Below are positions 1-64,000 of a stretch of DNA of 64,000 bases, piece by piece. The notes beneath the pieces were generated by a model. It was not told the origin of the DNA. It searched no databases and saw only the letters and a list, made by a program, of their open reading frames with translations. This DNA comes from Pseudaquidulcibacter saccharophilus (GTDB taxonomy: Bacteria; Pseudomonadota; Alphaproteobacteria; Caulobacterales; Aquidulcibacteraceae). The DNA lies in contig NZ_JAHWUS010000001.1 in NCBI RefSeq assembly GCF_019455445.1, positions 496,001 through 560,000 on the forward strand. The letters run 5' to 3'. The position numbers and the translations under genes are program-made. Each line of letters begins with the position of its first letter. The first letter of the stretch is position 1.

Positions 1-490
1 TAAGTGCAGGGATAAGGCGGTTTGATACTTCTTCGGCACAGGCAATGTGCATTGCGGTTGGGAAGGTATCGTTTGACGATTGTGACATGTTCACGTGGTC
101 ATTTGGGTGAATTGGTTTTTTTGAACCCATCTCGCCGCCCAACATTTCAATTGCGCGGTTTGAAATAACCTCATTGGCATTCATATTTGATTGCGTACCA
201 GAACCAGTTTGCCAAACCACCAATGGAAAATGATCGTTTAATTTGCCTTCAATAACTTCATCAGCAGCTTTGATAATGGTTTCACCCAAATCTTTTGGCA
301 TTTTGCCAAGTTCCATATTGGCAAGTGCCGCCGCTTTTTTAACAATGCCCAAAGCGCGAACGATTGGTGCAGGTTGTTTTTCCCAACCAATTTTAAAATT
401 GCCTAAAGAACGCTGTGCCTGTGCGCCCCAATATTTGTCGGATTCTACTTCGATTGGGCCAAAAGTATCGGTTTCGGTGCGTGTGGTCAT
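1..490 (-). CDS. fumC: Fumarate hydratase class II, N-terminal part (cut by window edge)
   Basis: Encodes the first ~163 residues of a class II fumarase, which interconverts fumarate and malate in the TCA cycle. The visible protein starts [18 protein letters not shown] and contains WGAQAQRSL and the stretch [18 protein letters not shown], which in this superfamily (fumarase, aspartase, argininosuccinate lyase) forms part of the substrate-binding region. [14 protein letters not shown] follows, another hallmark of FumC. The ATG lies at 490 and is preceded by a GGGTAAC ribosome-binding site. The gene runs off the left edge, so the C-terminal half, including the GSSxMPxKxNP signature, is not seen. 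A divergent S41 protease gene lies 227 bp away. The 3' truncation is only the window boundary. Confidence 0.95.
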
Positions 491-634
491 GATGTTACCC
501 TTTTATTATAGAATTTTGCGCACCTCTATATCATTCTAGACCAAATTGTGAAGGGTAAATGGGCATAGATTTTAGTTTATAATGAAATAATTTGATGCGC
601 TTGTTTTGGTTGATTGAACAATAGAAATGGTGCG

Positions 635-647
635 GTAATCAGATTAC
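635..647. promoter_or_regulatory. 13-bp perfect palindrome upstream of the S41 protease gene
   Basis: GTAATC-A-GATTAC lies 71 bp before the protease ATG, in the 227-bp region divergent to fumC. The rest of that region is AT-rich and shows no RNA gene. The symmetry suits a dimeric regulator, but no family can be assigned. The functional role is inference. Confidence 0.25.
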
Positions 648-717
648 AAAATATTATATATACAAAGCAGAACATCACAGACAATATGAAGGAAAATTAT
701 AATCATAAGGGACATTT

Positions 718-1920
718 ATGAAAATTAATAAGCGTGAATTAATCACTTCTGGTCTTGGTGTTTTTGTATGTAATCTTCCATCTATTGCGATGGCTAAACA
801 GAATTTATACGGCGAAGTATTTGATATAGTATGGAAGAATATTGCCGATAAATATTGCTTCTTTGCCGAAAAAAGCATTGATTGGGAACTTGCACGCCGC
901 ATTTACCGCCCACAGGCCATGTCTGCACGTAGCCAAATTGCGTTCAAGGCGGTGATTGCTTCATTATTGCGTGAAACTTATGACCCCCATACCAATGTTC
1001 ATAATATGCCAGATGGTTATAAAAGGTTTCCATATTTCGATCTTTATTGCCAGAAAATAGATAATGATTACGTTATAAATGCTATTAAACAGAAATCATC
1101 GGCGGCAATAAATGGCGTTATGCCAATGGATAAAATAATCAAAATTGATAATATGCCAATTCAAGAGATGGTTAAAAAGAATTTGCCATTATCTTTAACC
1201 AAGCCAGATCCAAATGCCGAAGAGATGGCGTTAAATCAATCACTGGCAGGCAAAATTGCGACCCCAAGGCAATTGGTAATTAATAGGGATAATCAGGAAA
1301 AAACTATTGATTTGCCGCTTGTGGTTAATCTTAATGATTTGCCAGATATTAAATATAAGATGCTTGAAGGAAATATTGGCTATATTGAAATCCATAGCTT
1401 TGCAGATGAAAAGATTGTTACTGAATTTGCCAAGGCAATGGCGCAATTCAAAGATACAAAGGCAATAATCATTGATGTTCGTTACAATGGCGGTGGTGAT
1501 ACTGCCTATGCCCGCCCAATCATGGGGTGGTTTACTGCGGATAAAAAGCCGTATGCCCTTATGAATGAGCGTAAAGGCAAAGGCATGGGCGAAAAATGGA
1601 CCGAATATGTCGAGCCAAATGGTGATTATTGCTATAAGAACCCTGTGGTGATTTTATGTAACCATTGGTCCGCCTCGATGGCAGAGGGTTTCCCAATGGG
1701 GATGCGTGCGGTTTGTGGTGCAAAGATTATTGGAACAAAAATGATGGGGCTTGGTGCGGCGGTTGAAAGTAATAATATTGAGGATGTTAATCTATCATAC
1801 CAATATTCATTTCAACCGGTTTACGATGTAAATGGCATATCTCGCTCTTTATTTAGCCCTGATATTACAATCAGAAATGATGAAGATTTTCTTGGCGCTG
1901 CGCTTAAATATTTGGCTTAG
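718..1920 (+). CDS. S41 family peptidase (C-terminal processing protease-like), exported
   Basis: A 400-residue serine protease of the S41/CtpA type, likely acting in the periplasm. Residues 1-26 look like a Sec signal peptide (basic MKINKR, hydrophobic core, cleavage near SIAMA). A PDZ-like segment lies around residues 118-150 (INGVMPMDKIIKIDNMP). The protease core follows, with GNIGYIEIHSF, the strand IIIDVRYNGGGD, and NHWSASMAEGF, where the Ser before MAEG is the expected nucleophile. The end of the catalytic domain (IGTKMMGLGAAVE) is also recognisable. AAGGGAC before the ATG is a good ribosome-binding site. The 3' end overlaps the convergent TfoX-like gene by 17 bp. The substrate is unknown. 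Confidence 0.85.
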   Translation: MKINKRELITSGLGVFVCNLPSIAMAKQNLYGEVFDIVWKNIADKYCFFAEKSIDWELARRIYRPQAMSARSQIAFKAVIASLLRETYDPHTNVHNMPDGYKRFPYFDLYCQKIDNDYVINAIKQKSSAAINGVMPMDKIIKIDNMPIQEMVKKNLPLSLTKPDPNAEEMALNQSLAGKIATPRQLVINRDNQEKTIDLPLVVNLNDLPDIKYKMLEGNIGYIEIHSFADEKIVTEFAKAMAQFKDTKAIIIDVRYNGGGDTAYARPIMGWFTADKKPYALMNERKGKGMGEKWTEYVEPNGDYCYKNPVVILCNHWSASMAEGFPMGMRAVCGAKIIGTKMMGLGAAVESNNIEDVNLSYQYSFQPVYDVNGISRSLFSPDITIRNDEDFLGAALKYLA

Positions 1921-2233
1921 GTTTTCTAGGTTTTTTATCAGGTGTTGCCGCCGCAATCGCGTGCATAGTTTCGATAAACCCGCGCGGTTCGGACAATTGG
2001 TCGTCGGTCACAAGATAATATAGTTTTGATCCCGGATATGCTTCCTGCATCTCACAAATTTTATCCAAATGCGCACTTTGTTTTGTGGGTTTTATCAAAA
2101 GGCGGTCATCGCAAACAAAGGCAACTGTTTTGCCCATATAATAAAGGCAATATTCACCAAACATTGATTTTATTGAAAATCCGTCCCCCAGAACATGCAA
2201 TATATATTCACTATATTGTTTGGAGGTTGCCAA
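1904..2233 (-). CDS. TfoX/Sxy N-terminal domain protein
   Basis: A 109-residue single-domain protein matching the TfoX N-terminal domain: an early SIKSMFGEYCLYYMGKTVAF segment with the typical R/KxMFGxxxLY...G core, then LLIKPT, followed by YYLVTDDQL. It lacks the TfoX C-terminal domain, so it is not a full competence regulator. Stand-alone TfoX_N proteins are common and of unknown function. It starts at TTG, with AAAGGG seven bases upstream overlapping the stop codon of the DUF6157 gene, which implies translational coupling. The last 25 residues are Lys/Pro-rich. Its end overlaps the convergent S41 gene. Confidence 0.85.
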   Translation of the reverse strand: MATSKQYSEYILHVLGDGFSIKSMFGEYCLYYMGKTVAFVCDDRLLIKPTKQSAHLDKICEMQEAYPGSKLYYLVTDDQLSEPRGFIETMHAIAAATPDKKPRKPKPNI

Positions 2234-2235
2234 TT

Positions 2236-2637
2236 TTAGACCCTTTTAGATCGCATCCCTGCGGTTTTTTTGACGTCAGGATTTTTTAGAAGCGCTTTAT
2301 ATTCTTCTGATTCAATTGGGAAAGCGGCAATTTTTTCATTTTCATCATGATGAATGCCATAACCCATTGATTTCACAAGTGGCGAAGCGCGCAAACATGC
2401 TTGTGGTTTTTGAAAGAATTTTTCGCGTGCAGATGGGCGATCCGCATCAGAAATTTTTCCGCGTAGGGCAAAAACCTCAAACAATAAATCATCTGATGTC
2501 ATAAGATATGGCGAACCAAGCAATAACTCGAGCTGTAAGGCCCCGATTGTTCCAGCACGAATATTGGTCTTGGCAAAAGGTGCGGTATAGTCAATCGCAA
2601 CAGTTATCAAAGTATTTTTATAATTTGTGGTATTCAA
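2236..2637 (-). CDS. DUF6157 family protein
   Basis: A 133-residue cytosolic protein that I recognise as DUF6157 from its start (MNTTNYKNTLITVAID), the central YLMTSDDLLFEVFALRGKI, the SAREKFFQKPQACLRASPL segment, and the C-terminal ESEEYKALLKN and MRSKRV. The family is widespread and its function is unknown. Translation begins at TTG (2637), since no ATG fits and the family begins at exactly this residue. A GGAAAG sequence is close upstream. It forms a two-gene unit with the TfoX-like gene, two bases apart. The 362 bp upstream hold the trcR terminator and a long AT-rich palindrome. Confidence 0.82.
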   Translation of the reverse strand: MNTTNYKNTLITVAIDYTAPFAKTNIRAGTIGALQLELLLGSPYLMTSDDLLFEVFALRGKISDADRPSAREKFFQKPQACLRASPLVKSMGYGIHHDENEKIAAFPIESEEYKALLKNPDVKKTAGMRSKRV

Positions 2638-2902
2638 GACTTTCCAACCCCAAAACCAAAAAGCAAAACAATGCCTTAAAAAAACGCTTCAAAATCAAAC
2701 CCACTCAAGATGAGGTAATTAAAAATTGAAGTTGCCCAAAATTGAGCTGCCCAAAAAATGGGCTGCATAGATTTGCAAAGCAAAATTAAATATGTCAAGC
2801 CTCACATTTGCCGCAGGTGTTTAAAAAACGGTATTTTCACCTAATGAGAGATTTAAGCTAAAGAATTTCTGCTAAAAAATTCTTAGAAAATGTTTCTAGC
2901 AA

Positions 2903-2932
2903 AAATAAATTGCTTTTAAAAGTAATTTATTT
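2903..2932. repeat. 30-bp AT-rich palindrome between trcR and the DUF6157 gene
   Basis: AAATAAATT-G-CTTTTAAAAG-T-AATTTATTT reads as its own complement except at two symmetric positions. It sits 20 bp beyond the trcR terminator and about 265 bp upstream of the DUF6157 start. Within 2638-2999 (362 bp without a gene) the only recognisable items are this palindrome and the terminator. The flanks GCAAAAAT and ATTTTTGC extend the symmetry loosely. It could be a cruciform-forming site or an operator, which is inference. Confidence 0.4.
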
Positions 2933-2951
2933 CGCATTATTTTTGCGCAAT

Positions 2952-2983
2952 AAAAAAGCCACGCCCGAAAGCGTGGCTTTTTT
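2952..2983 (-). terminator. Rho-independent terminator of trcR
   Basis: A 13-bp stem (AAAAAAGCCACGC pairing with GCGTGGCTTTTTT) with a short CCGAAA loop, starting 17 bp past the trcR stop codon. The A/T flanks on both sides make it potentially bidirectional, but no plus-strand gene ends here. Confidence 0.85.
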
Positions 2984-2999
2984 ATAAATTTGTATTTAA

Positions 3000-3596
3000 T
3001 TATTCGCTTTCGGCGGTGTTACCACCTTCTACGATACCTGCTTCTTTCATTGCCTGTTCTTTGGCTTTTTTAGCGGCGGCTTGTGCGATAACACCGTCAA
3101 GCTCGATTTGGCCGCAAAGACCAACGCCAACTGGATCAACAGGTTTAATGTTAGGGCTGTCCCAGTGTGTACGGTCGCGAACAGATTCAATTGTTGATTT
3201 GGTTGTGCCAATAAGTTTTGAAATCTGTGCAAAAGTTACTTCTGGGTGATAACGAAGGAACCATGCGATTGCGTTTGGTCTGTCTTGACGGCGTGATAAC
3301 GGGGTATAGCGTGCCGCACGGCGTTTAGTTTTTGCCTGTGGGATTTCAATTACGCGACCTTCAAATTTTTTGATTTTATAATTAGGGTCTGCTTCACCTT
3401 TGGCGATTTCATCGCGCGAAAGCTGGCCGGCACCAATTGGATCTTGACCGCGAACGCCCGCTGCAACATCACCATCGGCAATGCCTTTAACTTCTAGGTG
3501 GTGTAATCCGCAAAATTCTGCAATCTGCGCAAAGGTAAGTGCGGTATTATCGATAAGCCATACAGCAGTTGCTTTTGGCATTAAAACTTCGGACAT
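3000..3596 (-). CDS. trcR: Cell cycle transcriptional regulator TrcR (DUF1013)
   Basis: A 198-residue protein of the alphaproteobacterial DUF1013/TrcR family, described as a transcription-associated regulator linked to the CtrA cell-cycle network. It has two related helix-turn-helix-like segments: residues ~10-40 (AVWLIDNTALTFAQIAEFCG) and ~104-135 (AIAWFLRYHPEVTFAQISKL, then GTTKSTIESVRDR). A KTKRRAARYTPLSRRQDRPN basic linker joins them. The C-terminus is Ala/Lys-rich. The ATG at 3596 has a GGAG ribosome-binding site. The gene appears monocistronic: a terminator follows it, and a 144-bp gap separates it from mpl. That gap contains a weak ACACTT/AAGTGT hairpin. Confidence 0.9.
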   Translation of the reverse strand: MSEVLMPKATAVWLIDNTALTFAQIAEFCGLHHLEVKGIADGDVAAGVRGQDPIGAGQLSRDEIAKGEADPNYKIKKFEGRVIEIPQAKTKRRAARYTPLSRRQDRPNAIAWFLRYHPEVTFAQISKLIGTTKSTIESVRDRTHWDSPNIKPVDPVGVGLCGQIELDGVIAQAAAKKAKEQAMKEAGIVEGGNTAESE

Positions 3597-3740
3597 CTAA
3601 ATCTCCTGCAACAGCAAAAGCGCGCCACCCTTTTCAAGGTGATGAACGCTTTTGGAACAAAAACTTTCATGAAAATTCTGCTTTATACAAATTTTACACT
3701 TTTTAGAAGTGTTGTGACTGAATTATTTTTGATACCTGAA

Positions 3741-5159
3741 TTAATTTGTTTGGCTAAATAATTCATCAAGTTTACTTGGAAGACTTGAAGGCAAACCAAA
3801 TAGCGGGCCAGATGATAATAATAAAATTACTTCATCGCCATTGAGGGCGGGAATAATTTTTTCAAGACAATCTTTAGCATCATTGATTTTAATAGTTTTT
3901 ACGCCCGCATTTTGTGTGCGTTCGAAAATTTCTTCATGGCTTGACTGGCTATGATTGGCTGCACCGTGAGTTGGGGGTGGCAAAAGATAAACTTCATCAA
4001 CGCCTTTAAAAACCGTATCATACCAATGTAATGAATCACGATTGCGCCATGAAAAAGTGTGTGGCTCAAAAATAACAATGCATTTTTTATTTGGAAAATG
4101 AAGTTTTATGGCGTCAATTGCGGAATGCGCTTTTTCAAATGATGAACCAAAACCCTCATAAACTGGAACAGTGCTTGTGGTGGTTTTTTTATCCAAGCGG
4201 CGGGTTACGCCCGCGAAATTTGCAATACCATCTTGTAACTGTTCTGGTGTTACTAATTTTTTGGTGAGGCAATATGCGGCGGCGGCAATTGCATTTTCGA
4301 TATTATGCAATCCCAATTGATGGGTAGAAAGTTTTATTTCGACTTTTTGTGGGGTTACAAGGGTGAATGTTGAAACCTCACCGGTTTTAATATCTTTGGC
4401 ATAAAAGCCATCGCATTCATCAAGGTCATAATAAATGGTTTGTGCCTGTTTGCCATTTTCTTTTATGATACGTCTAATGGGTTCGTATTTCTTGGCCGCA
4501 AAAATATAACCATCTGATGGAAGGTTGCGCACAAGTTTAGCAAACCGTTCTTCATATTCCGCCATAGTTGGGAACATGTTGATATGATCGTGAACAATTG
4601 AAGACAATAAAATATCTTTTGGCGTATATAGTTCAAATTTTGAACGGCGATCATCAAGGCTTATGACATATTCATCGCCTTCCATGATGAATTCGTTATC
4701 GCTGCCCCAATTTCCTGTGCGATCAAGGTTCTTTGCAATTGCGCCAATAAACCAACCTGGGCATCGGCCCGCATTTAACAATATGTGGGTAATAAGCGCG
4801 GTAAGCGACGATTTCCCAAAGCTTCCAGCGACAATAAGATTGTCTCTTTTTTCTGTGGCCTTGGCTAGATATGTAGCAAAATTATAGTGCGGAATGCCTC
4901 GCTTGATAATTTCAATATATTCTGGATTGGTCTCTGGATTGATTTTGGCGGTGGTGCCAATAATTGCCAATTCCACCCCATCTGGAACATTTGCGGCGTC
5001 AAAATGATCGCTATATTTTATGCCAATATCATCAAGATAGGTCGATATTGGGGCAAATACCCCCTCATCAGAACCAGTAACTTCGTGACCTTGTGATTTT
5101 AAAATTGATGCAAGGGCGGAAACACCAGCCCCAGCAATACCAAGAAAATAGGTTTTCAT
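3741..5159 (-). CDS. mpl: Mpl-type UDP-N-acetylmuramate:tripeptide ligase
   Basis: A 472-residue Mur ligase. Mpl re-attaches the recycled murein peptide L-Ala-gamma-D-Glu-meso-Dap to UDP-MurNAc in the cytosol. Seen: the N-terminal Rossmann start YFLGIAGAGVSALASILKS with GSDEGVFAPIS; the ATP loop VAGSFGKSSLTALI around residue 112; EGDEYVISLDDRRSKFELY, close to the Mpl EADEYD...F..KRSKF motif; HDHINMFPT; and the C-terminal domain with GVTRRLDKK. Length and motifs favour Mpl over MurC, though MurC cannot be fully excluded. The P-loop reads GSFGKSS rather than the usual GTHGKTT. It is the last gene of the unit that begins with hisB, with 17 bp between it and the GNAT gene. Confidence 0.85.
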   Translation of the reverse strand: MKTYFLGIAGAGVSALASILKSQGHEVTGSDEGVFAPISTYLDDIGIKYSDHFDAANVPDGVELAIIGTTAKINPETNPEYIEIIKRGIPHYNFATYLAKATEKRDNLIVAGSFGKSSLTALITHILLNAGRCPGWFIGAIAKNLDRTGNWGSDNEFIMEGDEYVISLDDRRSKFELYTPKDILLSSIVHDHINMFPTMAEYEERFAKLVRNLPSDGYIFAAKKYEPIRRIIKENGKQAQTIYYDLDECDGFYAKDIKTGEVSTFTLVTPQKVEIKLSTHQLGLHNIENAIAAAAYCLTKKLVTPEQLQDGIANFAGVTRRLDKKTTTSTVPVYEGFGSSFEKAHSAIDAIKLHFPNKKCIVIFEPHTFSWRNRDSLHWYDTVFKGVDEVYLLPPPTHGAANHSQSSHEEIFERTQNAGVKTIKINDAKDCLEKIIPALNGDEVILLLSSGPLFGLPSSLPSKLDELFSQTN

Positions 5160-5176
5160 TTTATGCCAATATAAAT

Positions 5177-5689
5177 CTATAATTTAAGGCGCATTATACG
5201 CTCATCATCCAATGTTTTGCCGACCTGATACAGATATTTTCCGACAATCTCAAACCCTAATTTCTTATAGAAACCAAGCGCGCGCTCATTTAATGACCAA
5301 ACCCCGAGAAAAAGCTCAGAAGTGGCAATGTTTTTTACATGCTGCAATAACTCATTATATAATTTGGGCGCCAAACCATTGCCCTTTTGGTCATCTGAAA
5401 CATAAAAGCGGTAGATTTCAAAAGCGTCCTTGGCATAGTTTTCAAATGGAAGGCTCATGGGGCCACCAAAAATATACCCCTTTATTTCATCATCTTCCCA
5501 CGCGATGCGAATAAAGTGTTCGGGTGTTTCGATGTGTTTAAGTGTTACTTCTGAATTATATTTGGCGTCAAGAAAATCTGCTAAATCCTGCGGGTCATAT
5601 ATGTGACCAAAAGTATCTTTAAAGCGCATTGCCATATATTGGGCAAGCTTGGGCGCATCGGTACTTATAGCAGGTTTTATTTCAATCAT
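5177..5689 (-). CDS. GNAT family N-acetyltransferase
   Basis: A 170-residue acetyltransferase that transfers the acetyl group of acetyl-CoA to an unidentified amine. The GNAT core is clear: strand IYRFYVSDDQKGNGLAPKLY carries the acetyl-CoA pyrophosphate loop (consensus Q/RxxGxG/A, here QKGNGLA), followed by ELFLGVWSLNERALGFYKKL and GFEIVGKYLYQVG, the typical N-x-x-A-x-x-F/Y-Y-x-K-x-G-F end. Its ATG overlaps the hisE stop by four bases (ATGA), so it is translated with the histidine operon, although this family is not a histidine enzyme. The substrate cannot be predicted. Confidence 0.88.
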   Translation of the reverse strand: MIEIKPAISTDAPKLAQYMAMRFKDTFGHIYDPQDLADFLDAKYNSEVTLKHIETPEHFIRIAWEDDEIKGYIFGGPMSLPFENYAKDAFEIYRFYVSDDQKGNGLAPKLYNELLQHVKNIATSELFLGVWSLNERALGFYKKLGFEIVGKYLYQVGKTLDDERIMRLKL

Positions 5690-6021
5690 TTTTTGCGTGA
5701 AGCCTTTTCATCAAGCCCGCCAATGCCACGACGTTTTGCCAAAACCTGTGCCACCTCATTTAAAGATACCCCGCGTGACATTAGCGCGACGACAAAGTGG
5801 TAAAGCACGTCCGCCGCCTCGGCCTTGATTTCTTCTTTTTCACCGGCAGCGATTTCTAATGCAAGCTCAACAGCTTCTTCACCGAGTTTTTTTGCGCATT
5901 TCGCGGGACCTTTTTGTAAAAGGCTTGCGGTATATGATTTTGTTGGGTCGGCATCTTTTTTTGCATCTAAATCAGCAAATAGAAAGTCTAATGCCTGCCC
6001 CAAAGTAATTTCATCATTCAT
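5686..6021 (-). CDS. hisE: Phosphoribosyl-ATP diphosphatase HisE
   Basis: A 111-residue stand-alone HisE, which hydrolyses phosphoribosyl-ATP to phosphoribosyl-AMP in the second step of histidine synthesis. The MazG-fold signature is visible: KSYTASLLQKGPAKCAKKLG, then EEAVELALEIAAGEKEEI and EAADVLYHFVVALMSRGVSL. The acidic clusters E-E-x-x-E and E-x-x-D bind the magnesium ions. It is not fused to HisI, which is not in this window. The start codon follows the hisF stop by two bases. Confidence 0.96.
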   Translation of the reverse strand: MNDEITLGQALDFLFADLDAKKDADPTKSYTASLLQKGPAKCAKKLGEEAVELALEIAAGEKEEIKAEAADVLYHFVVALMSRGVSLNEVAQVLAKRRGIGGLDEKASRKK

Positions 6022-6023
6022 CG

Positions 6024-6803
6024 TTAAATAACCTTGCGAACCTCAAGGCCCGCCTCTTTTAATTTGTCACGCGCTTCGGCAAGTGTGTGTGTGCCAAAGT
6101 GGAAAATACTGGCGGCAAGAACCGCATTGGCGTGCCCTTTGGTTACGCCTTCAACCAAATGGTCAAGATCGCCCACGCCACCTGATGCAATCACGGGAAT
6201 ATCGACCATAGAAGTTATGGTTGAAATCAATTCAATGTCATAGCCATCTTTGGTACCATCTTTGTCCATTGACGTTACCAACAATTCACCAGCACCATTT
6301 TTCCATGCAAGGTTTGCAAATTCAATGGCATCGATTCCAGTTGGTGTACGCCCGCCATGGGTGAAAATCTCCCATTTGGGGGTTTCGCCGTCTTTACTAA
6401 CGCGGCGGGCGTCAATTGCCACCACAACGCATTGTGAGCCAACTTGGCGTGATGCACGTGTAATTAAATCGGGGTCTTTAACTGCGGCAGTGTTAATTGC
6501 CACCTTATCCGCACCCGCCAAAAGCAAAGCGCGAAAATCTTCAACCGAGCGAACGCCGCCGCCAACAGTAAGCGGTGTAAAACAAACCTCCGCAGTGCGC
6601 GAAACAACATCGTAAAGAGTTGATCGCCCTTCATGCGAGGCAGAAATATCAAGAAAGCAGATTTCATCCGCGCCTTGTTCATCATAGAACTTTGCTTGTT
6701 CCACCGGGTCTCCGGCGTCACGCAGATTTTCAAACTGCACACCTTTTACAACGCGCCCATCTTTTACATCAAGGCAGGGAATTATGCGGGTCTTTAAACT
6801 CAC
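6024..6803 (-). CDS. hisF: Imidazole glycerol phosphate synthase subunit HisF
   Basis: A 259-residue (beta/alpha)8 cyclase subunit. With HisH it converts PRFAR and ammonia to imidazole glycerol phosphate and AICAR. Both catalytic aspartates are in place: [15 protein letters not shown] (near residue 11) and VVVAIDARR (near 130). The phosphate loops LTVGGGVRS and [14 protein letters not shown] are also present. Translation starts at GTG, overlapping the hisA stop as GTGA, which indicates tight coupling. Length and motifs are standard. Confidence 0.97.
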
Positions 6804-7534
6804 GCGGCTGCTCCTAATGCTTCTTTAGGGTCAATCAAGCCGTCATAAAGTGCCTTGCCCATGATTGCGCCATGAATTGCGCGGTTGCCAGGGGTAATTG
6901 CCAATTTTTTCATTGCAATAATGTCTTCAACCCCTTTAAGGCCGCCAGAGGCGATAATTGGTATTGAAACGCAATTTGCCATATTTTGGGTGTATTCAAG
7001 ATTGATGCCGGTTTTTGTGCCATCGCGATTGATATCAGTGGCAATAATCGCCGAAACGCCCGCGCCTTCAAAACGTTTCGCAAGTTCTTGGGCGTCGATA
7101 TTGGTTGCCTCGGCCCAGCCGGAAACCGCTACTTTGCCATCAATTGCGTCAATGCCAACTGCGATATGGCCCGGGAATTTTGTGGCCGCCTCACGGACAA
7201 ATTCAGGATTGCGTGCCGCAATTGTACCAAGAATAACGCGTGAAACCCCGGCGGTAAGCCAGTTTTCAATTGATTCAATATTTCTTATGCCACCACCCAA
7301 TTGGATTGGTAAATCAATATTGGCACGAATGTCTTTGATAACATCAACATTAACACTATGCCCGCTTAGGGCGCCATCAAGGTCAACGCAATGAAGATAT
7401 TCAAAGCCCCAATCAGAGAAACTACGCGCACGGTTAACTGGATTATCATCATAAACCGTTATCTCATCGAAACGACCTTTGAATAATCTTACTGCTTTGC
7501 CGTTTTTTAAATCAATTGCCGGATATAGTTTCAT
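6800..7534 (-). CDS. hisA: Phosphoribosylformimino-5-aminoimidazole carboxamide ribotide isomerase HisA
   Basis: A 244-residue (beta/alpha)8 isomerase of the fourth histidine step. It carries [20 protein letters not shown] with the catalytic Asp near residue 8, [26 protein letters not shown] with the second catalytic Asp, and [15 protein letters not shown] place the start at the ATG at 7534, which gives an ATGA overlap with the hisH stop. An in-frame upstream start at 7546 (GTG) would add four residues not usual for the family. Confidence 0.96.
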
Positions 7535-8154
7535 AATTTCAACCACGCTTCCAATAGTTTCAACCCGGCCTTTTGGCTTTTTTCTGGGTGAAACTGAAAT
7601 CCCATAATATTGTCTTTTGCTACTGCCGCCGCAAATGTATCATCGCCATATTGGCATGTGGCGGCAATATCTTCGTTGTTATCCGTTCTAAAGGCGTATG
7701 AGTGAACGAAATAAACATCTTGTGGCAAATTATCCCACGCATTGGCAAAAACTTTGCTTCCCAAAGGTGTTACTTCATTCCAGCCCATTTGCGGAATTTT
7801 TAAATTTTTATCATTGGGTTCAAGTCTGGTCACTTTTCCATTTATCCAGCCCAAACCAGGTGAGGTTTCAAATTCAATGCCGCAATCTGCCAAAAGCTGC
7901 ATCCCTACACAGATTCCAAGAAAGGGTGTTCCTTTTTTAAGAACCTTGTTTTCAAGAACTTCAACCATGCCATCAATCGCCTTAAGGCCATCCATACATT
8001 GTTTATATGCCCCAACACCAGGCAAAACGATACGATCTGATTTTGCAATTAAATCAGGATTGTTGGTAACAAAAATATCAATGTCGCAGGTTTTTGCGAT
8101 TGCTTTATGAACCGAACGCAGATTGCCGTAGCCATAATCAATTATCGTAAGCAT
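7531..8154 (-). CDS. hisH: Imidazole glycerol phosphate synthase glutaminase subunit HisH
   Basis: A 207-residue class I glutamine amidotransferase that supplies ammonia to HisF. The triad is visible: Cys in FLGICVGMQLLA, and His and Glu in FQFHPEKSQ. The N-terminus MLTIIDYGYGNLRSVHKA is typical of HisH. It sits between hisB (11 bp upstream) and hisA (4-bp overlap). Confidence 0.97.
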   Translation of the reverse strand: MLTIIDYGYGNLRSVHKAIAKTCDIDIFVTNNPDLIAKSDRIVLPGVGAYKQCMDGLKAIDGMVEVLENKVLKKGTPFLGICVGMQLLADCGIEFETSPGLGWINGKVTRLEPNDKNLKIPQMGWNEVTPLGSKVFANAWDNLPQDVYFVHSYAFRTDNNEDIAATCQYGDDTFAAAVAKDNIMGFQFHPEKSQKAGLKLLEAWLKL

Positions 8155-8165
8155 CTGTCTGTCCG

Positions 8166-8753
8166 TTATAAAACCCCTTTGGTCGAGGCATATTCCCCGC
8201 CAAGTCTGTCATCAATTGAAATCGCCATTCTCAACGCGCGGGCAAGTGCCTTATAGCTTGCCTCAATTATGTGGTGGCTATTTTCACCATAAAGGCTTTC
8301 AACATGTAGAGTTAGGCCAGCATTTCCTGCAAATGCGGCAAACCACTCTTTGAATAATTCAGTGTCCATTTCGCCAACTTTGTCGCGTTTAAATTCAACA
8401 CGCCATTCCAAATGTGGGCGGTTGGAAACGTCAACCACGGCGCGGCTTAAGGCCTCGTCAAGGGGGCAGTAATAGTGACCATAGCGAACAATACCTTTGA
8501 AGTCGCCAATCGCTTTTTTAAAGGCTTGGCCCATTACAATTCCGGTATCCTCGACTGTGTGGTGCATATCAATGTGCAAATCACCAACCGCAGTAACATC
8601 AAGGTCGATTGCCGAATGTTTTGCGAATGCCTCAAGCATATGGTCAAAGAAACCAATGCCAGTATTGATAGTGGCATTGCCTTTACCATCAAGGTTGATT
8701 TTAACCGAAATATCGGTTTCCTTGGTCTTGCGAGTGATTTCTGCGGTCCGCAA
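8166..8753 (-). CDS. hisB: Imidazoleglycerol-phosphate dehydratase HisB
   Basis: A 195-residue monofunctional IGP dehydratase of the sixth histidine step. The manganese-binding histidine motifs are present: [49 protein letters not shown] and [19 protein letters not shown]. There is no HisNB phosphatase domain. Translation starts at TTG (8753), supported by AGGAG six bases upstream; no in-frame ATG fits. It is the first gene of the his unit, so the promoter should lie in 8754-8898. Confidence 0.95.
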
Positions 8754-8781
8754 TTTCTGCTCCTGAAATGATTTGATGCGG

Positions 8782-8846
8782 ATATAACATCTTTTTCGGT
8801 TTTGGGAATGTTTTTTTCCAAAAATGTGAATAATGCAATGTTATAT
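8782..8846. promoter_or_regulatory. Inverted repeat upstream of the his operon
   Basis: The arms ATATAACAT (8782-8790) and ATGTTATAT (8838-8846) are perfect 9-bp inverted repeats 47 bp apart, in the 145-bp gap between hisB and tlpA. A smaller TTTGGGAA/TTTTCCAAA hairpin lies between them. I found no histidine-rich leader peptide. A role in his operon control is inference. Confidence 0.25.
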
Positions 8847-8898
8847 TTGCACAATATCGCCAAAAGACGAATATAGACGCAAAACCTTTACCGATTAC

Positions 8899-9510
8899 TT
8901 ATTTTTTCGCGCCATATTTAATGACATCATCTAGCAAGGACCTTGCATCAACCGAGTCCCATTCAGTGGTTGACATAAGGCGGGCAACCTCTTTACCGTT
9001 TTGGTCGTAGATTATGGTTGTTGGAAAGCCTGTCACTTTTAATTCGGATGGTAATCCCATGTCGGGATCATGATAAAATTCCAATGCCCCACCGCTTAAT
9101 TCTTTTAACTTTTCTTGTGCTTTGGCGGTGTCTGCTTTTTTATCGGCGCTGATGGCGATGACTTTTAAATCACCGTTTTTATAATTGTTTGCAAGCCGCC
9201 CAAGAGATGGCATTTCGCGAATACATGGCGGGCACCAAGTCGCCCAAAGATTAACCACCAATACCTTGCCTTTGTAATCATTTAAAGAATGCGAATTGCC
9301 ATTTTCATCGACAAAAGTTGTCTTTGGCGCAAAACTTTCTGCTGTCGGGAATTGTAATGCTGCCAAAGCGCCCATTTTATGCCTTTTCAAACTATTGTCC
9401 GAGGTGCTAAAGGACGCTTTGTTATAAATAAAATAGATTGCAAATAGCACGGCCATAAGTATCGCGATTGCCGATAAAAATGGTAAGGTCTTTTTGGTGA
9501 TTTGGGTCAT
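8899..9510 (-). CDS. tlpA: TlpA-like thiol:disulfide oxidoreductase, membrane-anchored
   Basis: A 203-residue periplasmic thioredoxin-like reductase. Residues ~9-29 form one N-terminal membrane anchor. The thioredoxin domain (~60-200) carries VVNLWATWCPPCIREMPSL with the redox pair C93-P-P-C96, and the cis-Pro segment VTGFPTTIIY. TlpA proteins reduce cysteines needed for cytochrome oxidase assembly. It is divergent to argH, a neighbourhood I recall from other alphaproteobacteria. The ATG at 9510 lies 44 bp from the preferred argH start. Confidence 0.9.
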   Translation of the reverse strand: MTQITKKTLPFLSAIAILMAVLFAIYFIYNKASFSTSDNSLKRHKMGALAALQFPTAESFAPKTTFVDENGNSHSLNDYKGKVLVVNLWATWCPPCIREMPSLGRLANNYKNGDLKVIAISADKKADTAKAQEKLKELSGGALEFYHDPDMGLPSELKVTGFPTTIIYDQNGKEVARLMSTTEWDSVDARSLLDDVIKYGAKK

Positions 9511-9554
9511 AGAGCATGAATAATACAGAAATCAAACCGGATAAAGGGCAAAAA

Positions 9555-10922
9555 ATGTGGGGCGGCAGATTTGAAGCACAGCCCGATGAAGCTTTGCAGG
9601 CAATTAACGCCTCAATCGGTATTGACTATAAAATGTGGCGTGAAGATATTGACGGCTCAATTGCGCATTCATCTATGCTTGCCGAATGCGGAATTATTAG
9701 CGTTGAAGATAAAGAAAAAATTCATGCAGGCCTAAAGCAAATCGCCGATGAAATTGCCGCTGGCAAGTTTGAATTCAAGGTCGAATTAGAGGATATCCAC
9801 CTTAATATTGAGGCACGCCTTACCGATATGATTGGCGAAGCGGGAAAACGCCTTCATACTGGTCGTTCAAGAAATGATCAGGTGGCAAATGACTTTAAAC
9901 TTTGGACGCGCCGCGCCACAACAAGCACAATTAAACAAATCAAAGATATTCAAAAGGTTTTGGTAAAACGTGCCGCGCAACATCATGATTGGATTATGCC
10001 TGGCTTTACCCATTTGCAGACCGCACAACCGGTAACGCTTGGTCATCATTTACTTGCCTATGTTGAAATGTTGGCGCGCGATATTAAACGCCTTGAGGCC
10101 GCCTATGAAAACGCGGGCGATTGCGTTTTGGGTTCGGCTGCACTTGCGGGAACACCATATCCAATTAAGCGTGAATTAACCGCCAAAGAGCTTGGCTTTA
10201 ATGCCCCTGCGGGTAATTCGATGGATGGTGTGGCGTCGCGTGATTTTGCCATGGAGGCATTGGGCGCATTATCAATTGCGGCGGTGAATTTATCACGTCT
10301 TGCCGATGAGATTGTGTTGTGGTCGTCATCACAATTTGCATTTGCACGGCTTTCTGATGATTGGTCAACCGGTTCATCAATCATGCCACAAAAAAGAAAC
10401 CCTGATGCTGCTGAATTAATCCGCGCCAAAGCGGCAAAGATTTCAAGTGCTTCACAGGCATTGTTGATGATTGTTAAATCATTGCCACTTACCTATTCAA
10501 AGGATTTGCAAGAGGACAAGGTCTTAACCTTTGGTGCGTTTGAAGATTTTTGGCTTTGCACGGTTTCCATTGCGCAAATGATGGAAAAAATCGCATTTAA
10601 TCGTGAAAATATGCGCAAGGCCGCGTGTTTTGGTTATTCAACCGCCACCGACCTTGCCGATTGGCTGGTGCGAACTCATGCAATTCCATTCCGTGAAGCA
10701 CATCATATAACAGGTGCGGTGGTAAAAGCAGCCGAGCAGGCGGGATATGCCGAATTATGCGATATGCCGCTTGATGAATTGCAAAAAATCGATGAACGTA
10801 TAAGTATTGAAGCGAAAGAATTGCTTGTTGTCGAAGCGTCAGTGAATTCACGCCAATCATATGGCGGAACTGCGCCATCTAATGTCTTAAAGCAAATTGA
10901 AATTTGGAAAGCAAAGCTATGA
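9555..10922 (+). CDS. argH: Argininosuccinate lyase
   Basis: A 455-residue enzyme that cleaves argininosuccinate to arginine and fumarate. Seen: MWGGRFEAQPDEALQAINAS at the start, LEDIHLNIEARL, HTGRSRNDQVA, GFTHLQTAQPVTLGHHLLAY, and the superfamily signature TGSSIMPQKRNPDAAELIR, whose flexible Ser is the catalytic base. I prefer the ATG at 9555 because AAAGGG lies six bases upstream and MWGGRF is the usual family start. An ATG at 9516 would add 13 residues but has no spaced ribosome-binding site and would leave only 5 bp to the tlpA start. Its stop overlaps the next gene by 4 bp. Confidence 0.97.
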   Translation: MWGGRFEAQPDEALQAINASIGIDYKMWREDIDGSIAHSSMLAECGIISVEDKEKIHAGLKQIADEIAAGKFEFKVELEDIHLNIEARLTDMIGEAGKRLHTGRSRNDQVANDFKLWTRRATTSTIKQIKDIQKVLVKRAAQHHDWIMPGFTHLQTAQPVTLGHHLLAYVEMLARDIKRLEAAYENAGDCVLGSAALAGTPYPIKRELTAKELGFNAPAGNSMDGVASRDFAMEALGALSIAAVNLSRLADEIVLWSSSQFAFARLSDDWSTGSSIMPQKRNPDAAELIRAKAAKISSASQALLMIVKSLPLTYSKDLQEDKVLTFGAFEDFWLCTVSIAQMMEKIAFNRENMRKAACFGYSTATDLADWLVRTHAIPFREAHHITGAVVKAAEQAGYAELCDMPLDELQKIDERISIEAKELLVVEASVNSRQSYGGTAPSNVLKQIEIWKAKL

Positions 10923-11089
10923 TGAAGAAAATCGCGGTTTTTACCCTGTTTGCATTTTGTCTATCTGCCTGTGGGATAAAAGGAAGCCTTGATACCGCAC
11001 CACCAATGTGGGGCAAGGCTAAAAAAGAATATGAGGCTAAAAAACAACAAGAGCAACAACAAGAACAATCTAATCAGACAGAAAAATAA
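10919..11089 (+). CDS. lptM: Small LptM/YifL-like lipoprotein
   Basis: A 56-residue outer-membrane lipoprotein candidate. The signal sequence MMKKIAVFTLFAFCLSACGI ends in the lipobox LSAC, followed by GIKGSLDTAPP, the GxKGxL...PP pattern of LptM (YifL). The rest is a charged Gln/Lys-rich tail. LptM assists LptD maturation in Enterobacteria; equivalence here is by family resemblance. Placement between argH and lysA is common in proteobacteria. The start overlaps the argH stop (ATGA), and lysA begins one base after the stop. Confidence 0.85.
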   Translation: MMKKIAVFTLFAFCLSACGIKGSLDTAPPMWGKAKKEYEAKKQQEQQQEQSNQTEK

Positions 11090-11090
11090 T

Positions 11091-12353
11091 ATGCGTCACT
11101 TTAATTATAAAAACGGCGAATTATACGCCGAAAATGTGCCAGTCAGGGAAATTGCAGAAAAAGTTGGAACCCCAACCTATGTTTATTCTGCCGCAACATT
11201 GCAACATCATTTTAAAGCGCTTCAGGCGGCTTTGGGTGATTTGAATGTGAAAATTGCTTTTGCCGTAAAGTCCAATACCAATAGCGCGGTTATTGCAACG
11301 CTTGCCGCGCTTGGTGCTGGTGCTGATACGGTTTCTGAAGGTGAGATTCGCCGTGCCATTCGCGCGGGTGTTGCCCCAGAGAAGATTGTATTCTCTGGCG
11401 TTGGTAAAACTGTGCGCGAACTTGAATATGCGGTTTCGCAAAATATCCATCAGATTAATATCGAATCGATTCAAGAGCTTGAAACCTTGTCAGAGGTGGC
11501 AACGCGTCTTGGCAAGATTCAAAAAATTGTTTTTCGTGTTAATCCTGATGTGGCAGCTGGTGGGCACGATAAAATCTCAACTGGCAAAAAAACCTCAAAA
11601 TTTGGTATTTCAAAAGAACGTGCCTTTGAGCTTTATGCCCGTGCGGAAACATTGAATGGTGTTGAGCCTGTTGGCCTTGCCGTACATATTGGTTCGCAAA
11701 TTATCGACCTTGCGCCCTTGAAGCAAGCTTATGAATTTTTGGCACAAATGGTCAAGGATTTGCGTGCAAATGGTCATAAGGTTTCACGCCTTGATCTGGG
11801 CGGTGGTTTGGCGGCAATTTATCAAGAAGAAATCGAAGGCCCAGATTTGATTGCATGGGGCAAAATTGTGCGCGCCATCATTCACCCGCTTGATGTTGAA
11901 ATTGAAATTGAGCCAGGGCGTATCATTACCGCCAATGCGGGTATATTACTTGCTCGTTCAATTGTTACCAAGGAAAATGGTGGCCGCGATTTTGTTGTTT
12001 TGGATGCGGCAATGAACGACCTTGTACGTCCTGCATTCTATGAGGCATACCATCAATTGCTTGCGGTAAAAGAACCAGTAAAGGGCACAAATAAAATGCC
12101 AACCACGATTGTTGGCCCGATTTGTGAAACTGGTGATACTTTTGCCGTTGATAGATTGATGGAACCGGTTGCCCCCGATGAATTGGTGGCCTTTATGTCC
12201 GCTGGTGCATATGGTTTTTCAATGGCGTCAAATTATAATTCGCGCCCATTGGCGGCCGAAGTTATGGTCAATGGCGATAAATGGGAAATTGTGCGCCCGC
12301 GCCAAACTTATGATGAAATTTTCGGAATGGAAAAAATCCCTGATTGGAAATAA
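11091..12353 (+). CDS. lysA: Diaminopimelate decarboxylase
   Basis: A 420-residue PLP enzyme that decarboxylates meso-diaminopimelate to lysine. Fold III features: TPTYVYSAATLQ, IAFAVKSNTNSAVI with the PLP-binding Lys (AVKSN), AVHIGSQI, LDLGGGLA, EIEPGRIITANAG, the catalytic GPICETGD motif, and AGAYGFSMASNYNSRPLAAE near the end. The ORF is open upstream to 10989, but that part overlaps lptM out of frame and does not resemble LysA, so the ATG at 11091 is the start. It ends the argH-lptM-lysA operon and is followed by a strong terminator. Confidence 0.97.
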   Translation: MRHFNYKNGELYAENVPVREIAEKVGTPTYVYSAATLQHHFKALQAALGDLNVKIAFAVKSNTNSAVIATLAALGAGADTVSEGEIRRAIRAGVAPEKIVFSGVGKTVRELEYAVSQNIHQINIESIQELETLSEVATRLGKIQKIVFRVNPDVAAGGHDKISTGKKTSKFGISKERAFELYARAETLNGVEPVGLAVHIGSQIIDLAPLKQAYEFLAQMVKDLRANGHKVSRLDLGGGLAAIYQEEIEGPDLIAWGKIVRAIIHPLDVEIEIEPGRIITANAGILLARSIVTKENGGRDFVVLDAAMNDLVRPAFYEAYHQLLAVKEPVKGTNKMPTTIVGPICETGDTFAVDRLMEPVAPDELVAFMSAGAYGFSMASNYNSRPLAAEVMVNGDKWEIVRPRQTYDEIFGMEKIPDWK

Positions 12354-12372
12354 TCAGGGATGGATTGAACAC

Positions 12373-12410
12373 AAAAAATCGCCCCGAATATTATTCAGGG
12401 GCGATTTTTT
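12373..12410. terminator. Bidirectional terminator between lysA and rpmJ
   Basis: A 13-bp perfect stem, AAAAAATCGCCCC with GGGGCGATTTTTT, and a 12-nt loop, located 19 bp after the lysA stop and 30 bp after the rpmJ stop on the other strand. The A-run and T-run suit termination from both directions. Confidence 0.88.
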
Positions 12411-12440
12411 ATATTTAGGCAAAGCCCAAACTAGCCAGAA

Positions 12441-12575
12441 TTAACGGCAGCAGCCTTGTTTAGCTTTAAAGCGTGGGTCAACTTTGTTGATTACCAATAC
12501 TTTACCTTTGCGGCGAACCACTTGGCACGCAGCGTGGCGTGATTTAAGCGATTTCAAAGAAGATTTTACTTTCAT
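12441..12575 (-). CDS. rpmJ: 50S ribosomal protein bL36, zinc-free type
   Basis: A 44-residue bL36: [20 protein letters not shown], then [20 protein letters not shown]. It lacks the CxxC...C...H zinc ribbon of the classical form and resembles the zinc-independent variant (YkgO type) usual in alphaproteobacteria. The C-terminus extends past the usual KARQG end with GCCR. The open frame reaches 12668, but the ATG at 12575 matches the family start. Convergent with lysA. Confidence 0.93.
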
Positions 12576-12716
12576 TTTAATATTCCTAAATGGATTTCTG
12601 CCTATTGGCGAAACTTGCCCAGTGAAACTTGAAGGGGCGCAAATAACCGCCATTTCCTTATAAGTCAAGGTTAGGCAAGCAGTTTTTCTAATTAAGAGTC
12701 AGCAAAAGTGCAGATT

Positions 12717-12917
12717 CTAAAAATCGTGCGCAATTCCCGATTTTTCCCAATCGCCATAACGGGTCGGCTCGGCGCCACCACGACCGCCATATTCGGTTGG
12801 TCTGTCTTGGTTTGCCTGTGCATTTCGTCTTTCTTCGGCCTCCGCGAGTGCGCGTTTGGCTTCAGGAGTGAGAATTTTGGGTGCTGATTCTTCAAAAATG
12901 TCTGTGTTTTCGGTCAT
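12717..12917 (-). CDS. SDHAF4 / DUF1674 succinate dehydrogenase assembly factor
   Basis: A 66-residue protein with the DUF1674 signature: LTPEAKRALAEAEERRN followed by EYGGRGGAEPTRYGDWEKSG and an HDF end. The mitochondrial homologue Sdh8/SDHAF4 binds flavinated SdhA before complex II assembly, so a similar role is likely. No sdh genes are in this window. I use the ATG at 12917; a TTG at 12926 would add three residues. The 141 bp between it and rpmJ show no other gene. It is divergent to rsmB. Confidence 0.88.
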   Translation of the reverse strand: MTENTDIFEESAPKILTPEAKRALAEAEERRNAQANQDRPTEYGGRGGAEPTRYGDWEKSGIAHDF

Positions 12918-13002
12918 AAGCGACAATATATAGCAGCCTTTGCCAAAAGAAAATCATATTTTCATATTGATTTATACTTTGCATAAGAGGTAACACAATT
13001 TT

Positions 13003-14388
13003 GTGAAAAATAATCAAAAACCACCCTTTAGACCAAAAGCGCAGGCAGGAAACAAATCTCCTGTCGGTAGGAATTATCGTCCTGAAAAACCGCAGTTTTG
13101 CCCTGATCCGGCCCGCGATGCTGCGGCAAAGCTTATCATCAAAATTTTTGATGAAGGTAAGACGCTTGATGATGCCATGAACAGCGAAAGAAGCTTTGCC
13201 GATTTAAAAGGGCGGGACCGCGCCTTTGCTGCGGCGATAGCCAAGGATACAATTCGCTATTTTGGCCAGATTGAGATTTTGATTAATCATTATTTGCAAA
13301 AGCCATTGCATCAGGCCGCAAATTATATGCGTGCCTTGTTACGGACTGCTGTGGCACAGCATTTGGGTTCAATTGCCCCAACACATGCAATTATTGATCG
13401 TGCTGTATCGCTCGCCAAGACGAATAAATCAACCTATTCAATGGCGGGTCTTGCCAATGCTATATTGCGCAAGATTATTACTGGTACAGATAATCCAGAA
13501 TTAAGTGATATTGATTTAATTCCGCTTGCGTGGCGTAATCGTTATATTGGTGCATATGGTCATGAGGCGGTGGCAAAACTTGCTATGTGTCTAAAGACCC
13601 AAGCGCCGGTTGATTTTACCATTAAGGCTGGGATTTCAGATGAGGATAAGCAAAAAATCCTTGATGAGTTTGGCGGTGAATTGATTGCTCCACATTCAAT
13701 GCGGGTTAAATCATTGCCTGAACAATTTACCGAACTTTCCGCGTGGCAAGATGGCTTATTATGGGTGCAGGATGTTGCGGCATCAATCCCCGCTAAACTA
13801 ATCAATGCCAAGGTTGGTGAAAATGTGCTTGATATGTGTGCGGCCCCTGGTGGTAAAACCATGCAGCTTGCCGCAGATGGCGCAAATATCACCGCCTATG
13901 ACCTAAGCGATGATAGGTTAAAGCTTGTGGCGCAAAACCTTGCGCGCACCAATTTAAAGGCCAAGCTAAAATCTGGTGATGCCAAAATTCTAGTCGAAGA
14001 CGCAAAGTTTGATGCAATATTGCTTGATGCCCCATGTTCGGCAACCGGTACTTTGCGCCGCAATATGGAAACGCTTTGGATTAAAAACCCGTTTGATTTA
14101 CCGAAATTAATCGAAATTCAGTGTGAGTTAATTCGTACTGCGGCGGCGGCGTTAAAGCCGGGCGGGCGCTTGGTTTATGCGGTTTGTTCACTAGAACCCG
14201 AAGAAGGCGATCTTGCGGTTGCCTCTGCGCTCGAGGCAGGGCTAAAACCAGATCCAATTACCCCTGATGAGGTTCTGAATCTTGATGGCGTAATTAGTCC
14301 AAATGGTGCTGCGCGCATCATGCCTTATATGCTTTCTGATAAAGGCGGGCTTGACGGGTTTTTTATTGCGCGGTTTGTTAAACCATAG
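13003..14388 (+). CDS. rsmB: 16S rRNA (cytosine-967-C5)-methyltransferase RsmB
   Basis: A 461-residue SAM-dependent rRNA methyltransferase. An NusB-like RNA-binding domain covers ~35-165 (ARDAAAKLIIKIFDEGKTLD, GLANAILRKI). The methyltransferase domain includes NVLDMCAAPGGKTMQLA (SAM motif I), LLDAPCSATGTLRRN (Cys345, motif IV) and YAVCSLEPEEG (Cys395, motif VI, the expected nucleophile). The start is GTG at 13003 with AAGAGG upstream. The first ~30 residues are a basic, Pro-rich extension. It is convergent with the Lrp gene, one base between the two stop codons. Confidence 0.93.
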   Translation: MKNNQKPPFRPKAQAGNKSPVGRNYRPEKPQFCPDPARDAAAKLIIKIFDEGKTLDDAMNSERSFADLKGRDRAFAAAIAKDTIRYFGQIEILINHYLQKPLHQAANYMRALLRTAVAQHLGSIAPTHAIIDRAVSLAKTNKSTYSMAGLANAILRKIITGTDNPELSDIDLIPLAWRNRYIGAYGHEAVAKLAMCLKTQAPVDFTIKAGISDEDKQKILDEFGGELIAPHSMRVKSLPEQFTELSAWQDGLLWVQDVAASIPAKLINAKVGENVLDMCAAPGGKTMQLAADGANITAYDLSDDRLKLVAQNLARTNLKAKLKSGDAKILVEDAKFDAILLDAPCSATGTLRRNMETLWIKNPFDLPKLIEIQCELIRTAAAALKPGGRLVYAVCSLEPEEGDLAVASALEAGLKPDPITPDEVLNLDGVISPNGAARIMPYMLSDKGGLDGFFIARFVKP

Positions 14389-14389
14389 T

Positions 14390-14860
14390 TTAAACGTGAA
14401 CCCCTTTTGCCACGGTTACTTCGCGCATTGCGATTGCTGTATTAACGCTGATAACATTTGGCAATTTGGTAAGAACTTCGCGGTGGATGCGTTCAAGGTC
14501 TTCAATATTGCGTGCACCAATCCGCAATAAATAATCGTCGCTTCCGGTCATTAGCCAACATTCAAGAATTTCCGGTTGGGTGCGCACTGCGCGTTCAAAT
14601 AAATTTAGGTCTTTATCGGTTTGCGCACCAAGTTTGATAGAAACAAAAACCGTAATATTAAAGCCTAGTTTTTTGGCATCAATCACACAGGTATAATTCT
14701 TTATGACCCCTTCGTTTTCAAGGCGTTCAAGCTTACGCCTTAGGGTCGATTCGGATAATGACATCTCGTTCGCAAGTGCAGCAATGCTAATCCGTCCATT
14801 TTGCTGCATTTTTCGTAATATTCTGCGGTCATTTGCATCTAGGCTGACGGTTTCCATCAT
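14390..14860 (-). CDS. Lrp/AsnC family transcriptional regulator
   Basis: A 156-residue regulator with an N-terminal winged HTH (LDANDRRILRKMQQNGRISI, ANEMSLSESTLRRKLERLE) and a C-terminal ligand-binding RAM domain (FVSIKLG, CWLMTGSDDYLLRIGARN). It is transcribed divergently from ald with 125 bp between the starts. Lrp-type regulators such as AldR/BkdR often control alanine dehydrogenase in response to an amino acid, so ald is the probable target. A perfect palindrome lies in the shared promoter region. Confidence 0.93.
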   Translation of the reverse strand: MMETVSLDANDRRILRKMQQNGRISIAALANEMSLSESTLRRKLERLENEGVIKNYTCVIDAKKLGFNITVFVSIKLGAQTDKDLNLFERAVRTQPEILECWLMTGSDDYLLRIGARNIEDLERIHREVLTKLPNVISVNTAIAMREVTVAKGVHV

Positions 14861-14950
14861 AAATCCTTTAATTTATGTAATATTCCACCGCATTTAATTG
14901 CTTTGTCAAGTCTTTTGAATGGGACTCGCCAAAAAAAACATAATAACTTC

Positions 14951-14966
14951 TATTGTTATAACAATA
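14951..14966. promoter_or_regulatory. 16-bp perfect palindrome, candidate Lrp operator or promoter element for ald
   Basis: TATTGTTATAACAATA is a perfect 16-bp palindrome 20 bp before the ald ATG and 91 bp before the lrp start. Its position overlaps where the ald -10 region or transcript start should be, which would suit repression or autoregulation. Binding by the adjacent Lrp protein is inference. Confidence 0.45.
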
Positions 14967-14985
14967 AATGTTTATGGAGAGTGCA

Positions 14986-16080
14986 ATGAAAATTGGCGTA
15001 CCTAAGGAGATTAAACCACAAGAGAGCCGCGTTGGTGCAACGCCGGAAACTGTTTCTCAATTGGTTCATGCTGGTCATGAAGTATTTGTTGAAACCAATG
15101 CTGGTGCTGGTATTGGCGTAAAAGATGATGCCTATGTCGCTGCGGGTGCAAAAATTCTCAGCACAGCCGATGAAGTTTTTGCAACAGCAGAAATGATTGT
15201 AAAAGTAAAAGAACCTCAATTGGTTGAGTGCGAAAAATTAAAGCCTCACCATATTCTTTTCACCTATCTTCACCTTGCCCCAGATCCAGAGCAGGCAAAA
15301 GCCTTGATGAAATCTGGTTGTACTGCGATTGCATATGAAACTGTGGTTGGCAAAGATGGCGGTTTACCACTTCTTGCTCCAATGAGTGAGGTTGCGGGCC
15401 GTATGGCGTCACAAGTGGGCGCGCATTGCCTGTTAAAGCCACAAGGTGGCTTGGGTCGTCTTATGGGTGGTGTACCGGGTGTTGCCCCTGCTAAAGTGGT
15501 TGTATTGGGTGCGGGTGTTGCCGGAACCAATGCCGCACAAATCGCAAAAGGAATGCATGCTGATGTAACCGTATTTGATCGTTCAAAAGCGGCGTTGGTG
15601 CGTATCGACAATTTGTTCAATGGTGCGGTAAAAACCATGATGTCTTCACCAAGTGCGGTTGAGGCGGCAGTTTTAGAAGCAGATTTAGTAATTGGTGCGG
15701 TATTAATCCCTGGTGCATCGGCGCCAAAACTTGTTACCAAAGCAATGTTGCCAAAAATGAAAGATGGTGCGGTTCTTGTTGATATTTCAATTGACCAAGG
15801 CGGTTGTTTTGAAACTTCTAAACCAACTACGCATTACGATCCAACTTATGTGATTGATGGCGTTGTTCATTATTGTGTTGCCAATATGCCAGGCGCTGCA
15901 CCGCTTACATCAACATACGCGCTTAACGCGGTTACTGCGCCATATATGCTTGAGTTGGCTAACAAAGGCGTTGATCAGGCTTTGGCTGATGATGCTGGCT
16001 TTGCGCTTGGCTTGAATGTTAAAGGCGGTAAAATTGTTAATGATGCCGTTATCGAAGCCTTAAAAGCTTATGGGATGTAA
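14986..16080 (+). CDS. ald: Alanine dehydrogenase
   Basis: A 364-residue NAD-dependent L-alanine dehydrogenase (alanine to pyruvate and ammonia). Seen: MKIGVPKEIKPQESRVGATP, the ILFTYLHLAPDPEQ region, Rossmann segment VVLGAGVAGTNAAQIAKGM, LVDISIDQGGCFETSKPTTH and NMPGAAPLTSTYALNA. I chose the ATG at 14986 because GGAG lies seven bases upstream; in-frame ATGs at 14968 and 14974 would put that site inside the gene and add six or four atypical residues. A terminator follows directly. Confidence 0.96.
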   Translation: MKIGVPKEIKPQESRVGATPETVSQLVHAGHEVFVETNAGAGIGVKDDAYVAAGAKILSTADEVFATAEMIVKVKEPQLVECEKLKPHHILFTYLHLAPDPEQAKALMKSGCTAIAYETVVGKDGGLPLLAPMSEVAGRMASQVGAHCLLKPQGGLGRLMGGVPGVAPAKVVVLGAGVAGTNAAQIAKGMHADVTVFDRSKAALVRIDNLFNGAVKTMMSSPSAVEAAVLEADLVIGAVLIPGASAPKLVTKAMLPKMKDGAVLVDISIDQGGCFETSKPTTHYDPTYVIDGVVHYCVANMPGAAPLTSTYALNAVTAPYMLELANKGVDQALADDAGFALGLNVKGGKIVNDAVIEALKAYGM

Positions 16081-16103
16081 TAGATAATATAAAGTCCATA
16101 AAC

Positions 16104-16133
16104 AAAAGGGGTGCCGGAAGGCACCCCTTTTTT
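16104..16133. terminator. Terminator between ald and hup
   Basis: AAAAGGGGTGCC pairs with GGCACCCCTTTT across a four-base GGAA loop, followed by T residues, 23 bp after the ald stop. The A-run on the other side may also serve hup, which ends at 16153 on the opposite strand. Confidence 0.88.
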
Positions 16134-16152
16134 ATATAAATTTTTGAACAAA

Positions 16153-16425
16153 TTAGTTCAAAGATTCCTTCAATGCTTTTGATGGAAGGAATTTAGCAAC
16201 TTTAGCTGCAGGGATTTGCACTGCTTCACCAGTTGAAGGGTTGCGACCCATACGAGCTTCACGCTTAGAAACTTTAAATTTACCCAAAGGAGCGAAAGTA
16301 ACCTCACCATCAGCTTTCAAAGTTTTTTCGATATATGCAGTTAGGGCGTCAATTGCCTTAGATGCATTTTCTTTTGTGATGCCAGTTTTCTCAGCAACTG
16401 CATCAATCATTTCTTTTTTGCTCAT
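16153..16425 (-). CDS. hup: HU family DNA-binding protein
   Basis: A 90-residue histone-like protein: MSKKEMIDAVAEKTGITKEN, helical dimerisation region, beta arm GKFKVSKREARMGRNPSTGE and a PSKALKESLN end. The RxGRNPxTGE motif is the DNA-bending arm of HU/IHF. A 90-residue length without IHF-specific features indicates HU. The start is ATG at 16425 with GGAGAG upstream; an upstream TTG (16437) would swallow that site. The 211-bp upstream region carries direct and inverted repeats. Confidence 0.94.
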   Translation of the reverse strand: MSKKEMIDAVAEKTGITKENASKAIDALTAYIEKTLKADGEVTFAPLGKFKVSKREARMGRNPSTGEAVQIPAAKVAKFLPSKALKESLN

Positions 16426-16444
16426 TAAGCTCTCCAAAAGTTTA

Positions 16445-16512
16445 TGACACTTAAAAAGGTTTTGACACTTAATAAGTGCCGCAAAGTTTTTAGCTTGATA
16501 ATATTTATCAAG
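16445..16512. promoter_or_regulatory. Repeats and palindromes in the hup upstream region
   Basis: Two copies of TGACACTTAA (16445-16454 and 16463-16472) are 18 bp apart. The second is part of the palindrome CACTTA-A-TAAGTG (16466-16478). A second perfect palindrome, CTTGATAA-TAT-TTATCAAG, occupies 16494-16512. All lie 20-87 bp upstream of the hup start, the right zone for operators. The rest of 16513-16636 shows only a weak AAAAAC/GTTTTT hairpin after the cobW-like gene. Function is inference. Confidence 0.45.
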
Positions 16513-16636
16513 TTGAAATACGCAAAGGCTGTTTGCACGTTTTCGTCAAGACAAAATGTGTGAAAATGGCGGTTTTTATTGCATTTTCTTGGGTATATGT
16601 AACCAAAAACGGGGTTTTTTTATAGATAAGGACATT

Positions 16637-17692
16637 TTACATTGCAACTGAAGATAAGAAGCCCGAAGTTAAAAGGTCTTTCGGTAAATTCTTACCTATG
16701 ATTACCATGCGTGAATAGCGTTTCTTATTTTCCCATAAATTTCCGTAATCGGCCTCGACCATCATGTGGACGCCATTGAAAACATATTGGCGATTTTGCC
16801 CCTCGATATCGATAATTCCTTTAAAGCGCAGCATTTCCGCGCCATACATATCAATAATTTTTGACAAGAAAGCGGTGAATTTTTCTTCGCTCATTTTCTT
16901 GTCGCTTTGCAGGGCGATTGCCTCGACGCCATCATAATGATTATGCTCATGATGATGGTCATGGTCATGGTCGTGATGGTGGTGCGGATGATTGCAATGC
17001 TCATCGTGGCAATCGTGGTGATGCTCTTCTTTTGGTGGGTTGAAATACAGATTTTCCTCGTTAAGAATTTCTGGGCTAAAGCGTGATTTTCCGATGATTT
17101 TCCCGAAATCAACGTTTGAATTATCGGTTTCAATAATTTCAATACCAGAATTCATTTGACGAATTGCGGCAATACATTTTTGCTTTTGTGCGGCATCAAC
17201 TTCGCTGACTTTATTTAAAATAATTAAATCAGCATAACCAATTTGGTTGCGCGCTTCTTCAAATTCGTCAAGATTGTCCAAAATATGAACGGCATCAACC
17301 ACGGTGACAATTGATGCCAAATAGGATTTTCTTGCAATATCATCATCGGCAAAAAAGGTTTGTGCAACGGGCGCCGGATTTGCAAGGCCGGTGGTTTCAA
17401 CAATTATTGCATCAAAGCGTGACTTGCGTTTAAAAAGTGACCCTAAAATTCTTATAAGATCGCCGCGAACATTGCAGCAGATACAACCATTATTAAGTTC
17501 GAAAACTTCCTCATCCGCACCAACAACCAAATCATTATCAATGCCGATTTCGCCAAATTCATTGACAATAACCGCAAATTTTTTGCCATTTGGGTTAGTA
17601 AGCAAATGGTTTAGAAGCGTGGTTTTACCAGCACCCAAAAAACCGGTGATTACATAGACTGGAATTTTATTTTCATTATTATTAAAAGGCAA
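16637..17692 (-). CDS. COG0523/CobW-family GTPase with a histidine-rich metal-binding segment
   Basis: A 351-residue G3E-family GTPase, probably a metallochaperone (zinc is the usual guess for members with this layout). Walker A GFLGAGKT is at 17-24, the diagnostic CxCC motif (C70-I-C72-C73) follows in NNGCICCNVRG, then ETTGLANPAPV and the base-recognition NKVSEVD. Around residues 220-255 there is a linker with more than fifteen histidines plus Cys and Asp, and then a CobW C-terminal domain (RFKGIIDIEGQNRQYVFNGV). Translation starts at TTG (17692) with TGAGG seven bases upstream. No cobalamin genes or visible Zur gene lie nearby, so the metal is uncertain. Confidence 0.85.
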   Translation of the reverse strand: MPFNNNENKIPVYVITGFLGAGKTTLLNHLLTNPNGKKFAVIVNEFGEIGIDNDLVVGADEEVFELNNGCICCNVRGDLIRILGSLFKRKSRFDAIIVETTGLANPAPVAQTFFADDDIARKSYLASIVTVVDAVHILDNLDEFEEARNQIGYADLIILNKVSEVDAAQKQKCIAAIRQMNSGIEIIETDNSNVDFGKIIGKSRFSPEILNEENLYFNPPKEEHHHDCHDEHCNHPHHHHDHDHDHHHEHNHYDGVEAIALQSDKKMSEEKFTAFLSKIIDMYGAEMLRFKGIIDIEGQNRQYVFNGVHMMVEADYGNLWENKKRYSRMVIIGKNLPKDLLTSGFLSSVAM

Positions 17693-17753
17693 TTTACAAC
17701 CTCATTGCATAAAATTAAGAAGCAAAATTAATTTTTACCTCTATATATGAATT

Positions 17754-18449
17754 ATGAAAAACTATTTTTACCCACTTGCTGCATTAATTTTTGTTGCCAC
17801 GCCAGTTTTGGCCAATGATGATCCGCCACCAAAGCATTCACCAGAGCGTATTCAGCATGATATTGAAGACAATCAGAAACTTGCTGATTGTGTGAAGCTT
17901 GCATCAACTAGCCCTGATAAAGCGTATGACGAGGCATTAAATTGGCGCATTCACAATGGTGGGCTTTTGGCAGAAGAATGTTTGGCGATGGTGAATATCG
18001 CGCGCGAAGAATATTCATATGGTGCTAAAAAATTATATATGATTGCCAATGCAACCGATGCCGGTGACAAGACAAAAAGACTTTCGCTTTTGGTTAAATC
18101 GGGAAACACATTCCTTATTGCCGAAGATCCCGAAAACGCAAAGCGCGCGTTTGATGATGCTTTGGCAATTAAGGGCGATGATGCAAATATTTATGTTGAC
18201 CGCGCCCGGACATATGCAATGTTGGAAAAATGGGATGCGTCCGAAACTGACTTAACACAGGCTATGAAGCTTGGCGGTGAATTACCGTTTGCATTACGTC
18301 TGCGTGCCGAAACCAGATTGCAACAAAAAAATTATAGTGGGGCCGAGACTGATATTAATCGCGCCATTGAATTAGAACCAAAAGAGGTTGATAATTATGT
18401 GGTTCGTGGCCGTGTTCGTGAGGCAAAGCGATTGGGGCATGCGCCATAA
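17754..18449 (+). CDS. Exported tetratricopeptide repeat protein
   Basis: A 231-residue protein with a signal peptide (MKNYFYPLAALIFVATPVLA, cleaved before NDDPPP) and C-terminal TPR units. Two to three repeats are visible after residue ~105: a helix pair with AEDPENAKRAFDDALAI, one with YVDRARTYAMLEKWDASETD, and a last one with LRAETRLQQKNYSGAETDIN and ELEPKEVDNYVVRGRV. TPRs mediate protein contacts, so a periplasmic scaffold role is likely; the partner is unknown. Divergent to the COG0523 GTPase, with 61 bp between starts. Confidence 0.8.
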   Translation: MKNYFYPLAALIFVATPVLANDDPPPKHSPERIQHDIEDNQKLADCVKLASTSPDKAYDEALNWRIHNGGLLAEECLAMVNIAREEYSYGAKKLYMIANATDAGDKTKRLSLLVKSGNTFLIAEDPENAKRAFDDALAIKGDDANIYVDRARTYAMLEKWDASETDLTQAMKLGGELPFALRLRAETRLQQKNYSGAETDINRAIELEPKEVDNYVVRGRVREAKRLGHAP

Positions 18450-18505
18450 AATTACCACTCCCGCCCTCGCGCTTCGCGCTCACTTGGTCGGGTAGGCAAA
18501 GCGGG

Positions 18506-18543
18506 AAATAATTTTTAAAAAACGTGGTTTTCAAAAATTATTT
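18506..18543. repeat. AT-rich hairpin repeat, copy A
   Basis: Arms AAATAATTTTT and AAAAATTATTT (11 bp, perfect, with further pairing inside) enclose a short GTGG-centred loop. The element overlaps the smr stop codon and lies 57 bp after the TPR gene. On the minus strand its central 33 bases match 26 of 33 bases at 27041-27073. Next to it lies a GC-rich stretch (18459-18492) containing GCGCTTCGCGC. Besides possible terminator use, it looks like a dispersed intergenic repeat. Confidence 0.5.
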
Positions 18544-19113
18544 ACTTATTTTTTGTTTTAGGCGGACGTAAAAAGCGCCTGATCCACCGTGTTTTTGGTT
18601 GGCTTCGGATACACCGGAAATAAACGGGCGAAGGTCGGGGGTGTTTAACCAATCGCGTAGTTTTTGCCTTAAAACCCCGCGTTGTGATGGAGCGAACATA
18701 TCAAAAGGCTCGTGTTTATGGTGTGCAATCTCAACACCCTTACCGGTTATAACCAAAATATTACGATAATTTTGCGACAATGCCATTAGGATAAAGCCAC
18801 GAAGACGTTCTTGGGCCACCAATTGTGTCATGCCATGTAAATCAATTGTGGCATCAATCTCTAAACGGCCGCGTCTTATCCTTTTTTCATTTCCAATATC
18901 AGCAACAGGGGCTGATATTTTTTTTGTTACGACCTTTTTTGTCGTTATAGTCGTGATTGCTTTTTTCTTGGTTGGTTCTTCTTTAAATTGAGGTTCGGTT
19001 GGAATTTTTGCTTCTAATTCTATAAGTTTGTGATGCGCCTTGCCTTTTAACCCTTTGGTGGTTTTACCCACCTTGTGCCATAATTTTGCTTCTTCGGGTT
19101 TAAGCGGGCGCAT
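18538..19113 (-). CDS. Smr domain protein (MutS2/Smr family)
   Basis: A 191-residue protein with a basic N-terminal half and a C-terminal Smr domain, a nuclease-like fold. Signatures: IDATIDLHGMTQLVAQERLR, ILVITGKGVEIAHHK, VLRQKLRDWLN and KHGGSGAFYVRLK. Stand-alone Smr proteins of this length occur next to mltA and tim44 in many alphaproteobacteria, as here. Ten bases separate it from the mltA stop, so it is the last gene of the tim44-mltA-smr operon. The target nucleic acid is unknown. Confidence 0.9.
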   Translation of the reverse strand: MRPLKPEEAKLWHKVGKTTKGLKGKAHHKLIELEAKIPTEPQFKEEPTKKKAITTITTKKVVTKKISAPVADIGNEKRIRRGRLEIDATIDLHGMTQLVAQERLRGFILMALSQNYRNILVITGKGVEIAHHKHEPFDMFAPSQRGVLRQKLRDWLNTPDLRPFISGVSEANQKHGGSGAFYVRLKQKISK

Positions 19114-19122
19114 CCAAACCCC

Positions 19123-20442
19123 CTATTTTTTGGTGGGATCCAAGGTGTTTGGTAGCAATACCCACCAATCAGCCTCATGATTAATTCGACCTGCGGCAAA
19201 GCCTGCCTCGTCGCCGGTTCCATAATATAGGTCACCGCGAATTGGCCCTTTGATTGCCCCACCTGAATCTTGGGTAATTACAAGGCGTGTCAATGAATTT
19301 TCAATGCTGTTACCAAGTGCCGAGGCATTGGCAAAAATGAAAATTGGAACGCCATAAGCATGGATTGACGGGTCAATTGCCAGCGAACCACCGGCAACCA
19401 ACGGCACACCTTGCGAACCTTTTGGGCCGTCCGCAGGGTTTTTAATTGCCTGCAACTCAAAGAATGTGGTGCGCGGGTTTGCATTCATCACGCTTCTGGC
19501 ATCATTTGGCGCCGCTTTTTCAAACCATTTAGTAATGTTGTCGGCCGATGCTTGGCTGGCTGGTAATTCGCCGCGTTTTATAAGTTCACGCGCGACAGAA
19601 CCAAACGGCTGCCCATTGGTTGCCACAAATGCGGCGCGCAATTGTTGACCATTATCTAATAATAGACGACCAGATCCTTGTATTTGCAGTGATAATGCCT
19701 CGCCCATTTTGGTCCAGGCAATAATAGGGGCATTAGAAGAATTAATTTCACCACGCGCGCGATATGGAATGAAATTATTGCCATTGATACGTCCAACAAT
19801 TTTTTTGCCCGCCAATGATGGGTCAAAATCAGATAGGTTGATGGTGATTAAATCCGATGGCTTGCCATATAATGGCTCGTTGTAAACACTGGTTTGATTT
19901 AGGCTTGCGTGTAAAATCGGCTCAAAATAAGAGGTTAATTTACCGCGTCCGCCATTTTTCGCACTTAAACGCCAAGGGGTAAAGTTGTTTTCAAAAAATG
20001 CACGGGTTGAAACATCTGGGTTATTTGCAAGAGAACAAACAGGTTTCCAATCAGCAACTTTGCCAGCATAGGCGATTTTTTCACCAAGATAATAGGCGTC
20101 ATTACGCTTTACAAGAACTGCACATGAATTGCGGAATGCCTGTCTTGCTGCCTCTAAATCTGTATCTGACCAGTTGGGAAGGTCGCCGAAACCCATCCGA
20201 GCAAATGCAATCTCGCCATTCGCTTGTGGTGCGGTAACTACATTGCTTGGCGGGGTATTGGTCGGTGTGCTTGTAACCGGTGGTAAGGTTGGCAGGGTTG
20301 GTATGCTGCCTGCTTGGTTGTTTGGCGGGTTGTTTACAGGATGCGAAACTTCGCCCGTGCTAACACACGCGCCAAGACCAAAGGCAGTAAATAAAGCAAG
20401 TAATGAAAGGCGGCTTTTGTTGGTTAATGTTTTTATTTTCAC
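19123..20442 (-). CDS. mltA: Membrane-bound lytic murein transglycosylase A
   Basis: A 439-residue lipoprotein that cleaves peptidoglycan to 1,6-anhydro-muropeptides, at the inner face of the outer membrane. The signal peptide ends in the lipobox LGAC. After a Pro/Thr/Asn-rich linker, the MltA domain shows LTSYFEPILHASL and IQGSGRLLLDNGQQLRAAF, and the 3D domain shows VTQDSGGAIKGPIRGDLYYG-like residues (here ITQDSGGAIKGPIRG) followed by GTGDEAG. I place the start at GTG 20442 (GTGA overlap with the tim44 stop, GGAG upstream); an upstream TTG at 20469 would precede the signal peptide with nine odd residues. Confidence 0.92.
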   Translation of the reverse strand: MKIKTLTNKSRLSLLALFTAFGLGACVSTGEVSHPVNNPPNNQAGSIPTLPTLPPVTSTPTNTPPSNVVTAPQANGEIAFARMGFGDLPNWSDTDLEAARQAFRNSCAVLVKRNDAYYLGEKIAYAGKVADWKPVCSLANNPDVSTRAFFENNFTPWRLSAKNGGRGKLTSYFEPILHASLNQTSVYNEPLYGKPSDLITINLSDFDPSLAGKKIVGRINGNNFIPYRARGEINSSNAPIIAWTKMGEALSLQIQGSGRLLLDNGQQLRAAFVATNGQPFGSVARELIKRGELPASQASADNITKWFEKAAPNDARSVMNANPRTTFFELQAIKNPADGPKGSQGVPLVAGGSLAIDPSIHAYGVPIFIFANASALGNSIENSLTRLVITQDSGGAIKGPIRGDLYYGTGDEAGFAAGRINHEADWWVLLPNTLDPTKK

Positions 20443-21110
20443 GCTGGCTCCACGGCAATTAGTTTCCAAATCGGGTTTTTAGAGCCAAGATTACGCTCAA
20501 AACTCCAGATTTCGTTAACGGCCCGTGGTTTTGCATTTGATTCGGTTAATGTAGATTGAAACAAAACGTCAATCGTTGCGATTTTGCCATTTATTGAAAT
20601 GTCTTTAATAGTTGGCGTTAAAAGGCGGATAATATCGATTTTGCCGCCACCTGTTGCCCGTCTTGCCTCAATTGCCGCTTTGTATGCGGTGAAAACATTA
20701 TCGCTCAAAAGTGGTTGTAATGTGTTTTCATCACCGGTTGAAAATGCAGTGATAATGGTTTCATAGGCGCTATAAGCCTGTGTGGTAAAGTTTTGCGGGT
20801 CAAAACTATTGTCATAACGCACAATCTCAAGAATCTTTGGTGCAAGATCCCCATATTGCGAAAATGTTGGCGCAACATATGGCTTATCTTCACCCAAAGG
20901 CGGCATCAATGAAGGGTGTGGGGCAATTTCTTTTTGCTCTGAAGTGTCGTTATTTCCAAAGGCGTCTGGCTTGTTTTGACCATTGTTGACAAATGGCGGC
21001 GGTGCACCACGGTTTTGACCCAAAACCTGATATAAACGCGCAATAACCAACAAAGCGACAACCGCAAAAAATATAATTTCCACTTTTTTACCTTTCTTTG
21101 AGTCCAACAT
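20439..21110 (-). CDS. Tim44/TimA-domain inner-membrane protein
   Basis: A 223-residue protein with one N-terminal membrane helix (VEIIFFAVVALLVIARLY), a Pro/Asn-rich linker and a C-terminal Tim44-like domain (residues ~95-223: QAYSAYETIITAFSTGDENT, LSDNVFTAYKAAIE, NEIWSFERNLGSKNP). The mitochondrial relative anchors Hsp70 to the import channel; bacterial TimA is found in the inner membrane. The order smr-mltA-tim44 divergent to secB is a conserved alphaproteobacterial arrangement. I use the ATG at 21110; a TTG at 21134 is possible. Confidence 0.88.
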   Translation of the reverse strand: MLDSKKGKKVEIIFFAVVALLVIARLYQVLGQNRGAPPPFVNNGQNKPDAFGNNDTSEQKEIAPHPSLMPPLGEDKPYVAPTFSQYGDLAPKILEIVRYDNSFDPQNFTTQAYSAYETIITAFSTGDENTLQPLLSDNVFTAYKAAIEARRATGGGKIDIIRLLTPTIKDISINGKIATIDVLFQSTLTESNAKPRAVNEIWSFERNLGSKNPIWKLIAVEPA

Positions 21111-21245
21111 AAGGATTGTTGACCCACTTCTCAAGTTATAATTATGAAATTAGGTTTTTTTATGTTTGCCTAATTGCCCATAATACTTGCTCTTGATAAA
21201 AAAATGTTCTAGCTGAGGTCGCACCAGAAAAAGGAAAACCCGAAA

Positions 21246-21737
21246 ATGTCTGACGAAAACCAGCCAATCGAAAATGGCGCTGCCCCAGAGGCTTTGCAAG
21301 CTGTCCCTTCGGTTCATGTTCTTGCACAATATATTAAAGATTTCTCTTTTGAGAACCCAAATTCACCGGCATCTTTGCGCGAAGGCGCGCAGCCAAAAAT
21401 CGACCTACAGCTTGACGTAAGCGCACGCGGTATGGAAGATCCATCAGTTTTTGAAGTTGATCTTAAAATCAATGCAAAAAGCGAACGTGAAGGTCAGGTT
21501 CTTTTCGTAACTGAACTTGTTTATTCAGGTTTGTTCCAATTCAACAACATTCCGCAAGAAAACCTTGAGCCTATGTTGCTTATCGAGGCGCCGCGCACTT
21601 TGTTCCCATTTGCACGTCAAATCGTTGCTGATGCAACCCGCAACGGTGGCTATCCGCCATTGATGATTGACCCTATGGATTTTGCAAGCCTTTATATGGC
21701 GCAACGCCAAGGTCAACAAGACGTTGGCAATGCGTAA
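21246..21737 (+). CDS. secB: Protein-export chaperone SecB
   Basis: A 163-residue cytosolic chaperone that keeps preproteins unfolded and delivers them to SecA. SecB features: VHVLAQYIKDFSFENPNSP, a central LELxLxVxA-like strand (here IDLQLDVSARG), VTELVYSGLFQFNNIP, LLIEAPRTLFPFARQIVADA, and GGYPPLMIDPMDFASLYM near the C-terminus. AAAAGGAAAA precedes the ATG. It is divergent from tim44 with 135 bp between starts and is followed by a terminator. Confidence 0.97.
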   Translation: MSDENQPIENGAAPEALQAVPSVHVLAQYIKDFSFENPNSPASLREGAQPKIDLQLDVSARGMEDPSVFEVDLKINAKSEREGQVLFVTELVYSGLFQFNNIPQENLEPMLLIEAPRTLFPFARQIVADATRNGGYPPLMIDPMDFASLYMAQRQGQQDVGNA

Positions 21738-21761
21738 TTTTAACGCCAAATATTAAATTTA

Positions 21762-21797
21762 AAAAGGCACTTCAGACCGAAGTGCCTTTTGTTTTTT
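21762..21797 (+). terminator. Terminator of secB
   Basis: AAAGGCACTT pairs with AAGTGCCTTT across a CAGACCG loop, followed by GTTTTTT, 24 bp after the secB stop. It abuts the end of the convergent astB gene and may serve both. Confidence 0.85.
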
Positions 21798-23133
21798 ATT
21801 TTTGAAAATCGTAAAAATTAGCGCCCAAATGCATAATTTTGGTTAGTTCATCAAGGGCGGCATAATTATTTTCAAGCAATGAGAAATCGCCCAAATCTTC
21901 TGGCAAAAGTGTTTCTGGATAATATTTATCTACCCAATTAACAAGGTCGCTATAAAGCCCTTCATCAAGCATTACGCGCGCCTTGATTGATTTAATATCC
22001 GCCTCATCCATAATCACGCGAAGGCGTAAACATGCCGGCCCGCCGCCATTATTCATACTTTGGCGAACATCAACATATTCAACCGCACCAATCGGGGTAT
22101 TGCGGGTAATTAATTCATCAAGAAACTTTTTAACCGATGGGGTTTCATAACATTCCATTGGTGCAATGATTGTCATACGTTCCCCGGGCTTTGAAAGAAT
22201 TTGCGTATTGAATAAATAGCTTTTGATGGCATCTTCAATTGGAACATCATTATTATCAACCCGAATGAAAACCGGCTCAAAGTCACATTTTTGGGTTATT
22301 TCACGTTTTAAAGCCTCTTCATTTTCAAATGCAAATTCATGATAAAACAAAACATTTTCATTGGCACTTGCAACCACATCATTATGGAATGCGCCGGCGT
22401 CAATCGCCTGTTTTGATTGGCGTGTGAAAATGGTTTTATCAATATTAATTTGGTGATTACGTGCGATTGCTTCAAAACTTTGCATGGTTTGGCGTGCCGG
22501 AAATTTTCCAGAATAGCTTTCAAAGCCATCACGACCATAAACAAAAATTTCGACACCTTTTTCACCATGTGATTTTGACATACGCATGAAATTTGCCGCA
22601 CCCTCATCGGCAAACAGGCTTTGGTTGGGTAATGGGTCATGCACCATAAAGCGGGCTTCATCACAAAATATGGTCCTAAGCATTTTTGTGGTTTGCGCCG
22701 CCTCTAACGCACGGTGAGTGTTTGTGATTAAATTGGCGGGCGTGAAGTGGGTTTTGTTATCTTTGCAATCATATTTCGGTGAAATTGTTCCGGCATTTGC
22801 CGCCCACATTGATGACGCGGCAGAAATATTTGCAAGCAGGCGTTTATCTTGAGCGGCGTGTTGTAATAATTGCTGATTATTACCGTTAAAACCAAGTTTA
22901 TTGAGTATAGGAAGGAACGGGCGTTCTTGGGGCGGGAGAATACCCTGTTTGTAGCCCAATCTTGCAAGATGCCATGCCTTCGCAAGCCCTTGTTTGGCTG
23001 CGTTTTTTGGGCTTGCTGGTTTTGCCTTATTATTTGCACTAGCAATATTACCGAAACTAAGGCCGCCATAATTATGGGTCATACCGATAAGGCCATCAAA
23101 ATTTACTTCGCCATAAAATTCATTTCTTGTCAT
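21796..23133 (-). CDS. astB: N-succinylarginine dihydrolase (AstB)
   Basis: A 445-residue guanidine-modifying enzyme that converts N2-succinylarginine to N2-succinylornithine, CO2 and two NH3 in the arginine succinyltransferase pathway. Diagnostic segments: EVNFDGLIGMTHNYGGLSFG near the start, FCDEARFMVHDPLPNQSLF, GAFHNDVVASANENVLFYHE with the catalytic His, and MNNGGGPACLRLRV with the catalytic Cys. I use the ATG at 23133 (AGAGGAAA upstream), not the open frame to 23199. The other ast genes are not in this window, so an isolated or divergent role is possible. Confidence 0.9.
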   Translation of the reverse strand: MTRNEFYGEVNFDGLIGMTHNYGGLSFGNIASANNKAKPASPKNAAKQGLAKAWHLARLGYKQGILPPQERPFLPILNKLGFNGNNQQLLQHAAQDKRLLANISAASSMWAANAGTISPKYDCKDNKTHFTPANLITNTHRALEAAQTTKMLRTIFCDEARFMVHDPLPNQSLFADEGAANFMRMSKSHGEKGVEIFVYGRDGFESYSGKFPARQTMQSFEAIARNHQINIDKTIFTRQSKQAIDAGAFHNDVVASANENVLFYHEFAFENEEALKREITQKCDFEPVFIRVDNNDVPIEDAIKSYLFNTQILSKPGERMTIIAPMECYETPSVKKFLDELITRNTPIGAVEYVDVRQSMNNGGGPACLRLRVIMDEADIKSIKARVMLDEGLYSDLVNWVDKYYPETLLPEDLGDFSLLENNYAALDELTKIMHLGANFYDFQK

Positions 23134-23258
23134 TGGTTTCCTCTTGGCAGCATTCTTATCGAGCCTATTTTTAAGGTCAATATAAACTGCCACAAACATT
23201 GGCGCACTCTTTGCAAATATTAGGGCAAATATGTGGTTGCAAAAAAGGATTTTGAACT

Positions 23259-23885
23259 ATGCGTACCAAATTGGGATATATTTTGCCATTTTTATTGATT
23301 GCCACACCGGCATTGGCGCAAAATTGGTCATATAAACCTGCCCCTGGTGAATGGTATGTGCCATCTGCGAATGCGCATCGTGACAATATTCCGGAAACTA
23401 CTGCACCAGTTGCAACAGAAGTTAAGCAAGACAAAGCAACGGCAAAGAAAAAAACAAATCCAATTGCGGCGCGCAAAGAAATGGCCGAAACCACCAATGA
23501 TGTTTCGGATTGGCAATCAGTATATGGCCAGAAAAATGGTGAATTTTCACAAGACGCAATAAAAATTGATGATAAAACCGAAATCCGCAAGGCTAGCCAA
23601 ATGGCGCAAAATAGTGTGGGGCTTCAAAAGGCATTAAGTTGCGCTGCGTCATTACAAATTGCGGCGCTTGCCGCCCCAGATTGGTCTGCTGAGCCAGGCG
23701 TTGCACAGGCAACCAATTTATGGCTAGAGCGCGTCTTTACCGAGGCCGACACCGCAGGGGTTGCCGGTGATAAAGTAAATGACATGGTTAAACAAGAAAT
23801 GGATAAACAAACCAATGATGCGGTTTCTAATCCACAAAATTTAAACAAACGGGCCTTTGATTGCGCCACCAATATGCCAAGCTAG
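23259..23885 (+). CDS. Exported protein of unknown function
   Basis: A 208-residue protein that I do not recognise. Residues 1-20 form a clear signal peptide (YILPFLLIATPALA, cleavage before QNWSYKPAP). An Ala/Thr/Lys-rich linker (~45-75) precedes a helical C-terminal half with two cysteines, in ALSCAASLQI and AFDCATNMPS, which could form a disulfide in the periplasm. The ATG follows AAAAAAGGATTT. It lies between divergent astB and co-directional rluA-type gene (40 bp). Codon use matches the neighbours. Confidence 0.7.
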   Translation: MRTKLGYILPFLLIATPALAQNWSYKPAPGEWYVPSANAHRDNIPETTAPVATEVKQDKATAKKKTNPIAARKEMAETTNDVSDWQSVYGQKNGEFSQDAIKIDDKTEIRKASQMAQNSVGLQKALSCAASLQIAALAAPDWSAEPGVAQATNLWLERVFTEADTAGVAGDKVNDMVKQEMDKQTNDAVSNPQNLNKRAFDCATNMPS

Positions 23886-23925
23886 TTAATATTGCGCTTT
23901 GCAGTAAAATCTCCTAAACGGCTTT

Positions 23926-24549
23926 ATGCTAAAACCCGCGCTTGATATAATTTTTAATGACGATGCAATAATTATTGTCAATAAACCTTCTGGACTTTTA
24001 AGCGTTCCTGGCAAGGCAGAAGATAATAAGGATTGCGTTGCATATCGAGCGTTGGAATATTTTCCCGATGCGTTGGTTGTTCACCGCCTTGATATGTCCA
24101 CCTCTGGGCTTTTGGTTTTGGCGCGCGGGCTTGTGCCATTACGTCGGATTTCGCGGCAATTTGAAGATAGAAAAGTTTCCAAAAAATACATCGCCCTTTT
24201 GCATGGTGAATTGGAGCACGATGAAGGCATAATTGATGCGCCATTAATTGCTGATTGGGAAAATCGACCACGGCAAAAGGTTGATTATGAAATTGGCAAA
24301 CCAAGCCTTACTAAATATCGGGTTTTATCACGTGAAAATAATGTTTCACGGGTTGAGTTTACACCAGTAACGGGACGCAGCCATCAATTAAGGGTGCATT
24401 CAATTCATATTGGACATCCAATTTGTGGTGATAAATTTTATATTGGTGAAGATGGTTTTGATCGCCTAAAGCTTCATGCAACTTATATTCATTTTGCCCA
24501 CCCAATGACAGGTGAAAAAATATTTTTTGAATCCCCAGCACCATTCTGA
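23926..24549 (+). CDS. RluA-family pseudouridine synthase
   Basis: A 207-residue RNA pseudouridine synthase without an S4 domain, the size of RluA (23S rRNA U746 and tRNA U32). Motifs: IIIVNKPSGLLSVPG, VVHRLDMSTSGLLVLARG with the catalytic Asp56, KKYIALLHGEL and VTGRSHQLRVHSIHIGHPIC. The compact form and the ending FESPAPF support RluA over RluC/RluD, but the exact RNA target cannot be read from sequence. It is followed after 12 bp by DUF4169 and RHH genes, probably co-transcribed. Confidence 0.9.
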   Translation: MLKPALDIIFNDDAIIIVNKPSGLLSVPGKAEDNKDCVAYRALEYFPDALVVHRLDMSTSGLLVLARGLVPLRRISRQFEDRKVSKKYIALLHGELEHDEGIIDAPLIADWENRPRQKVDYEIGKPSLTKYRVLSRENNVSRVEFTPVTGRSHQLRVHSIHIGHPICGDKFYIGEDGFDRLKLHATYIHFAHPMTGEKIFFESPAPF

Positions 24550-24561
24550 TAGAATGTAAAA

Positions 24562-24762
24562 ATGGCAGAGATAATAAATCTAAAACAATTCAAAAAACAA
24601 AAAGCGCGCGAAGAAAAAGAAAAAAGCGCGCAAAATAATCGTATTTTATTTGGCACACCAAAATCTTTAAAAGACACCGCCAAAAAGCAGAATTTGCTTG
24701 AGCAAAAGCGGCTTGAAAGATTAAAACTAGATCAAGAAAAATCAGATGAGGGTGATGAATGA
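24562..24762 (+). CDS. DUF4169 family protein
   Basis: A 66-residue, highly charged helical protein beginning MAEIINLKQFKKQKAREEKE and containing NNRILFGTPKSLKD, the pattern of DUF4169 (MAEIINLRxxRKxxAR...N...FG). The family is small, alphaproteobacterial and uncharacterised. Its stop overlaps the following RHH gene by four bases; DUF4169 and RHH genes are typically paired, so a joint function is plausible. Confidence 0.83.
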   Translation: MAEIINLKQFKKQKAREEKEKSAQNNRILFGTPKSLKDTAKKQNLLEQKRLERLKLDQEKSDEGDE

Positions 24763-24968
24763 TGCCCCTTTTGAAAAAATCATTCACTCTTGAAGGTCAC
24801 AAAACCTCGGTCGCATTGGAAAGCGAGTTTTGGGAAATAATCCTTGGATATGCCGCCAAAAATAATCAATCTTTGGCCAGCATAATAAGTGATATTGATT
24901 TAAACCGTGGTGCAGAACCATTGGCAAGTTCGTTACGGCTGTTTTGCCTCAAAATTTTGCGTGATTAA
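24759..24968 (+). CDS. Ribbon-helix-helix (RHH_4) domain protein
   Basis: A 69-residue protein with the RHH_4 pattern: KKSFTLEGHKTSVALESEFW (beta strand and first helix), ILGYAAKNNQSLASIISDID (second helix), and LASSLRLFCLKILRD. RHH proteins usually bind DNA as dimers through the N-terminal strand, but this subfamily has no established target. It begins at ATGATG overlapping the DUF4169 stop, and its end overlaps the convergent recR stop by 4 bp. Confidence 0.83.
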   Translation: MMPLLKKSFTLEGHKTSVALESEFWEIILGYAAKNNQSLASIISDIDLNRGAEPLASSLRLFCLKILRD

Positions 24969-25579
24969 ACTTCACGTCGTGCCTTTAATGCCGCCATCAA
25001 TGTGCCATCATCAATATGGTCTAGCTCACCACCTATTGGCAAGCCATGTGAAAGGCGGGTAACCTTTACCCCCTTATTTTCAAGAACTTCAGCAAGGTAA
25101 TGCGTGGTCGATTGCCCGTCAATTGTTGCCGAAAGCGCCAAAATTACTTCGTTAATCTTGCCGTTTTCAATGCGTTCAATAAGTTGCGGAATGCGAAGGT
25201 CGCTTGGGCTAATGCCGTCCAGTGCATTTAATAAACCACCAAGCACATGATATTGCCCACGGAACCCGCCCGAACGTTCAAACGCCCATAAATCTGCAAC
25301 ATCGGCAATTACGCAAAGAACATTATGATCGCGTGTTTCATTGCTGCACACCGCGCAAGGATCAGAGGTATCAAGATTACCGCAAATCCCACAGGTGCAA
25401 ACCTCATCATGGGCTGCCTGCATGGCGTCAATTAATGGTGCAAGCAAAACATCACGCTTTTTCAAAAGCTGTAACACCGCACGGCGTGCCGATTTAGGTC
25501 CAAGACCTTGGACCTTTGATAGGATATCAATCAGCTTTTGTAATTGTGGGCTAATATTATTACGAGACGTTCCAAACAT
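24965..25579 (-). CDS. recR: Recombination mediator protein RecR
   Basis: A 204-residue DNA-binding protein that, with RecO/RecF, loads RecA at single-strand gaps. Present: the helix-hairpin-helix region VQGLGPKSARRAVLQLL, the four-cysteine zinc finger (CTCGICGNL to DPCAVC), the Toprim domain LCVIADVADLWAFERSG, and TRLSHGLPIGGELDHIDDGT at the end. The dnaX and ybaB genes that often precede recR are not adjacent here; a 325-bp intergenic region with CtrA-like boxes lies upstream. Confidence 0.96.
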   Translation of the reverse strand: MFGTSRNNISPQLQKLIDILSKVQGLGPKSARRAVLQLLKKRDVLLAPLIDAMQAAHDEVCTCGICGNLDTSDPCAVCSNETRDHNVLCVIADVADLWAFERSGGFRGQYHVLGGLLNALDGISPSDLRIPQLIERIENGKINEVILALSATIDGQSTTHYLAEVLENKGVKVTRLSHGLPIGGELDHIDDGTLMAALKARREV

Positions 25580-25632
25580 ATGATTGCTATGCCTTAATTC
25601 GTTTTGCTTTCAAAGTGGCTTTGACAATTGGC

Positions 25633-25669
25633 TTAAGATTTGCTTAACCTTGATTAATAATTGGTTAAA
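25633..25669. promoter_or_regulatory. Two adjacent CtrA-like boxes (TTAA-N7-TTAA)
   Basis: Site 1 (25633-25648) is TTAA-N7-TTAAC, a full match to the CtrA consensus known from Caulobacter. Site 2 (25654-25669) is TTAA-N7-TTAAA. They start 21 bp apart, two helical turns, so dimers would bind the same DNA face. They lie 54-90 bp upstream of recR and 236 bp upstream of leuB. CtrA itself is not in the window, but trcR, rcdA and divL are. Occupancy is inference. Confidence 0.45.
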
Positions 25670-25677
25670 GGTGCGTT

Positions 25678-25827
25678 TTGATACATTTTGCACAACATCT
25701 AATGGAAGTATTAACCCAAAGTCTTGGGCCGCTTTGCGTTTTGTTTGCGCCAACCATTGCGATTGAAAAACACCTTAAAAAAGCTATTGAGAAGCATCAA
25801 ACAGAAAAATCTTGCGAAAATCTCTAA
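25678..25827 (+). CDS. Possible small membrane-type ORF of 49 residues
   Basis: An open frame from TTG 25678 (AAAGGTG four bases upstream) or ATG 25702 (41 residues). It would encode a hydrophobic stretch (LGPLCVLFAPTIAIEKHL) followed by a basic, Lys/Glu-rich tail. Codon choice resembles genuine genes here, but there is no homologue I recognise and the supposed ribosome-binding site overlaps the second CtrA-like box. It may be chance. Without it, 25580-25904 contains only the CtrA-like boxes and the leuB promoter. Confidence 0.25.
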   Translation: MIHFAQHLMEVLTQSLGPLCVLFAPTIAIEKHLKKAIEKHQTEKSCENL

Positions 25828-25855
25828 AATTCAAAAAAATCTTGCATATTTTGGT

Positions 25856-25884
25856 TTGACACACCTGCTTGCCCGTTTTATTGC
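25856..25884 (+). promoter_or_regulatory. leuB: Probable sigma-70-type promoter of leuB
   Basis: TTGACA (25856-25861), 17-bp spacer, TATTGC (25879-25884), which predicts a transcript start near 25891 and a very short leader before the ATG at 25905. The ribosome-binding site AAAGGTG follows. CACACCT/AGGTGTG and GCCC/GGGC complementarity spans the same region but would lie mostly upstream of the predicted transcript start. Confidence 0.5.
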
Positions 25885-25904
25885 AGGGCGCATAAAGGTG
25901 TGAA

Positions 25905-26972
25905 ATGACAAAAACTCTATTAACATTGCCAGGTGACGGTATTGGCCCCGAAGTTATCGAACAGGTAAACCGCGTTATTGATGCATTGAAATCTCGTCAT
26001 GGTCTCGAGCTTTCGGTTGAAACTGCGCTGTTTGGGGGGGCATGTATTGATGCCGCCGGTGAACCAATTCAGGCTTCAACCATTAAACGTGCCAAAGAGG
26101 TGGAAGCGGTTTTGATGGGCGCTGTTGGCGGACCAAAATGGGCAGGTGTTGCCCGCGAAATTCGCCCCGAAGCCGGTCTTTTAAATCTTCGCAAGGAAAT
26201 GGATGTTTTTGCGAACCTTCGCCCTGCGTTATGTTTTGAAGCACTTGCCGATGCATCTTCATTGAAAAAGCCGTTTGTCGAAGGGCTTGATATTATGTTT
26301 GTGCGCGAACTTTGCGGCGGTGTTTATTTTGGCAAGCCTAAAGGCGTTGATACCTTAGCAGATGGCACAAAAATCGGTTATGATAATGCGGTTTATACCA
26401 CTGCGGAAATTGAACGCGTTGCCCATGTTGCCTTTAAATTAGCGCGTAAACGCGGCAATAAGGTTGCAAGTCTTGAGAAATCAAACGTTATGGATTCAGG
26501 GCTTTTATGGCGCGAAGTTGTAACCGAAGTTCATGCCAAAGACTATAAGGATGTAGTTTTGGAACACGTGCTTGCCGACAATGCGGCAATGCAATTGGTG
26601 CGCGATCCAAAACAATTTGACGTGCTTTTGACCGATAATTTATTCGGCGATATTTTGTCAGATTTGGCAGCGGCCTTAACTGGTTCGATTGGTCTTTTGC
26701 CATCTGCGGCACTGGGTGCGGATGGTATGGCGGGTCTTTATGAGCCTATTCACGGCTCTGCGCCTGATATTGCTGGTAAAGGTTTGGCAAACCCAATTGC
26801 GGCAATATTATCGCTTGAAATGGCGCTTCGCTATTCACTTGATGCGTCTGAAATTGCGGATAAATTGTTTGCGGCGGTTAAAGCAGCCCTTGAAAAAGGT
26901 GCCCGCACCAAAGATTTGGGCGGCGAATTATCAACCACGCAAATGGGCGATGCGATTATCGCGGAATTATAA
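25905..26972 (+). CDS. leuB: 3-isopropylmalate dehydrogenase
   Basis: A 355-residue NAD-dependent dehydrogenase of leucine synthesis. Landmarks: [43 protein letters not shown] with substrate-binding arginines, the [15 protein letters not shown] segment, [36 protein letters not shown] with the metal aspartates, and [20 protein letters not shown]. Full length. No leuCD nearby; it stands alone behind its own promoter. Confidence 0.97.
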
Positions 26973-27040
26973 AATTATTTAAACACCCACCCCCGCATTA
27001 TTGTATAATGCTTGCTCAGGTGTTTAATAAAAAACGAAAC

Positions 27041-27073
27041 AATTTTTTGAAAATACGATTTCCAAAAATTATT
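27041..27073. repeat. AT-rich hairpin repeat, copy B
   Basis: A 33-base element (AATTTTTTGAAAA...AAAAATTATT) matching 26 of 33 bases of the minus strand of copy A at 18506-18543, with ten identical bases at the right end. It folds as AATTTTT/AAAAATT with an inner GAAA/TTTC. About 115 bp further (27192-27207) the sequence AGCGAAGCGAGGCGGG resembles the GC-rich part beside copy A. It lies in the 246-bp leuB-gltB gap. Confidence 0.45.
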
Positions 27074-27084
27074 ACATGCCAATC

Positions 27085-27114
27085 AAAAAGCCCAAGCAAT
27101 GCTTGGGCTTTTTT
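27085..27114. terminator. Terminator between leuB and gltB
   Basis: AAAAAGCCCAAGC pairs with GCTTGGGCTTTTT around a tight AAT centre and is followed by a T-run, 112 bp after leuB. It is nearly symmetric and could also stop gltB transcripts. A weaker AAACACC/GGTGTTT structure lies closer to leuB (26980-27024). Confidence 0.8.
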
Positions 27115-27123
27115 AATCTGGAA

Positions 27124-27166
27124 GCGAAATAAAATCGTAAATGCAGTTTCCGATTTTATTTTTCGC
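27124..27166. other. Second long hairpin in the leuB-gltB gap
   Basis: GCGAAA-TAAAATCG (27124-27137) pairs with CGATTTTA-TT-TTTCGC (27151-27166) with a two-base bulge and a 13-base loop, 53 bp beyond the gltB stop. It lacks a clear T-run on either side, so it may be an mRNA 3' stabilising structure for gltB rather than a terminator. Confidence 0.4.
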
Positions 27167-27218
27167 ATTTCTCAATGCCGCTGAGTGTTTAGCGAAGCGA
27201 GGCGGGTGGGGTTTAATA

Positions 27219-30200
27219 TTACTCCGCCGCCACAGCCTTCACAGGATTTTCAAGGCGGGAAAGCATTTCTTTTGGAACTACTTGCCACACTTTTTGAATC
27301 TCAATGTCGAAATGTTCAAGAATGTCACGACCGCGTGCCGAGTTGGTGTTTTCAACATGCTCAAGCACCAATGATTTAAACATTTCAAGATAATATGGGG
27401 TTTCGATACGTTGATAGATTACGCTATCCGAATTGATGTTTTTCGGAAGCATATCATCCTCATCCCAAACAAAGGCCATACCGCCGGTCATACCTGCTGC
27501 AAAGTTGCCGCCATGTTTACCAAGGATAACCACTGTACCACCGGTCATATATTCGCAACCATTTGCGCCAACGCCTTCAACAACTGCGGTTGCGCCAGAG
27601 TTACGAACCGCAAAACGTTCGCCGGCACGGCCTGCGGCAAATAATTTGCCCGAAGTTGCACCATACATACAAGTGTTTCCGATAATCGCATTTTTATGCG
27701 GGGTTAGACCCGATGAACGGGAAGGGCGGAGCATGATGGTTGCACCTGACAAGCCTTTACCAACATAGTCATTTGCATCGCCAACCACATCAAGGGTTAG
27801 ACCTTTTACACCAAATGCACCAAGTGACTGTCCGCAAGAACCCTCTAGTTTAACTACAAGGCGGCCTTCGGCAATGCCGTCCATACCAAATTTACGAACA
27901 ATGTGCGATGATGCACGGGTTCCGATTGCACGCTGTACGTTGCGTACACGGTATGCCACTTGCATTTTTTCGCCACGTTCAAAAAATGGTTCGGCATCGT
28001 TGATGATTTGCTCATCCAATGCTTCTGGAACTTCGATGCGTGGTTTTGGTTTTGAGAAGTCAGAAGGAATAAAGCCTTCAACCTGTACCATAAGCGGGTT
28101 TAGATCGAGGTCGTCTAATGAAGACGGGCCACGTGAAACCTGTGCCAATAAATCGGTACGACCAATAACTTCATGAAGGTGTTTAAAGCCAAGTTCCGCC
28201 AAAATTTCGCGTACTTCTTCGGCAATGAAGCTCATAAGGTTGACCACTTTTTCAGGGTTCCCAGTGAATTTTTTGCGCAATGCCTCATCTTGAACGCAAA
28301 CCCCAACCGGACAAGTGTTTGATTGGCATTGGCGCACCATGATACAGCCCATGGCAACCAATGATGCAGTTCCGATACCATATTCTTCTGCACCCAACAT
28401 TGCCGCCATTACGATGTCGCGACCGTTTCTTAGGCCGCCATCAGTACGCAACAAGACTTGGTCACGAAGATTGTTAAGGGTTAGGACCTGATGGGCTTCG
28501 GCAAGGCCAAGTTCCCACGGTAAACCTGCATATTTGATTGAAGTTTGTGGTGATGCACCAGTACCACCAACACCACCAGAAATTAGGATGATGTCCGCTT
28601 TTGCTTTGGCAACACCTGCTGCAACAGTTCCAACACCTGCTTGTGATACCAATTTAACGCAAACTTTGGCGATTGGGTTGATTTGTTTCAAATCATAAAT
28701 CAATTGCGCCAAATCTTCGATAGAATAAATATCGTGGTGTGGCGGTGGTGAAATAAGGGTAACGCCAGGGGTTGCGTGACGAAGTTTTGCGATAAATTCA
28801 GTCACTTTAAAGCCCGGAAGCTGACCACCTTCACCCGGTTTTGCACCTTGGGCGACCTTGATTTCAATTTCACGACATTGGTTCAGATATTCGGCGGTAA
28901 CGCCAAAACGACCAGATGCAATCTGTTTAACCGCAGAGTTAGGGTTATCACCATTTGGTAATGGTTGATAACGTGCGCGGTCTTCACCGCCTTCACCAGA
29001 TACAGATTTTGCACCGATGCGGTTCATTGCAATGTTCAATGTTCCGTGTGCCTCAGGTGATAATGCACCCAAAGACATGCCGGGGGTTACAAAACGTTTG
29101 CGGATGTTATTGATGCTTTCCACTTCTTCAAGTGGGACAGATGGATTGATTGGCTTGAAATCAAGCAAATCACGAATCTGCATCGGGTCACGACCTTCAT
29201 AAGATTTAATATAAGTCTTATAGGCGTGGTATGATCCGGTATTACATGCGGTTTGTAGCAAGTGGATTTGTTTTGCTTCAAGCGCGTGTTGTTCGCCACC
29301 CGCGCGCAATTTATAAAAGCCGCCAATTGGCAATACATTGCGTGCGCTTTCCCATGCCATTTCATGTAATTCATAGCATTTTTTGGCAATACCAATCAGA
29401 CCGATACCAGATACGCGTGATGGCATGCCGGGGAAGAACTCACTTGCCAAGGCACGGGAAAGCCCCAATGCCTCGAAATTATAGCCGCCACGATATGATG
29501 AAATAACCGAAATTCCCATTTTGGAAAGGATTTTCATTAGGCCAGCTTCGATAGCTTTTTTATAATTAACCACCGCTTGGTTAAGGCTTAAATCGCCCAA
29601 AAGACCACGTGCATGACGGTCGGCAATTGCTTCTTGCGCGATATAGGCATTGACGCATGTCGCACCCACACCAACCAATACCGCAAAATAATGGGTATCA
29701 AGACATTCCGCAGAACGCACGATGATTGAGCAATAAGTACGAAGACCCTTATCAACCAAATGCGCATGAACCCCGCCAGTTGCCAAAATCATTGGCACAG
29801 GGATTTTGCTTGCGCTTTGATATTCATCAGTAAGGATAATTTGGCTTTTGCCAGAACGAACTGCATCCTCAGCCTCGGCACGGATGCGTGATAATGCCTC
29901 TCTAAGGCCATCACCTGCTTTGGCAGGGTTTTTAGGCTTGTCAAAAGAGCAATCAATGAATGCCACGCTATCACCAAATACCGGAAGCATGCGGATATAG
30001 GTTCCGGTAGAGATGAATGGGCTTTCGACCACAAACACATCGGTTTGGGTTTCGTCTTGGGCAAGGATATTGCCAAGGTTTTTAAAGCGTGTTTTCAAGC
30101 TCATGACGCGCTCTTCACGAAGCGGGTCAATCGGTGGGTTGGTCACCTGAGAGAAGTTTTGCTTGAAGAAGTGCGATAAAGGACGATATTTTTTGGAAAG

Positions 30201-31763
30201 AATTGCCAATGCGGTGTCATCCCCCATCGAGCCAATTGCTTCTTTGCCTTCTTCTGCCATTGGTGCAAGAATGGTTTCCATATCTTCAAATGAGAAGCCA
30301 GCACCAACCTGACGGCGACGGAATTCATCTTTATCTTTGAATAATAAAGGCTCTTCACCAGGCCCGCATTTTTCTTCAAGTTCAAATACGTTTTCTAGCC
30401 ATTTTTCATATGGGTGTGCCGCCGCAAGTTTATCAACCATTTCTTCGTGGCGATAAAGTTTTTTGTTATGAGTATCATAGGCAAGCATTTCACCAGGGCC
30501 CAATGCGCCATGTTCAAGCACGATTTTATTTTCAAGCGGGCACATACCGGTTTCAGAACCAACCGCCAAAATTTTATCTTCAGTGATTGAATAACGGAGT
30601 GGGCGTAGGCCATTTCTATCAAGACCGGCAACTGCCCAACGACCATCATAAATCGCCAATGCCGCTGGGCCATCCCATGGCTCCATAACCGCATTGCAAT
30701 ATGCATATAATGCGCGGTGTGATGGTTTCATAACCTCTTCATGTTTTGCCCACGCTTCGGGTACAAGTAATGATTTTGCCATTGGCGCACTGCGACCTGC
30801 GCGCACAAGAATTTCAAATGCGGCATCAAGTGCGGCCGAATCCGAAGAGCCCGGCTGAATAACTGGCTTAACATCTGGGCCATAGTCACCAAAAGTTTGT
30901 GACGCCATTTTTATTTGGTGGCTTTTCATCCAATTGATGTTGCCTTTGATGGTGTTGATTTCACCGTTATGGGCAAGCATACGGAATGGCTGCGCCAAGC
31001 GCCATTGTGGGAAAGTATTGGTTGAATAGCGTTGGTGATAAATCGCCACCGATGAAACAAAGCGTTCATCTTGAAGGTCAGGGTAGAAGGTATCAATATG
31101 TTCCGCCAAGAACATGCCTTTATAAACCACTGAACGTGATGAGAATGAGCAGATATAAAAATCAAGCAAATTCGCGGTTAATGCTTGTTTTTCGATACGG
31201 CGACGGCAAAGATAAAGTGCACGTTCTTTTTCGCCTGGGTCGCGACCTTGTGGGTCATAGAATAGGATTTGTTCAATTTCTGGACGAGTGTCATTTGCTT
31301 TTTGTCCGATAACTGAAATATCGACCGGAACTTGGCGCCAGCCATAAAGGTAAAAACCCGCGCGCAAAACTTCTGATTCAACAATGGTACGGGCGCGTTC
31401 TTGTGCGCCAAAATCGGTACGCGGCAAAAAGATTTGCCCTACGCAGATTGGCTCGTCAGATGGTTTGTGACCAGTTAGGCGCACTTGCTCACGGAAAAAC
31501 TCTTGTGGCACATCAATGCGAATGCCTGCGCCATCGCCAGTTTTGCCATCGGCATCAACCGCACCACGGTGCCAAACGTTTTTAAGCGCCTTGATTGCCA
31601 TTGCCACAACTTCACGGCGCTGAGTGGAATCAAGCGATACCACCATACCAACACCACAGGAATCTTTTTCATCCTCTGGGTTATAAGCGCCATTTTCAAT
31701 AAGGGTGTCGCGCATTGCAAGATAATGTGCGGTTACATCGGAAACTTGGTTTTCTTTGGTCAT
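27219..31763 (-). CDS. gltB: Glutamate synthase (NADPH) large subunit
   Basis: A 1514-residue GOGAT alpha subunit that makes two glutamates from glutamine and 2-oxoglutarate. Domains in order: class II glutaminase, with the catalytic Cys36 in DEKDSCGVGMVVS after a propeptide (~30-430); central domain; FMN/2-oxoglutarate synthase domain (~830-1200), including SGGVGGTGASPQTSIKYAGL-type residues (GGVGGTGASP) and the 3Fe-4S cysteines in RQCQSNTCPVGVC; and the C-terminal GXGXG beta-helix domain (~1250-1480, e.g. GAFGVKGLTLDVVGDANDYV). Full length with no interruptions. AAGGG precedes the ATG. It follows gltD by 18 bp. Confidence 0.98.
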   Translation of the reverse strand: MTKENQVSDVTAHYLAMRDTLIENGAYNPEDEKDSCGVGMVVSLDSTQRREVVAMAIKALKNVWHRGAVDADGKTGDGAGIRIDVPQEFFREQVRLTGHKPSDEPICVGQIFLPRTDFGAQERARTIVESEVLRAGFYLYGWRQVPVDISVIGQKANDTRPEIEQILFYDPQGRDPGEKERALYLCRRRIEKQALTANLLDFYICSFSSRSVVYKGMFLAEHIDTFYPDLQDERFVSSVAIYHQRYSTNTFPQWRLAQPFRMLAHNGEINTIKGNINWMKSHQIKMASQTFGDYGPDVKPVIQPGSSDSAALDAAFEILVRAGRSAPMAKSLLVPEAWAKHEEVMKPSHRALYAYCNAVMEPWDGPAALAIYDGRWAVAGLDRNGLRPLRYSITEDKILAVGSETGMCPLENKIVLEHGALGPGEMLAYDTHNKKLYRHEEMVDKLAAAHPYEKWLENVFELEEKCGPGEEPLLFKDKDEFRRRQVGAGFSFEDMETILAPMAEEGKEAIGSMGDDTALAILSKKYRPLSHFFKQNFSQVTNPPIDPLREERVMSLKTRFKNLGNILAQDETQTDVFVVESPFISTGTYIRMLPVFGDSVAFIDCSFDKPKNPAKAGDGLREALSRIRAEAEDAVRSGKSQIILTDEYQSASKIPVPMILATGGVHAHLVDKGLRTYCSIIVRSAECLDTHYFAVLVGVGATCVNAYIAQEAIADRHARGLLGDLSLNQAVVNYKKAIEAGLMKILSKMGISVISSYRGGYNFEALGLSRALASEFFPGMPSRVSGIGLIGIAKKCYELHEMAWESARNVLPIGGFYKLRAGGEQHALEAKQIHLLQTACNTGSYHAYKTYIKSYEGRDPMQIRDLLDFKPINPSVPLEEVESINNIRKRFVTPGMSLGALSPEAHGTLNIAMNRIGAKSVSGEGGEDRARYQPLPNGDNPNSAVKQIASGRFGVTAEYLNQCREIEIKVAQGAKPGEGGQLPGFKVTEFIAKLRHATPGVTLISPPPHHDIYSIEDLAQLIYDLKQINPIAKVCVKLVSQAGVGTVAAGVAKAKADIILISGGVGGTGASPQTSIKYAGLPWELGLAEAHQVLTLNNLRDQVLLRTDGGLRNGRDIVMAAMLGAEEYGIGTASLVAMGCIMVRQCQSNTCPVGVCVQDEALRKKFTGNPEKVVNLMSFIAEEVREILAELGFKHLHEVIGRTDLLAQVSRGPSSLDDLDLNPLMVQVEGFIPSDFSKPKPRIEVPEALDEQIINDAEPFFERGEKMQVAYRVRNVQRAIGTRASSHIVRKFGMDGIAEGRLVVKLEGSCGQSLGAFGVKGLTLDVVGDANDYVGKGLSGATIMLRPSRSSGLTPHKNAIIGNTCMYGATSGKLFAAGRAGERFAVRNSGATAVVEGVGANGCEYMTGGTVVILGKHGGNFAAGMTGGMAFVWDEDDMLPKNINSDSVIYQRIETPYYLEMFKSLVLEHVENTNSARGRDILEHFDIEIQKVWQVVPKEMLSRLENPVKAVAAE

Positions 31764-31781
31764 CTGTGGAAACCCTTAAAT

Positions 31782-33212
31782 TTATGCAGCTTTTGAATTA
31801 GCAAGAGATTTTAAATATTTGTGGATTTGGTCGGCGGCATCTTTGCCGTCTTTAAGTGCCCAAACCACCAATGATGCACCGCGTACAATGTCGCCTGCGG
31901 CGAAAACATTTTCCAATTCAGTTTGGAAAGTATTGGCGTTAACGCGCAACGTTCCCCATTTTGTGGTTTTCAATTCCGGTGCGCCAAAAGCGTTTGGCAA
32001 ATCTTCCGGTTCAAAACCAAGGGCAGAAATAACCATATCCGCAGGAACAACTTCTTCAGAATTTTTAACTTCTTCGATGCCTTGACGTCCTGATCCATCC
32101 GCCTCGGTAAGGCGCATTTTAACAATATTTATGCCGGTGATTTTGCCGCCTTCTAGCACCAGATTTTTTGGTGCAGAAAGCCATTTGAATTCTACGCCTT
32201 CTTCTTCGGCGTTTTTCACTTCGCGGGCAGAACCCGGCATATTGGCTTTGTCGCGGCGGTAAAGGCATGTAACTGATTTTGCACCTTGGCGGATTGACGT
32301 GCGGACGCAATCCATGGCGGTATCGCCGCCGCCGATTACGACAACATTTTTACCCGCAGCATTCATTTCACCACTTTCAAAAGCGGGAACCTTGTCACCG
32401 AAACCATTTTTGTTGGAGGTAATAAGGAAATCCAACGCTTGTAGTGCGCCTTCATCGCCTGCAAGGCCTAATTTGCGTGCCTTATAAACACCAGTAGCGA
32501 TAAGAACCGCATCATATTTTGCTTTTAAATCAGCAAATTTAATTGTGCCGCCAACATCGGCATTAAGTTCAAATTTAACACCGGCTTCTTCAAGTTGTTT
32601 AATCCGGCGGGTTATGACATCTTTTTCAAGTTTAAAGCCTGGGATGCCGTAAATTAACAATCCACCCGCACGGTCATGGCGGTCATAAACCGTAACTTGA
32701 TAACCAAGGCCAGTTAAGACCTGTGCTGCTGCGATACCCGCAGGGCCAGAACCAATAATAGCAACCGATTGGTCACGTTGTTGTGGTGCTTTTAAAGAGC
32801 CAACCCAATCATTTTTAAATGCAGTTTCAGTAATAAAACGCTCAACTGCGCCAATGGTTACTGCGCCATGGGTTGATTGTTCGATTACGCAATTTCCTTC
32901 GCACAATCTGTCTTGTGGGCAGATGCGACCGCAAATTTCAGGCAAAGGATTGGTTGCTGATGAAATCTGATACGCCTCTTCAAGGCGGCCCGTTGCGGTC
33001 ATGCGCAACCAGTCTGGAATATTGTTTTGCAAAGGACAGCCAGATTGGCAGAACGGAACGCCACATTGTGAACAGCGCGATGCCTGTTCTTCAGCTTTTT
33101 GTAAAATAAATTCGCCGTAAATTTCAAGAAAGTCGCTGGCACGCGTGTCTGCATCGCGCTTTTGCGGCATTTGTTGGTCTAATTTGACGAATTTAAGCAT
33201 TGGTTCAGCCAT
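31782..33212 (-). CDS. gltD: Glutamate synthase small subunit
   Basis: A 476-residue GOGAT beta subunit that passes electrons from NADPH to GltB. The N-terminal Fe-S region has ASRCSQCGVPFCQSGCPLQN and ICPQDRLCEGNC. The FAD-binding motif is VAIIGSGPAGIAAAQVL, and the NADPH motif is VVVIGGGDTAMDCVRTS. ENVFAAGDIVRGASLVVWA closes the FAD site. I use the ATG at 33212 with AAAGGTG upstream; the open frame continues to a TTG at 33281 but encodes an atypical extension. First gene of the gltD-gltB operon. Confidence 0.97.
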   Translation of the reverse strand: MAEPMLKFVKLDQQMPQKRDADTRASDFLEIYGEFILQKAEEQASRCSQCGVPFCQSGCPLQNNIPDWLRMTATGRLEEAYQISSATNPLPEICGRICPQDRLCEGNCVIEQSTHGAVTIGAVERFITETAFKNDWVGSLKAPQQRDQSVAIIGSGPAGIAAAQVLTGLGYQVTVYDRHDRAGGLLIYGIPGFKLEKDVITRRIKQLEEAGVKFELNADVGGTIKFADLKAKYDAVLIATGVYKARKLGLAGDEGALQALDFLITSNKNGFGDKVPAFESGEMNAAGKNVVVIGGGDTAMDCVRTSIRQGAKSVTCLYRRDKANMPGSAREVKNAEEEGVEFKWLSAPKNLVLEGGKITGINIVKMRLTEADGSGRQGIEEVKNSEEVVPADMVISALGFEPEDLPNAFGAPELKTTKWGTLRVNANTFQTELENVFAAGDIVRGASLVVWALKDGKDAADQIHKYLKSLANSKAA

Positions 33213-33351
33213 GTTTGCACCTTTGGATTTTGGGGCTTGTAATTTATCGGGGGTTTTATCGACTAAAAACCATGATTTCAAATGAATTATGCAGAAAAGG
33301 GAAATGAAGAGCCCTAATTGTGGTGCTTGTAGTGAGTTGATTTTTTATAAA

Positions 33352-33423
33352 AGCAATTGACAATGCTTGAAAAGGGCGCAAAGTTTCCTTTAATTTATGT
33401 GGCATTATATTTTGTCAATTGCT
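33352..33423. promoter_or_regulatory. Perfect 12-bp inverted repeat in the gltD-uppP divergent region
   Basis: AGCAATTGACAA (33352-33363) and TTGTCAATTGCT (33412-33423) are exact complements 48 bp apart. Each arm contains TTGACA, a consensus -35 hexamer, facing inward. The minus-strand one could start a gltD promoter; the plus-strand one has no convincing -10 partner. The 261 bp between gltD and uppP contain no gene. A looped operator is possible. Confidence 0.4.
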
Positions 33424-33473
33424 AAAAACCATGCAATAGGAGCATGATAATCCTTATTAACAAAGGAACAAAT

Positions 33474-34292
33474 ATGAGCGCGCTAAAAGATTTTATTGAT
33501 GCGGTAATTTTAGGCATTGTTGAGGGTATAACCGAATTTTTGCCCGTTTCTTCAACAGGACACCTTATTCTAGCCAAGGATTTGATGGGAAATAATTTCC
33601 CCGATACATTTGAAACAATGATTCAGCTTGGCGCAATTTTGGCGATTTGCGTGCTTTATTTTAAAAAACTCTGGCAAGTGGTTCTTGATTTACCGTCAAA
33701 ACGTCAGGCGCAAATGTTTGCGGCGGGTATTATAATTGCATTTTTGCCGGCAATGTTAATTGGTGCAGTTGCACATGATTTTATCAAAGAAAGATTATTT
33801 AATCCGATTGTCGTTTCGATCTCTTTGATAGTTGGCGGTGTTATCATTATTCTTGCCGAACGGTTAATTCATAAAATTAAATTTGAAACAGTTGACGATA
33901 TTGATATTAAAACTGCTTTTAAAATCGGTGTTGTGCAATGTCTTGCAATGATTCCTGGTACATCGCGTTCCGGGGCAACCATCATCGGTGCGTTGTTTTT
34001 AGGTGTTGGACGTAAAGCGGCGGCCGAATTTTCATTCTTTTTGGCAATTCCCACAATGGTTGGCGTATTTGCCTATGAGGCATTCAAAAGTCGCCATGAA
34101 TTAATGGCATCCGGTGGGCATGAATTAATCTTGACCGCAGTTGGTTTTGTAGTTTCATTTATTTCTGCACTATTGGTTATCAAGCCATTTTTGAATTATG
34201 TGACACAAAAAGGATTTACCCCTTTTGCATATTACCGAATTGCAGCGGGTGTTGTAATGCTTGGCTATTTTTTAACCATCGGTCGGGGCTAA
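33474..34292 (+). CDS. uppP: Undecaprenyl-diphosphatase (BacA/UppP)
   Basis: A 272-residue polytopic membrane enzyme that recycles undecaprenyl pyrophosphate to the monophosphate lipid carrier for peptidoglycan and other envelope glycans. Signature regions: GIVEGITEFLPVSSTGHLIL, with the catalytic glutamates, and MIPGTSRSGATIIGALFLGV, with the essential Arg. About seven to eight membrane helices are visible. I use the ATG at 33474 (AAAGGAAC upstream, and MSALKDFIDAVILG matches the family), not the ATG at 33444. It overlaps the convergent oxidoreductase by 4 bp. Confidence 0.96.
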   Translation: MSALKDFIDAVILGIVEGITEFLPVSSTGHLILAKDLMGNNFPDTFETMIQLGAILAICVLYFKKLWQVVLDLPSKRQAQMFAAGIIIAFLPAMLIGAVAHDFIKERLFNPIVVSISLIVGGVIIILAERLIHKIKFETVDDIDIKTAFKIGVVQCLAMIPGTSRSGATIIGALFLGVGRKAAAEFSFFLAIPTMVGVFAYEAFKSRHELMASGGHELILTAVGFVVSFISALLVIKPFLNYVTQKGFTPFAYYRIAAGVVMLGYFLTIGRG

Positions 34293-35257
34293 AGCACTTT
34301 TAAAACTATTTTGCCCATGGTTTGATTGGCGGCGATTTTTTCCAATGCAATTGACGCATCCTTTAATGGGAAAATCTCGTCAATCATGATTTTGTATTTG
34401 CCATTTTCAATCATGGGCCAAATGTCTCTTTGCACTTTTTTGGCAAGAGCGCCTTTTTCCTGATTGGCACGTGACCGCAAAACCGATCCAGTAATTGTAA
34501 GGCGTTTAAGCATTAGGCGCATTAAATTAACTTCGGTTTTTGCGCCTTCCAAGAATGCAATATAACAAAGCCGACCAAATTCATTCATTATATTGATATT
34601 TTTTTGGACATATTTCCCGCCCACCATATCAAGAATAACGTCAACGCCACCATTTTCTTTGACTATTTCTTCAAAGTCTTGGGTTTTGTAATTAATTGCA
34701 ATATCCGCACCCAATGATTTGCAATATTCAGCCTTTTCGTCAGAGCCAACAGTAACAAAAACTTTTGCACCCCATGCCTTTGCCATTTGTATTGCCGCCG
34801 TTCCAATACCAGATGCCCCACCGTGTATTAACAATGTATCACTTGGTTTTAGTGCGCAGGCATCAAATATATTGGTATATACGGTGAAAATAGTCTCTGG
34901 CAGTGCAGCAGCTTGTTCAATCTTCAATCCTTTGGGTATGGGTAGGCAACAACCATAATATGCGGTCGCATATTCGGCATAGCCACCGCCTGATAATAGT
35001 GCGCAAACCATATCGCCAATCGCTAAGTTCTTAACATCCTTGCCAAAAGCGACGATTTCCCCCGCAACTTCAAGTCCCAAAATGGGTGATGCGCCTTTTG
35101 GCGGCGGGTATCCGCCTTTTAATTGTAATAAATCAGGTCGATTTACACCAGCAAATTGAACCTTTATCAAAACTTCGTCATCTTTTGGGACAGGTGTTTC
35201 AATTTGCCCCAATTGCAACGCATTGTTTTCAATAATAATTGCTTCACATTTTGGCAT
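34289..35257 (-). CDS. NAD(P)H-quinone oxidoreductase, zinc-free MDR family (PIG3-like)
   Basis: A 322-residue medium-chain dehydrogenase/reductase. The N-terminal GroES-like domain includes VLIKVQFAGVNRPDLLQLKG; the Rossmann domain has LLIHGGASGIGTAAIQMAKA and VFVTVGSDEKAEYCKSLGAD, with GGASGIG as the NADPH loop. Zinc ligands are absent, as in QOR/PIG3 proteins. The order quinone oxidoreductase, DUF1192, DUF1465/rcdA is one I recall from other alphaproteobacteria. The start is ATG 35257, with GAGG seven bases upstream; an ATG at 35269 is possible. Confidence 0.9.
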   Translation of the reverse strand: MPKCEAIIIENNALQLGQIETPVPKDDEVLIKVQFAGVNRPDLLQLKGGYPPPKGASPILGLEVAGEIVAFGKDVKNLAIGDMVCALLSGGGYAEYATAYYGCCLPIPKGLKIEQAAALPETIFTVYTNIFDACALKPSDTLLIHGGASGIGTAAIQMAKAWGAKVFVTVGSDEKAEYCKSLGADIAINYKTQDFEEIVKENGGVDVILDMVGGKYVQKNINIMNEFGRLCYIAFLEGAKTEVNLMRLMLKRLTITGSVLRSRANQEKGALAKKVQRDIWPMIENGKYKIMIDEIFPLKDASIALEKIAANQTMGKIVLKVL

Positions 35258-35373
35258 TCTTAACCTCATTGTCCCAAATTGATGGTTTGTCTTGAAATTA
35301 TGGTTTTAATCTGTCATCTAATGAAACGGAAGTCCCCAATTAGTTGATACACATTAGGTAATGGAATCTAAAT

Positions 35374-35556
35374 ATGACAGATGATGACTTATTGCCAAAG
35401 GAAAATGCCAAACCATATGACCTTGACATTTACTCGATTGAGGAGTTGGAAGATAGGATTATACGCCTAAAAGAAGAAATCATTAGGTGCGAAGGCAAGA
35501 TTGTATCAAAAAAAGCATCACTTGATGCAGCAAACGCGCTTTTTGGCAAAAAATAA
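35374..35556 (+). CDS. DUF1192 family protein
   Basis: A 60-residue protein matching DUF1192: YDLDIYSIEELEDRIIRLKE, then EIIRCEGKIVSKKASLDAAN and a final LFGKK. It is mostly one predicted coiled-coil helix. The family is small and alphaproteobacterial with unknown function, usually next to the rcdA-type gene, which follows here after 66 bp. Confidence 0.87.
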   Translation: MTDDDLLPKENAKPYDLDIYSIEELEDRIIRLKEEIIRCEGKIVSKKASLDAANALFGKK

Positions 35557-35622
35557 TTGTCGCCAAAAAATTTATATCTGGCATGGTGCTTGCAAGTAGC
35601 ATCTAAAATAATGGGTAATTAG

Positions 35623-36138
35623 ATGGTCATAGATATAGCAAATACCAATGATGAGAATGACAGAATTCGTGCTTTTGCCGGTTCAGACATGTTTGAAAAA
35701 TTATTTACTGATGGCATGGATTTAGTTGAGGCCACTGCCGCTTACCTTGATGGAGAAGGGCGTTCGGAATCAAAAAAGCTCGATAAGGTTTTGGCATTGC
35801 AATATGCATCTGAATCTATGCGCCTTACGACGCGTTTGATGCAGGCGGCAAGCTGGCTTTTGGTGCAGCGCGCGGTTCGTGAAGGTGAAATGACGCCAAC
35901 TGATGCCCGTGATTCCAAATATCGTATTGGTGCAAAGGCAATTTGTCTTTCTAGCCGCCAAATTTCATCTGAACTTCCAGCAAAATTGCTTGATTTATTG
36001 CATAAATCTGATGCACTTTATAAACGTATTGATCGCCTGGATAATGCAATGTTTGTTGAAAATGCCGAAGCTCCTGCTAATCCGGTTAGTGAGCAGATTC
36101 AGCGTCTTCACTCGGCATTCGGTTTTGGCGGTAAATAA
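35623..36138 (+). CDS. rcdA: RcdA-like protein (DUF1465), CtrA degradation adaptor family
   Basis: A 171-residue helical protein of the DUF1465 family, whose Caulobacter member RcdA links CpdR-primed ClpXP to substrates such as CtrA. Seen: SDMFEKLFTDGMDLVEATAA, LALQYASESMRLTTRLMQAA, SWLLVQRAVREGEMT and KYRIGAKAICLSSRQISSEL. Length equals the family norm. The disordered C-terminal tail is short and ends FGFGGK. Its 3' end overlaps the convergent membrane-protein gene by 31 bp. The link to CtrA turnover is by homology. Confidence 0.87.
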   Translation: MVIDIANTNDENDRIRAFAGSDMFEKLFTDGMDLVEATAAYLDGEGRSESKKLDKVLALQYASESMRLTTRLMQAASWLLVQRAVREGEMTPTDARDSKYRIGAKAICLSSRQISSELPAKLLDLLHKSDALYKRIDRLDNAMFVENAEAPANPVSEQIQRLHSAFGFGGK

Positions 36139-36620
36139 GATTTTATGTCGGGTTTAAAAACCACAAACCCGACCACAAACCCCGAAATAATCACAAGAAA
36201 ATATTGCGAAATCGGCAAAAGACCGTTCATTTTGGCTTTTAGCAATAAGTCAAAGCCATAAAGAATTGTGATTGGCACGATTATGCTAATTATTACCACC
36301 TGCCAAAGCTTTTGCATTTTAGTAATTAATGGCAAAAGCCATAATAATATGGCGGTTGGTAAAAAACCAAATACAAGACCAACCACACCACCGATTAACC
36401 CATTAAGCAATAGGGCGAAGATCTCATAATCGGTTGCCATAATTTCCTGATGTGGTGGCGGAAAAATATAATTATAAATCGCCAAGACGCAGGCAATTAA
36501 AAAGCCTGAGAAAATTGCATAAAATAATGATTGCAAAACCACCACCAACCATTTTGGCGTTGGCTTTTCTTGTGGTTTTGGTTTTTCATACCAATCATTA
36601 TTATTTGTGGCTTGGGTCAT
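36108..36620 (-). CDS. Four-helix integral membrane protein of unknown function
   Basis: A 170-residue protein I do not recognise. A Pro/Lys-rich cytosolic N-terminus (~1-22, WYEKPKPQEKPTPK) precedes four hydrophobic segments: ~24-48, ~66-95, ~102-122 and ~136-155 (YFLVIISGFVVGFVVF). The tail is DIKSYLPPKPNAE. No catalytic motif is evident. It overlaps rcdA tail-to-tail by 31 bp, so the last residues of both are encoded by the same DNA. Codon use is like the neighbours. Confidence 0.7.
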   Translation of the reverse strand: MTQATNNNDWYEKPKPQEKPTPKWLVVVLQSLFYAIFSGFLIACVLAIYNYIFPPPHQEIMATDYEIFALLLNGLIGGVVGLVFGFLPTAILLWLLPLITKMQKLWQVVIISIIVPITILYGFDLLLKAKMNGLLPISQYFLVIISGFVVGFVVFKPDIKSYLPPKPNAE

Positions 36621-36786
36621 GCTTTCCGTTAAATAATAGGCGTCAAATTGTCAGACTTGTGTGTTTTATCCTTTAGTCCTAATTATTATTGCAAAACATT
36701 CTGATAAACAATATTTAAAGGATGCAAAGCGCTGAATTTGCGTTTATAGGATTGCGCCAATAGAAATTTATACAAGCGGAACAAAT

Positions 36787-37773
36787 ATGCCAAACACAAA
36801 ACCAAAAGTTATTGTTACACGCAGACTGCCAGAAGTGGTTGAAACCCGTATGAAAGAACTTTTCGATACGGAATTATCCCAAAATGACGAACCAATGAGC
36901 TATGAGCAATTGGTTGATGCTGTGGGGCGTTGCGATATTCTTGTTCCAACTGTTACCGATAGAATCGATTCCAAGGTTTTGTCCCGTGCGGGTGATCGCC
37001 TTAAACTTATTGCCCAATATGGTGCAGGTATTGATAATATTGATGTTGAAACCGCAAATCGCCGTGGCATAACCGTTACCAATACACCAGGTGTTTTAAC
37101 CGAAGATACCGCAGATGTTACTATGGCGCTTATTCTTTCAGTTCCGCGTCGCCTGATAGAGGGTGCGGAAATTATTGATAATGATAAATTCACTGGCTGG
37201 TCGCCAACTTGGATGCTTGGACGTAGTGTTTCAAACAAACGCCTAGGCATTATCGGTATGGGGCGCATTGGTCAGGCGGTTGCCCGCCGTGCCAAGGCAT
37301 TTGGCATGCAAATTCATTATCATAACCGCAAAAAAGTGGCACCTGCTATCGAGCAGGAGTTGGAGGCAACCTATTGGGAAAGCCTTGATCAAATGTTGGC
37401 GCGTATGGATATTGTATCGGTAAATTGCCCGCATACACCTGCGACTTATCATTTATTATCGGCGCGCCGTCTTCAGCTTTTGAAGCCTACTGCATATCTT
37501 ATCAATACTGCACGTGGTGAAATTGTGGATGAGGCGGCATTGGCGCGTATGCTTGAAAAAGGTTTGCTTGCCGGCGCTGGTTTGGATGTTTTCGAACACG
37601 AGCCTGAAATTAATCCAAAACTTAAAAAGCTTTCAAATGTTGTATTGCTTCCGCACATGGGTTCTTCGACCATTGAATCACGGACGGCGATGGGTGAAAA
37701 AGTAATCATCAACATCAAAACTTTTGCCGATGGTCACAAGCCGCCTGATCGTGTTATTCCCGCGATGTTATAA
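36787..37773 (+). CDS. D-2-hydroxyacid dehydrogenase (glyoxylate/hydroxypyruvate reductase type)
   Basis: A 328-residue NAD(P)-dependent dehydrogenase. Features: VTRRLPEVVETRMKELF, QYGAGIDNIDVETANRRGI, TPGVLTEDTADVTMALIL, the nucleotide loop LGIIGMGRIGQAVARRAKAF, and the catalytic trio: Arg in INTARGEIVDE, Glu in FEHEPEIN, and His in LLPHMGSST. HNRKK after the loop suggests preference for NADPH, and the overall pattern is closest to GyaR/GhrB glyoxylate reductases. Phosphoglycerate dehydrogenase is less likely because there is no ACT domain. Confidence 0.9.
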   Translation: MPNTKPKVIVTRRLPEVVETRMKELFDTELSQNDEPMSYEQLVDAVGRCDILVPTVTDRIDSKVLSRAGDRLKLIAQYGAGIDNIDVETANRRGITVTNTPGVLTEDTADVTMALILSVPRRLIEGAEIIDNDKFTGWSPTWMLGRSVSNKRLGIIGMGRIGQAVARRAKAFGMQIHYHNRKKVAPAIEQELEATYWESLDQMLARMDIVSVNCPHTPATYHLLSARRLQLLKPTAYLINTARGEIVDEAALARMLEKGLLAGAGLDVFEHEPEINPKLKKLSNVVLLPHMGSSTIESRTAMGEKVIINIKTFADGHKPPDRVIPAML

Positions 37774-37795
37774 TTTCTTTGATTGTCGTCAAATT

Positions 37796-37824
37796 AAATA
37801 GCCCTGCAATGCAGGGCTATTTTG
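37796..37824 (+). terminator. Terminator of the hydroxyacid dehydrogenase gene
   Basis: AAATAGCCCTGC pairs with GCAGGGCTATTT across an AAT centre, 22 bp after the stop, followed by TGC and more A/T. There is no plain T-run beyond TTTT, so efficiency may be moderate. Confidence 0.75.
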
Positions 37825-37858
37825 CTATTATAAAATAGATTTAATAATCATAATCTTG

Positions 37859-37877
37859 TCACAATCTTATATTGTGA
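37859..37877. promoter_or_regulatory. 19-bp palindrome upstream of the lipoprotein hydrolase gene
   Basis: TCACAAT-CTTAT-ATTGTGA has perfect 7-bp arms and lies 27 bp before the ATG. The half-site order (TCACA then TGTGA) is the reverse of a CRP site, so I do not call it a CRP box. It probably overlaps the promoter; the regulator is unknown. Confidence 0.35.
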
Positions 37878-37904
37878 TTAGCGTGGCTGTTACAGGAGTT
37901 AGGT

Positions 37905-38780
37905 ATGAAAAAATTATTCCCGCTTTTAATCGCCACGCCATTTTTTCTTGCTGCTTGTGTTAATGTAAATGTTGGCAAAGATATGGTTTTAATAACCAAC
38001 AAAAATGCAGAAGAACATAAGATTAATTTTGGGACGCAACGCACTTTTGACCAAGTTAAATTGCCTTATAATTTTAGTACGCAAAGGGGTGAATTGCAGG
38101 CTTCATTTGGTAAAATTGCATATTCACAGATACAGACAGATCGCAAAAAGCCGCTCGTGGTGTTTTGCGGTGGAAATGCATTTCGCCTAAATCACAGTGG
38201 CTATAAATATGCGCAAGCGCTCGCACAATATGGCGATGTTTTTGCCTTTGATTACCCTGGGCTTGGCGATAGTACCGGCGAAGCAACTAGGGCGCAATTT
38301 GAAGAGACTTTGAAATTAGTTTCGCAAAAAACCAAAGAAATTGCCGCGCAAAATAACGGCGGTAAGATTATTTATTATGGGCATTCATTTGGTGGTGGCG
38401 TATGTTCATCACTTGCACATGATAACCCTGATGCGATTGCATTAGTGCTTGCAGGAACTTTTGCTGATTATAACGACTTTGCAAAAACCAGATTTCCCGT
38501 TAGGTCCATCATTGCAAGATTAAATATCGCCGAAGATACCCCACAATTTATCATCCCGCAATTATTAGGGGAATTTAAAGGCCCGGTATTTGTAATCGCA
38601 TCAAAAATAGATGACAGCGTTAAGTTCGAGGCAACGAAAATGCTTTATAATAAACTTGTGAAGCAGGGAAATACCGCAACGTTTATCCCGCTTGAAAATG
38701 CACCACACGGCTCTTTACCTGCCGATGCAGAAACATTGTCAAAACTGGCAATTTCATTACAAAGTTCTGGAATTGAATAA
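37905..38780 (+). CDS. Alpha/beta-hydrolase lipoprotein
   Basis: A 291-residue protein with a lipoprotein signal peptide (MKKLFPLLIATPFFLAAC, lipobox LAAC). The hydrolase fold shows VVFCGGNAFRLNHSGY, FAFDYPGLGDSTGEATR, the nucleophile elbow YGHSFGGGV (Ser), and ENAPHGSLP with the likely catalytic His. The acid may be the Asp in ASKIDDSVKFE. It resembles the Hydrolase_4/BAAT-like proteins such as YfhR-type membrane-anchored hydrolases. Substrate unknown. Its stop codon directly abuts the stop of the convergent 895-residue gene. Confidence 0.85.
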   Translation: MKKLFPLLIATPFFLAACVNVNVGKDMVLITNKNAEEHKINFGTQRTFDQVKLPYNFSTQRGELQASFGKIAYSQIQTDRKKPLVVFCGGNAFRLNHSGYKYAQALAQYGDVFAFDYPGLGDSTGEATRAQFEETLKLVSQKTKEIAAQNNGGKIIYYGHSFGGGVCSSLAHDNPDAIALVLAGTFADYNDFAKTRFPVRSIIARLNIAEDTPQFIIPQLLGEFKGPVFVIASKIDDSVKFEATKMLYNKLVKQGNTATFIPLENAPHGSLPADAETLSKLAISLQSSGIE

Positions 38781-41468
38781 TTAGGCGCTAAGTTTTGCCA
38801 ATGCCGCAGCATATTGTGCCGCTTGTGAATTATAGGCCGCTACCGCTGCGGCACTTCCGGTTTTAGAACTTTTGGCCGCGGCTTTACTTTGTTTGCGTGC
38901 TGCAACCATATCTGGGTCATCGGAAATGGCGCGATAAGCACTTCTAATGCGGCTTAAAACACTCGATAATTGGCTTGAAACCAATGTTGCAGAAGCCTTG
39001 TCCGAAGTGTCAACTTCGCTTGGTAATTCAAGGGCAACAACAGGGATATTATTAGTTCCGGTTGTTACTGCGGTGGTTGATGCGGTTGAACCATTGGTAA
39101 TAAAGCCTTCGTTTAGACCCAATTGTGCGAGAGCATCGGCCTTTGCACTGCCGGCCTTAAGCTCAATTGTGTTAGCGTTTTTGGCGCTTATTGAAAGATA
39201 TTTATTGCCATTAGAGCCAGAAACGCTAGTGGTTCCATTAGAGCCAAGGTATTTCTTTATTTTATCTTGCAGGCTAACAAGGGTTTCCCCACTATCAATT
39301 GTAATTTTGCGATCGGTTTTACCATTTACTGATAGGTAGAAATAATCGCCCGCCCGAAGCCCTGTTAAATCAGTAAGCGATTTTGTGTTGTCAAAATTAA
39401 GCTCACCTTGCGGAAGGCCAAGAGCCTGCAATGATTTTGATTGGTTTTGGGTCGAAATAACGGTAACGTTTGAATTTGCCTCGCCAAGTGCGGCCACAGA
39501 ATAAACCTGTGAACCATCGTTTAAGGCAAAGCCTTTTAACAAGGTTTGACGTGCAGTAGTATCTTTTGCCAATTCATCGGTTGTGCCTTCAAGGGCAACA
39601 TTTACCAAATTGCCATCGACACTAAAGTTACGAACTGGGCTGCCAGCCAAATCTTCTGAGAAGGTTGTGGCCCCTGTCAAAAGATTTATCCCGCGTATTT
39701 GGTCATTAACATTACCAAGCGCTGTATTCCCGGCAACAATTGCATTGCCTGCGGCATCAATTTCAAGCCCCGAAATGGTTGCAACGCCGTTGCTGGAAGT
39801 TAGGTAGTCCGCGGCAGCGAAATTACCGGTTGCAGTGTCAAGGCGGCTTATATGCCCTTCTGTTTCAGTATTCCATGCAACATAGGCTTGGGAACCATTA
39901 ACTTCGATGCCAACGGGTACGTCATTTCCAGAGGTGCCAATGGTTTTGGTGTAATTGACCGCGCCAATACTATCAAATGATTGAACATATACATCGGTTC
40001 CGCCATTAGTATCCGCGCCACCATATGCCATAGAGGTTTTACCAAGTACAAGGAGGTTGCCGCTGTCATCAAATTTAAGGTCTAACGCTTGGTCGGTTCC
40101 ATACGCGCCTTTTTGATAATACCAAAGATCTTTGCCATCGGCGTCAAAAGTTGAAACAAATGAATCTGTGCCATTGCCTGTTGTTGATTTTTGGGTGTCA
40201 CCCAAACCATTTACAGAGCCTGCAATTGCCACGGTTCCATCGTTTGAAACCGCAATTGAGTAACCAGTTGCCGAAGCCTCTGACCCCAAAGAGCGTGACC
40301 ACACAACATTTCCAGCAGTGTCAATTTTTTGTAAAACTACGTCATTGGTATCTTTTGCGGCAAATTCTAGATTATTGGCATTGGTATATTTGCCATCAAT
40401 GTTCGCAACAACATAAATATTGCCATCGGCATCTTTGGTCATTGCTTTTAAATTAAGGCCTTCGGTTGCGGTGAATGCGGTTGAAGAAACTTTTTCAGTT
40501 GACCCATCAGAGGCAAGGTCAATACGCGATAATACGCTTTGCACAACTTCATCGGCTGTCGATGTTGTGGTTTTAGTTGTTGTTGTGGTGGTTGATGTTG
40601 ATTTGTTATAGGTCGCCGCACCCGCAACATAGATTGCGGTTTCTGTATCATTGCTGGCAGGGCCAAAAGTAACGTGTTCCCCGTTGCCAACAGTTACTTT
40701 AAAACTTTGCTGTTTGGTGTCGGCAACACCTTTAACGGTTGACGCCTTGGTGGTTTCCACACGGCTAAAACGGGTTTCAACACCGATTGTTGATAATTGC
40801 TCATTGATATAATTTGCAACATTGCCAACAGTTCTTTCAGTGCTTCCCATGCCAGAAAGGTCAACATCAACACTTTTGGTAACGTTATCCTCAGTAACAG
40901 AAACAGAAAATTTCACATTGCCCAAGAATTGTGATGGCACGGTATTTTCATCACCATTTGCAAGTACGTCGGTAGTATAAGTGGTAAGGGTTGAACCTAA
41001 TTTATCGGTCTTCAAAGATGAATATTTTTTACCGGAAATTAGTGTTGCGCCATCAAGGCCATTTTTACGGCATTGTGCATCAATCTCGGCAAGACCGTCC
41101 TCAATGCGTTTTTGAACTTTCTCACGCATTTTGTCGGTCATGGTGCTGCTCGTTGCATAATCGGCAAGGGCTTTTAATTTATCAACCGCATTATAGAGCA
41201 AAAATAATTCATGGTCATTTGCACTTTTTACGCCAGAACCTGCACCTGAACCTAAGCCACCGGAAAATAGTGACGGTGTATTAAGTGTTTTGGTTGCGGT
41301 TTTAACAGTATCCGCTTTAACAACACTCGAATCCCATGGGGTAAGCTTTGTAATATTTGTTGTCTTCGGTGTTGTAGTGCTAGATGTGCTAGACGTAGTT
41401 GGGGTATAGCCTGAATATGAACTCAGGATAGATAGCGCTGTCGCTGCTGAATAGCTCGAAATTGCCAC
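38781..41468 (-). CDS. Large flagellar-like protein with an inserted beta-propeller (FlaEY-like)
   Basis: An 895-residue protein. Residues 1-75: Ser/Thr-rich. Residues 85-150: flagellin-like helical region (DKMREKVQKRIEDGLAEIDA, then NGLDGATLISG). Residues ~183-270: a first hook-IN-like module (VGNVANYINEQLSTIGVETR). Residues 289-304: a Thr-rich linker. Residues ~335-665: blades with DADGNIYVVA, DDSGNLLVLG and DAAGNAIVAG, typical of SBBP-type beta-propellers. Residues ~680-790: a second hook-IN-like module (GDYFYLSVNGKTDRKITIDS, ALAQLGLNEG). Residues 820-895: Ala-rich helices. I recall a Caulobacter flagellin regulator, FlaEY, of similar size, but the match is from memory. The start is GTG; no signal peptide, consistent with flagellar-type export. 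No flagellar genes adjoin. Confidence 0.6.
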   Translation of the reverse strand: MAISSYSAATALSILSSYSGYTPTTSSTSSTTTPKTTNITKLTPWDSSVVKADTVKTATKTLNTPSLFSGGLGSGAGSGVKSANDHELFLLYNAVDKLKALADYATSSTMTDKMREKVQKRIEDGLAEIDAQCRKNGLDGATLISGKKYSSLKTDKLGSTLTTYTTDVLANGDENTVPSQFLGNVKFSVSVTEDNVTKSVDVDLSGMGSTERTVGNVANYINEQLSTIGVETRFSRVETTKASTVKGVADTKQQSFKVTVGNGEHVTFGPASNDTETAIYVAGAATYNKSTSTTTTTTKTTTSTADEVVQSVLSRIDLASDGSTEKVSSTAFTATEGLNLKAMTKDADGNIYVVANIDGKYTNANNLEFAAKDTNDVVLQKIDTAGNVVWSRSLGSEASATGYSIAVSNDGTVAIAGSVNGLGDTQKSTTGNGTDSFVSTFDADGKDLWYYQKGAYGTDQALDLKFDDSGNLLVLGKTSMAYGGADTNGGTDVYVQSFDSIGAVNYTKTIGTSGNDVPVGIEVNGSQAYVAWNTETEGHISRLDTATGNFAAADYLTSSNGVATISGLEIDAAGNAIVAGNTALGNVNDQIRGINLLTGATTFSEDLAGSPVRNFSVDGNLVNVALEGTTDELAKDTTARQTLLKGFALNDGSQVYSVAALGEANSNVTVISTQNQSKSLQALGLPQGELNFDNTKSLTDLTGLRAGDYFYLSVNGKTDRKITIDSGETLVSLQDKIKKYLGSNGTTSVSGSNGNKYLSISAKNANTIELKAGSAKADALAQLGLNEGFITNGSTASTTAVTTGTNNIPVVALELPSEVDTSDKASATLVSSQLSSVLSRIRSAYRAISDDPDMVAARKQSKAAAKSSKTGSAAAVAAYNSQAAQYAAALAKLSA

Positions 41469-41563
41469 TTGTTAATACCCACAATACAAAATTATTTTGG
41501 GATAATAACAAAATAAAGTTACCCGAACTTTAATTAATCTTGCTTAATTTAAACGAAATTGGC

Positions 41564-42574
41564 TTATTTGATGCCGCGATAATCGGCAATTGCTTGTTCA
41601 ATTTCATACATCAAATCCATCGAACGGTAAATAAAACCAGTATAGATTTGAATTGCCTTTGCACCTGCTTCAAGCTTTTTAACGGCATCATCACCTGACA
41701 TAATGCCGCCAACGCCGATTAAATCAATTTCATCACCTAATTCAGATTTAAAAGCCTTCAAAACCTCGGTTGATTTTTCAAATAAAGGGCGACCTGATAA
41801 ACCACCAGGGCGGGTTTTATTTGGGTTTTTAAGGGTTTCTGGGCGATCGATAGTCGTATTTGAAACAATTAATGCGTTAATTTTTGCCCATTTTACAAGT
41901 CGTGCAATATCGGCAATTTGTTTTTCATCCAAATCTGGCGCAACTTTTAAGAATAATGGGCGATGGCCGTGGGTTTTGGTCTGAATATCGCGGACTTCAT
42001 TCACCGTTCCCAGTAAATCTTCCAGAGCGCCTGCACCCTGCAAATCCCTTAAACCCTTGGTGTTTGGGGAGGAAATATTCATAGTTATGTATGATGAGTG
42101 CAGCCACACGCGACGCACACCAAGCGCATAATCATTAATTTTATTTTCGGAATCCTTGTTGGCGCCAACATTTGCCCCAATAATGCCCGGTAAATGCGCG
42201 CGCTTACGTAAATGATCAACAAAGTCATGCAAGCCAACATTATTAAAGCCCATAGCATTAATAATGGCATCATCTTCCTTTAGGCGGAAAATACGTGGTT
42301 TTGGATTACCTGCTTGCGGAAGTGGTGTAACCGTTCCACATTCCACAAACCCAAAGCCAGCACGGAATAATGCGTCTGCAGCTTCTGCGTTTTTGTCAAA
42401 TCCTGCGGCCATACCGATTGGGTTAGGAAGTGTAAGCCCGGCAATCTTGGTCTCAAGGCGTTGTTTTCTTTTAAAAACTGGCCCCGCACCAGTTGATAAT
42501 GCTTTTATGGTTATTCGGTGCGCCGTTTCAGCGGGCAATTTCCTCATAATGCTGGCAGCTATTTTATACTTCAT
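41564..42574 (-). CDS. pyrD: Dihydroorotate dehydrogenase (quinone), class 2
   Basis: A 336-residue membrane-associated FMN enzyme that oxidises dihydroorotate to orotate with quinone. The N-terminal helical quinone-tunnel extension (KIAASIMRKLPAETAHRITI) distinguishes class 2. Core motifs: GLTLPNPIGMAAGFDKNAEA, FVECGTVTPLPQAGNPKPR, YITMNISSPNTKGLRDLQ with the catalytic Ser, APDLDEKQI, and LIGVGGIMSGDDAVKKLEAG. It overlaps the DUF952 gene by 11 bp, implying one transcript. Confidence 0.97.
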   Translation of the reverse strand: MKYKIAASIMRKLPAETAHRITIKALSTGAGPVFKRKQRLETKIAGLTLPNPIGMAAGFDKNAEAADALFRAGFGFVECGTVTPLPQAGNPKPRIFRLKEDDAIINAMGFNNVGLHDFVDHLRKRAHLPGIIGANVGANKDSENKINDYALGVRRVWLHSSYITMNISSPNTKGLRDLQGAGALEDLLGTVNEVRDIQTKTHGHRPLFLKVAPDLDEKQIADIARLVKWAKINALIVSNTTIDRPETLKNPNKTRPGGLSGRPLFEKSTEVLKAFKSELGDEIDLIGVGGIMSGDDAVKKLEAGAKAIQIYTGFIYRSMDLMYEIEQAIADYRGIK

Positions 42575-42959
42575 TTTTTTCTGCTCCTGATTTGGTTTGC
42601 CCGTTTTTAAGATATTCCAACATGACTTGCGGAATTATTGGTGTTGCCCCGTCATAATCGGCATCAAAGCATTCAATAATCTGGTTCATTTCAAGTGGGG
42701 CGTAAATATGTGGAAATTGCGCACCCCCGCGCGAAGTTTCCCATTTTATTGCTTCGCCACATTTTGCCAAATCAACCATTATAATCAAAAGATTATCAAT
42801 CCCCGTGAAATATAATCGCAAAGTTCCGTTAAGTTGGTCTAGTGTTGAAAGGTGAATAAAGCCATCCTTCAAATCAAGTGCAGAACCAAAATAAGTCCCT
42901 GTCTGCTGTGCTTGTTGCCAGATATCTTTACGTTCGATTTTATAAGCTATTGATTGCAT
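42564..42959 (-). CDS. DUF952 family protein
   Basis: A 131-residue protein matching DUF952: IAYKIERKDIWQQAQQTGTY, KDGFIHLSTLDQLNGTLRLY, VDLAKCGEAIKWETSRGGAQ, FPHIYAPL and the end region. Members sit before pyrD in many alphaproteobacteria, as here, with an 11-bp overlap. The fold is predicted to resemble ADP-ribosyltransferase-like small proteins, but the function is unknown. The 117 bp upstream show no other feature. Confidence 0.88.
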   Translation of the reverse strand: MQSIAYKIERKDIWQQAQQTGTYFGSALDLKDGFIHLSTLDQLNGTLRLYFTGIDNLLIIMVDLAKCGEAIKWETSRGGAQFPHIYAPLEMNQIIECFDADYDGATPIIPQVMLEYLKNGQTKSGAEKNEV

Positions 42960-43076
42960 AGGACTAAATATGAAAATGTTCGAAATTTACGTCAAGGTCA
43001 ATATTCTTCATTTTACTGTTATTGTGTCCATTTGTATATAAAATAAATCTGCCCAAAACGCATTATAATACAGTTT

Positions 43077-43856
43077 TTAAAGCCATGATTTAACTTTATT
43101 ATATGCCCCGTCAATGTCACCTTTATCTACACTTGCCTTTAATTCTTTGGCACGGGTAACAAATACTTGCTCACTTTTTGAAGAAGGTTTTGCAGTCGCG
43201 CAAATCGCCAAAAGTTTTGAATAGGCATTTTCATAAGAATTGCGGTCAAGCATAATCAAGGATGAGGCAAAGGCGAATTTAATCATCACATTGTCATTAT
43301 CTAACAGCATCGCTTTTTTATATTCATTGATGCCACTGTCTGCACTTGCGCCCAAAATTGCTGCTGAATTGCCACCGGTTGAAACTGCTTCCATGTGCCA
43401 TGCCGCGCGCAATGCCCATGCTTCCCCATAATTTGGGTAAAGGCTTATGATATTATCAAGTTTCAATTTGCCAAGCTGTGGCAACCCTGCGGCAAAGCCT
43501 TTTATTTTCCCGGCCTTGCGCGCTTTTATAAGAGTAATTATGGCATCAATCAGTAATGCTTCTTTATGGGTTTTATTGATTTTTAGCGCCTTATTAACAA
43601 GTGACTGCGCCTCATTAAGGGTTTTATCACTTGCTTGTGACGGGCGATAAATTGAGGCTTCGGTAACCAAAGCCCGCGCTGCGAGCGCATAATTATCGGC
43701 ATCATTGCGGGAATTGGCAATTGAGACAACGCCGCGATAATCACCATTATTAAATAATTGAAGCGCCCGCGGATTTAATTCTGCGGTTGCGGCACTTGTA
43801 ATAAATACATTAAGGCAAAGACCAGATATTATTAAAGACCGCATTTTTGACGTCAT
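43077..43856 (-). CDS. Exported TPR-like protein coupled to lysK
   Basis: A 259-residue protein with a signal peptide ([21 protein letters not shown], cleavage before ELNPRAL) and helical repeats with TPR-like spacing: [60 protein letters not shown] and [20 protein letters not shown]. No enzyme motif. The ATG overlaps the lysK stop by four bases, yet lysK acts in the cytosol and this protein outside it, so the link is probably co-transcription only. Confidence 0.75.
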
Positions 43857-45439
43857 TTCAATTTCTCATCAATCAGTGCAATTGTTGATTTAATACCGAA
43901 AAGGGCCGCAAAATTCCCGAATCTTGGACCAGTTTCTTGCCCCAAAAGCACTTCGTATAATGCTTTAAACCAGTCCCGCAAGTTTTCAAAGCCATTGTTT
44001 TTGCCAATTTCAAAAACTTGGGTTTGAATTGCCTCACCATCGTGGCTGTCACCCATTTCGGCAAGAACAGCACGAAGTTCAACAATTGCTTTACGCTCTT
44101 GTTCGGTTGGCGCACGGAATTTTTTGGTTGGCAATACAAAATCACGATAATATTCGATTGCATAGCCCGCAAGCTTATCAAGCAAAGGAGTTGCTTCTGG
44201 GCTTGCGTCAGGGGCATAAGATTTAATAAAGCCCCAAAGAACTTCTTTTGAACCCGCATCAGCCGCCGCAACAAGGTTTAGCAAAAGGCTGAATGAAATT
44301 GGTGAACCGACAGTCGGAACATTGCCCGAATGAATGTGCCACACTGGATTTTCAAAACGTTCCACCCAGCCTTGCTTTTGATAGGCGTCAAGGAATTGCA
44401 AATATTCGTCAACCGCTTTTGGAATTACATCAAAATAAAGTTTTTTGGCGGTTTTTGGTTTTGTGAATTGATACAGCGCCAGTGATTCTTCGGGTGCATA
44501 TCTAAGCCATTGTTCAACCGCAATCCCGTTGCCTTTTGATTTTGAGATTTTTTCCCCCTTATCATCAAGGAAAAGCTCATAAACAAATTGTACCGGTGCT
44601 TCTTCGCCCAAGACTTTACAGATGCGCGAATAAACGCTGGCATTGGTTTGGTGATCTTTGCCAAACATTTCAAAATCAACGCCCAATGCCGCCCAACGCA
44701 TACCAAAATCTGGCTTCCATTGAAGTTTTGCATTGCCGCCAGTTACCGGAATTGTGGTTTCGGTTCCGTCTTCATCATCAAAAGTGATAGTGCCGGCTTC
44801 TGCATCAATTCGTTTCATCGGTACATAAAGCACGCGACCAGTTTTTGGTGATATTGGCAAAAATGGCGAATAGGTTGCACGGCGCTCTTCACCCAAGGTT
44901 GGCAACATAATTTTCATTATGTCATCATACTTTTTTAGTGCGTTTAAAAGTGCCGCATCATATGCGCCAGATGTATATAATTCAGTTGCTGATTTGAATT
45001 CATATTCGAAACCAAAACTGTCCAAAAACCCTCTTAGCATTGCATTATTATGGTGGGCAAAGCTTTCAAATTTTTCAAATGGATCTGGAACTTTGGTCAA
45101 TGGAAGTTGCAAATATTCCTGTAATTTTTCGTAATTCGGAATGTTATCAGGAACTTTGCGCATGCCGTCCATGTCATCAGATACGCAGATAAGTTTGGTT
45201 TTAACTTTGCCTTCGGTTAAAACTTCAAATGCATGTTTAACCATCGTGGTGCGGCAAACCTCACCAAAAGTTCCGATATGTGGCAAACCAGATGGGCCAT
45301 AACCAGTTTCAAAAATCACGACATCCTTTGGCTTGCGTTTTAGGCGCTGTGCAATGGCGCGTGCCTGTTCAAAAGGCCATGCTTTTGCATTTTGTGCTAA
45401 TTGCGCGAATTGGGTGTTATTGTCGCCAATATCAGTCAT
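43853..45439 (-). CDS. lysK: Lysyl-tRNA synthetase, class I
   Basis: A 528-residue class I LysRS that charges tRNA-Lys. The Rossmann nucleotide motifs are visible: [20 protein letters not shown] (HIGH variant HIGT at 54-57) and [19 protein letters not shown]-type residues (KISKSKG, the KMSKS loop). [16 protein letters not shown] and [11 protein letters not shown] match the class I editing-free family. The all-helical C-terminal anticodon cage follows. Class I LysRS replaces the usual class II LysS in most alphaproteobacteria and archaea. Full length. Confidence 0.95.
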
Positions 45440-45555
45440 AATCTGCTTTCTGTATTACTACTTAAATAGAATTGTGGTTTTGTTTGCAAACCCTTTACAT
45501 CAAAAATAACTTTTTGCCACATTTAAACGGCAGAATTTTCATATAAAGAACGTAC

Positions 45556-46098
45556 ATGGATAATATTTTTAAAAATTCTGCAATTGAAAATTTGGTTATA
45601 TTTCGCCATGGCAAGGCGCAAAAAATTTATGACGCCGATGACGACTTTTCGCGCCAGCTTACGGAGCGTGGGCAAAGGGATGCGGAAAATCAGGCCGTTC
45701 GTCTGAAAGAGGCTGGCTTCAATGCCGATATGGCCTTGGTATCAACTGCGGCACGTGCTGCACAAACATGGGAAAAGGCGCATGGGGTTTTCCCTGATTG
45801 CCGCGCAAAATTATTGGATAAATTTTACCTTGCATCCCCAAAAGTCTATTTAAACGAGGCAATTTCATGCGGCGAAAAAAATGTGATGTTAATTGCCCAT
45901 GATCCAGGTCTGCATGAATTATGCCGTTATTTTATGTTTGGTGGCGGGGCAATTAATTCTGAAGATATCAGCAATGAGCAGGCGTTATTATTATTTGAAC
46001 TTCCAACAGCAGGGGTTGCATGGTTTACGCGCGATGATAATTCTAAAAGCGGCATGGTTTTAAAACATTATTTCAAACCTATAAAACAGGCGCAATAA
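45556..46098 (+). CDS. SixA-like histidine phosphatase family protein
   Basis: A 180-residue member of the phosphoglycerate mutase-like histidine phosphatase family. The catalytic RHG motif lies in NLVIFRHGKAQKIYDADDDF, followed by QLTERGQRDAENQAVRLKE and STAARAAQTWEKA. A second His is in VMLIAHDPGLHELCRYF. The pattern is that of SixA, a phosphohistidine phosphatase acting on phosphotransfer proteins such as ArcB or PTS-Ntr NPr. The substrate here is unproven. Confidence 0.88.
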   Translation: MDNIFKNSAIENLVIFRHGKAQKIYDADDDFSRQLTERGQRDAENQAVRLKEAGFNADMALVSTAARAAQTWEKAHGVFPDCRAKLLDKFYLASPKVYLNEAISCGEKNVMLIAHDPGLHELCRYFMFGGGAINSEDISNEQALLLFELPTAGVAWFTRDDNSKSGMVLKHYFKPIKQAQ

Positions 46099-46113
46099 TC
46101 ATTTTCCCCTGAA

Positions 46114-46611
46114 TTATTTCTCGCACCGGTTAAAAACCCTGCCCTTTGAATTGTCATTGGTTGCAATTCCGTCTTTGACCATAATTAGCGGTGGATTATC
46201 AGGTAATTGCCCGATAAACGACCATTCTTGAATTTGATTTTGGCCAAGGATTTTATATTTCTCATAAGTATGATTGCACCCGACCGGCGCGCAGACACGG
46301 GTTTCAATTTCTACAAATTCACCTTTTATATCTGCTTTTAACATTTCTAGGCGTTCACCTTCGCCCTTTGCGCCATAGCCAACTTCGACTTTTGGTTTTT
46401 GTGGGTTGAAAATAAAGGATTGGAAATTGCCATCTTCATTACATTCTGTTGTACGCCAAGCCGAATTTTTAAGATATTGGGCCGCAGCCTTAGAATAGAT
46501 TTGTGGTTTGGCTTTGGCATTATTTTTTGGCGCAGCAAATGAATTATTGACACCAATTGTTATCAAGCCAACCAAGCAAAGCGCGACCATCGTTTTAAAG
46601 TTTTTAATCAT
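46114..46611 (-). CDS. Exported protein of unknown function with paired cysteines
   Basis: A 165-residue protein I do not recognise. Signal peptide MIKNFKTMVALCLVGLITIG ... SFA, cleaved before APKNNAK. The mature part is predicted mostly beta: WRTTECNEDGNFQSFIFNPQ, VEIETRVCAPVGCNHTYEKY and IQEWSFIGQLPDNPPLIMVK. Four cysteines (TTEC, RVC, VGC, NRC near the end) could form two disulfides in the periplasm. It is convergent with the SixA-like gene (15 bp apart) and divergent to the membrane glycosyltransferase. Confidence 0.7.
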   Translation of the reverse strand: MIKNFKTMVALCLVGLITIGVNNSFAAPKNNAKAKPQIYSKAAAQYLKNSAWRTTECNEDGNFQSFIFNPQKPKVEVGYGAKGEGERLEMLKADIKGEFVEIETRVCAPVGCNHTYEKYKILGQNQIQEWSFIGQLPDNPPLIMVKDGIATNDNSKGRVFNRCEK

Positions 46612-46722
46612 TTCATGCGCAATCTAATAAGTATAAATGAAACACCTGTGGAATTCATTATGATATGCAGGTAAAGATTATATAAACCTGTAAACAAGTG
46701 TTAAAAAAAGTATTTAAGGCAC

Positions 46723-48477
46723 ATGAAGAAAAACCTGTTTAAAACCATGCACCCGATCCTGCTTCTGGCGCTAATATGTGCCATGCTTGCAAGGATTTCG
46801 TCACCTGATTGGGCGAAAGTTATGCAATGGATTGTGCCAGATAATGATGATGCAATGCGTATTCTCGAAGTGCGGGCATGGCTTCACGGTCAGGGATTTT
46901 ATGACTTATTAAATCACCGCCTTAACCCACCAAATGGCGGCGATATTCACTGGTCACGTGTGGGTGATTTACCGCTTGCGTTTGCGGAATTGGTTTTGCG
47001 CCCTTTTATGGGGGAAATACAGGCGGAAAAAATTGGGGCGTTTTTTACACCAGTTTTTCTGGGTGGCATTTTCGCAATTTGTCTTGGCCTTGTCGTTAGC
47101 CGCTTTGAAAAAGAACCTTTTTCTTATTATATTTCTGCGTTTTTGGGGCTTTTAACCGTTGGTGCGATGACCTATTTCCAACCGGCGCGGGTGGATCATC
47201 ACGGTTTGCAAATTATTTTTGCGCTTTTGGCGCTTTGGGGTTTATTATCGCAAAATAAAAAAGGTGCTTTGGTTGCGGGGCTTGCGATTGCTCTATCGAT
47301 AACCATTGGCTTTGAAACCGTGCCGATTGTGGCGGTTATGATTATTTGGGCTGCACTTGTATGGGGAGTGCGGGGCAATGGCGAATTCACCGCGATTTTT
47401 ACGCTCTCCTTGGCATTTTTTGTAATTTGCGGCTTCTTAATAAATGTTTCACCACAAAACTATCTTATTGGGCAAAATGACAAGTTAAGCATTGCGCAAG
47501 TTTTGCCGATTTTGGCCGGCTCGGTTGGATTATTCCTATCAACCTTATTATTCTCATATACTTCGACAAGAACACGTTTTATCGCCCTTGTTGTGATTGG
47601 AATTGCCGTAATATTGGTTGCCGTACAATTCCCGATTTTGCTTGAAAAGCCATATTATCAAACTAGCCCATTATTGCATAAATTATGGCTTAATGCCGTT
47701 ACCGAAACCCACCCACTTTATAAAGCACGTCCAGAGACGTCGATTACTTTGGGCTTTTTTGAGGTTATGGCATCAATCGCAGTTGCCATTAAAATCTTTA
47801 TTCTATGGCGTGATAAAAGACGCGAAGAAATGGCGCTTGAAAATTGGCTATTATTGGGTGCAATTTTAATTTCTTTGACCCTTTTGGCATTTTTCTGGCA
47901 ATTGCGTATGGCGGGTTTGGCACAAACGTTTGCCGCGGTTGTTGCCGCCGCACTTTTTGTAACTATTTTGAAAAATCAGGGGCTTTTGAATGCCCTTTTG
48001 GTATTGGTTGTAGTCAATCCAATGGTGCCAAATATGGTTGCCAATTTATACAATAAGGCAAAACCAAAAACCAGCAATTATGCAATTGGCGGCGGCGTAA
48101 GTTGTAAAGGGGTGAAGGCATTCTCGGCCCTTGCCGCATTGCCAGATGGCTTGGTTGCCTCACACATTGATTTTGGTGCGCAGGCCTTATTAACAACAAA
48201 CCAAAAAGTGCTTGCTGCACCATATCACCGCAATCAAGGTAATATGGTTGCCTATTCAATTTTCCTTGCCAAACCTGATGAGGCACTGAAAATAATTCGT
48301 TCTCATGGGGTTGATTATTTGGGGCTTTGCACCAAATCTGCGGAAACTGAAATTATAAGCCGTGAAAGCCCAAATGGTCTTATGAAGCAATTGGTAAATA
48401 AAAAATATCCTGAATATCTTGAATTGGTTCCATCGCCAAACGGTTCAGGAATTGTGATTTGGAAAGTTAAAAAATGA
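46723..48477 (+). CDS. Polytopic membrane protein, GT-C glycosyltransferase-like
   Basis: A 584-residue protein with about ten to twelve membrane helices and a ~110-residue C-terminal soluble part. The first periplasmic loop contains DNDDAMRILEVRAWLHGQGF, then NPPNGGDIHWSRVGDLPLAF, an acidic motif placed as in GT-C enzymes (ArnT, PMT, STT3 types). A later QPARVDHHGLQIIFALLAL loop is also conserved in proteins I recall from other alphaproteobacteria. It would use a polyprenyl-phosphate sugar donor, but neither donor nor acceptor can be read. It overlaps the WD40 gene by 4 bp. Confidence 0.65.
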   Translation: MKKNLFKTMHPILLLALICAMLARISSPDWAKVMQWIVPDNDDAMRILEVRAWLHGQGFYDLLNHRLNPPNGGDIHWSRVGDLPLAFAELVLRPFMGEIQAEKIGAFFTPVFLGGIFAICLGLVVSRFEKEPFSYYISAFLGLLTVGAMTYFQPARVDHHGLQIIFALLALWGLLSQNKKGALVAGLAIALSITIGFETVPIVAVMIIWAALVWGVRGNGEFTAIFTLSLAFFVICGFLINVSPQNYLIGQNDKLSIAQVLPILAGSVGLFLSTLLFSYTSTRTRFIALVVIGIAVILVAVQFPILLEKPYYQTSPLLHKLWLNAVTETHPLYKARPETSITLGFFEVMASIAVAIKIFILWRDKRREEMALENWLLLGAILISLTLLAFFWQLRMAGLAQTFAAVVAAALFVTILKNQGLLNALLVLVVVNPMVPNMVANLYNKAKPKTSNYAIGGGVSCKGVKAFSALAALPDGLVASHIDFGAQALLTTNQKVLAAPYHRNQGNMVAYSIFLAKPDEALKIIRSHGVDYLGLCTKSAETEIISRESPNGLMKQLVNKKYPEYLELVPSPNGSGIVIWKVKK

Positions 48478-49469
48478 TTTTTGAAAGCCAAGTCGATTCC
48501 CAAGGTGTGAATTGCTTTTTTAGTGGTGAAAAACCATTATTTGCCTTTGGTGACGGTCAAATTTTTTATGATGACAAGCATTTAATTACGCTTGAAGATG
48601 GGGTTTATTCCGCCGCTTTATGCCCATTATCATTTGGCATGATTGCTTTGGGCGATGATGGCAAAATAACCCGTGTAAGATTAAATGGAAAAACCGAAGA
48701 AATTCACCACCTCAAAGGTGACTTTGCCGATTCAATAAAAGTAAATGCAAATTCAAAATTCCTAGCAGTGGCGCAAAGCCGTAATGTTGCTGTGATAAAT
48801 CTTATTGATAATAGCCTGATTTTTGAATTCACCCCGCCCATGTCCCCCAATTATATTGCGTTTGATCAAAAGGGGGATAATTTGGTGGTTGGGCACGGCA
48901 AGGGAATGACTATTTATGACCTGAAAACCGGTGAAGATCCGCTTGATTTTCCAGTTCCAGGTGGTGTTTATGCCTGTGAATTTAGCCCAAATTTACAATT
49001 CATCGTTGCCGCATCAGGAGAACCGGCAATGGTTGGTTGGCGCTTAACAGATGGGGTTGCGTTCCGCATGGCTGGCTATCCTGCAAAACCGACATCTCTG
49101 GCATGGGTAGAAGGTGGCGCTGGTCTTGTGACATCTGGTGGGCCAGTTGGCGTTTTATGGCCCTTTGACACTTATGAGGGGCCGATAAATAAACCCGCCA
49201 AAACTTTCCGTACCCGAAGCGGCCTTGTTACTACTGTGGCATCGGCAAAGCATATGATTGCGCTTGGCTATAATGATGGTGGTGTCGATTTAATTGAAAT
49301 CGGCGATGAAACCCCGCATTATATTGCCGGACCTATGCAAGATAATAATCAAGAAATTAACTTGCGGGCAGGCGATGCGCGCATTGTTGATTTGGCGTTT
49401 TCCCAAAATGCGCGCTTGCTTGCATATATTGCCGAAAATGGCAAGTTTGGTCTTAAAAAACTATTTTGA
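48474..49469 (+). CDS. WD40-like beta-propeller protein
   Basis: A 331-residue cytosolic protein without a signal peptide. Several propeller blades can be seen: LCPLSFGMIALGDDGKITRV, VNANSKFLAVAQSRNVAVIN, FDQKGDNLVVGHGKGMTIYD, ACEFSPNLQFIVAASGEPAM, then VEGGAGLVTSGGPVGVLWPF and DLAFSQNARLLAYIAENGKF. The WD dipeptides are replaced by YD, VGW and VLW endings. It is translated with the membrane glycosyltransferase-like gene (ATGA overlap) and overlaps the convergent aminotransferase by 9 bp. Function unknown; a scaffold for the membrane protein is plausible. Confidence 0.82.
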   Translation: MIFESQVDSQGVNCFFSGEKPLFAFGDGQIFYDDKHLITLEDGVYSAALCPLSFGMIALGDDGKITRVRLNGKTEEIHHLKGDFADSIKVNANSKFLAVAQSRNVAVINLIDNSLIFEFTPPMSPNYIAFDQKGDNLVVGHGKGMTIYDLKTGEDPLDFPVPGGVYACEFSPNLQFIVAASGEPAMVGWRLTDGVAFRMAGYPAKPTSLAWVEGGAGLVTSGGPVGVLWPFDTYEGPINKPAKTFRTRSGLVTTVASAKHMIALGYNDGGVDLIEIGDETPHYIAGPMQDNNQEINLRAGDARIVDLAFSQNARLLAYIAENGKFGLKKLF

Positions 49470-50642
49470 CAAAAACTCACGAATTTTTGCAATGATATAA
49501 TCTTGGGTTTCTGTATCCATATATGGGTGCATCGGTAATGACATAACGGCATCTGCCATATGTTCGGTAACAGGTAATTGCCCATAACCAGTGTTTACAA
49601 AATCAAGATATGGTCCCTGAACGTGCATTGGAATTGGGTAATAAGCGGCACTTGGGACACCATTTTCACGCAGATACGCCATTAATGCATCACGGTCAGG
49701 AACTTGGATTGTATATTGCGCCCAGTTTGAAACGCCGCCATCAATTACGATTGGTGCAACGCAAACGTCTTTTAAACCTTCATAATAACGGTCTGCAACA
49801 ACATTACGTTTTTCAATTTCTTCGGAAAAAATCGCAATTTTTTCAAGTAATACTGCGGCCTGAATGGTATCAAGGCGGCTATTCATGCCAATGCGCATAT
49901 TCATATATTTAGGGTCATGGTCAAAATTTTTGCCTTCAAGGTCATTTTTAACCGCTTTACCGTGAACACGGATTGAATCCATCATATGCCAATCATCTTC
50001 AGAATTTGTAATAACCGCGCCACCATCACCATAGCATCCCAAAGGTTTGGCAGGGAAGAAAGATGTAGTTTGTGCATCCGCCCATTCAATTGGATGTTTG
50101 CCGTTTAGTGTGCAGCCAAAACCTTGTGCCGAGTCTGAAATAAGTTTCAGGTTATATTTATCACAAATCGCGCGGATTTTTGGATAATCTGCCGCCTGCC
50201 CAAATAAGTCGACCGCAATAACGACTTTGGGCGTTAATTTTCCATCGGCAACAACTTTTTCAATGGCTTCTTCAAGTTTTACTGGGTCGATATTGTAAGT
50301 ATCTTCAAGGATATCAACAAAAACGCCGGTCGCACCAGTCCATGGAATAACCTCTGCGGTGGCAGCAAATGTGAATGATGGGCAGAAAACGGCATCTCCG
50401 GCACCAATGCCCCATGCCATTAACGGTAAAACGATTGCATCAGTTCCATTCGCACATGAAAGGCCATATTTTGCGCCCGCGAATTCCGCTATTTTTGCCT
50501 CAAACTCTCTTACTTGTGGTCCCATTACAAAAGCACAAGAATCAACAACGCCCATAACCGCATTGTCAATTTTTTTACCAAGATATTCACGCTGTGCCTT
50601 TAGGTCGATGAAATTAATCGGCTTTTGCGGTTGGGTTGCCAT
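49461..50642 (-). CDS. DegT/DnrJ/EryC1/StrS aminotransferase, WbpE-like
   Basis: A 393-residue PLP-dependent sugar-nucleotide aminotransferase. Seen: NFIDLKAQREYLGKKIDNAV, GLSCANGTDAIVLPLMA, FCPSFTFAATAEVI, LISDSAQGFGCTLNGKH and TTSFFPAKPLGCYGDGGAVI, with the PLP Lys in PAKPLG. GMNSRLDTIQAAVLL, YYPIPMHVQGPY and MSLPMHPYMD follow. This combination is closest to WbpE-type enzymes that aminate a 3-keto-hexuronic acid for surface polysaccharides. No other O-antigen gene adjoins, apart from the GT-C-like gene on the opposite strand. Confidence 0.88.
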   Translation of the reverse strand: MATQPQKPINFIDLKAQREYLGKKIDNAVMGVVDSCAFVMGPQVREFEAKIAEFAGAKYGLSCANGTDAIVLPLMAWGIGAGDAVFCPSFTFAATAEVIPWTGATGVFVDILEDTYNIDPVKLEEAIEKVVADGKLTPKVVIAVDLFGQAADYPKIRAICDKYNLKLISDSAQGFGCTLNGKHPIEWADAQTTSFFPAKPLGCYGDGGAVITNSEDDWHMMDSIRVHGKAVKNDLEGKNFDHDPKYMNMRIGMNSRLDTIQAAVLLEKIAIFSEEIEKRNVVADRYYEGLKDVCVAPIVIDGGVSNWAQYTIQVPDRDALMAYLRENGVPSAAYYPIPMHVQGPYLDFVNTGYGQLPVTEHMADAVMSLPMHPYMDTETQDYIIAKIREFLSK

Positions 50643-50832
50643 GGTAAATCCTTATAAAAAAACTAATAAAAAATAATATATTGCGGCTTAATAAACCCAG
50701 AAATTCAATTAATAAAGTCACAAAATATTTTCCATTGTTACCACATTTTTTGAATTTTTAGTTAAATGTAAAAACCCTTAAAAAAACAGGAAATATATCA
50801 ATTTGGGACTAAAAAATTACAATTTATTTACC

Positions 50833-50841
50833 TGTGGATAA
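50833..50841 (-). promoter_or_regulatory. Single perfect DnaA-box 9-mer
   Basis: TTATCCACA on the minus strand, 74 bp upstream of the chemoreceptor ATG, in a 272-bp very AT-rich gap (50643-50914) that contains no gene. Only one perfect box is visible, with no cluster, so it is not an origin by itself. It could be a DnaA regulatory site or chance. Confidence 0.3.
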
Positions 50842-50914
50842 TAATATTAGGATTCACAAATAAAAAAAATCGTAAGGCAGAGCATTAATTTTCAGGTCAA
50901 TTTCGAGGTGTAGG

Positions 50915-52396
50915 ATGTTTTCGAAGAATAAAGGCAATACAAACGCAACTCTTGATGCGCTTAACGCGTCACAGGCTGTTATTGAATTTACCCCAACGGG
51001 TGAAATTTTAACGGCGAATGAAAACTTTTTAAAAACTGTTGGATACACCCTATCCGAAGTAGTTGGTGGGCATCACAGAATGTTTTGTGAGGCTAAATTT
51101 GTAAATAGCCCTGATTATAAAGAATTTTGGAATAATCTTGCAAGTGGTCGATTTAATGCCGGCGAATTCAAACGCATCGGCAAATCTGGAAATGTTATCT
51201 GGCTTCAAGCATCTTATAACCCAATCAAAGATGATCGTGGTAATGTGGTTAAGGTTATTAAATTTGCTGCCGATATTACCGATGCCAAAAATAAAGCAAT
51301 CGATTCCCAAGGTAAAATTGATGCCATTAACCGTTCGCAGGCTGTAATCGAATTTACGCCAAAAGGTGAGGTGTTGTTTGCCAATGAAAACTTCCTGAAA
51401 ACCCTTGGCTATAACCTTGGCGAAATTCAACATAAACACCATTCAATGTTCTGCGATACTGCCTATACCCAAAGCCCAGAATACAAAGCTTTCTGGAATG
51501 AACTTGCGGCAGGTAAATTCCAAGCTGCTGAATATAAGCGTATCGGTAAAGGCGGCAAAGAAGTTTATATCCAAGCATCATATAACCCAATTTTTGATGA
51601 CACTGGTGCGGTTGTAAAAGTTGTTAAATTTGCAACCGATATTACACCAACCGTTCTTAAACGTCTTGCCAATGAGGGTTTAAGCAAAGGCATTAACGAA
51701 GATCTTGGACAAGTTGTAGGTGAAGTTAATACAGCATCAGAGATGACATCAAAGGCATCTGCTGCATCTGCTGAAACTGGGGCGATTGTGAATTCAGTTG
51801 CCGCCGCATCAGAAGAATTAAGCCAAAGTGTTCGTGAAATTTCTGCGAACATGACCAATGCCAAAGCAGCAGTTGAAAACGTATTTGAACATGCCGAAAA
51901 CGCAAATAAATCTGCTGATATGCTAAACCGCTCAGCAGTTTCAATGAATGGCATTGTGACCATGATTCAAGAAATTGCACAGCAAATTAACATGCTTGCA
52001 CTAAACGCAACAATTGAATCGGCACGTGCCGGTGAGGCAGGGCGTGGCTTTGCGGTTGTGGCATCAGAGGTTAAAACCCTTGCCAACCAAACCACAACCT
52101 CAACCCAAACCATCTCGGCAGAAATCCAAAAAATGCAAAGTGTTTCAACCGAAGTTGTGGAATCACTTGGCGTTATCTCAAGCTCTATGACAAATGTTTT
52201 GGACAATGTGGCATCGGTTGCGACCGCGATTGAGCAGCAGAATGCAGTTACCGGCGATATATCACAAAATATGCAGTCTGCAGTGGGTGCGGTGAACGAA
52301 ATTACCCAATCACTAACCGAAATCAACAGCACATTTGAAACTGTTGCGGCGGCTTCTGATAAGGTTAAAAAAGACGTTGAGGCATTGGTTGCATAA
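50915..52396 (+). CDS. Soluble methyl-accepting chemotaxis protein with two PAS domains
   Basis: A 493-residue cytoplasmic chemoreceptor with no membrane segment. PAS1 is ~20-122 and PAS2 ~142-244; they are near duplicates ([20 protein letters not shown] versus [20 protein letters not shown]) with a 122-residue period. A linker leads to the signalling domain (~265-493), with the conserved hairpin tip [20 protein letters not shown] followed by [20 protein letters not shown]. Layout resembles the Azospirillum AerC-type aerotaxis sensors with PAS-bound flavin; ligand is unknown. There is no C-terminal CheR-binding pentapeptide. Ends at a strong terminator. No other che genes in the window. Confidence 0.92.
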
Positions 52397-52415
52397 TTTG
52401 CAACATAGCCAAAAG

Positions 52416-52442
52416 AAAAGCCCCCGTTTGGGGGCTTTTTTT
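52416..52442. terminator. Terminator between the chemoreceptor and M20 peptidase genes
   Basis: AAAAGCCCCC pairs with GGGGGCTTTT across GTTT, followed by more T residues, 20 bp after the chemoreceptor stop. Its right edge touches the stop of the convergent peptidase gene, which it may also terminate. Confidence 0.88.
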
Positions 52443-53826
52443 ATGCCATTTCACCCAAAATTCGTACCCATGAACGAATTGCTTTGTTAAAGCTATTCAC
52501 GTCATATTTTTCATTTGGGGAGTGAATATTATCATCCGGCAATGCAAAGCCAACCAAAAGTGCATCCATATCAAGGATTTCGCGAATATCGCTAACCACG
52601 GGGATTGATGCGCCGCATCCCATTAATGCCGGTGGTTTTTGCCATTCGTCATTCAATGCCTTTTCAACCGATTGTATCAATGGGTTGGTGGTGTCGATGG
52701 CAACACCGCGACCACCAGAATATTTTTTGAAAACAGCTTTGCAATCAGGTGGTAAAAGCGAATTAATATGTTTTTCGAACGCTTCCCAAACCTTGTCAGG
52801 ATTTTGATTTCCAACAAGGCGGAATGAAACCTTGGCAAAGGCTTCGGACGGGATAACGGTTTTAAAACCATCACCAGTATAACCGCCATGAATGCCGCAA
52901 ATCTCTGCGGTTGGGCGCGCCCATAATTGCTCTAGTGCAGTTAGACCCTTCTCACCCGCAGGTATAGAAAGCCCAACATCGCCCAAGAATTTTTTATCGT
53001 CAAACCCGAGAGATGCCCAATTTGCCTTTATTTCAGGGGTAAGGACAGGGACGCCATCATAAAAACCTTCTAAAGTAATATGACCATCATCATCGCGCAT
53101 TTTGCCAAGCATATCGGCAAGCAAAACAATCGGGTTACGCGCCGGCCCGCCATAAAGACCAGAGTGTAAATCACGACTTGGGCCAATGATTTTTACTTCA
53201 CCGGTAATATTACCACGCAAACCAATGGTAATTGCGGGTGTGGTTTCATCCCAGCGATCTGTGTCACAGATAAAGGCAACATCGGCTTTTAATTCTTCTT
53301 TATTTTCATGCATGAAAGGAATTAATGAAATCGTATCGGATTCTTCTTCGCCTTCTAAAAGCAAGGTAACACGGCACGGCAATTTCCCAGTGGTTTCAAT
53401 CCATGCACGACATGCCTCAATAAAGGTAAGGGTCTGACCCTTATCATCAGACGAGCCGCGCCCAAAAATAACATCCTTGCCATTGATGTTTTTTATGCAT
53501 GGTTCAAATGGTGGGCTGCTCCAAAGTTCAAGTGGATCAACTGGTTGCACATCATAGTGACCATAAAAAAGCACATGTTTATCGCTTTCGGTATTGTTAT
53601 AATGCGCAACAACCAGCGGAAGCCCTTTGCCATCGCGTAATTTTGCCTCAAATCCAATCTCATTGAGCATATCAACAAGATATTGCCCGGCACGGATGCA
53701 TTCGGGACGAAATTCCTTTTCCGAGGAAATTGAAGGGATTTTCATTAATTCAAAAAGATTATCGATAGATTTTTGAAGATTTTTTTCGGTAAAATCCAAA
53801 GCGCTAGAAGTTTTATCTTGGGTCAT
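52441..53826 (-). CDS. M20 family metallopeptidase (dipeptidase type)
   Basis: A 461-residue dizinc exopeptidase. Metal and catalytic motifs: VLFYGHYDVQPVDPLELW (first His/Asp), IFGRGSSDDKGQTLTFIEA (bridging Asp), LLEGEEESDTISLIPF (Glu base and ligand), and FICDTDRWDE. The dimerisation domain insert includes GPSRDLHSGLYGGPARNPI. MGCGASIPVVSDI and HSPNEKYDV complete the active site. This matches carnosinase-like M20 dipeptidases of many Gram-negative bacteria rather than ArgE/DapE. It is divergent from the TetR gene with 85 bp between, containing a palindrome. Confidence 0.92.
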   Translation of the reverse strand: MTQDKTSSALDFTEKNLQKSIDNLFELMKIPSISSEKEFRPECIRAGQYLVDMLNEIGFEAKLRDGKGLPLVVAHYNNTESDKHVLFYGHYDVQPVDPLELWSSPPFEPCIKNINGKDVIFGRGSSDDKGQTLTFIEACRAWIETTGKLPCRVTLLLEGEEESDTISLIPFMHENKEELKADVAFICDTDRWDETTPAITIGLRGNITGEVKIIGPSRDLHSGLYGGPARNPIVLLADMLGKMRDDDGHITLEGFYDGVPVLTPEIKANWASLGFDDKKFLGDVGLSIPAGEKGLTALEQLWARPTAEICGIHGGYTGDGFKTVIPSEAFAKVSFRLVGNQNPDKVWEAFEKHINSLLPPDCKAVFKKYSGGRGVAIDTTNPLIQSVEKALNDEWQKPPALMGCGASIPVVSDIREILDMDALLVGFALPDDNIHSPNEKYDVNSFNKAIRSWVRILGEMA

Positions 53827-53882
53827 AGCTATATAATAGGAATTTTTAGCATTTTGTTAACCCATATATGTGAAATATTTAA

Positions 53883-53898
53883 ATGAATGAACATTCAT
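53883..53898. promoter_or_regulatory. TetR-type operator candidate
   Basis: ATGAATG-AA-CATTCAT has perfect 7-bp arms and resembles operators of AcrR/TetR-family proteins (TGAATG...CATTCA). It lies 13 bp before the tetR ATG and 56 bp before the M20 peptidase start, so it could control both. Binding is inference. Confidence 0.5.
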
Positions 53899-53911
53899 AA
53901 AGGATAAAATT

Positions 53912-54442
53912 ATGCGCCGCTCTCCGCAAAAAGTTGAAGATATTGAAAAACAAATTGCCGATGCGGCACTGCGTCTTGGTAATAATATCGATGGTTATTC
54001 AATTCAGGAGCTTGCAAAAAAAGCGGAACTTGCAGTTGGAACGATTTACCGCGTTCTTCCAAACAAGCAGCAATTAGACAAATTGCTTGAAGAAAGATGT
54101 GAAGAAGTATTTTGTAAATTTATACTTGCGCCAATTCCTGCACGCCTTGATATGAAAGGTCGCTTTGCGCTTGTATTTGACCGCCTAACAGATTTTATCG
54201 AGCAAGAGCCAGAAGTTGCCGAATACCTTGCAACCCATGGCTTTAAAGATGATAGCAAGTTTAAAACCGCGATAACGGCATTCATTGATGAAGCGGCGGT
54301 TTCTGGCGATATAGATATTAAATTAAAGCCAATTGCCTTGTCTTTGATTTGGGGGCCGATTGCATCACTGCTTCAATGTCGTGGTGATAAAGAAAGCGCC
54401 AAAATACTTAAAGAAAGTGTTTGGGCGGCGTTAAAATCATAA
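53912..54442 (+). CDS. TetR/AcrR family transcriptional regulator
   Basis: A 176-residue regulator. The N-terminal HTH is clear: EKQIADAALRLGNNIDGYSI, ELAKKAELAVGTIYRVLPNK and QQLDKLLEERCEEVF, where VGTIYR...NK is the TetR recognition helix pattern. The C-terminal ligand domain (~55-176) is helical without a known ligand signature. Divergent from the M20 gene across a palindromic operator candidate, so autoregulation and peptidase control are likely. Its stop directly abuts the convergent dnaQ stop. Confidence 0.88.
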   Translation: MRRSPQKVEDIEKQIADAALRLGNNIDGYSIQELAKKAELAVGTIYRVLPNKQQLDKLLEERCEEVFCKFILAPIPARLDMKGRFALVFDRLTDFIEQEPEVAEYLATHGFKDDSKFKTAITAFIDEAAVSGDIDIKLKPIALSLIWGPIASLLQCRGDKESAKILKESVWAALKS

Positions 54443-55153
54443 TTATTCGGCGTTTAATTTCGCCCAATAGGAATCTTCACCTAATTTCGCAATAAATTCC
54501 TGATGGGCTTTCGCTTCATCGGGGGTGATAAGGCTGGGTAGTGGTTTGGGGCGAATGCCACGCTTTTCAAACTCTTTTATCAAGCCGCCACGGCCGTTGC
54601 GCCCGCTATTATTATTTAAGAAGCCAAAACTCCGTTCACGGCCCCCTTTTAATTCCAGATAGACGGCCGCCAAAAGCCGTGCGTCGAGCAATGCGCCGTG
54701 CAATGTCCGATCTTTTAGGTCGATGTTAAAACGGCGACAAAGGGCATCAAGGTTTGCCGGTGCACCGGGAAATTGTTTGCGTGCAATAAGAACCGTATCA
54801 ATACAGCGTTCTTTGGTGATTTCTGGCAAACCAAGTTGTTTTAATTCATAATTTATAAAGCCACGGTCGAATTCAGCATTGTGTGCCACAAGCTGGCTAT
54901 CACCAATAAAGTCAAGCATGGCATCCGCAACCCGGGGGTCGCCAAAAGTTGGAAAGTCGGCAAGAAAGTCAGCGGATAGACCATGCACCCGAAATGCCTC
55001 CATTGGCATATCGCGCAATGGGTTGATATAGGTATGAAATGTCTTACCAGTCGGCACAAGGTCCATAAGTTCGACCATGCCGATTTCCACCAATTTATCC
55101 CCCTCCTCGGGGTTTAGACCCGTGGTTTCGGTATCGAAAACAATCTCACGCAT
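54443..55153 (-). CDS. dnaQ: DNA polymerase III epsilon subunit
   Basis: A 236-residue 3'-5' proofreading exonuclease of the replicative polymerase. Exo motifs: I VFDTETTGLNPEEG (Asp/Glu), II LVAHNAEFDRGFINYEL (Asp), III TLHGALLDARLLAAVYLEL (His/Asp). The C-terminal tail (~175-236) would bind the DnaE subunit. It follows coaE by one base. In Caulobacter and related bacteria dnaQ neighbours secB; here secB lies about 33 kb away. Confidence 0.95.
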   Translation of the reverse strand: MREIVFDTETTGLNPEEGDKLVEIGMVELMDLVPTGKTFHTYINPLRDMPMEAFRVHGLSADFLADFPTFGDPRVADAMLDFIGDSQLVAHNAEFDRGFINYELKQLGLPEITKERCIDTVLIARKQFPGAPANLDALCRRFNIDLKDRTLHGALLDARLLAAVYLELKGGRERSFGFLNNNSGRNGRGGLIKEFEKRGIRPKPLPSLITPDEAKAHQEFIAKLGEDSYWAKLNAE

Positions 55154-55154
55154 T

Positions 55155-55760
55155 TTAGCCCCTAAGCGTTCTGTCGATTTGTCTTACTTTTCGTTTTGTC
55201 TCTTCAATTGATTTTGATGTATTAATAACAAAATCAGCACGTGCCGCTTTTTCGTCACCCGGCATTTGTTTTGCGACAATAGAAAGGAATTTCTCCTCGG
55301 TCATATTTGGTCGCAATAAAACGCGTTGTTTTTGGGTTTCAAAATCACAATTAACGACAATAATCTTGTCAAACTGCGATTCTGCTTTGGTTTCAAATAA
55401 TAAAGGAATATCGACCAATACATAAGGCGGGTTCGATGGCGCAACTTCATTATAAAATTCTTGGCGGTTTTGGGCAACAAGTGGGTGAATATAGCTTTCA
55501 AGTTTTTTTAATGCATCGGGGTTGTTTAAAACGATTTTGCCCAGTGCCTCACGATTAATTTCTTTTTCGCCCAATATTACATCACCAAATTCTAGCCCCA
55601 ACAATTCATAGGCGCGCCCACCCTTGCGATAAAGTTTATGAACCGCACTATCGGCATCCCATGTCGGTACACCAAGTTTTTTGAACATTTTAATTATCGT
55701 GGACTTTCCTGTGCCGATTGAACCGGTAATTGCGATTCGTTTCATGCCCCTTGCTTTCAT
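55155..55760 (-). CDS. coaE: Dephospho-CoA kinase
   Basis: A 201-residue kinase for the last step of CoA synthesis. P-loop IAITGSIGTGKSTIIKMFKK, then PTWDADSAVHKLY with the DxD-like site, and VDIPLLFET. LLRPNMTEEKFLSIVAKQMP and DFVINTSKSIEETKRKV complete the family pattern. The ATG at 55760 overlaps the aroE stop (ATGA). An ATG at 55745 fits the family start (MKRIAITG) better, but its AAGGGG is too close to act as a ribosome-binding site. Confidence 0.95.
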   Translation of the reverse strand: MKARGMKRIAITGSIGTGKSTIIKMFKKLGVPTWDADSAVHKLYRKGGRAYELLGLEFGDVILGEKEINREALGKIVLNNPDALKKLESYIHPLVAQNRQEFYNEVAPSNPPYVLVDIPLLFETKAESQFDKIIVVNCDFETQKQRVLLRPNMTEEKFLSIVAKQMPGDEKAARADFVINTSKSIEETKRKVRQIDRTLRG

Positions 55761-56620
55761 TTTAATTGTGCTTTTAGGCGTTCAAGCCCCCGCATAAAAT
55801 CGGGGCGCGATCCAAACCAAAATTCAAACGCCAAAACCCCTTGCCCTGCCAACATGCCAAGCCCGTTTAGACCACGTCTTTTTTGGTTGTTTGCCGCAAT
55901 TGTGAATGCAGTTGGCGTTGGCATATAAACCATATCATAAATAATTGCGTCTTTGGTGGTTGGCGATAAATCAACATCCAATGCACCAACGCCTTTTAAA
56001 CCCAATGTAGTGGCATTTATCACCAATGATGCACCGGAAAGGCCCTGTGCCATTTCATCCCAACCAAACACACTAAAAGTAATGTTGCGATTTCCAGCAA
56101 GAATTCGCCCGATATTCGCCAATTCTTCGCATTTCGAAATTGTGCGCCCAACAAAACGGATTTCACGTACTTCATCGCTTAAAAGTGCTGAAATAACGCC
56201 ACGTGCCGCACCACCTGCACCAATTATGGCTATAATTTTACAAGCACTGCGCCAGCCTTTGAAATTATAATCCAAATCCACGGTCAAACCGATGCCATCG
56301 GTATTAATGGCTTCAAAATCGTCATCTTTTGCACGGATTGTGTTTGCCGCACCGATTGTTTTCACTTCATGGGAAGGGAAAGCAACAAGTTTTGCAATAT
56401 CTTCTTTTAATGGCGCGGTTATGTTGCCGCCTTTAAAGCCAACTTTCTTCAAGCCATTCAATGCCTCGGCAAAATCTTGGGGCTTAACCTCCAGCCCGAC
56501 AAAGACGGCATTTATGCCAAAATCATTTATCCACCCATTTTGCAAAATCGGTGATAGTGAATGTTTGGCGGGATAACCAAAAATCCCATAAAGTTCGGTT
56601 GATGCTTTTATCTTGCTCAT
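55757..56620 (-). CDS. aroE: Shikimate dehydrogenase (NADP)
   Basis: A 287-residue enzyme reducing 3-dehydroshikimate. Motifs: YPAKHSLSPILQNGWI, NITAPLKEDIAKLV with the catalytic Lys, NTDGIGLTVDL with the Asp, IIAIIGAGGAARGVISALLS (nucleotide loop), FVGRTISK for the NADP phosphate, and GLNGLGMLAGQGVLAFEFWF at the C-terminus. Coupled by 4-bp overlaps with maf upstream and coaE downstream. Confidence 0.96.
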   Translation of the reverse strand: MSKIKASTELYGIFGYPAKHSLSPILQNGWINDFGINAVFVGLEVKPQDFAEALNGLKKVGFKGGNITAPLKEDIAKLVAFPSHEVKTIGAANTIRAKDDDFEAINTDGIGLTVDLDYNFKGWRSACKIIAIIGAGGAARGVISALLSDEVREIRFVGRTISKCEELANIGRILAGNRNITFSVFGWDEMAQGLSGASLVINATTLGLKGVGALDVDLSPTTKDAIIYDMVYMPTPTAFTIAANNQKRRGLNGLGMLAGQGVLAFEFWFGSRPDFMRGLERLKAQLK

Positions 56621-57219
56621 GCTGCTACAATATTATGATTTCGTAAGAATGTCAGCAGTGGCAATAAAGGCAAGCCCAAAATTGCAAAATAATCACCGGA
56701 AATTTCTTCAAAAAGCTGTATACCCAAACCTTCTAATTGATAACAACCAACCGAAGAAAGAATTTTATCACCACTTTGGATGAGATAGCTTTCAAGAAAT
56801 TCATCACTAAAGCTGCGCATTTTTAATTTTGGGGCGCTATCATGGCGCCATATAAATTCACCGCTTTTATAAATCACGATTGCATTTTGTAGATAATGGG
56901 TTTTGCCTCGAAAATGTTTAAGACGTTCGCGAGCTTCATCCATATCGGCTGCTTTGTCAAAAACCTCGCCATCAAGGGCCAGCATTTGATCGCAGCCAAT
57001 TACAAAGGCATCGGGGTATTTACGTGATAGTTTTTGCGCCTTTAATTTTGCTAGTTCATGTGCCTGCTCGGACGGTTTTAACCCAGCTTCACGAAGTGCA
57101 ATTTTTGCCATTTCCTCATCAACATTTGATGCAATGGCTTCAAATTTTACGCCCGCATTTTCAAGTACATGGCGACGAATTTTTGATTGGGAGGCAAGAA
57201 TAAGACGTGTTTCACTCAT
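56617..57219 (-). CDS. maf: Maf-like nucleoside triphosphate pyrophosphatase
   Basis: A 200-residue protein hydrolysing modified or canonical NTPs. Landmarks: LILASQSKIRRHVLENAGVK at the start, IASNVDEEMAK, VIGCDQMLALDGEVFDKAA with the catalytic Asp/Gln region, LQNAIVIYK and SVGCYQLEGLGIQLFEEISG. The N-terminal SxxRR is relaxed to SKIRRH. First gene of the maf-aroE-coaE-dnaQ chain, 43 bp after the divL-like gene, with which it may share a transcript. Confidence 0.93.
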   Translation of the reverse strand: MSETRLILASQSKIRRHVLENAGVKFEAIASNVDEEMAKIALREAGLKPSEQAHELAKLKAQKLSRKYPDAFVIGCDQMLALDGEVFDKAADMDEARERLKHFRGKTHYLQNAIVIYKSGEFIWRHDSAPKLKMRSFSDEFLESYLIQSGDKILSSVGCYQLEGLGIQLFEEISGDYFAILGLPLLPLLTFLRNHNIVAA

Positions 57220-57262
57220 GCCCGCAGCATTAGCAGAATTGTATTGATGGGCAAGGGGGGAT

Positions 57263-59542
57263 TTAAATCAGTTCCAGTTCGGGGTTTGCTATTTGCTCTT
57301 TGGCAACTACTGGAAAATGGCAATTAATCCTTAGTTTTTCATTGTTGGACAAATCAATAGCGACCCAACCGCCGTGCATTTCGACAAACTTTTTAACCAA
57401 TACAAGGCCAAGGCCGCCACGTTTTGAACCTTCAGTAAAGGCATCAAAGTCAAAATTACCAAACAGACCTAAATTGCTGTGATTAGGGCTCTCGATGAAT
57501 AACTTAACGCTTTCGCCAATGCGTTTTGCCCCAATTGTAATTTCATCACCGGCAACTGCATTTCGCATCGCATTGCCTAAAAGATTGGCGACAATTTGCC
57601 TAAACCGTTTATCGTCCCCGCGAATTTTACCGACATTATCAGGGCAATCAATTACAAGATTAAATGTTGTTTCATTTAATTTGGTGGTTGAAGTTTCGGC
57701 AATTGTGGTGATGGCATCTTTTATATCAACATCGCCTAATTCTAATGCCGCTTGTCCTGCATCAATTATTGCAAGGTCAAGCAAATGCCCAACCATGGTT
57801 TCAAGCTGCTCACCGGCTTGTTTAATAAATTTCATTTGTTCGGTTTGGATATCGCTTAATTCACCCGAGAAGCCAGATGTCAATAAATCTGAATAGCCCA
57901 AAATAGTATTCAATGGCGTCCGTAATTGATATGAAACCTTTTCAAGGAAGGAGGTTTTAAGGCGGTCGGCCTCGGTTAAGGCGAGGGCTTTTTCGCGCAA
58001 TAATGCCTCAATTTTGTGATGTGCTGTTACGTCAACAAAGGCAACCAAGGTTGCACCATCAGGTAGTGGGCGGGTAAGCCATGTTAGGTATGTGCCGTCA
58101 TTACGCTCAATAGATCCTTGGGTTTCACGGCGGCCCTCAGGTGATGGGTCGCATACGCGTGCCCATAATTCGTCCCAGAAATTCTCATCGCCATAAAGGG
58201 TTTTAAGATTTTGGGCGAGGGCGGCAAAATCCCTATGCTCATCCATTGCGGCATCATCTAACTGCCACATTTTGCGGAATGAAACGTTTGCCAAAGTAAG
58301 TTTGCCATCACTGGAGAAAACCGCAATGCCTTCACGCAATTTATCAAGCGTGGTTCTTTGCACCTCGATTTGGGTTTTAAATTGCGCTTGTAATAGGGTT
58401 TTGTCGGAAATATCCTCATACAGGACCAAAAGACCACCGGTCGGTTGTCTTTGGCGCATTACGCGTAAAATGCGCCCGTCAGGCAGTGACCAAGTTTCGT
58501 CAGGGATTGCCTGTGTGGTTTGGTAATATGCCATTTCGGCGTTGCGCCATTCGATATAATTTCTTTGGTGTGGAAGGCGCGCGCGTTCGCGTAGGCGATC
58601 AAGAATTTCTGAATGGGTTGGCGCCTCATCCAGATAGCTTTCTTCAAAGCCCCATAGGCGCGCAAAAGCGTGGTTATAGGTTTTTAATTCGCGCGATGCG
58701 TCAAAAACTGCAACCGCATCAGTAAGCTGGTTGAGGGTTTCAAGGTTGGCACGTGCCTCACGTACAAGGATTTCATTGCGCGCATACTCATCCTCAATAT
58801 CAATTGCCGCGCCGATAATACGGTCATAAATTGGGGCAAGGAAAATACGCATCATGCGGCGTTTGCCATCAATCGAAATTGCGCGTGTGTCGGTTACATG
58901 CTTGCCTTTTAGGGCGTCAAGAATGTCGGTGGCAATTTTACTATCAAGGCGGGCGTTTTCTTTTACCGCGTCATCGATATTTGCGATTTCAACGGCGTTT
59001 AAGAATGCCTTATTGCCCCATAAAAGTTGACCTTCTGAATTGCAAATAAAGACAGGGAAAGAAAAACTATTTGTGCCGCGCGCGCCGTAATTCACAGGTG
59101 CTTGGCGAAGCAAAAGAATCGCATTTGCACCATCGGTTTCGCCGGCAATTTCAAGACTATGGGCAAAGGTTTCAAATGATGAACCATTAGTTCGCAATGC
59201 TTTAATCTGTGCCTTTAAAGTTTCATTGCCCATAACAAGGGTTTCATAAATTTTATCAGCAGGACAACCAAGCAATGATGCAAAATGCTTTTGCAAATCT
59301 GTGTCACCGATTAATTCTGGTGGGTTGGCATCATCGGCATCGTCATCAATGCGCCATAACATGCCCAATGTGCGTGCATTGCGCAGCATTAAGAAAGAAT
59401 CACCCAAATTTGCCTGTTCGGTACGATATATTTTTGATTGTTTGTTAAAACGCCAAGTATAATAGATACGCGCAACTAAAAGCCCTAGTGCAAAGGCGCT
59501 AAGGATGGTAACCAAAAGAAATATATGTGGCGGCAAATTCAT
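57263..59542 (-). CDS. divL: DivL-like PAS sensor pseudo-histidine kinase
   Basis: A 759-residue protein: one N-terminal membrane helix (~7-29), three PAS-type regions (~160-250, ~270-380, ~395-505), a coiled coil, then a dimerisation domain and HATPase domain. The H box reads VSYQLRTPLNTILGY: the phospho-accepting His is replaced by Tyr538, as in Caulobacter DivL (Tyr550, 769 residues), the membrane protein that controls CckA and hence CtrA. The N box (RQIVANLLGNAMRNA) and G2 box (GGLGLVLVKKF) are kept, but a G1 box DxGxG is not visible (FIESPNHSNLGL instead). It sits directly upstream of maf. Confidence 0.85.
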   Translation of the reverse strand: MNLPPHIFLLVTILSAFALGLLVARIYYTWRFNKQSKIYRTEQANLGDSFLMLRNARTLGMLWRIDDDADDANPPELIGDTDLQKHFASLLGCPADKIYETLVMGNETLKAQIKALRTNGSSFETFAHSLEIAGETDGANAILLLRQAPVNYGARGTNSFSFPVFICNSEGQLLWGNKAFLNAVEIANIDDAVKENARLDSKIATDILDALKGKHVTDTRAISIDGKRRMMRIFLAPIYDRIIGAAIDIEDEYARNEILVREARANLETLNQLTDAVAVFDASRELKTYNHAFARLWGFEESYLDEAPTHSEILDRLRERARLPHQRNYIEWRNAEMAYYQTTQAIPDETWSLPDGRILRVMRQRQPTGGLLVLYEDISDKTLLQAQFKTQIEVQRTTLDKLREGIAVFSSDGKLTLANVSFRKMWQLDDAAMDEHRDFAALAQNLKTLYGDENFWDELWARVCDPSPEGRRETQGSIERNDGTYLTWLTRPLPDGATLVAFVDVTAHHKIEALLREKALALTEADRLKTSFLEKVSYQLRTPLNTILGYSDLLTSGFSGELSDIQTEQMKFIKQAGEQLETMVGHLLDLAIIDAGQAALELGDVDIKDAITTIAETSTTKLNETTFNLVIDCPDNVGKIRGDDKRFRQIVANLLGNAMRNAVAGDEITIGAKRIGESVKLFIESPNHSNLGLFGNFDFDAFTEGSKRGGLGLVLVKKFVEMHGGWVAIDLSNNEKLRINCHFPVVAKEQIANPELELI

Positions 59543-59665
59543 AATTTAATTTTCTAATCAAAAATAATTTATGGTTAAAAATTTAATAATATGTTGTCAT
59601 TTCGTATTTAGGCTGCTTTTTTACTGTAATAATATCATAATTCTGTTTTATTTGTTTTTTGATTA

Positions 59666-60445
59666 ATGACGAAGATATTAAACCTATTATCAATATTCAT
59701 TTTTGCCGTTGCCGGTGCGTATTTTGCCGGAAGCTTTTCTTTGCTTCTAAGCTATCGGCTTGCCAATATGGGCGCATCAATTCCCCTGCGTGAGGTGATT
59801 AACGCAATAATAGCGCTATGTTTATTCCTGATTTATGCAAAAGCGAATAAAGCGTTTCAAATTAATTGGGGTGGTTTTGGCGGTTTTTCGGCGGGTCTTG
59901 AAACCATAATTATGATTTTATCTGTGGCTTGGGGCGCACTATTTTATTCCAAGGCAATCAGTAATTTTACATTTGTCAAAGATTTTTCAATTCCAACTTT
60001 TGCAATTGCGTTGGTTTTAATGCTGCTTCATGCACTTGCCGAGCAAATATTGCTACAATGCGTATTACAAACCCGCGCCAAACAATTCTTTGGTGATAAG
60101 GTGGCAATAATTATTGCGGCAATTGGCTTTGCGGCATTGCAGGCGGCACAGGGTTATTATCAGCCATTATATATTTTTAATTCAATATGTCTTGGCTTGC
60201 TAATGGCGGTGTTGTTTGAGCGACATGGATTCTTGAGTGTTGTTGCCGCGCATGGTGTTTGGTCGTTCTTGGAGCTTGTGGTTAAACCGTCTGTGGTTAA
60301 TATGCACTATAATTATAATTACCTTTTATGGCAGGGGCAGGATTCCTATGGATCACCGATTCTTGGCGGTTTGTGTATCATTGCTGCGATTATGATTTTT
60401 GGGTTAAAGAAAAATAATCTTGGCGAAAACGAAAATATCCTTTAA
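59666..60445 (+). CDS. CPBP-like membrane protein with a degenerate active site
   Basis: A 259-residue polytopic membrane protein with seven to eight helices, similar to CPBP/Abi intramembrane proteases (Rce1 type). The usual EExxxR motif is HALAEQILLQCVLQTRA here, so the Glu pair is Glu-Gln and the spaced Arg is displaced. The second motif FxxxH is replaced by FAALQAAQG, while the third His is present in VVAAHGVWSFLE. It may be catalytically inactive or have shifted specificity. It is followed after 9 bp by the O-methyltransferase gene. Confidence 0.75.
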   Translation: MTKILNLLSIFIFAVAGAYFAGSFSLLLSYRLANMGASIPLREVINAIIALCLFLIYAKANKAFQINWGGFGGFSAGLETIIMILSVAWGALFYSKAISNFTFVKDFSIPTFAIALVLMLLHALAEQILLQCVLQTRAKQFFGDKVAIIIAAIGFAALQAAQGYYQPLYIFNSICLGLLMAVLFERHGFLSVVAAHGVWSFLELVVKPSVVNMHYNYNYLLWQGQDSYGSPILGGLCIIAAIMIFGLKKNNLGENENIL

Positions 60446-60454
60446 TAGCCGCTT

Positions 60455-61132
60455 ATGACACGTGAAACTATTACCCTTACCCCAGAGATTTTCAATTATA
60501 TCAACGAAATCAATTATGACGAGCATGAAGCACAAAAGCTTTGTCGTGAAGAAACTGCGGAGCATCCGCGTGGCAATCTGCAAATTGCACGTGAACAAGG
60601 TGGCTTTATGGCATTTATGGTGCGTTTGATAGAGGCACGGATTGCGGTTGAGATTGGGGTTTTCACTGGTTATTCTGCGCTTACAACTGCGTTGGCATTG
60701 CGTAAGTCTGCTGGACCAGGGGCAAAAATGTTCGCCTTGGACATGTCGCATAAATATATTGATATTGCCAAAAAATATTGGGCGATGGCGGGTGTCGATG
60801 ATGTTATTGAGCCGCGTATCGGACAGGCCGAAGAAAAATTAGACGAACTTATTGCCGAAGGGTACAAGGCCAATGTGGATTTCGTCTTTATCGATGCCGA
60901 CAAGGCAAAATATCCAGTGTATTATGAAAAAGCGCTTGAGCTATTGCGCCCAGGTGGTCTTATGATTTTTGACAATATGCTGCGTCATGGCAAAGTTGTT
61001 GCCCCCGAAGCAGATGACAAAGAAACCAATGCCATCGTGAATTTAACCAAGGCAATTATGGAAGACCCGCGCGTTACCGCCAATCTTGTTGGTATTGGTG
61101 ATGGGTTGTTAATGGCAAGAAAGAATAAATAA
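60455..61132 (+). CDS. SAM-dependent O-methyltransferase (COG4122 family)
   Basis: A 225-residue class I methyltransferase of the catechol/caffeoyl-CoA type. Motifs: GGFMAFMVRLIEARIAVEIG, VFTGYSALTTALALR (SAM motif I region), MFALDMSHKYIDIAKKYW, VDFVFIDADKAKYPVYYEKA (metal/SAM Asp) and LMIFDNMLRHGKV, with the metal-binding Asp-Asn. Substrate is unknown; such enzymes act on catechols or related phenols. Its stop directly abuts the nfuA stop. Confidence 0.9.
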   Translation: MTRETITLTPEIFNYINEINYDEHEAQKLCREETAEHPRGNLQIAREQGGFMAFMVRLIEARIAVEIGVFTGYSALTTALALRKSAGPGAKMFALDMSHKYIDIAKKYWAMAGVDDVIEPRIGQAEEKLDELIAEGYKANVDFVFIDADKAKYPVYYEKALELLRPGGLMIFDNMLRHGKVVAPEADDKETNAIVNLTKAIMEDPRVTANLVGIGDGLLMARKNK

Positions 61133-61696
61133 TTAGATTATTTGTTCTACGCGTGTAACCTCTGGAACATAGTGCTTAATCATATTTTCAACACCGTTTT
61201 TCAAGGTAATTGTTGATGATGGGCAGCCAGAGCATGCACCGCGCATGCGTAAATAAACCACGCCGGTTTGCATATCAAATTCTTCAAATTCAATGTCGCC
61301 GCCATCTTGGGCAACAGCAGGGCGGACGCGGGTTTCAAGCAATTGTTCAATTTCTTCAACGATTTGCGCGGCCTCACCCTCATATTTTTTGGGTGACTTT
61401 ACAGGCTTTTCATCAGAAACCCAAAGCGGAACATTGGATACAAAGCCGTCCATAATCGTGCCAAGGATTTCAGGTTTGATATGTGCCCATTCAATATCTG
61501 CGTTTTTTGAAACCGATATAAAATCTTCGCCAAACATAACCGAACGAACACCATCAATTTTGAAAAGCGTTTGCGCAAAAGGCGACATATCCGCGGAGAT
61601 TGCACCATGAAATTCTAATATGCCGTCATAAACATGGCGACCTGGAATAAATTTCAACGTATTTGGGTTTGGCGTAGCTTCGGTTTGTATAAACAT
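61133..61696 (-). CDS. nfuA: Nfu-type iron-sulfur scaffold protein
   Basis: A 187-residue Fe-S carrier. The N-terminal Nfu domain (~1-90) starts MFIQTEATPNPNTLKFIPGR and includes VRSVMFGEDFISVSK. The C-terminal NifU-like domain carries VAQDGGDIEFEEFDMQTGVV and the cluster-binding GACSGCPSSTITLKNG (CxxC). This is the mitochondrial NFU1-like architecture usual in alphaproteobacteria, delivering 4Fe-4S clusters to targets such as lipoate synthase. Confidence 0.94.
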   Translation of the reverse strand: MFIQTEATPNPNTLKFIPGRHVYDGILEFHGAISADMSPFAQTLFKIDGVRSVMFGEDFISVSKNADIEWAHIKPEILGTIMDGFVSNVPLWVSDEKPVKSPKKYEGEAAQIVEEIEQLLETRVRPAVAQDGGDIEFEEFDMQTGVVYLRMRGACSGCPSSTITLKNGVENMIKHYVPEVTRVEQII

Positions 61697-61761
61697 TAAT
61701 TGTAACCTTGTTTATGCAACATATAGTGATGAGGGTGGGGTAAGGTCAAGTGCCAAAGAAA

Positions 61762-62238
61762 TTAACTTGCCAGTTCGCTTATTTCGCTGTCGCTTAATTC
61801 TTCGGGGACAATCATAATCGCAATTGGGCGAACCCCAAGTGCCATTGTGCCACGTGTTGCCTCAACCACCAACGGACCCGGACCTTTTTTGGATGATGCC
61901 GCCGCAAGCAAAAGGGTTTTAATCGCAGCATCTTCGTTAATACATTCACGAAGTGCTTGATGGATTTCACCCTCTTTGATCAATAATTGCGGGACGATGC
62001 CCGTTCGTTGTTTTACGATTTGTGACAATTCCTGAAGGTTATCTAATGCCTCAAGCCGTAATTCTTCAAGAACACCGGCGCCAAGTGCCGACACCAATGA
62101 ATTATCTGCCGAATTAATCACGCACATTATAACTAATGCTGAACCATTGCGCATTGCCCGTTCTGCCCCAAAGAGAACAGCGGTTCGGCATTCATGCGAA
62201 CCATCGGCAATACACAGAATTTTTCTTTGTTCACCCAT
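61762..62238 (-). CDS. Universal stress protein family protein
   Basis: A 158-residue UspA-type protein: KILCIADGSHECRTAVLFGA, MCVINSADN, a central helical part, and TLLLAAASSKKGPGPLVVEA. The usual GxxGxGxxxGS ATP loop is altered to SSKKGPGPLVVEAT, so ATP binding is doubtful. It is 14 bp after the DUF2333 gene and probably co-transcribed. Confidence 0.85.
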   Translation of the reverse strand: MGEQRKILCIADGSHECRTAVLFGAERAMRNGSALVIMCVINSADNSLVSALGAGVLEELRLEALDNLQELSQIVKQRTGIVPQLLIKEGEIHQALRECINEDAAIKTLLLAAASSKKGPGPLVVEATRGTMALGVRPIAIMIVPEELSDSEISELAS

Positions 62239-62252
62239 TTTTCACCTGTTTA

Positions 62253-63302
62253 TTAATTTTGCAAAACAGCGGTGATTTCGCGCAATTTTGCCCGCGCCCG
62301 AAGGATATAAAACCCTTCCATTGCAAGGTGGTTTGGTATCAATAGTGCATCAGGTGCAGCGTTTTGCACGATTGGCGGACGCATTTGTGCCGCCATCGCA
62401 AGCTCGGTAAGCATTTCTGAATATAATTTATCAACGCCGCGTTGTTGCAGAACGCTGCCATAATCTTCACGTAGGGCGCGTAATACAATGAAATAACCAT
62501 ATGCCTCACCTTTGGCATAATAGAATAATTTATCGGCGCGGCGATCGATGAAAACCTTTCTGCCATCGTCCATTTGTTTATCAAGGGAATCAGAAACCCC
62601 GCCTAAATCAAGCGCGATATGGTCAAGCACGCCTTGAAGGTTATCGGCGCGAACTTCAAAAACTGCCTGCCCTGATGCAAGGCGGTTATTGTACCTTATC
62701 AATGCTTCACGTGCTTTGCGATACTCATGGTCGGCAGATGAAGTTGGTAGAGGGTCAAGAATCCAAGTTTCAGGAGAGCGCGATAAACCTTGACGTGCCG
62801 CCGCCATATCAACGTCTGCCTGTGAGGTGCCGCGTGTCCGTGCAAGGCGGTTTTCCATTTCATAAACAGTGGTTGAAAGCGCACGAATAAGACCAGATTG
62901 GAAATTCACCATATTGCCACCAAAACGCAGCATCGCCGCAGGTTCAAAAGGTTGAACATTTGGGGCCCATTTGGTTTTGTTAACTTCGCGGTCAATTAGC
63001 CCTGCAATAACCTCAACCGTGGTTGATTTGCCATTTGATGGTGCAGGAACCTTGTAATTTAATTGGTCATTAATGCGATGTGTAAATACCGCACCAAGGA
63101 AATAATATGCCGGAATGATGCCAAGCACCAAGACAAGAACCAAAATAGTTTTCCAAGATTTCTTTTTCTTTTTAGGTTCGGCATCGGGTGCTAATTGCGC
63201 GGGCGGAACATCCGAACCAGAAAAAGGGTCGGTTTTTGGTTTAGCTGTAAATAAACCGCGAACTTTGGCACCCAAAAGGCGCATACTTTGACCAATATCC
63301 AT
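62253..63302 (-). CDS. DUF2333 family membrane-anchored protein
   Basis: A 349-residue protein matching DUF2333. A Pro/Lys-rich cytosolic part (~1-48) precedes one membrane helix (~49-70, TILVLVLVLGIIPAYYFLGA). The periplasmic domain includes VIAGLIDREVNKTKWAPNVQ, ALSTTVYEMENRLARTRGTS, DRRADKLFYYAKGEAYGYFI and NHLAMEGFYILRARAKLREI. The family is widespread in proteobacteria and uncharacterised. Probably the first gene of a unit with the universal stress protein gene. Confidence 0.88.
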   Translation of the reverse strand: MDIGQSMRLLGAKVRGLFTAKPKTDPFSGSDVPPAQLAPDAEPKKKKKSWKTILVLVLVLGIIPAYYFLGAVFTHRINDQLNYKVPAPSNGKSTTVEVIAGLIDREVNKTKWAPNVQPFEPAAMLRFGGNMVNFQSGLIRALSTTVYEMENRLARTRGTSQADVDMAAARQGLSRSPETWILDPLPTSSADHEYRKAREALIRYNNRLASGQAVFEVRADNLQGVLDHIALDLGGVSDSLDKQMDDGRKVFIDRRADKLFYYAKGEAYGYFIVLRALREDYGSVLQQRGVDKLYSEMLTELAMAAQMRPPIVQNAAPDALLIPNHLAMEGFYILRARAKLREITAVLQN

Positions 63303-63449
63303 AAAAACCCCATATTTACCGAATTGCCCATAATGGGTAATTATTTCGGTGAAATTACACTGTATATTTCTTTGATTATAGTTTTACATTTTTTTTGAAT
63401 TGCGACAAGCTGTATTTGTCTTTTCAAATCTTTATTTAGGTTTCTTAAA

Positions 63450-63866
63450 ATGCAAATTATTATACCTGCCATTGTATTGGGTTTTTGGACGTTTTGCGTG
63501 CTTTTAATGATACCAATAACAAGATTTTGGGCGGTGGGGCATAAAAGCGCAACTGCCAAAGACTTCAAATTGGGTGAAACAGATAGACTGCCTGATTATG
63601 TGAAGTTGCCCAATCGCAATTATATGAATTTAACCGAGCTTCCGACGTTATTTTATTTCATAACAATTGTTATCCAGATGACTGGTGTCACAAACAATTT
63701 ATTAGTTGGTTTGGCATGGGTTTATGTTGGAATGCGTATTGTGCATTCCATTGTGCATATATTTTTCAATCACGTTATTTTGCGGTTTCTTGTTTTCGCA
63801 ATTGGGAATGTTGTCTTGCTCGCAATTTGGGGAATTGCCGCAATAAAGATTTTATTCCACGCCTGA
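63450..63866 (+). CDS. MAPEG family membrane protein
   Basis: A 138-residue four-helix membrane protein of the MAPEG family: helix 1 IIPAIVLGFWTFCVLLMIPI, the NRNYMNLTELPTLFYFITIV segment (N-x-x-E-x-x-P-x-F/L-F motif), VYVGMRIVHSIVHIFFNHV (R-x-x-H), and a last helix. Bacterial relatives include glutathione transferase-like proteins; the NLTELP motif matches the uncharacterised COG3686-like branch. Its 3' end overlaps the convergent hisN-like gene by 15 bp. Confidence 0.85.
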   Translation: MQIIIPAIVLGFWTFCVLLMIPITRFWAVGHKSATAKDFKLGETDRLPDYVKLPNRNYMNLTELPTLFYFITIVIQMTGVTNNLLVGLAWVYVGMRIVHSIVHIFFNHVILRFLVFAIGNVVLLAIWGIAAIKILFHA

Positions 63867-64000
63867 TAGGATTGCCACGGCTTCATCAAGTATAGTTTTG
63901 TTTGCCGCCGCAATAACCCGACCGCCACTTATGTTACGATTGCCCTTCCAATCGGTAAAGTGACCACCGGCGCATTCAATGATTGGCACAATTGCGGCAA
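63852..64000 (-). CDS. hisN: Histidinol-phosphatase / inositol-phosphatase family, C-terminus only (cut by window edge)
   Basis: The last 49 codons of a minus-strand gene that enters from the right edge. The protein fragment contains VPIIECAGGHFTDWKGN and GGRVIAAANKTILDEAVAIL, the C-terminal pattern of the inositol monophosphatase superfamily (typically VPIVEGAGGxITDWxG...GxVxAAxN). Among alphaproteobacteria this form is often HisN histidinol-phosphatase, which would complete the histidine pathway begun by the his operon in this window. With only the tail visible the gene symbol is tentative; SuhB/CysQ-like relatives are possible. Confidence 0.65.
   Translation of the reverse strand, partial: AAIVPIIECAGGHFTDWKGNRNISGGRVIAAANKTILDEAVAILSGVE

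Follow-up and report, generated by a model that had tools for sequence, protein, structure and literature searches.

The gene and its family

The window analysed here, a stretch of 64,000 nucleotides from the genome of Pseudaquidulcibacter saccharophilus, carries on its minus strand an open reading frame that runs for 895 codons without interruption and starts with GTG (Table 1). The ORF call and its translation bear out the original prediction of an 895-residue protein between positions 38781 and 41468, which is referred to below as P0001. A homolog from Hyphomonadaceae bacterium UBA1933 (L022) is 93% identical to P0001 and is likewise GTG-started. The gene is present in a single copy in the genome (G000, 2.84 Mb in 12 contigs), where the sole further match is weak (E 0.145). 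It is located between housekeeping-type genes, 95 bases downstream of a gene that resembles the dihydroorotate dehydrogenase gene (pyrD-like).

Searched alone against Pfam and NCBIfam, P0001 reaches no family over the cut-off, and the one Pfam match listed, UN_NPL4 (E 0.039), lies under its cut-off. The family profile was built from an alignment of 24 homologs, named A1, which consists of P0001 and 23 proteins from relatives; the sequence of one homolog, L053, is truncated and its start is missing. Flagellar gene neighbourhoods and homology to axial proteins support the link to FlaEY that had been suggested earlier. The gene most probably belongs to the family of Caulobacter FlaEY and Sphingomonas FlaQ, the name being given on the basis of gene neighbourhood. 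As this family is already known by name, P0001 does not represent a new kind of gene, while the structural reading of its anatomy given below appears to be new.

Table 1. Position of the FlaEY-family gene and of its parts in the window
Feature	Coordinates	Strand	Basis
FlaEY-family gene, 895 aa, GTG start	38781..41468	-	ORF and translation; 93% identical homolog; family profile
Variable N-terminal segment, residues 1-82	41223..41468	-	no hhalign family match; no Sec-like signal
Flagellin ND1-like helices, residues 93-149	41022..41192	-	hhalign, PDB flagellins, Flagellin_N
First IN-like module (weak), residues about 180-274	40647..40931	-	IN1 versus IN2 in hhalign; low-pLDDT model
Beta-propeller akin to that of CylK and to SBBP repeats, residues about 337-660	39489..40460	-	sequence, profile, fold, motifs
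FliD-D2-type IN module, residues 707-790	39099..39350	-	hhalign, Foldseek, VIA-align, profile matches
C-terminal helices, residues 824-894	38787..38999	-	alignment A1; predicted helices, pLDDT below about 60

Domain architecture of P0001

The sequence of P0001 brings together a D1 segment of flagellin type, a propeller of CylK type and a module of FliD-D2 type. For the comparison of the individual parts, alignment A1 was cut into blocks and each block was run in hhalign against 25 flagellins, 20 FliD proteins, single sequences of FlgK, FlgL and FlgE, and 32 control families. The FliD set holds 20 of 21 proteins, the ORF of the L126 FliD having been left out for its wrong strand. The control families, of four to seven sequences each, come from neighbouring genes, some of them flagellar, and are smaller than the flagellin and FliD sets. 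Structures were predicted from the window protein and the L022 homolog only, and the models are poor because the predictor was given no more than these two sequences.

Residues 93-149 match flagellin D1 in hhalign at 95.5% (E 1.4e-8), against 1.2% for the best of the 32 controls. The A1 profile matches PDB flagellins over its positions 95-155 (E 7e-4), and Flagellin_N of Pfam is matched by 5 of the 24 members at E up to 0.1 (best E 5e-4), P0001 not being one of them. Weak matches of the family profile in other alphaproteobacterial genomes (G118, G171 and G211) also lie within flagellin genes. The N-terminal D0 helix of flagellin finds no match in the family blocks in hhalign, and residues 1-82 are variable with no clear family match among all sets and controls (best 0.5%). 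At the other end of the protein, the C-terminal block has no clear family match either (best 2.6%; 0.6% against the 25 flagellins). Helices are predicted here at low confidence in both the full-length and the C-terminal model, with no profile match to FliD-type terminal helices, and the end itself is conserved (NYQAALARLGG in several relatives in A1). The axial helices that had been predicted at both termini are thus confirmed for the N-terminal D1 part and not for the C-terminus.

The propeller is recognizable by several routes. P0001 alone matches CylK over residues 342-488 (E 1e-16), and the 24-member profile matches the CylK propeller over positions 336-499 (E 2.4e-61). SBBP of Pfam is matched by 7 of the 24 members at E up to 0.1. 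Four D..GN motifs are present in residues 337-660, where shuffled sequences hold 0.30 on average and none of 2000 shuffles reaches four. The full model has a mean pLDDT of 43, with residues 341-550 mostly at 60-84 with dips and low values beyond 590; the far end of the propeller was placed with the help of motifs and alignment instead of the model. Foldseek ranks CylK first for the full model (E 1.2e-11), with other propellers after it. The propeller with repeated motifs that had been predicted is therefore real, and the predicted chimera of flagellar axial segments and a propeller is supported, with homology that goes beyond non-flagellar repeat proteins.

The two IN modules of the original prediction (183-270 and 680-790) fared differently. 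The first is only weakly IN-like: its top hhalign match is a control family (4.1%), its resemblance to the second module of the family is weak (21%, E 0.001), and its beta-beta-alpha order is modelled at a pLDDT of about 40-54. The second, in contrast, is confirmed as FliD-D2-like over residues 707-790, which match the 20 FliD proteins at 96.2% (E 2.6e-9; best control 1.5%). Modelled alone, the C-terminal 220 residues have a mean pLDDT of 52 and contain a beta-beta-alpha-beta-beta domain with a pLDDT of about 60-80. Foldseek matches of this FliD-like piece have E from 0.006 up, none passing E 0.001, and the first eight of them are titled FliD or cap and filament-assembly complexes. VIA-align superposes it on Pseudomonas FliD (5fhy) with Z 7.6 over 84 residues at an rmsd of 3.1, followed closely by phage tail proteins (Z 7.2 and 7.0); according to the tool's warning, a Z under 8 may mean merely a common arrangement. 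Because these fold matches are weak, the assignment to FliD is based mainly on the sequence profile. Weak family-profile matches are also found within the FliD genes of G118 and G204.

Two sets of observations on this anatomy count against a role at the filament tip, which is considered below. One is that the D1 match is to flagellin and not to FliD, with no FliD_N, D0 or C-terminal match. The other consists of the low confidence of the models, the failure of every Foldseek match of the FliD-like piece to pass E 0.001, the closeness of phage tail proteins to the FliD scores and the small size of the control families.

IN-type modules occur in FlgK too, and P0001 could conceivably belong to the hook-filament junction, or to the switch from hook to filament, instead of to the tip. 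The second IN module matches FlgK at 16.8% in hhalign and Campylobacter FlgK with Z 6.0 in VIA-align, and one weak profile match falls in a G167 protein related to the FlgE of G000. However, FliD matches better than FlgK, although FlgK is represented by a single sequence, and G000 already possesses its own FlgK with an adjoining 307-residue FlgL-like protein. We regard a place at the junction as quite improbable. No match to FliD_N (PF02465) is seen in P0001, in the G000 genome or among the 12 families listed with the A1 members. P0001 thus stands outside FliD membership, yet it may work like FliD.

Composition and export

Cysteine is nearly absent from the family. It is missing altogether from 21 of the 24 members of A1 (0.014% cysteine), from 7 of 11 members found class-wide and from 9 of 10 long forms; P0001 has one. 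Flagellar axial proteins used as comparators are similar, with cysteine-free sequences in 20 of 20 FliD proteins, 14 of 14 long flagellins, 21 of 25 other flagellins and the FlgK, FlgL and FlgE of G000. Conserved neighbours of at least 300 residues contain 0.733% cysteine (11 of 111 cysteine-free), and those of at least 700 residues contain 0.372% (3 of 14). The contrast in cysteine between the family and its neighbours is real, and it is smaller for long proteins. No paper on cysteine-free flagellar proteins was found in the literature searched.

The N-terminus of P0001 has no lysine or arginine in its first 20 residues, and the highest 12-residue hydropathy in the first 45 is 1.1. Near the start of the 24 members this value is 2.2 in L028 and at most 1.75 in the others. 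By charge and hydropathy there is no Sec-like signal in P0001, in agreement with the absence of a signal peptide noted earlier. The scarcity of cysteine together with this N-terminus fits export by the flagellar apparatus, and P0001 is probably an exported axial flagellar protein.

This is not the published picture. In PMC8921679, FlaE and FlaY are described as modulating flagellin expression (citing Minnich 1988), a FlaQ mutant as having fliC up and flgI down (citing Czieborowski 2020), and FlaEY as belonging to the flagellar gene cluster of Sphingomonas sp. WG and as a possible regulator. The regulator label and the altered fliC and flgI expression of the FlaQ mutant (PMC8921679) also speak against a tip cap. 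A regulator that acts in trans on flagellin synthesis from within the cytoplasm, the role in which FlaE/FlaY and FlaEY have been described, would agree with these published effects of FlaE/FlaY and FlaQ on flagellar gene expression. However, no DNA- or RNA-binding domain is found above chance in Pfam or NCBIfam (one of the 24 members touches MBF1 at E 0.063, which is chance level), the family is homologous to exported axial proteins, and changes in expression would be expected whenever assembly is blocked. The near-absence of cysteine, shared with FliD, fits an exported axial protein better than a regulator. We consider the regulatory explanation improbable.

Gene neighbourhood

In P. saccharophilus the gene is unlinked to the three flagellins of the genome, which are located on contig C6. 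FlgK is located on contig C4, some 0.59 Mb away from the FlaEY-family gene, and the 307-residue ORF beside it was taken as FlgL from its place and size. A scan of the window for flagellin alone found no flagellin-like ORF. The predicted isolation from flagellar genes therefore holds in the window as far as flagellin is concerned; as a trait of the family it does not, since relatives of the gene stand among flagellar genes.

In family f3, six genomes contain a member. Five of them (L040, L042, L044, L046 and L052; not L043) carry flagellin genes immediately upstream of it and on the same strand. Caulobacter flaEY likewise follows flagellin genes. The neighbours of the L095 homolog are, by Pfam, a rod-binding protein, FlgI, FliX, FlgH and FlgA, and neighbours from all of these clusters surround the homolog of L097. 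Among the rows listed, clustering with L095 places FlgI near the homolog in L038, L053, L097 and L108, the rod-binding protein in L053, L097 and L099, and FliX in L097 and L108, in a neighbour table made without L037 and L052 (ORF overlap). The homologs of L102-L104, L106 and L107 have neighbours of nucleotide-sugar type, as judged from one representative tested by Pfam.

Among the 15 plasmid records listed of 17, a single one, from Sphingobium sp. V4, encodes a nearly complete member with 79% query coverage, and FliF, FlgI, FlhB and FliR are encoded nearby. The remaining plasmid records listed match the propeller region, and SBBP proteins are widespread. No relative was found in scans of viral contigs, and phage records gave no match with L042 as the single query.

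A link to sigma-54 promoters was sought, mostly without success. At a score of 13 of 15, such promoters precede 2 of 40 FlaEY genes, 13 of 481 background genes and 6 of 14 flagellins. At a score of 12.5 they precede 7 of 40 FlaEY genes against 33 of 481 in the background, and four of these seven are near-copies from one genus. The best score for the P0001 gene is 10 of 15. Unlike some flagellins, FlaEY genes therefore have no outstanding sigma-54 promoter upstream, an observation that sits uneasily with a tip cap.

Presence with flagellin and FliD

Among 190 alphaproteobacterial genomes, 14 contain a full-length member of the family (E < 1e-100); flagellin is present in all 14 and FliD_N in none. 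In this class-wide profile search at most four candidates per genome were scored. Flagellin_N is found at E up to 0.001 in 116 of the 190 genomes, 113 of them over the cut-off. These 116 flagellin-bearing genomes divide into 40 with FliD_N, 14 with full-length FlaEY, none with both and 62 with neither. FliD_N is thus present in 0 of 14 FlaEY carriers versus 40 of 102 other flagellin-bearing genomes (Fisher p 0.0017, with relatedness ignored).

In a set of 61 relatives, FliD_N is found in none, flagellin above the cut-off in 58 and a best E below 1e-100 for the FlaEY profile in 37; in 21 of the 61, flagellin is present and FlaEY absent. Across 385 genomes of the class FliD_N occurs in 76, and the 12 families that contain full-length FlaEY in the survey of 190 genomes are not among these FliD carriers. 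As the 62 genomes and the 21 relatives have neither protein, lack of FliD does not demand FlaEY. Judged from these genomes, gene neighbourhood and presence together tie the FlaEY family to flagella.

The same data bear on the idea that P0001 is a non-flagellar extracellular SBBP-repeat protein which resembles flagellar proteins by chance. The wide distribution of SBBP proteins and the pyrD-like and other housekeeping-type neighbours in P. saccharophilus would suit such a protein. However, flagellin and FliD matches far above those of the 32 controls, repeated flagellar neighbourhoods and the presence of flagellin in every one of the 14 carriers make it very improbable indeed.

Size of FlaEY and of flagellin

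In 27 relatives with a FlaEY of about 900 residues (one of them split over two contigs), the best-scoring flagellin frame has 224-407 codons and does not exceed 347 in 25 of these genomes; in the other two, whose frames are larger, the flagellin proper starts well inside and is about 275 residues long. The 10 relatives with a FlaEY of 1475-1560 residues have best flagellin frames of 415-584. In the 21 flagellin-bearing relatives that lack FlaEY the best-scoring frames have 397-659, and G006 also has two short flagellins. All of these sizes are those of stop-to-stop frames, best match per genome, with further short flagellins possible in the FlaEY-less genomes. Weak matches of about 306-315 residues (G006, G012, G019 and G040, the first two above the cut-off) were taken for FlgL because of their size and left out.

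In each of the ten long FlaEY proteins, about 580 extra residues separate the first IN module from the propeller. This insert contains IN-like modules, with matches of 84% to IN1 and 41% to IN2. The possibility that it is a relative of the long flagellins was discarded, as no homology was found (best 0.8%). The relation of sizes, drawn from few independent lineages, suggests but does not establish that the build of FlaEY is adapted to that of the filament.

A possible component of the filament tip

A segment of the flagellin lattice, a FliD-type module and an export-like composition point to a structural part at the filament, and since FliD is absent where FlaEY occurs, the tip is its likeliest place. 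A cap at the distal end, FliD, is generally regarded as necessary for flagellar filaments. PMC6913195 and PMC11762602 describe motile Rhizobiaceae and Rhodothalassium, respectively, as being without FliD, whereas for Brucella, unlike the picture in Rhizobiaceae, a FliD gene is listed in PMC8781033.

P0001 would leave the cell through the flagellar type III apparatus, with residues 1-82 holding the export signal. The helical segments of FlaEY might then bind to the exposed end of the flagellin lattice, so placed that the IN-like modules and propellers point outward as a cap or tip plate. A block in filament assembly would then account for the shifts of flagellin expression in mutants. That FlaEY is a component of the filament tip which works like FliD in FliD-less bacteria is, in our judgement, an evenly balanced proposition. 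More tentatively, and with doubt prevailing, it is possible that FlaEY replaces FliD as the filament cap in many FliD-less alphaproteobacteria of Caulobacterales and sphingomonad type. It would do so as a chimera of flagellin D1 and FliD D2, in which propellers would make up the cap plate and IN-like spacers would be matched in number to the thickness of the filament; the 'regulator' label would reflect feedback from failed assembly. The many flagellin-bearing genomes with neither protein mean that a cap role is not proven.

Propellers frequently bind ligands. P0001 might be a minor filament subunit or an adhesin displayed on the flagellum, whose flagellin-like part is inserted along the filament with the propeller turned outward to bind a ligand or surface, and which is dispensable for assembly. 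The same anatomy would serve such a protein, the frequent binding of ligands by propellers agrees with it, and patchy presence among flagellated relatives suits an accessory part. However, there is no match to the N-terminal D0 or to the C-terminal part of flagellin, FliD is the best match of the second IN module, and the absence of FliD from all sampled full-length carriers would have to be coincidence or shared ancestry. We consider an accessory subunit or adhesin unlikely, with a modest share of the probability.

In the literature searched, which was mostly non-subscription and judged largely by title and abstract, no description of this anatomy was found, nor any proposal that FlaEY is structural or acts as a cap. 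With its FliD-like and flagellin-like pieces, and seen solely in those sampled genomes that lack FliD, FlaEY is a direct candidate for the factor that helps flagellin to polymerise in bacteria without FliD. If this is true, a structural role would replace the old 'regulator' label.

Comparison with known systems

Within the FlaEY/FlaQ family, which belongs to the same bacterial class, the gene of relatives adjoins flagellin genes or those for the P- and L-rings and FliX, and the gene of P. saccharophilus differs in being unlinked to flagellins. The family is reported as a regulator, and the anatomy of P0001 does not suggest one. CylK, a Friedel-Crafts alkylating enzyme, provides the closest solved propeller. 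The propeller alone is in common, however, and nothing in P0001 points to an alkylase.

With flagellins of the FliC/FljK type P0001 shares the ND1 match of residues 93-149. It is three times longer than these, lacks a match to their C-terminal part and N-terminal D0, and carries a propeller and a FliD-type module in addition. The FliD (HAP2) cap differs from P0001 in having FliD_N, which P0001 lacks; the N-terminal helices of P0001 are flagellin-like, its terminal helices match no FliD, and a propeller is present. On the other hand, residues 707-790 match FliD D2 by both profile and fold, the FlaEY family is nearly cysteine-free as FliD is, and none of the sampled genomes that carry a full-length FlaEY has FliD.

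Variants, relatives and neighbours of FlaEY

FlaEY forms of about 1500 aa are present in genomes G013, G015, G020, G021, G025, G028, G030, G032, G034 and G036, which also encode long flagellins. These forms carry an insert of about 580 aa, and modules resembling the flagellar hook-IN type lie within it. Genome G010 encodes a normal FlaEY in addition to a frame of 2229 codons, part of which was matched in a profile search; this frame is possibly a giant paralog of the N-terminal part of FlaEY. Two large proteins have only the propeller-region repeats in common with FlaEY.

Features related to or adjoining FlaEY and flagellin
Feature	Location	Strand	Remark
Part of 2229-codon frame	G010:C238:1852-2649 (L057)		FlaEY profile positions 6-273, E 1.7e-53
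Large protein, 3546 aa	L055:186-10826		propeller-region repeats
Large protein, 870 aa	L056:2793-5405		propeller-region repeats
Lipoprotein-like alpha/beta-hydrolase-type ORF (by eye)	window 37905-38780	+	convergent with FlaEY gene, abuts its stop
Flagellin-like protein, 119 aa	L058:10231-10590 (own genome, contig C6)	+	E 5e-11

At loci L102-L104, L106 and L107, FlaEY homologs are adjoined by heptose- or nucleotide-sugar-type genes, with PfkB and cytidylyltransferase domains in neighbour-gene cluster 23 of this setting. Such neighbours may indicate filament glycosylation.

The 119-aa protein is flanked on both sides by flagellin genes and resembles, by eye, the C-terminal end of flagellin. It may be a fragment of a flagellin that acts in regulation or as a chaperone.

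Because 62 of the 116 flagellin-bearing alphaproteobacterial genomes in the class survey have neither a full-length FlaEY nor a match to FliD_N (N-terminal domain of the filament cap FliD), there may be a different cap, or growth without a cap.
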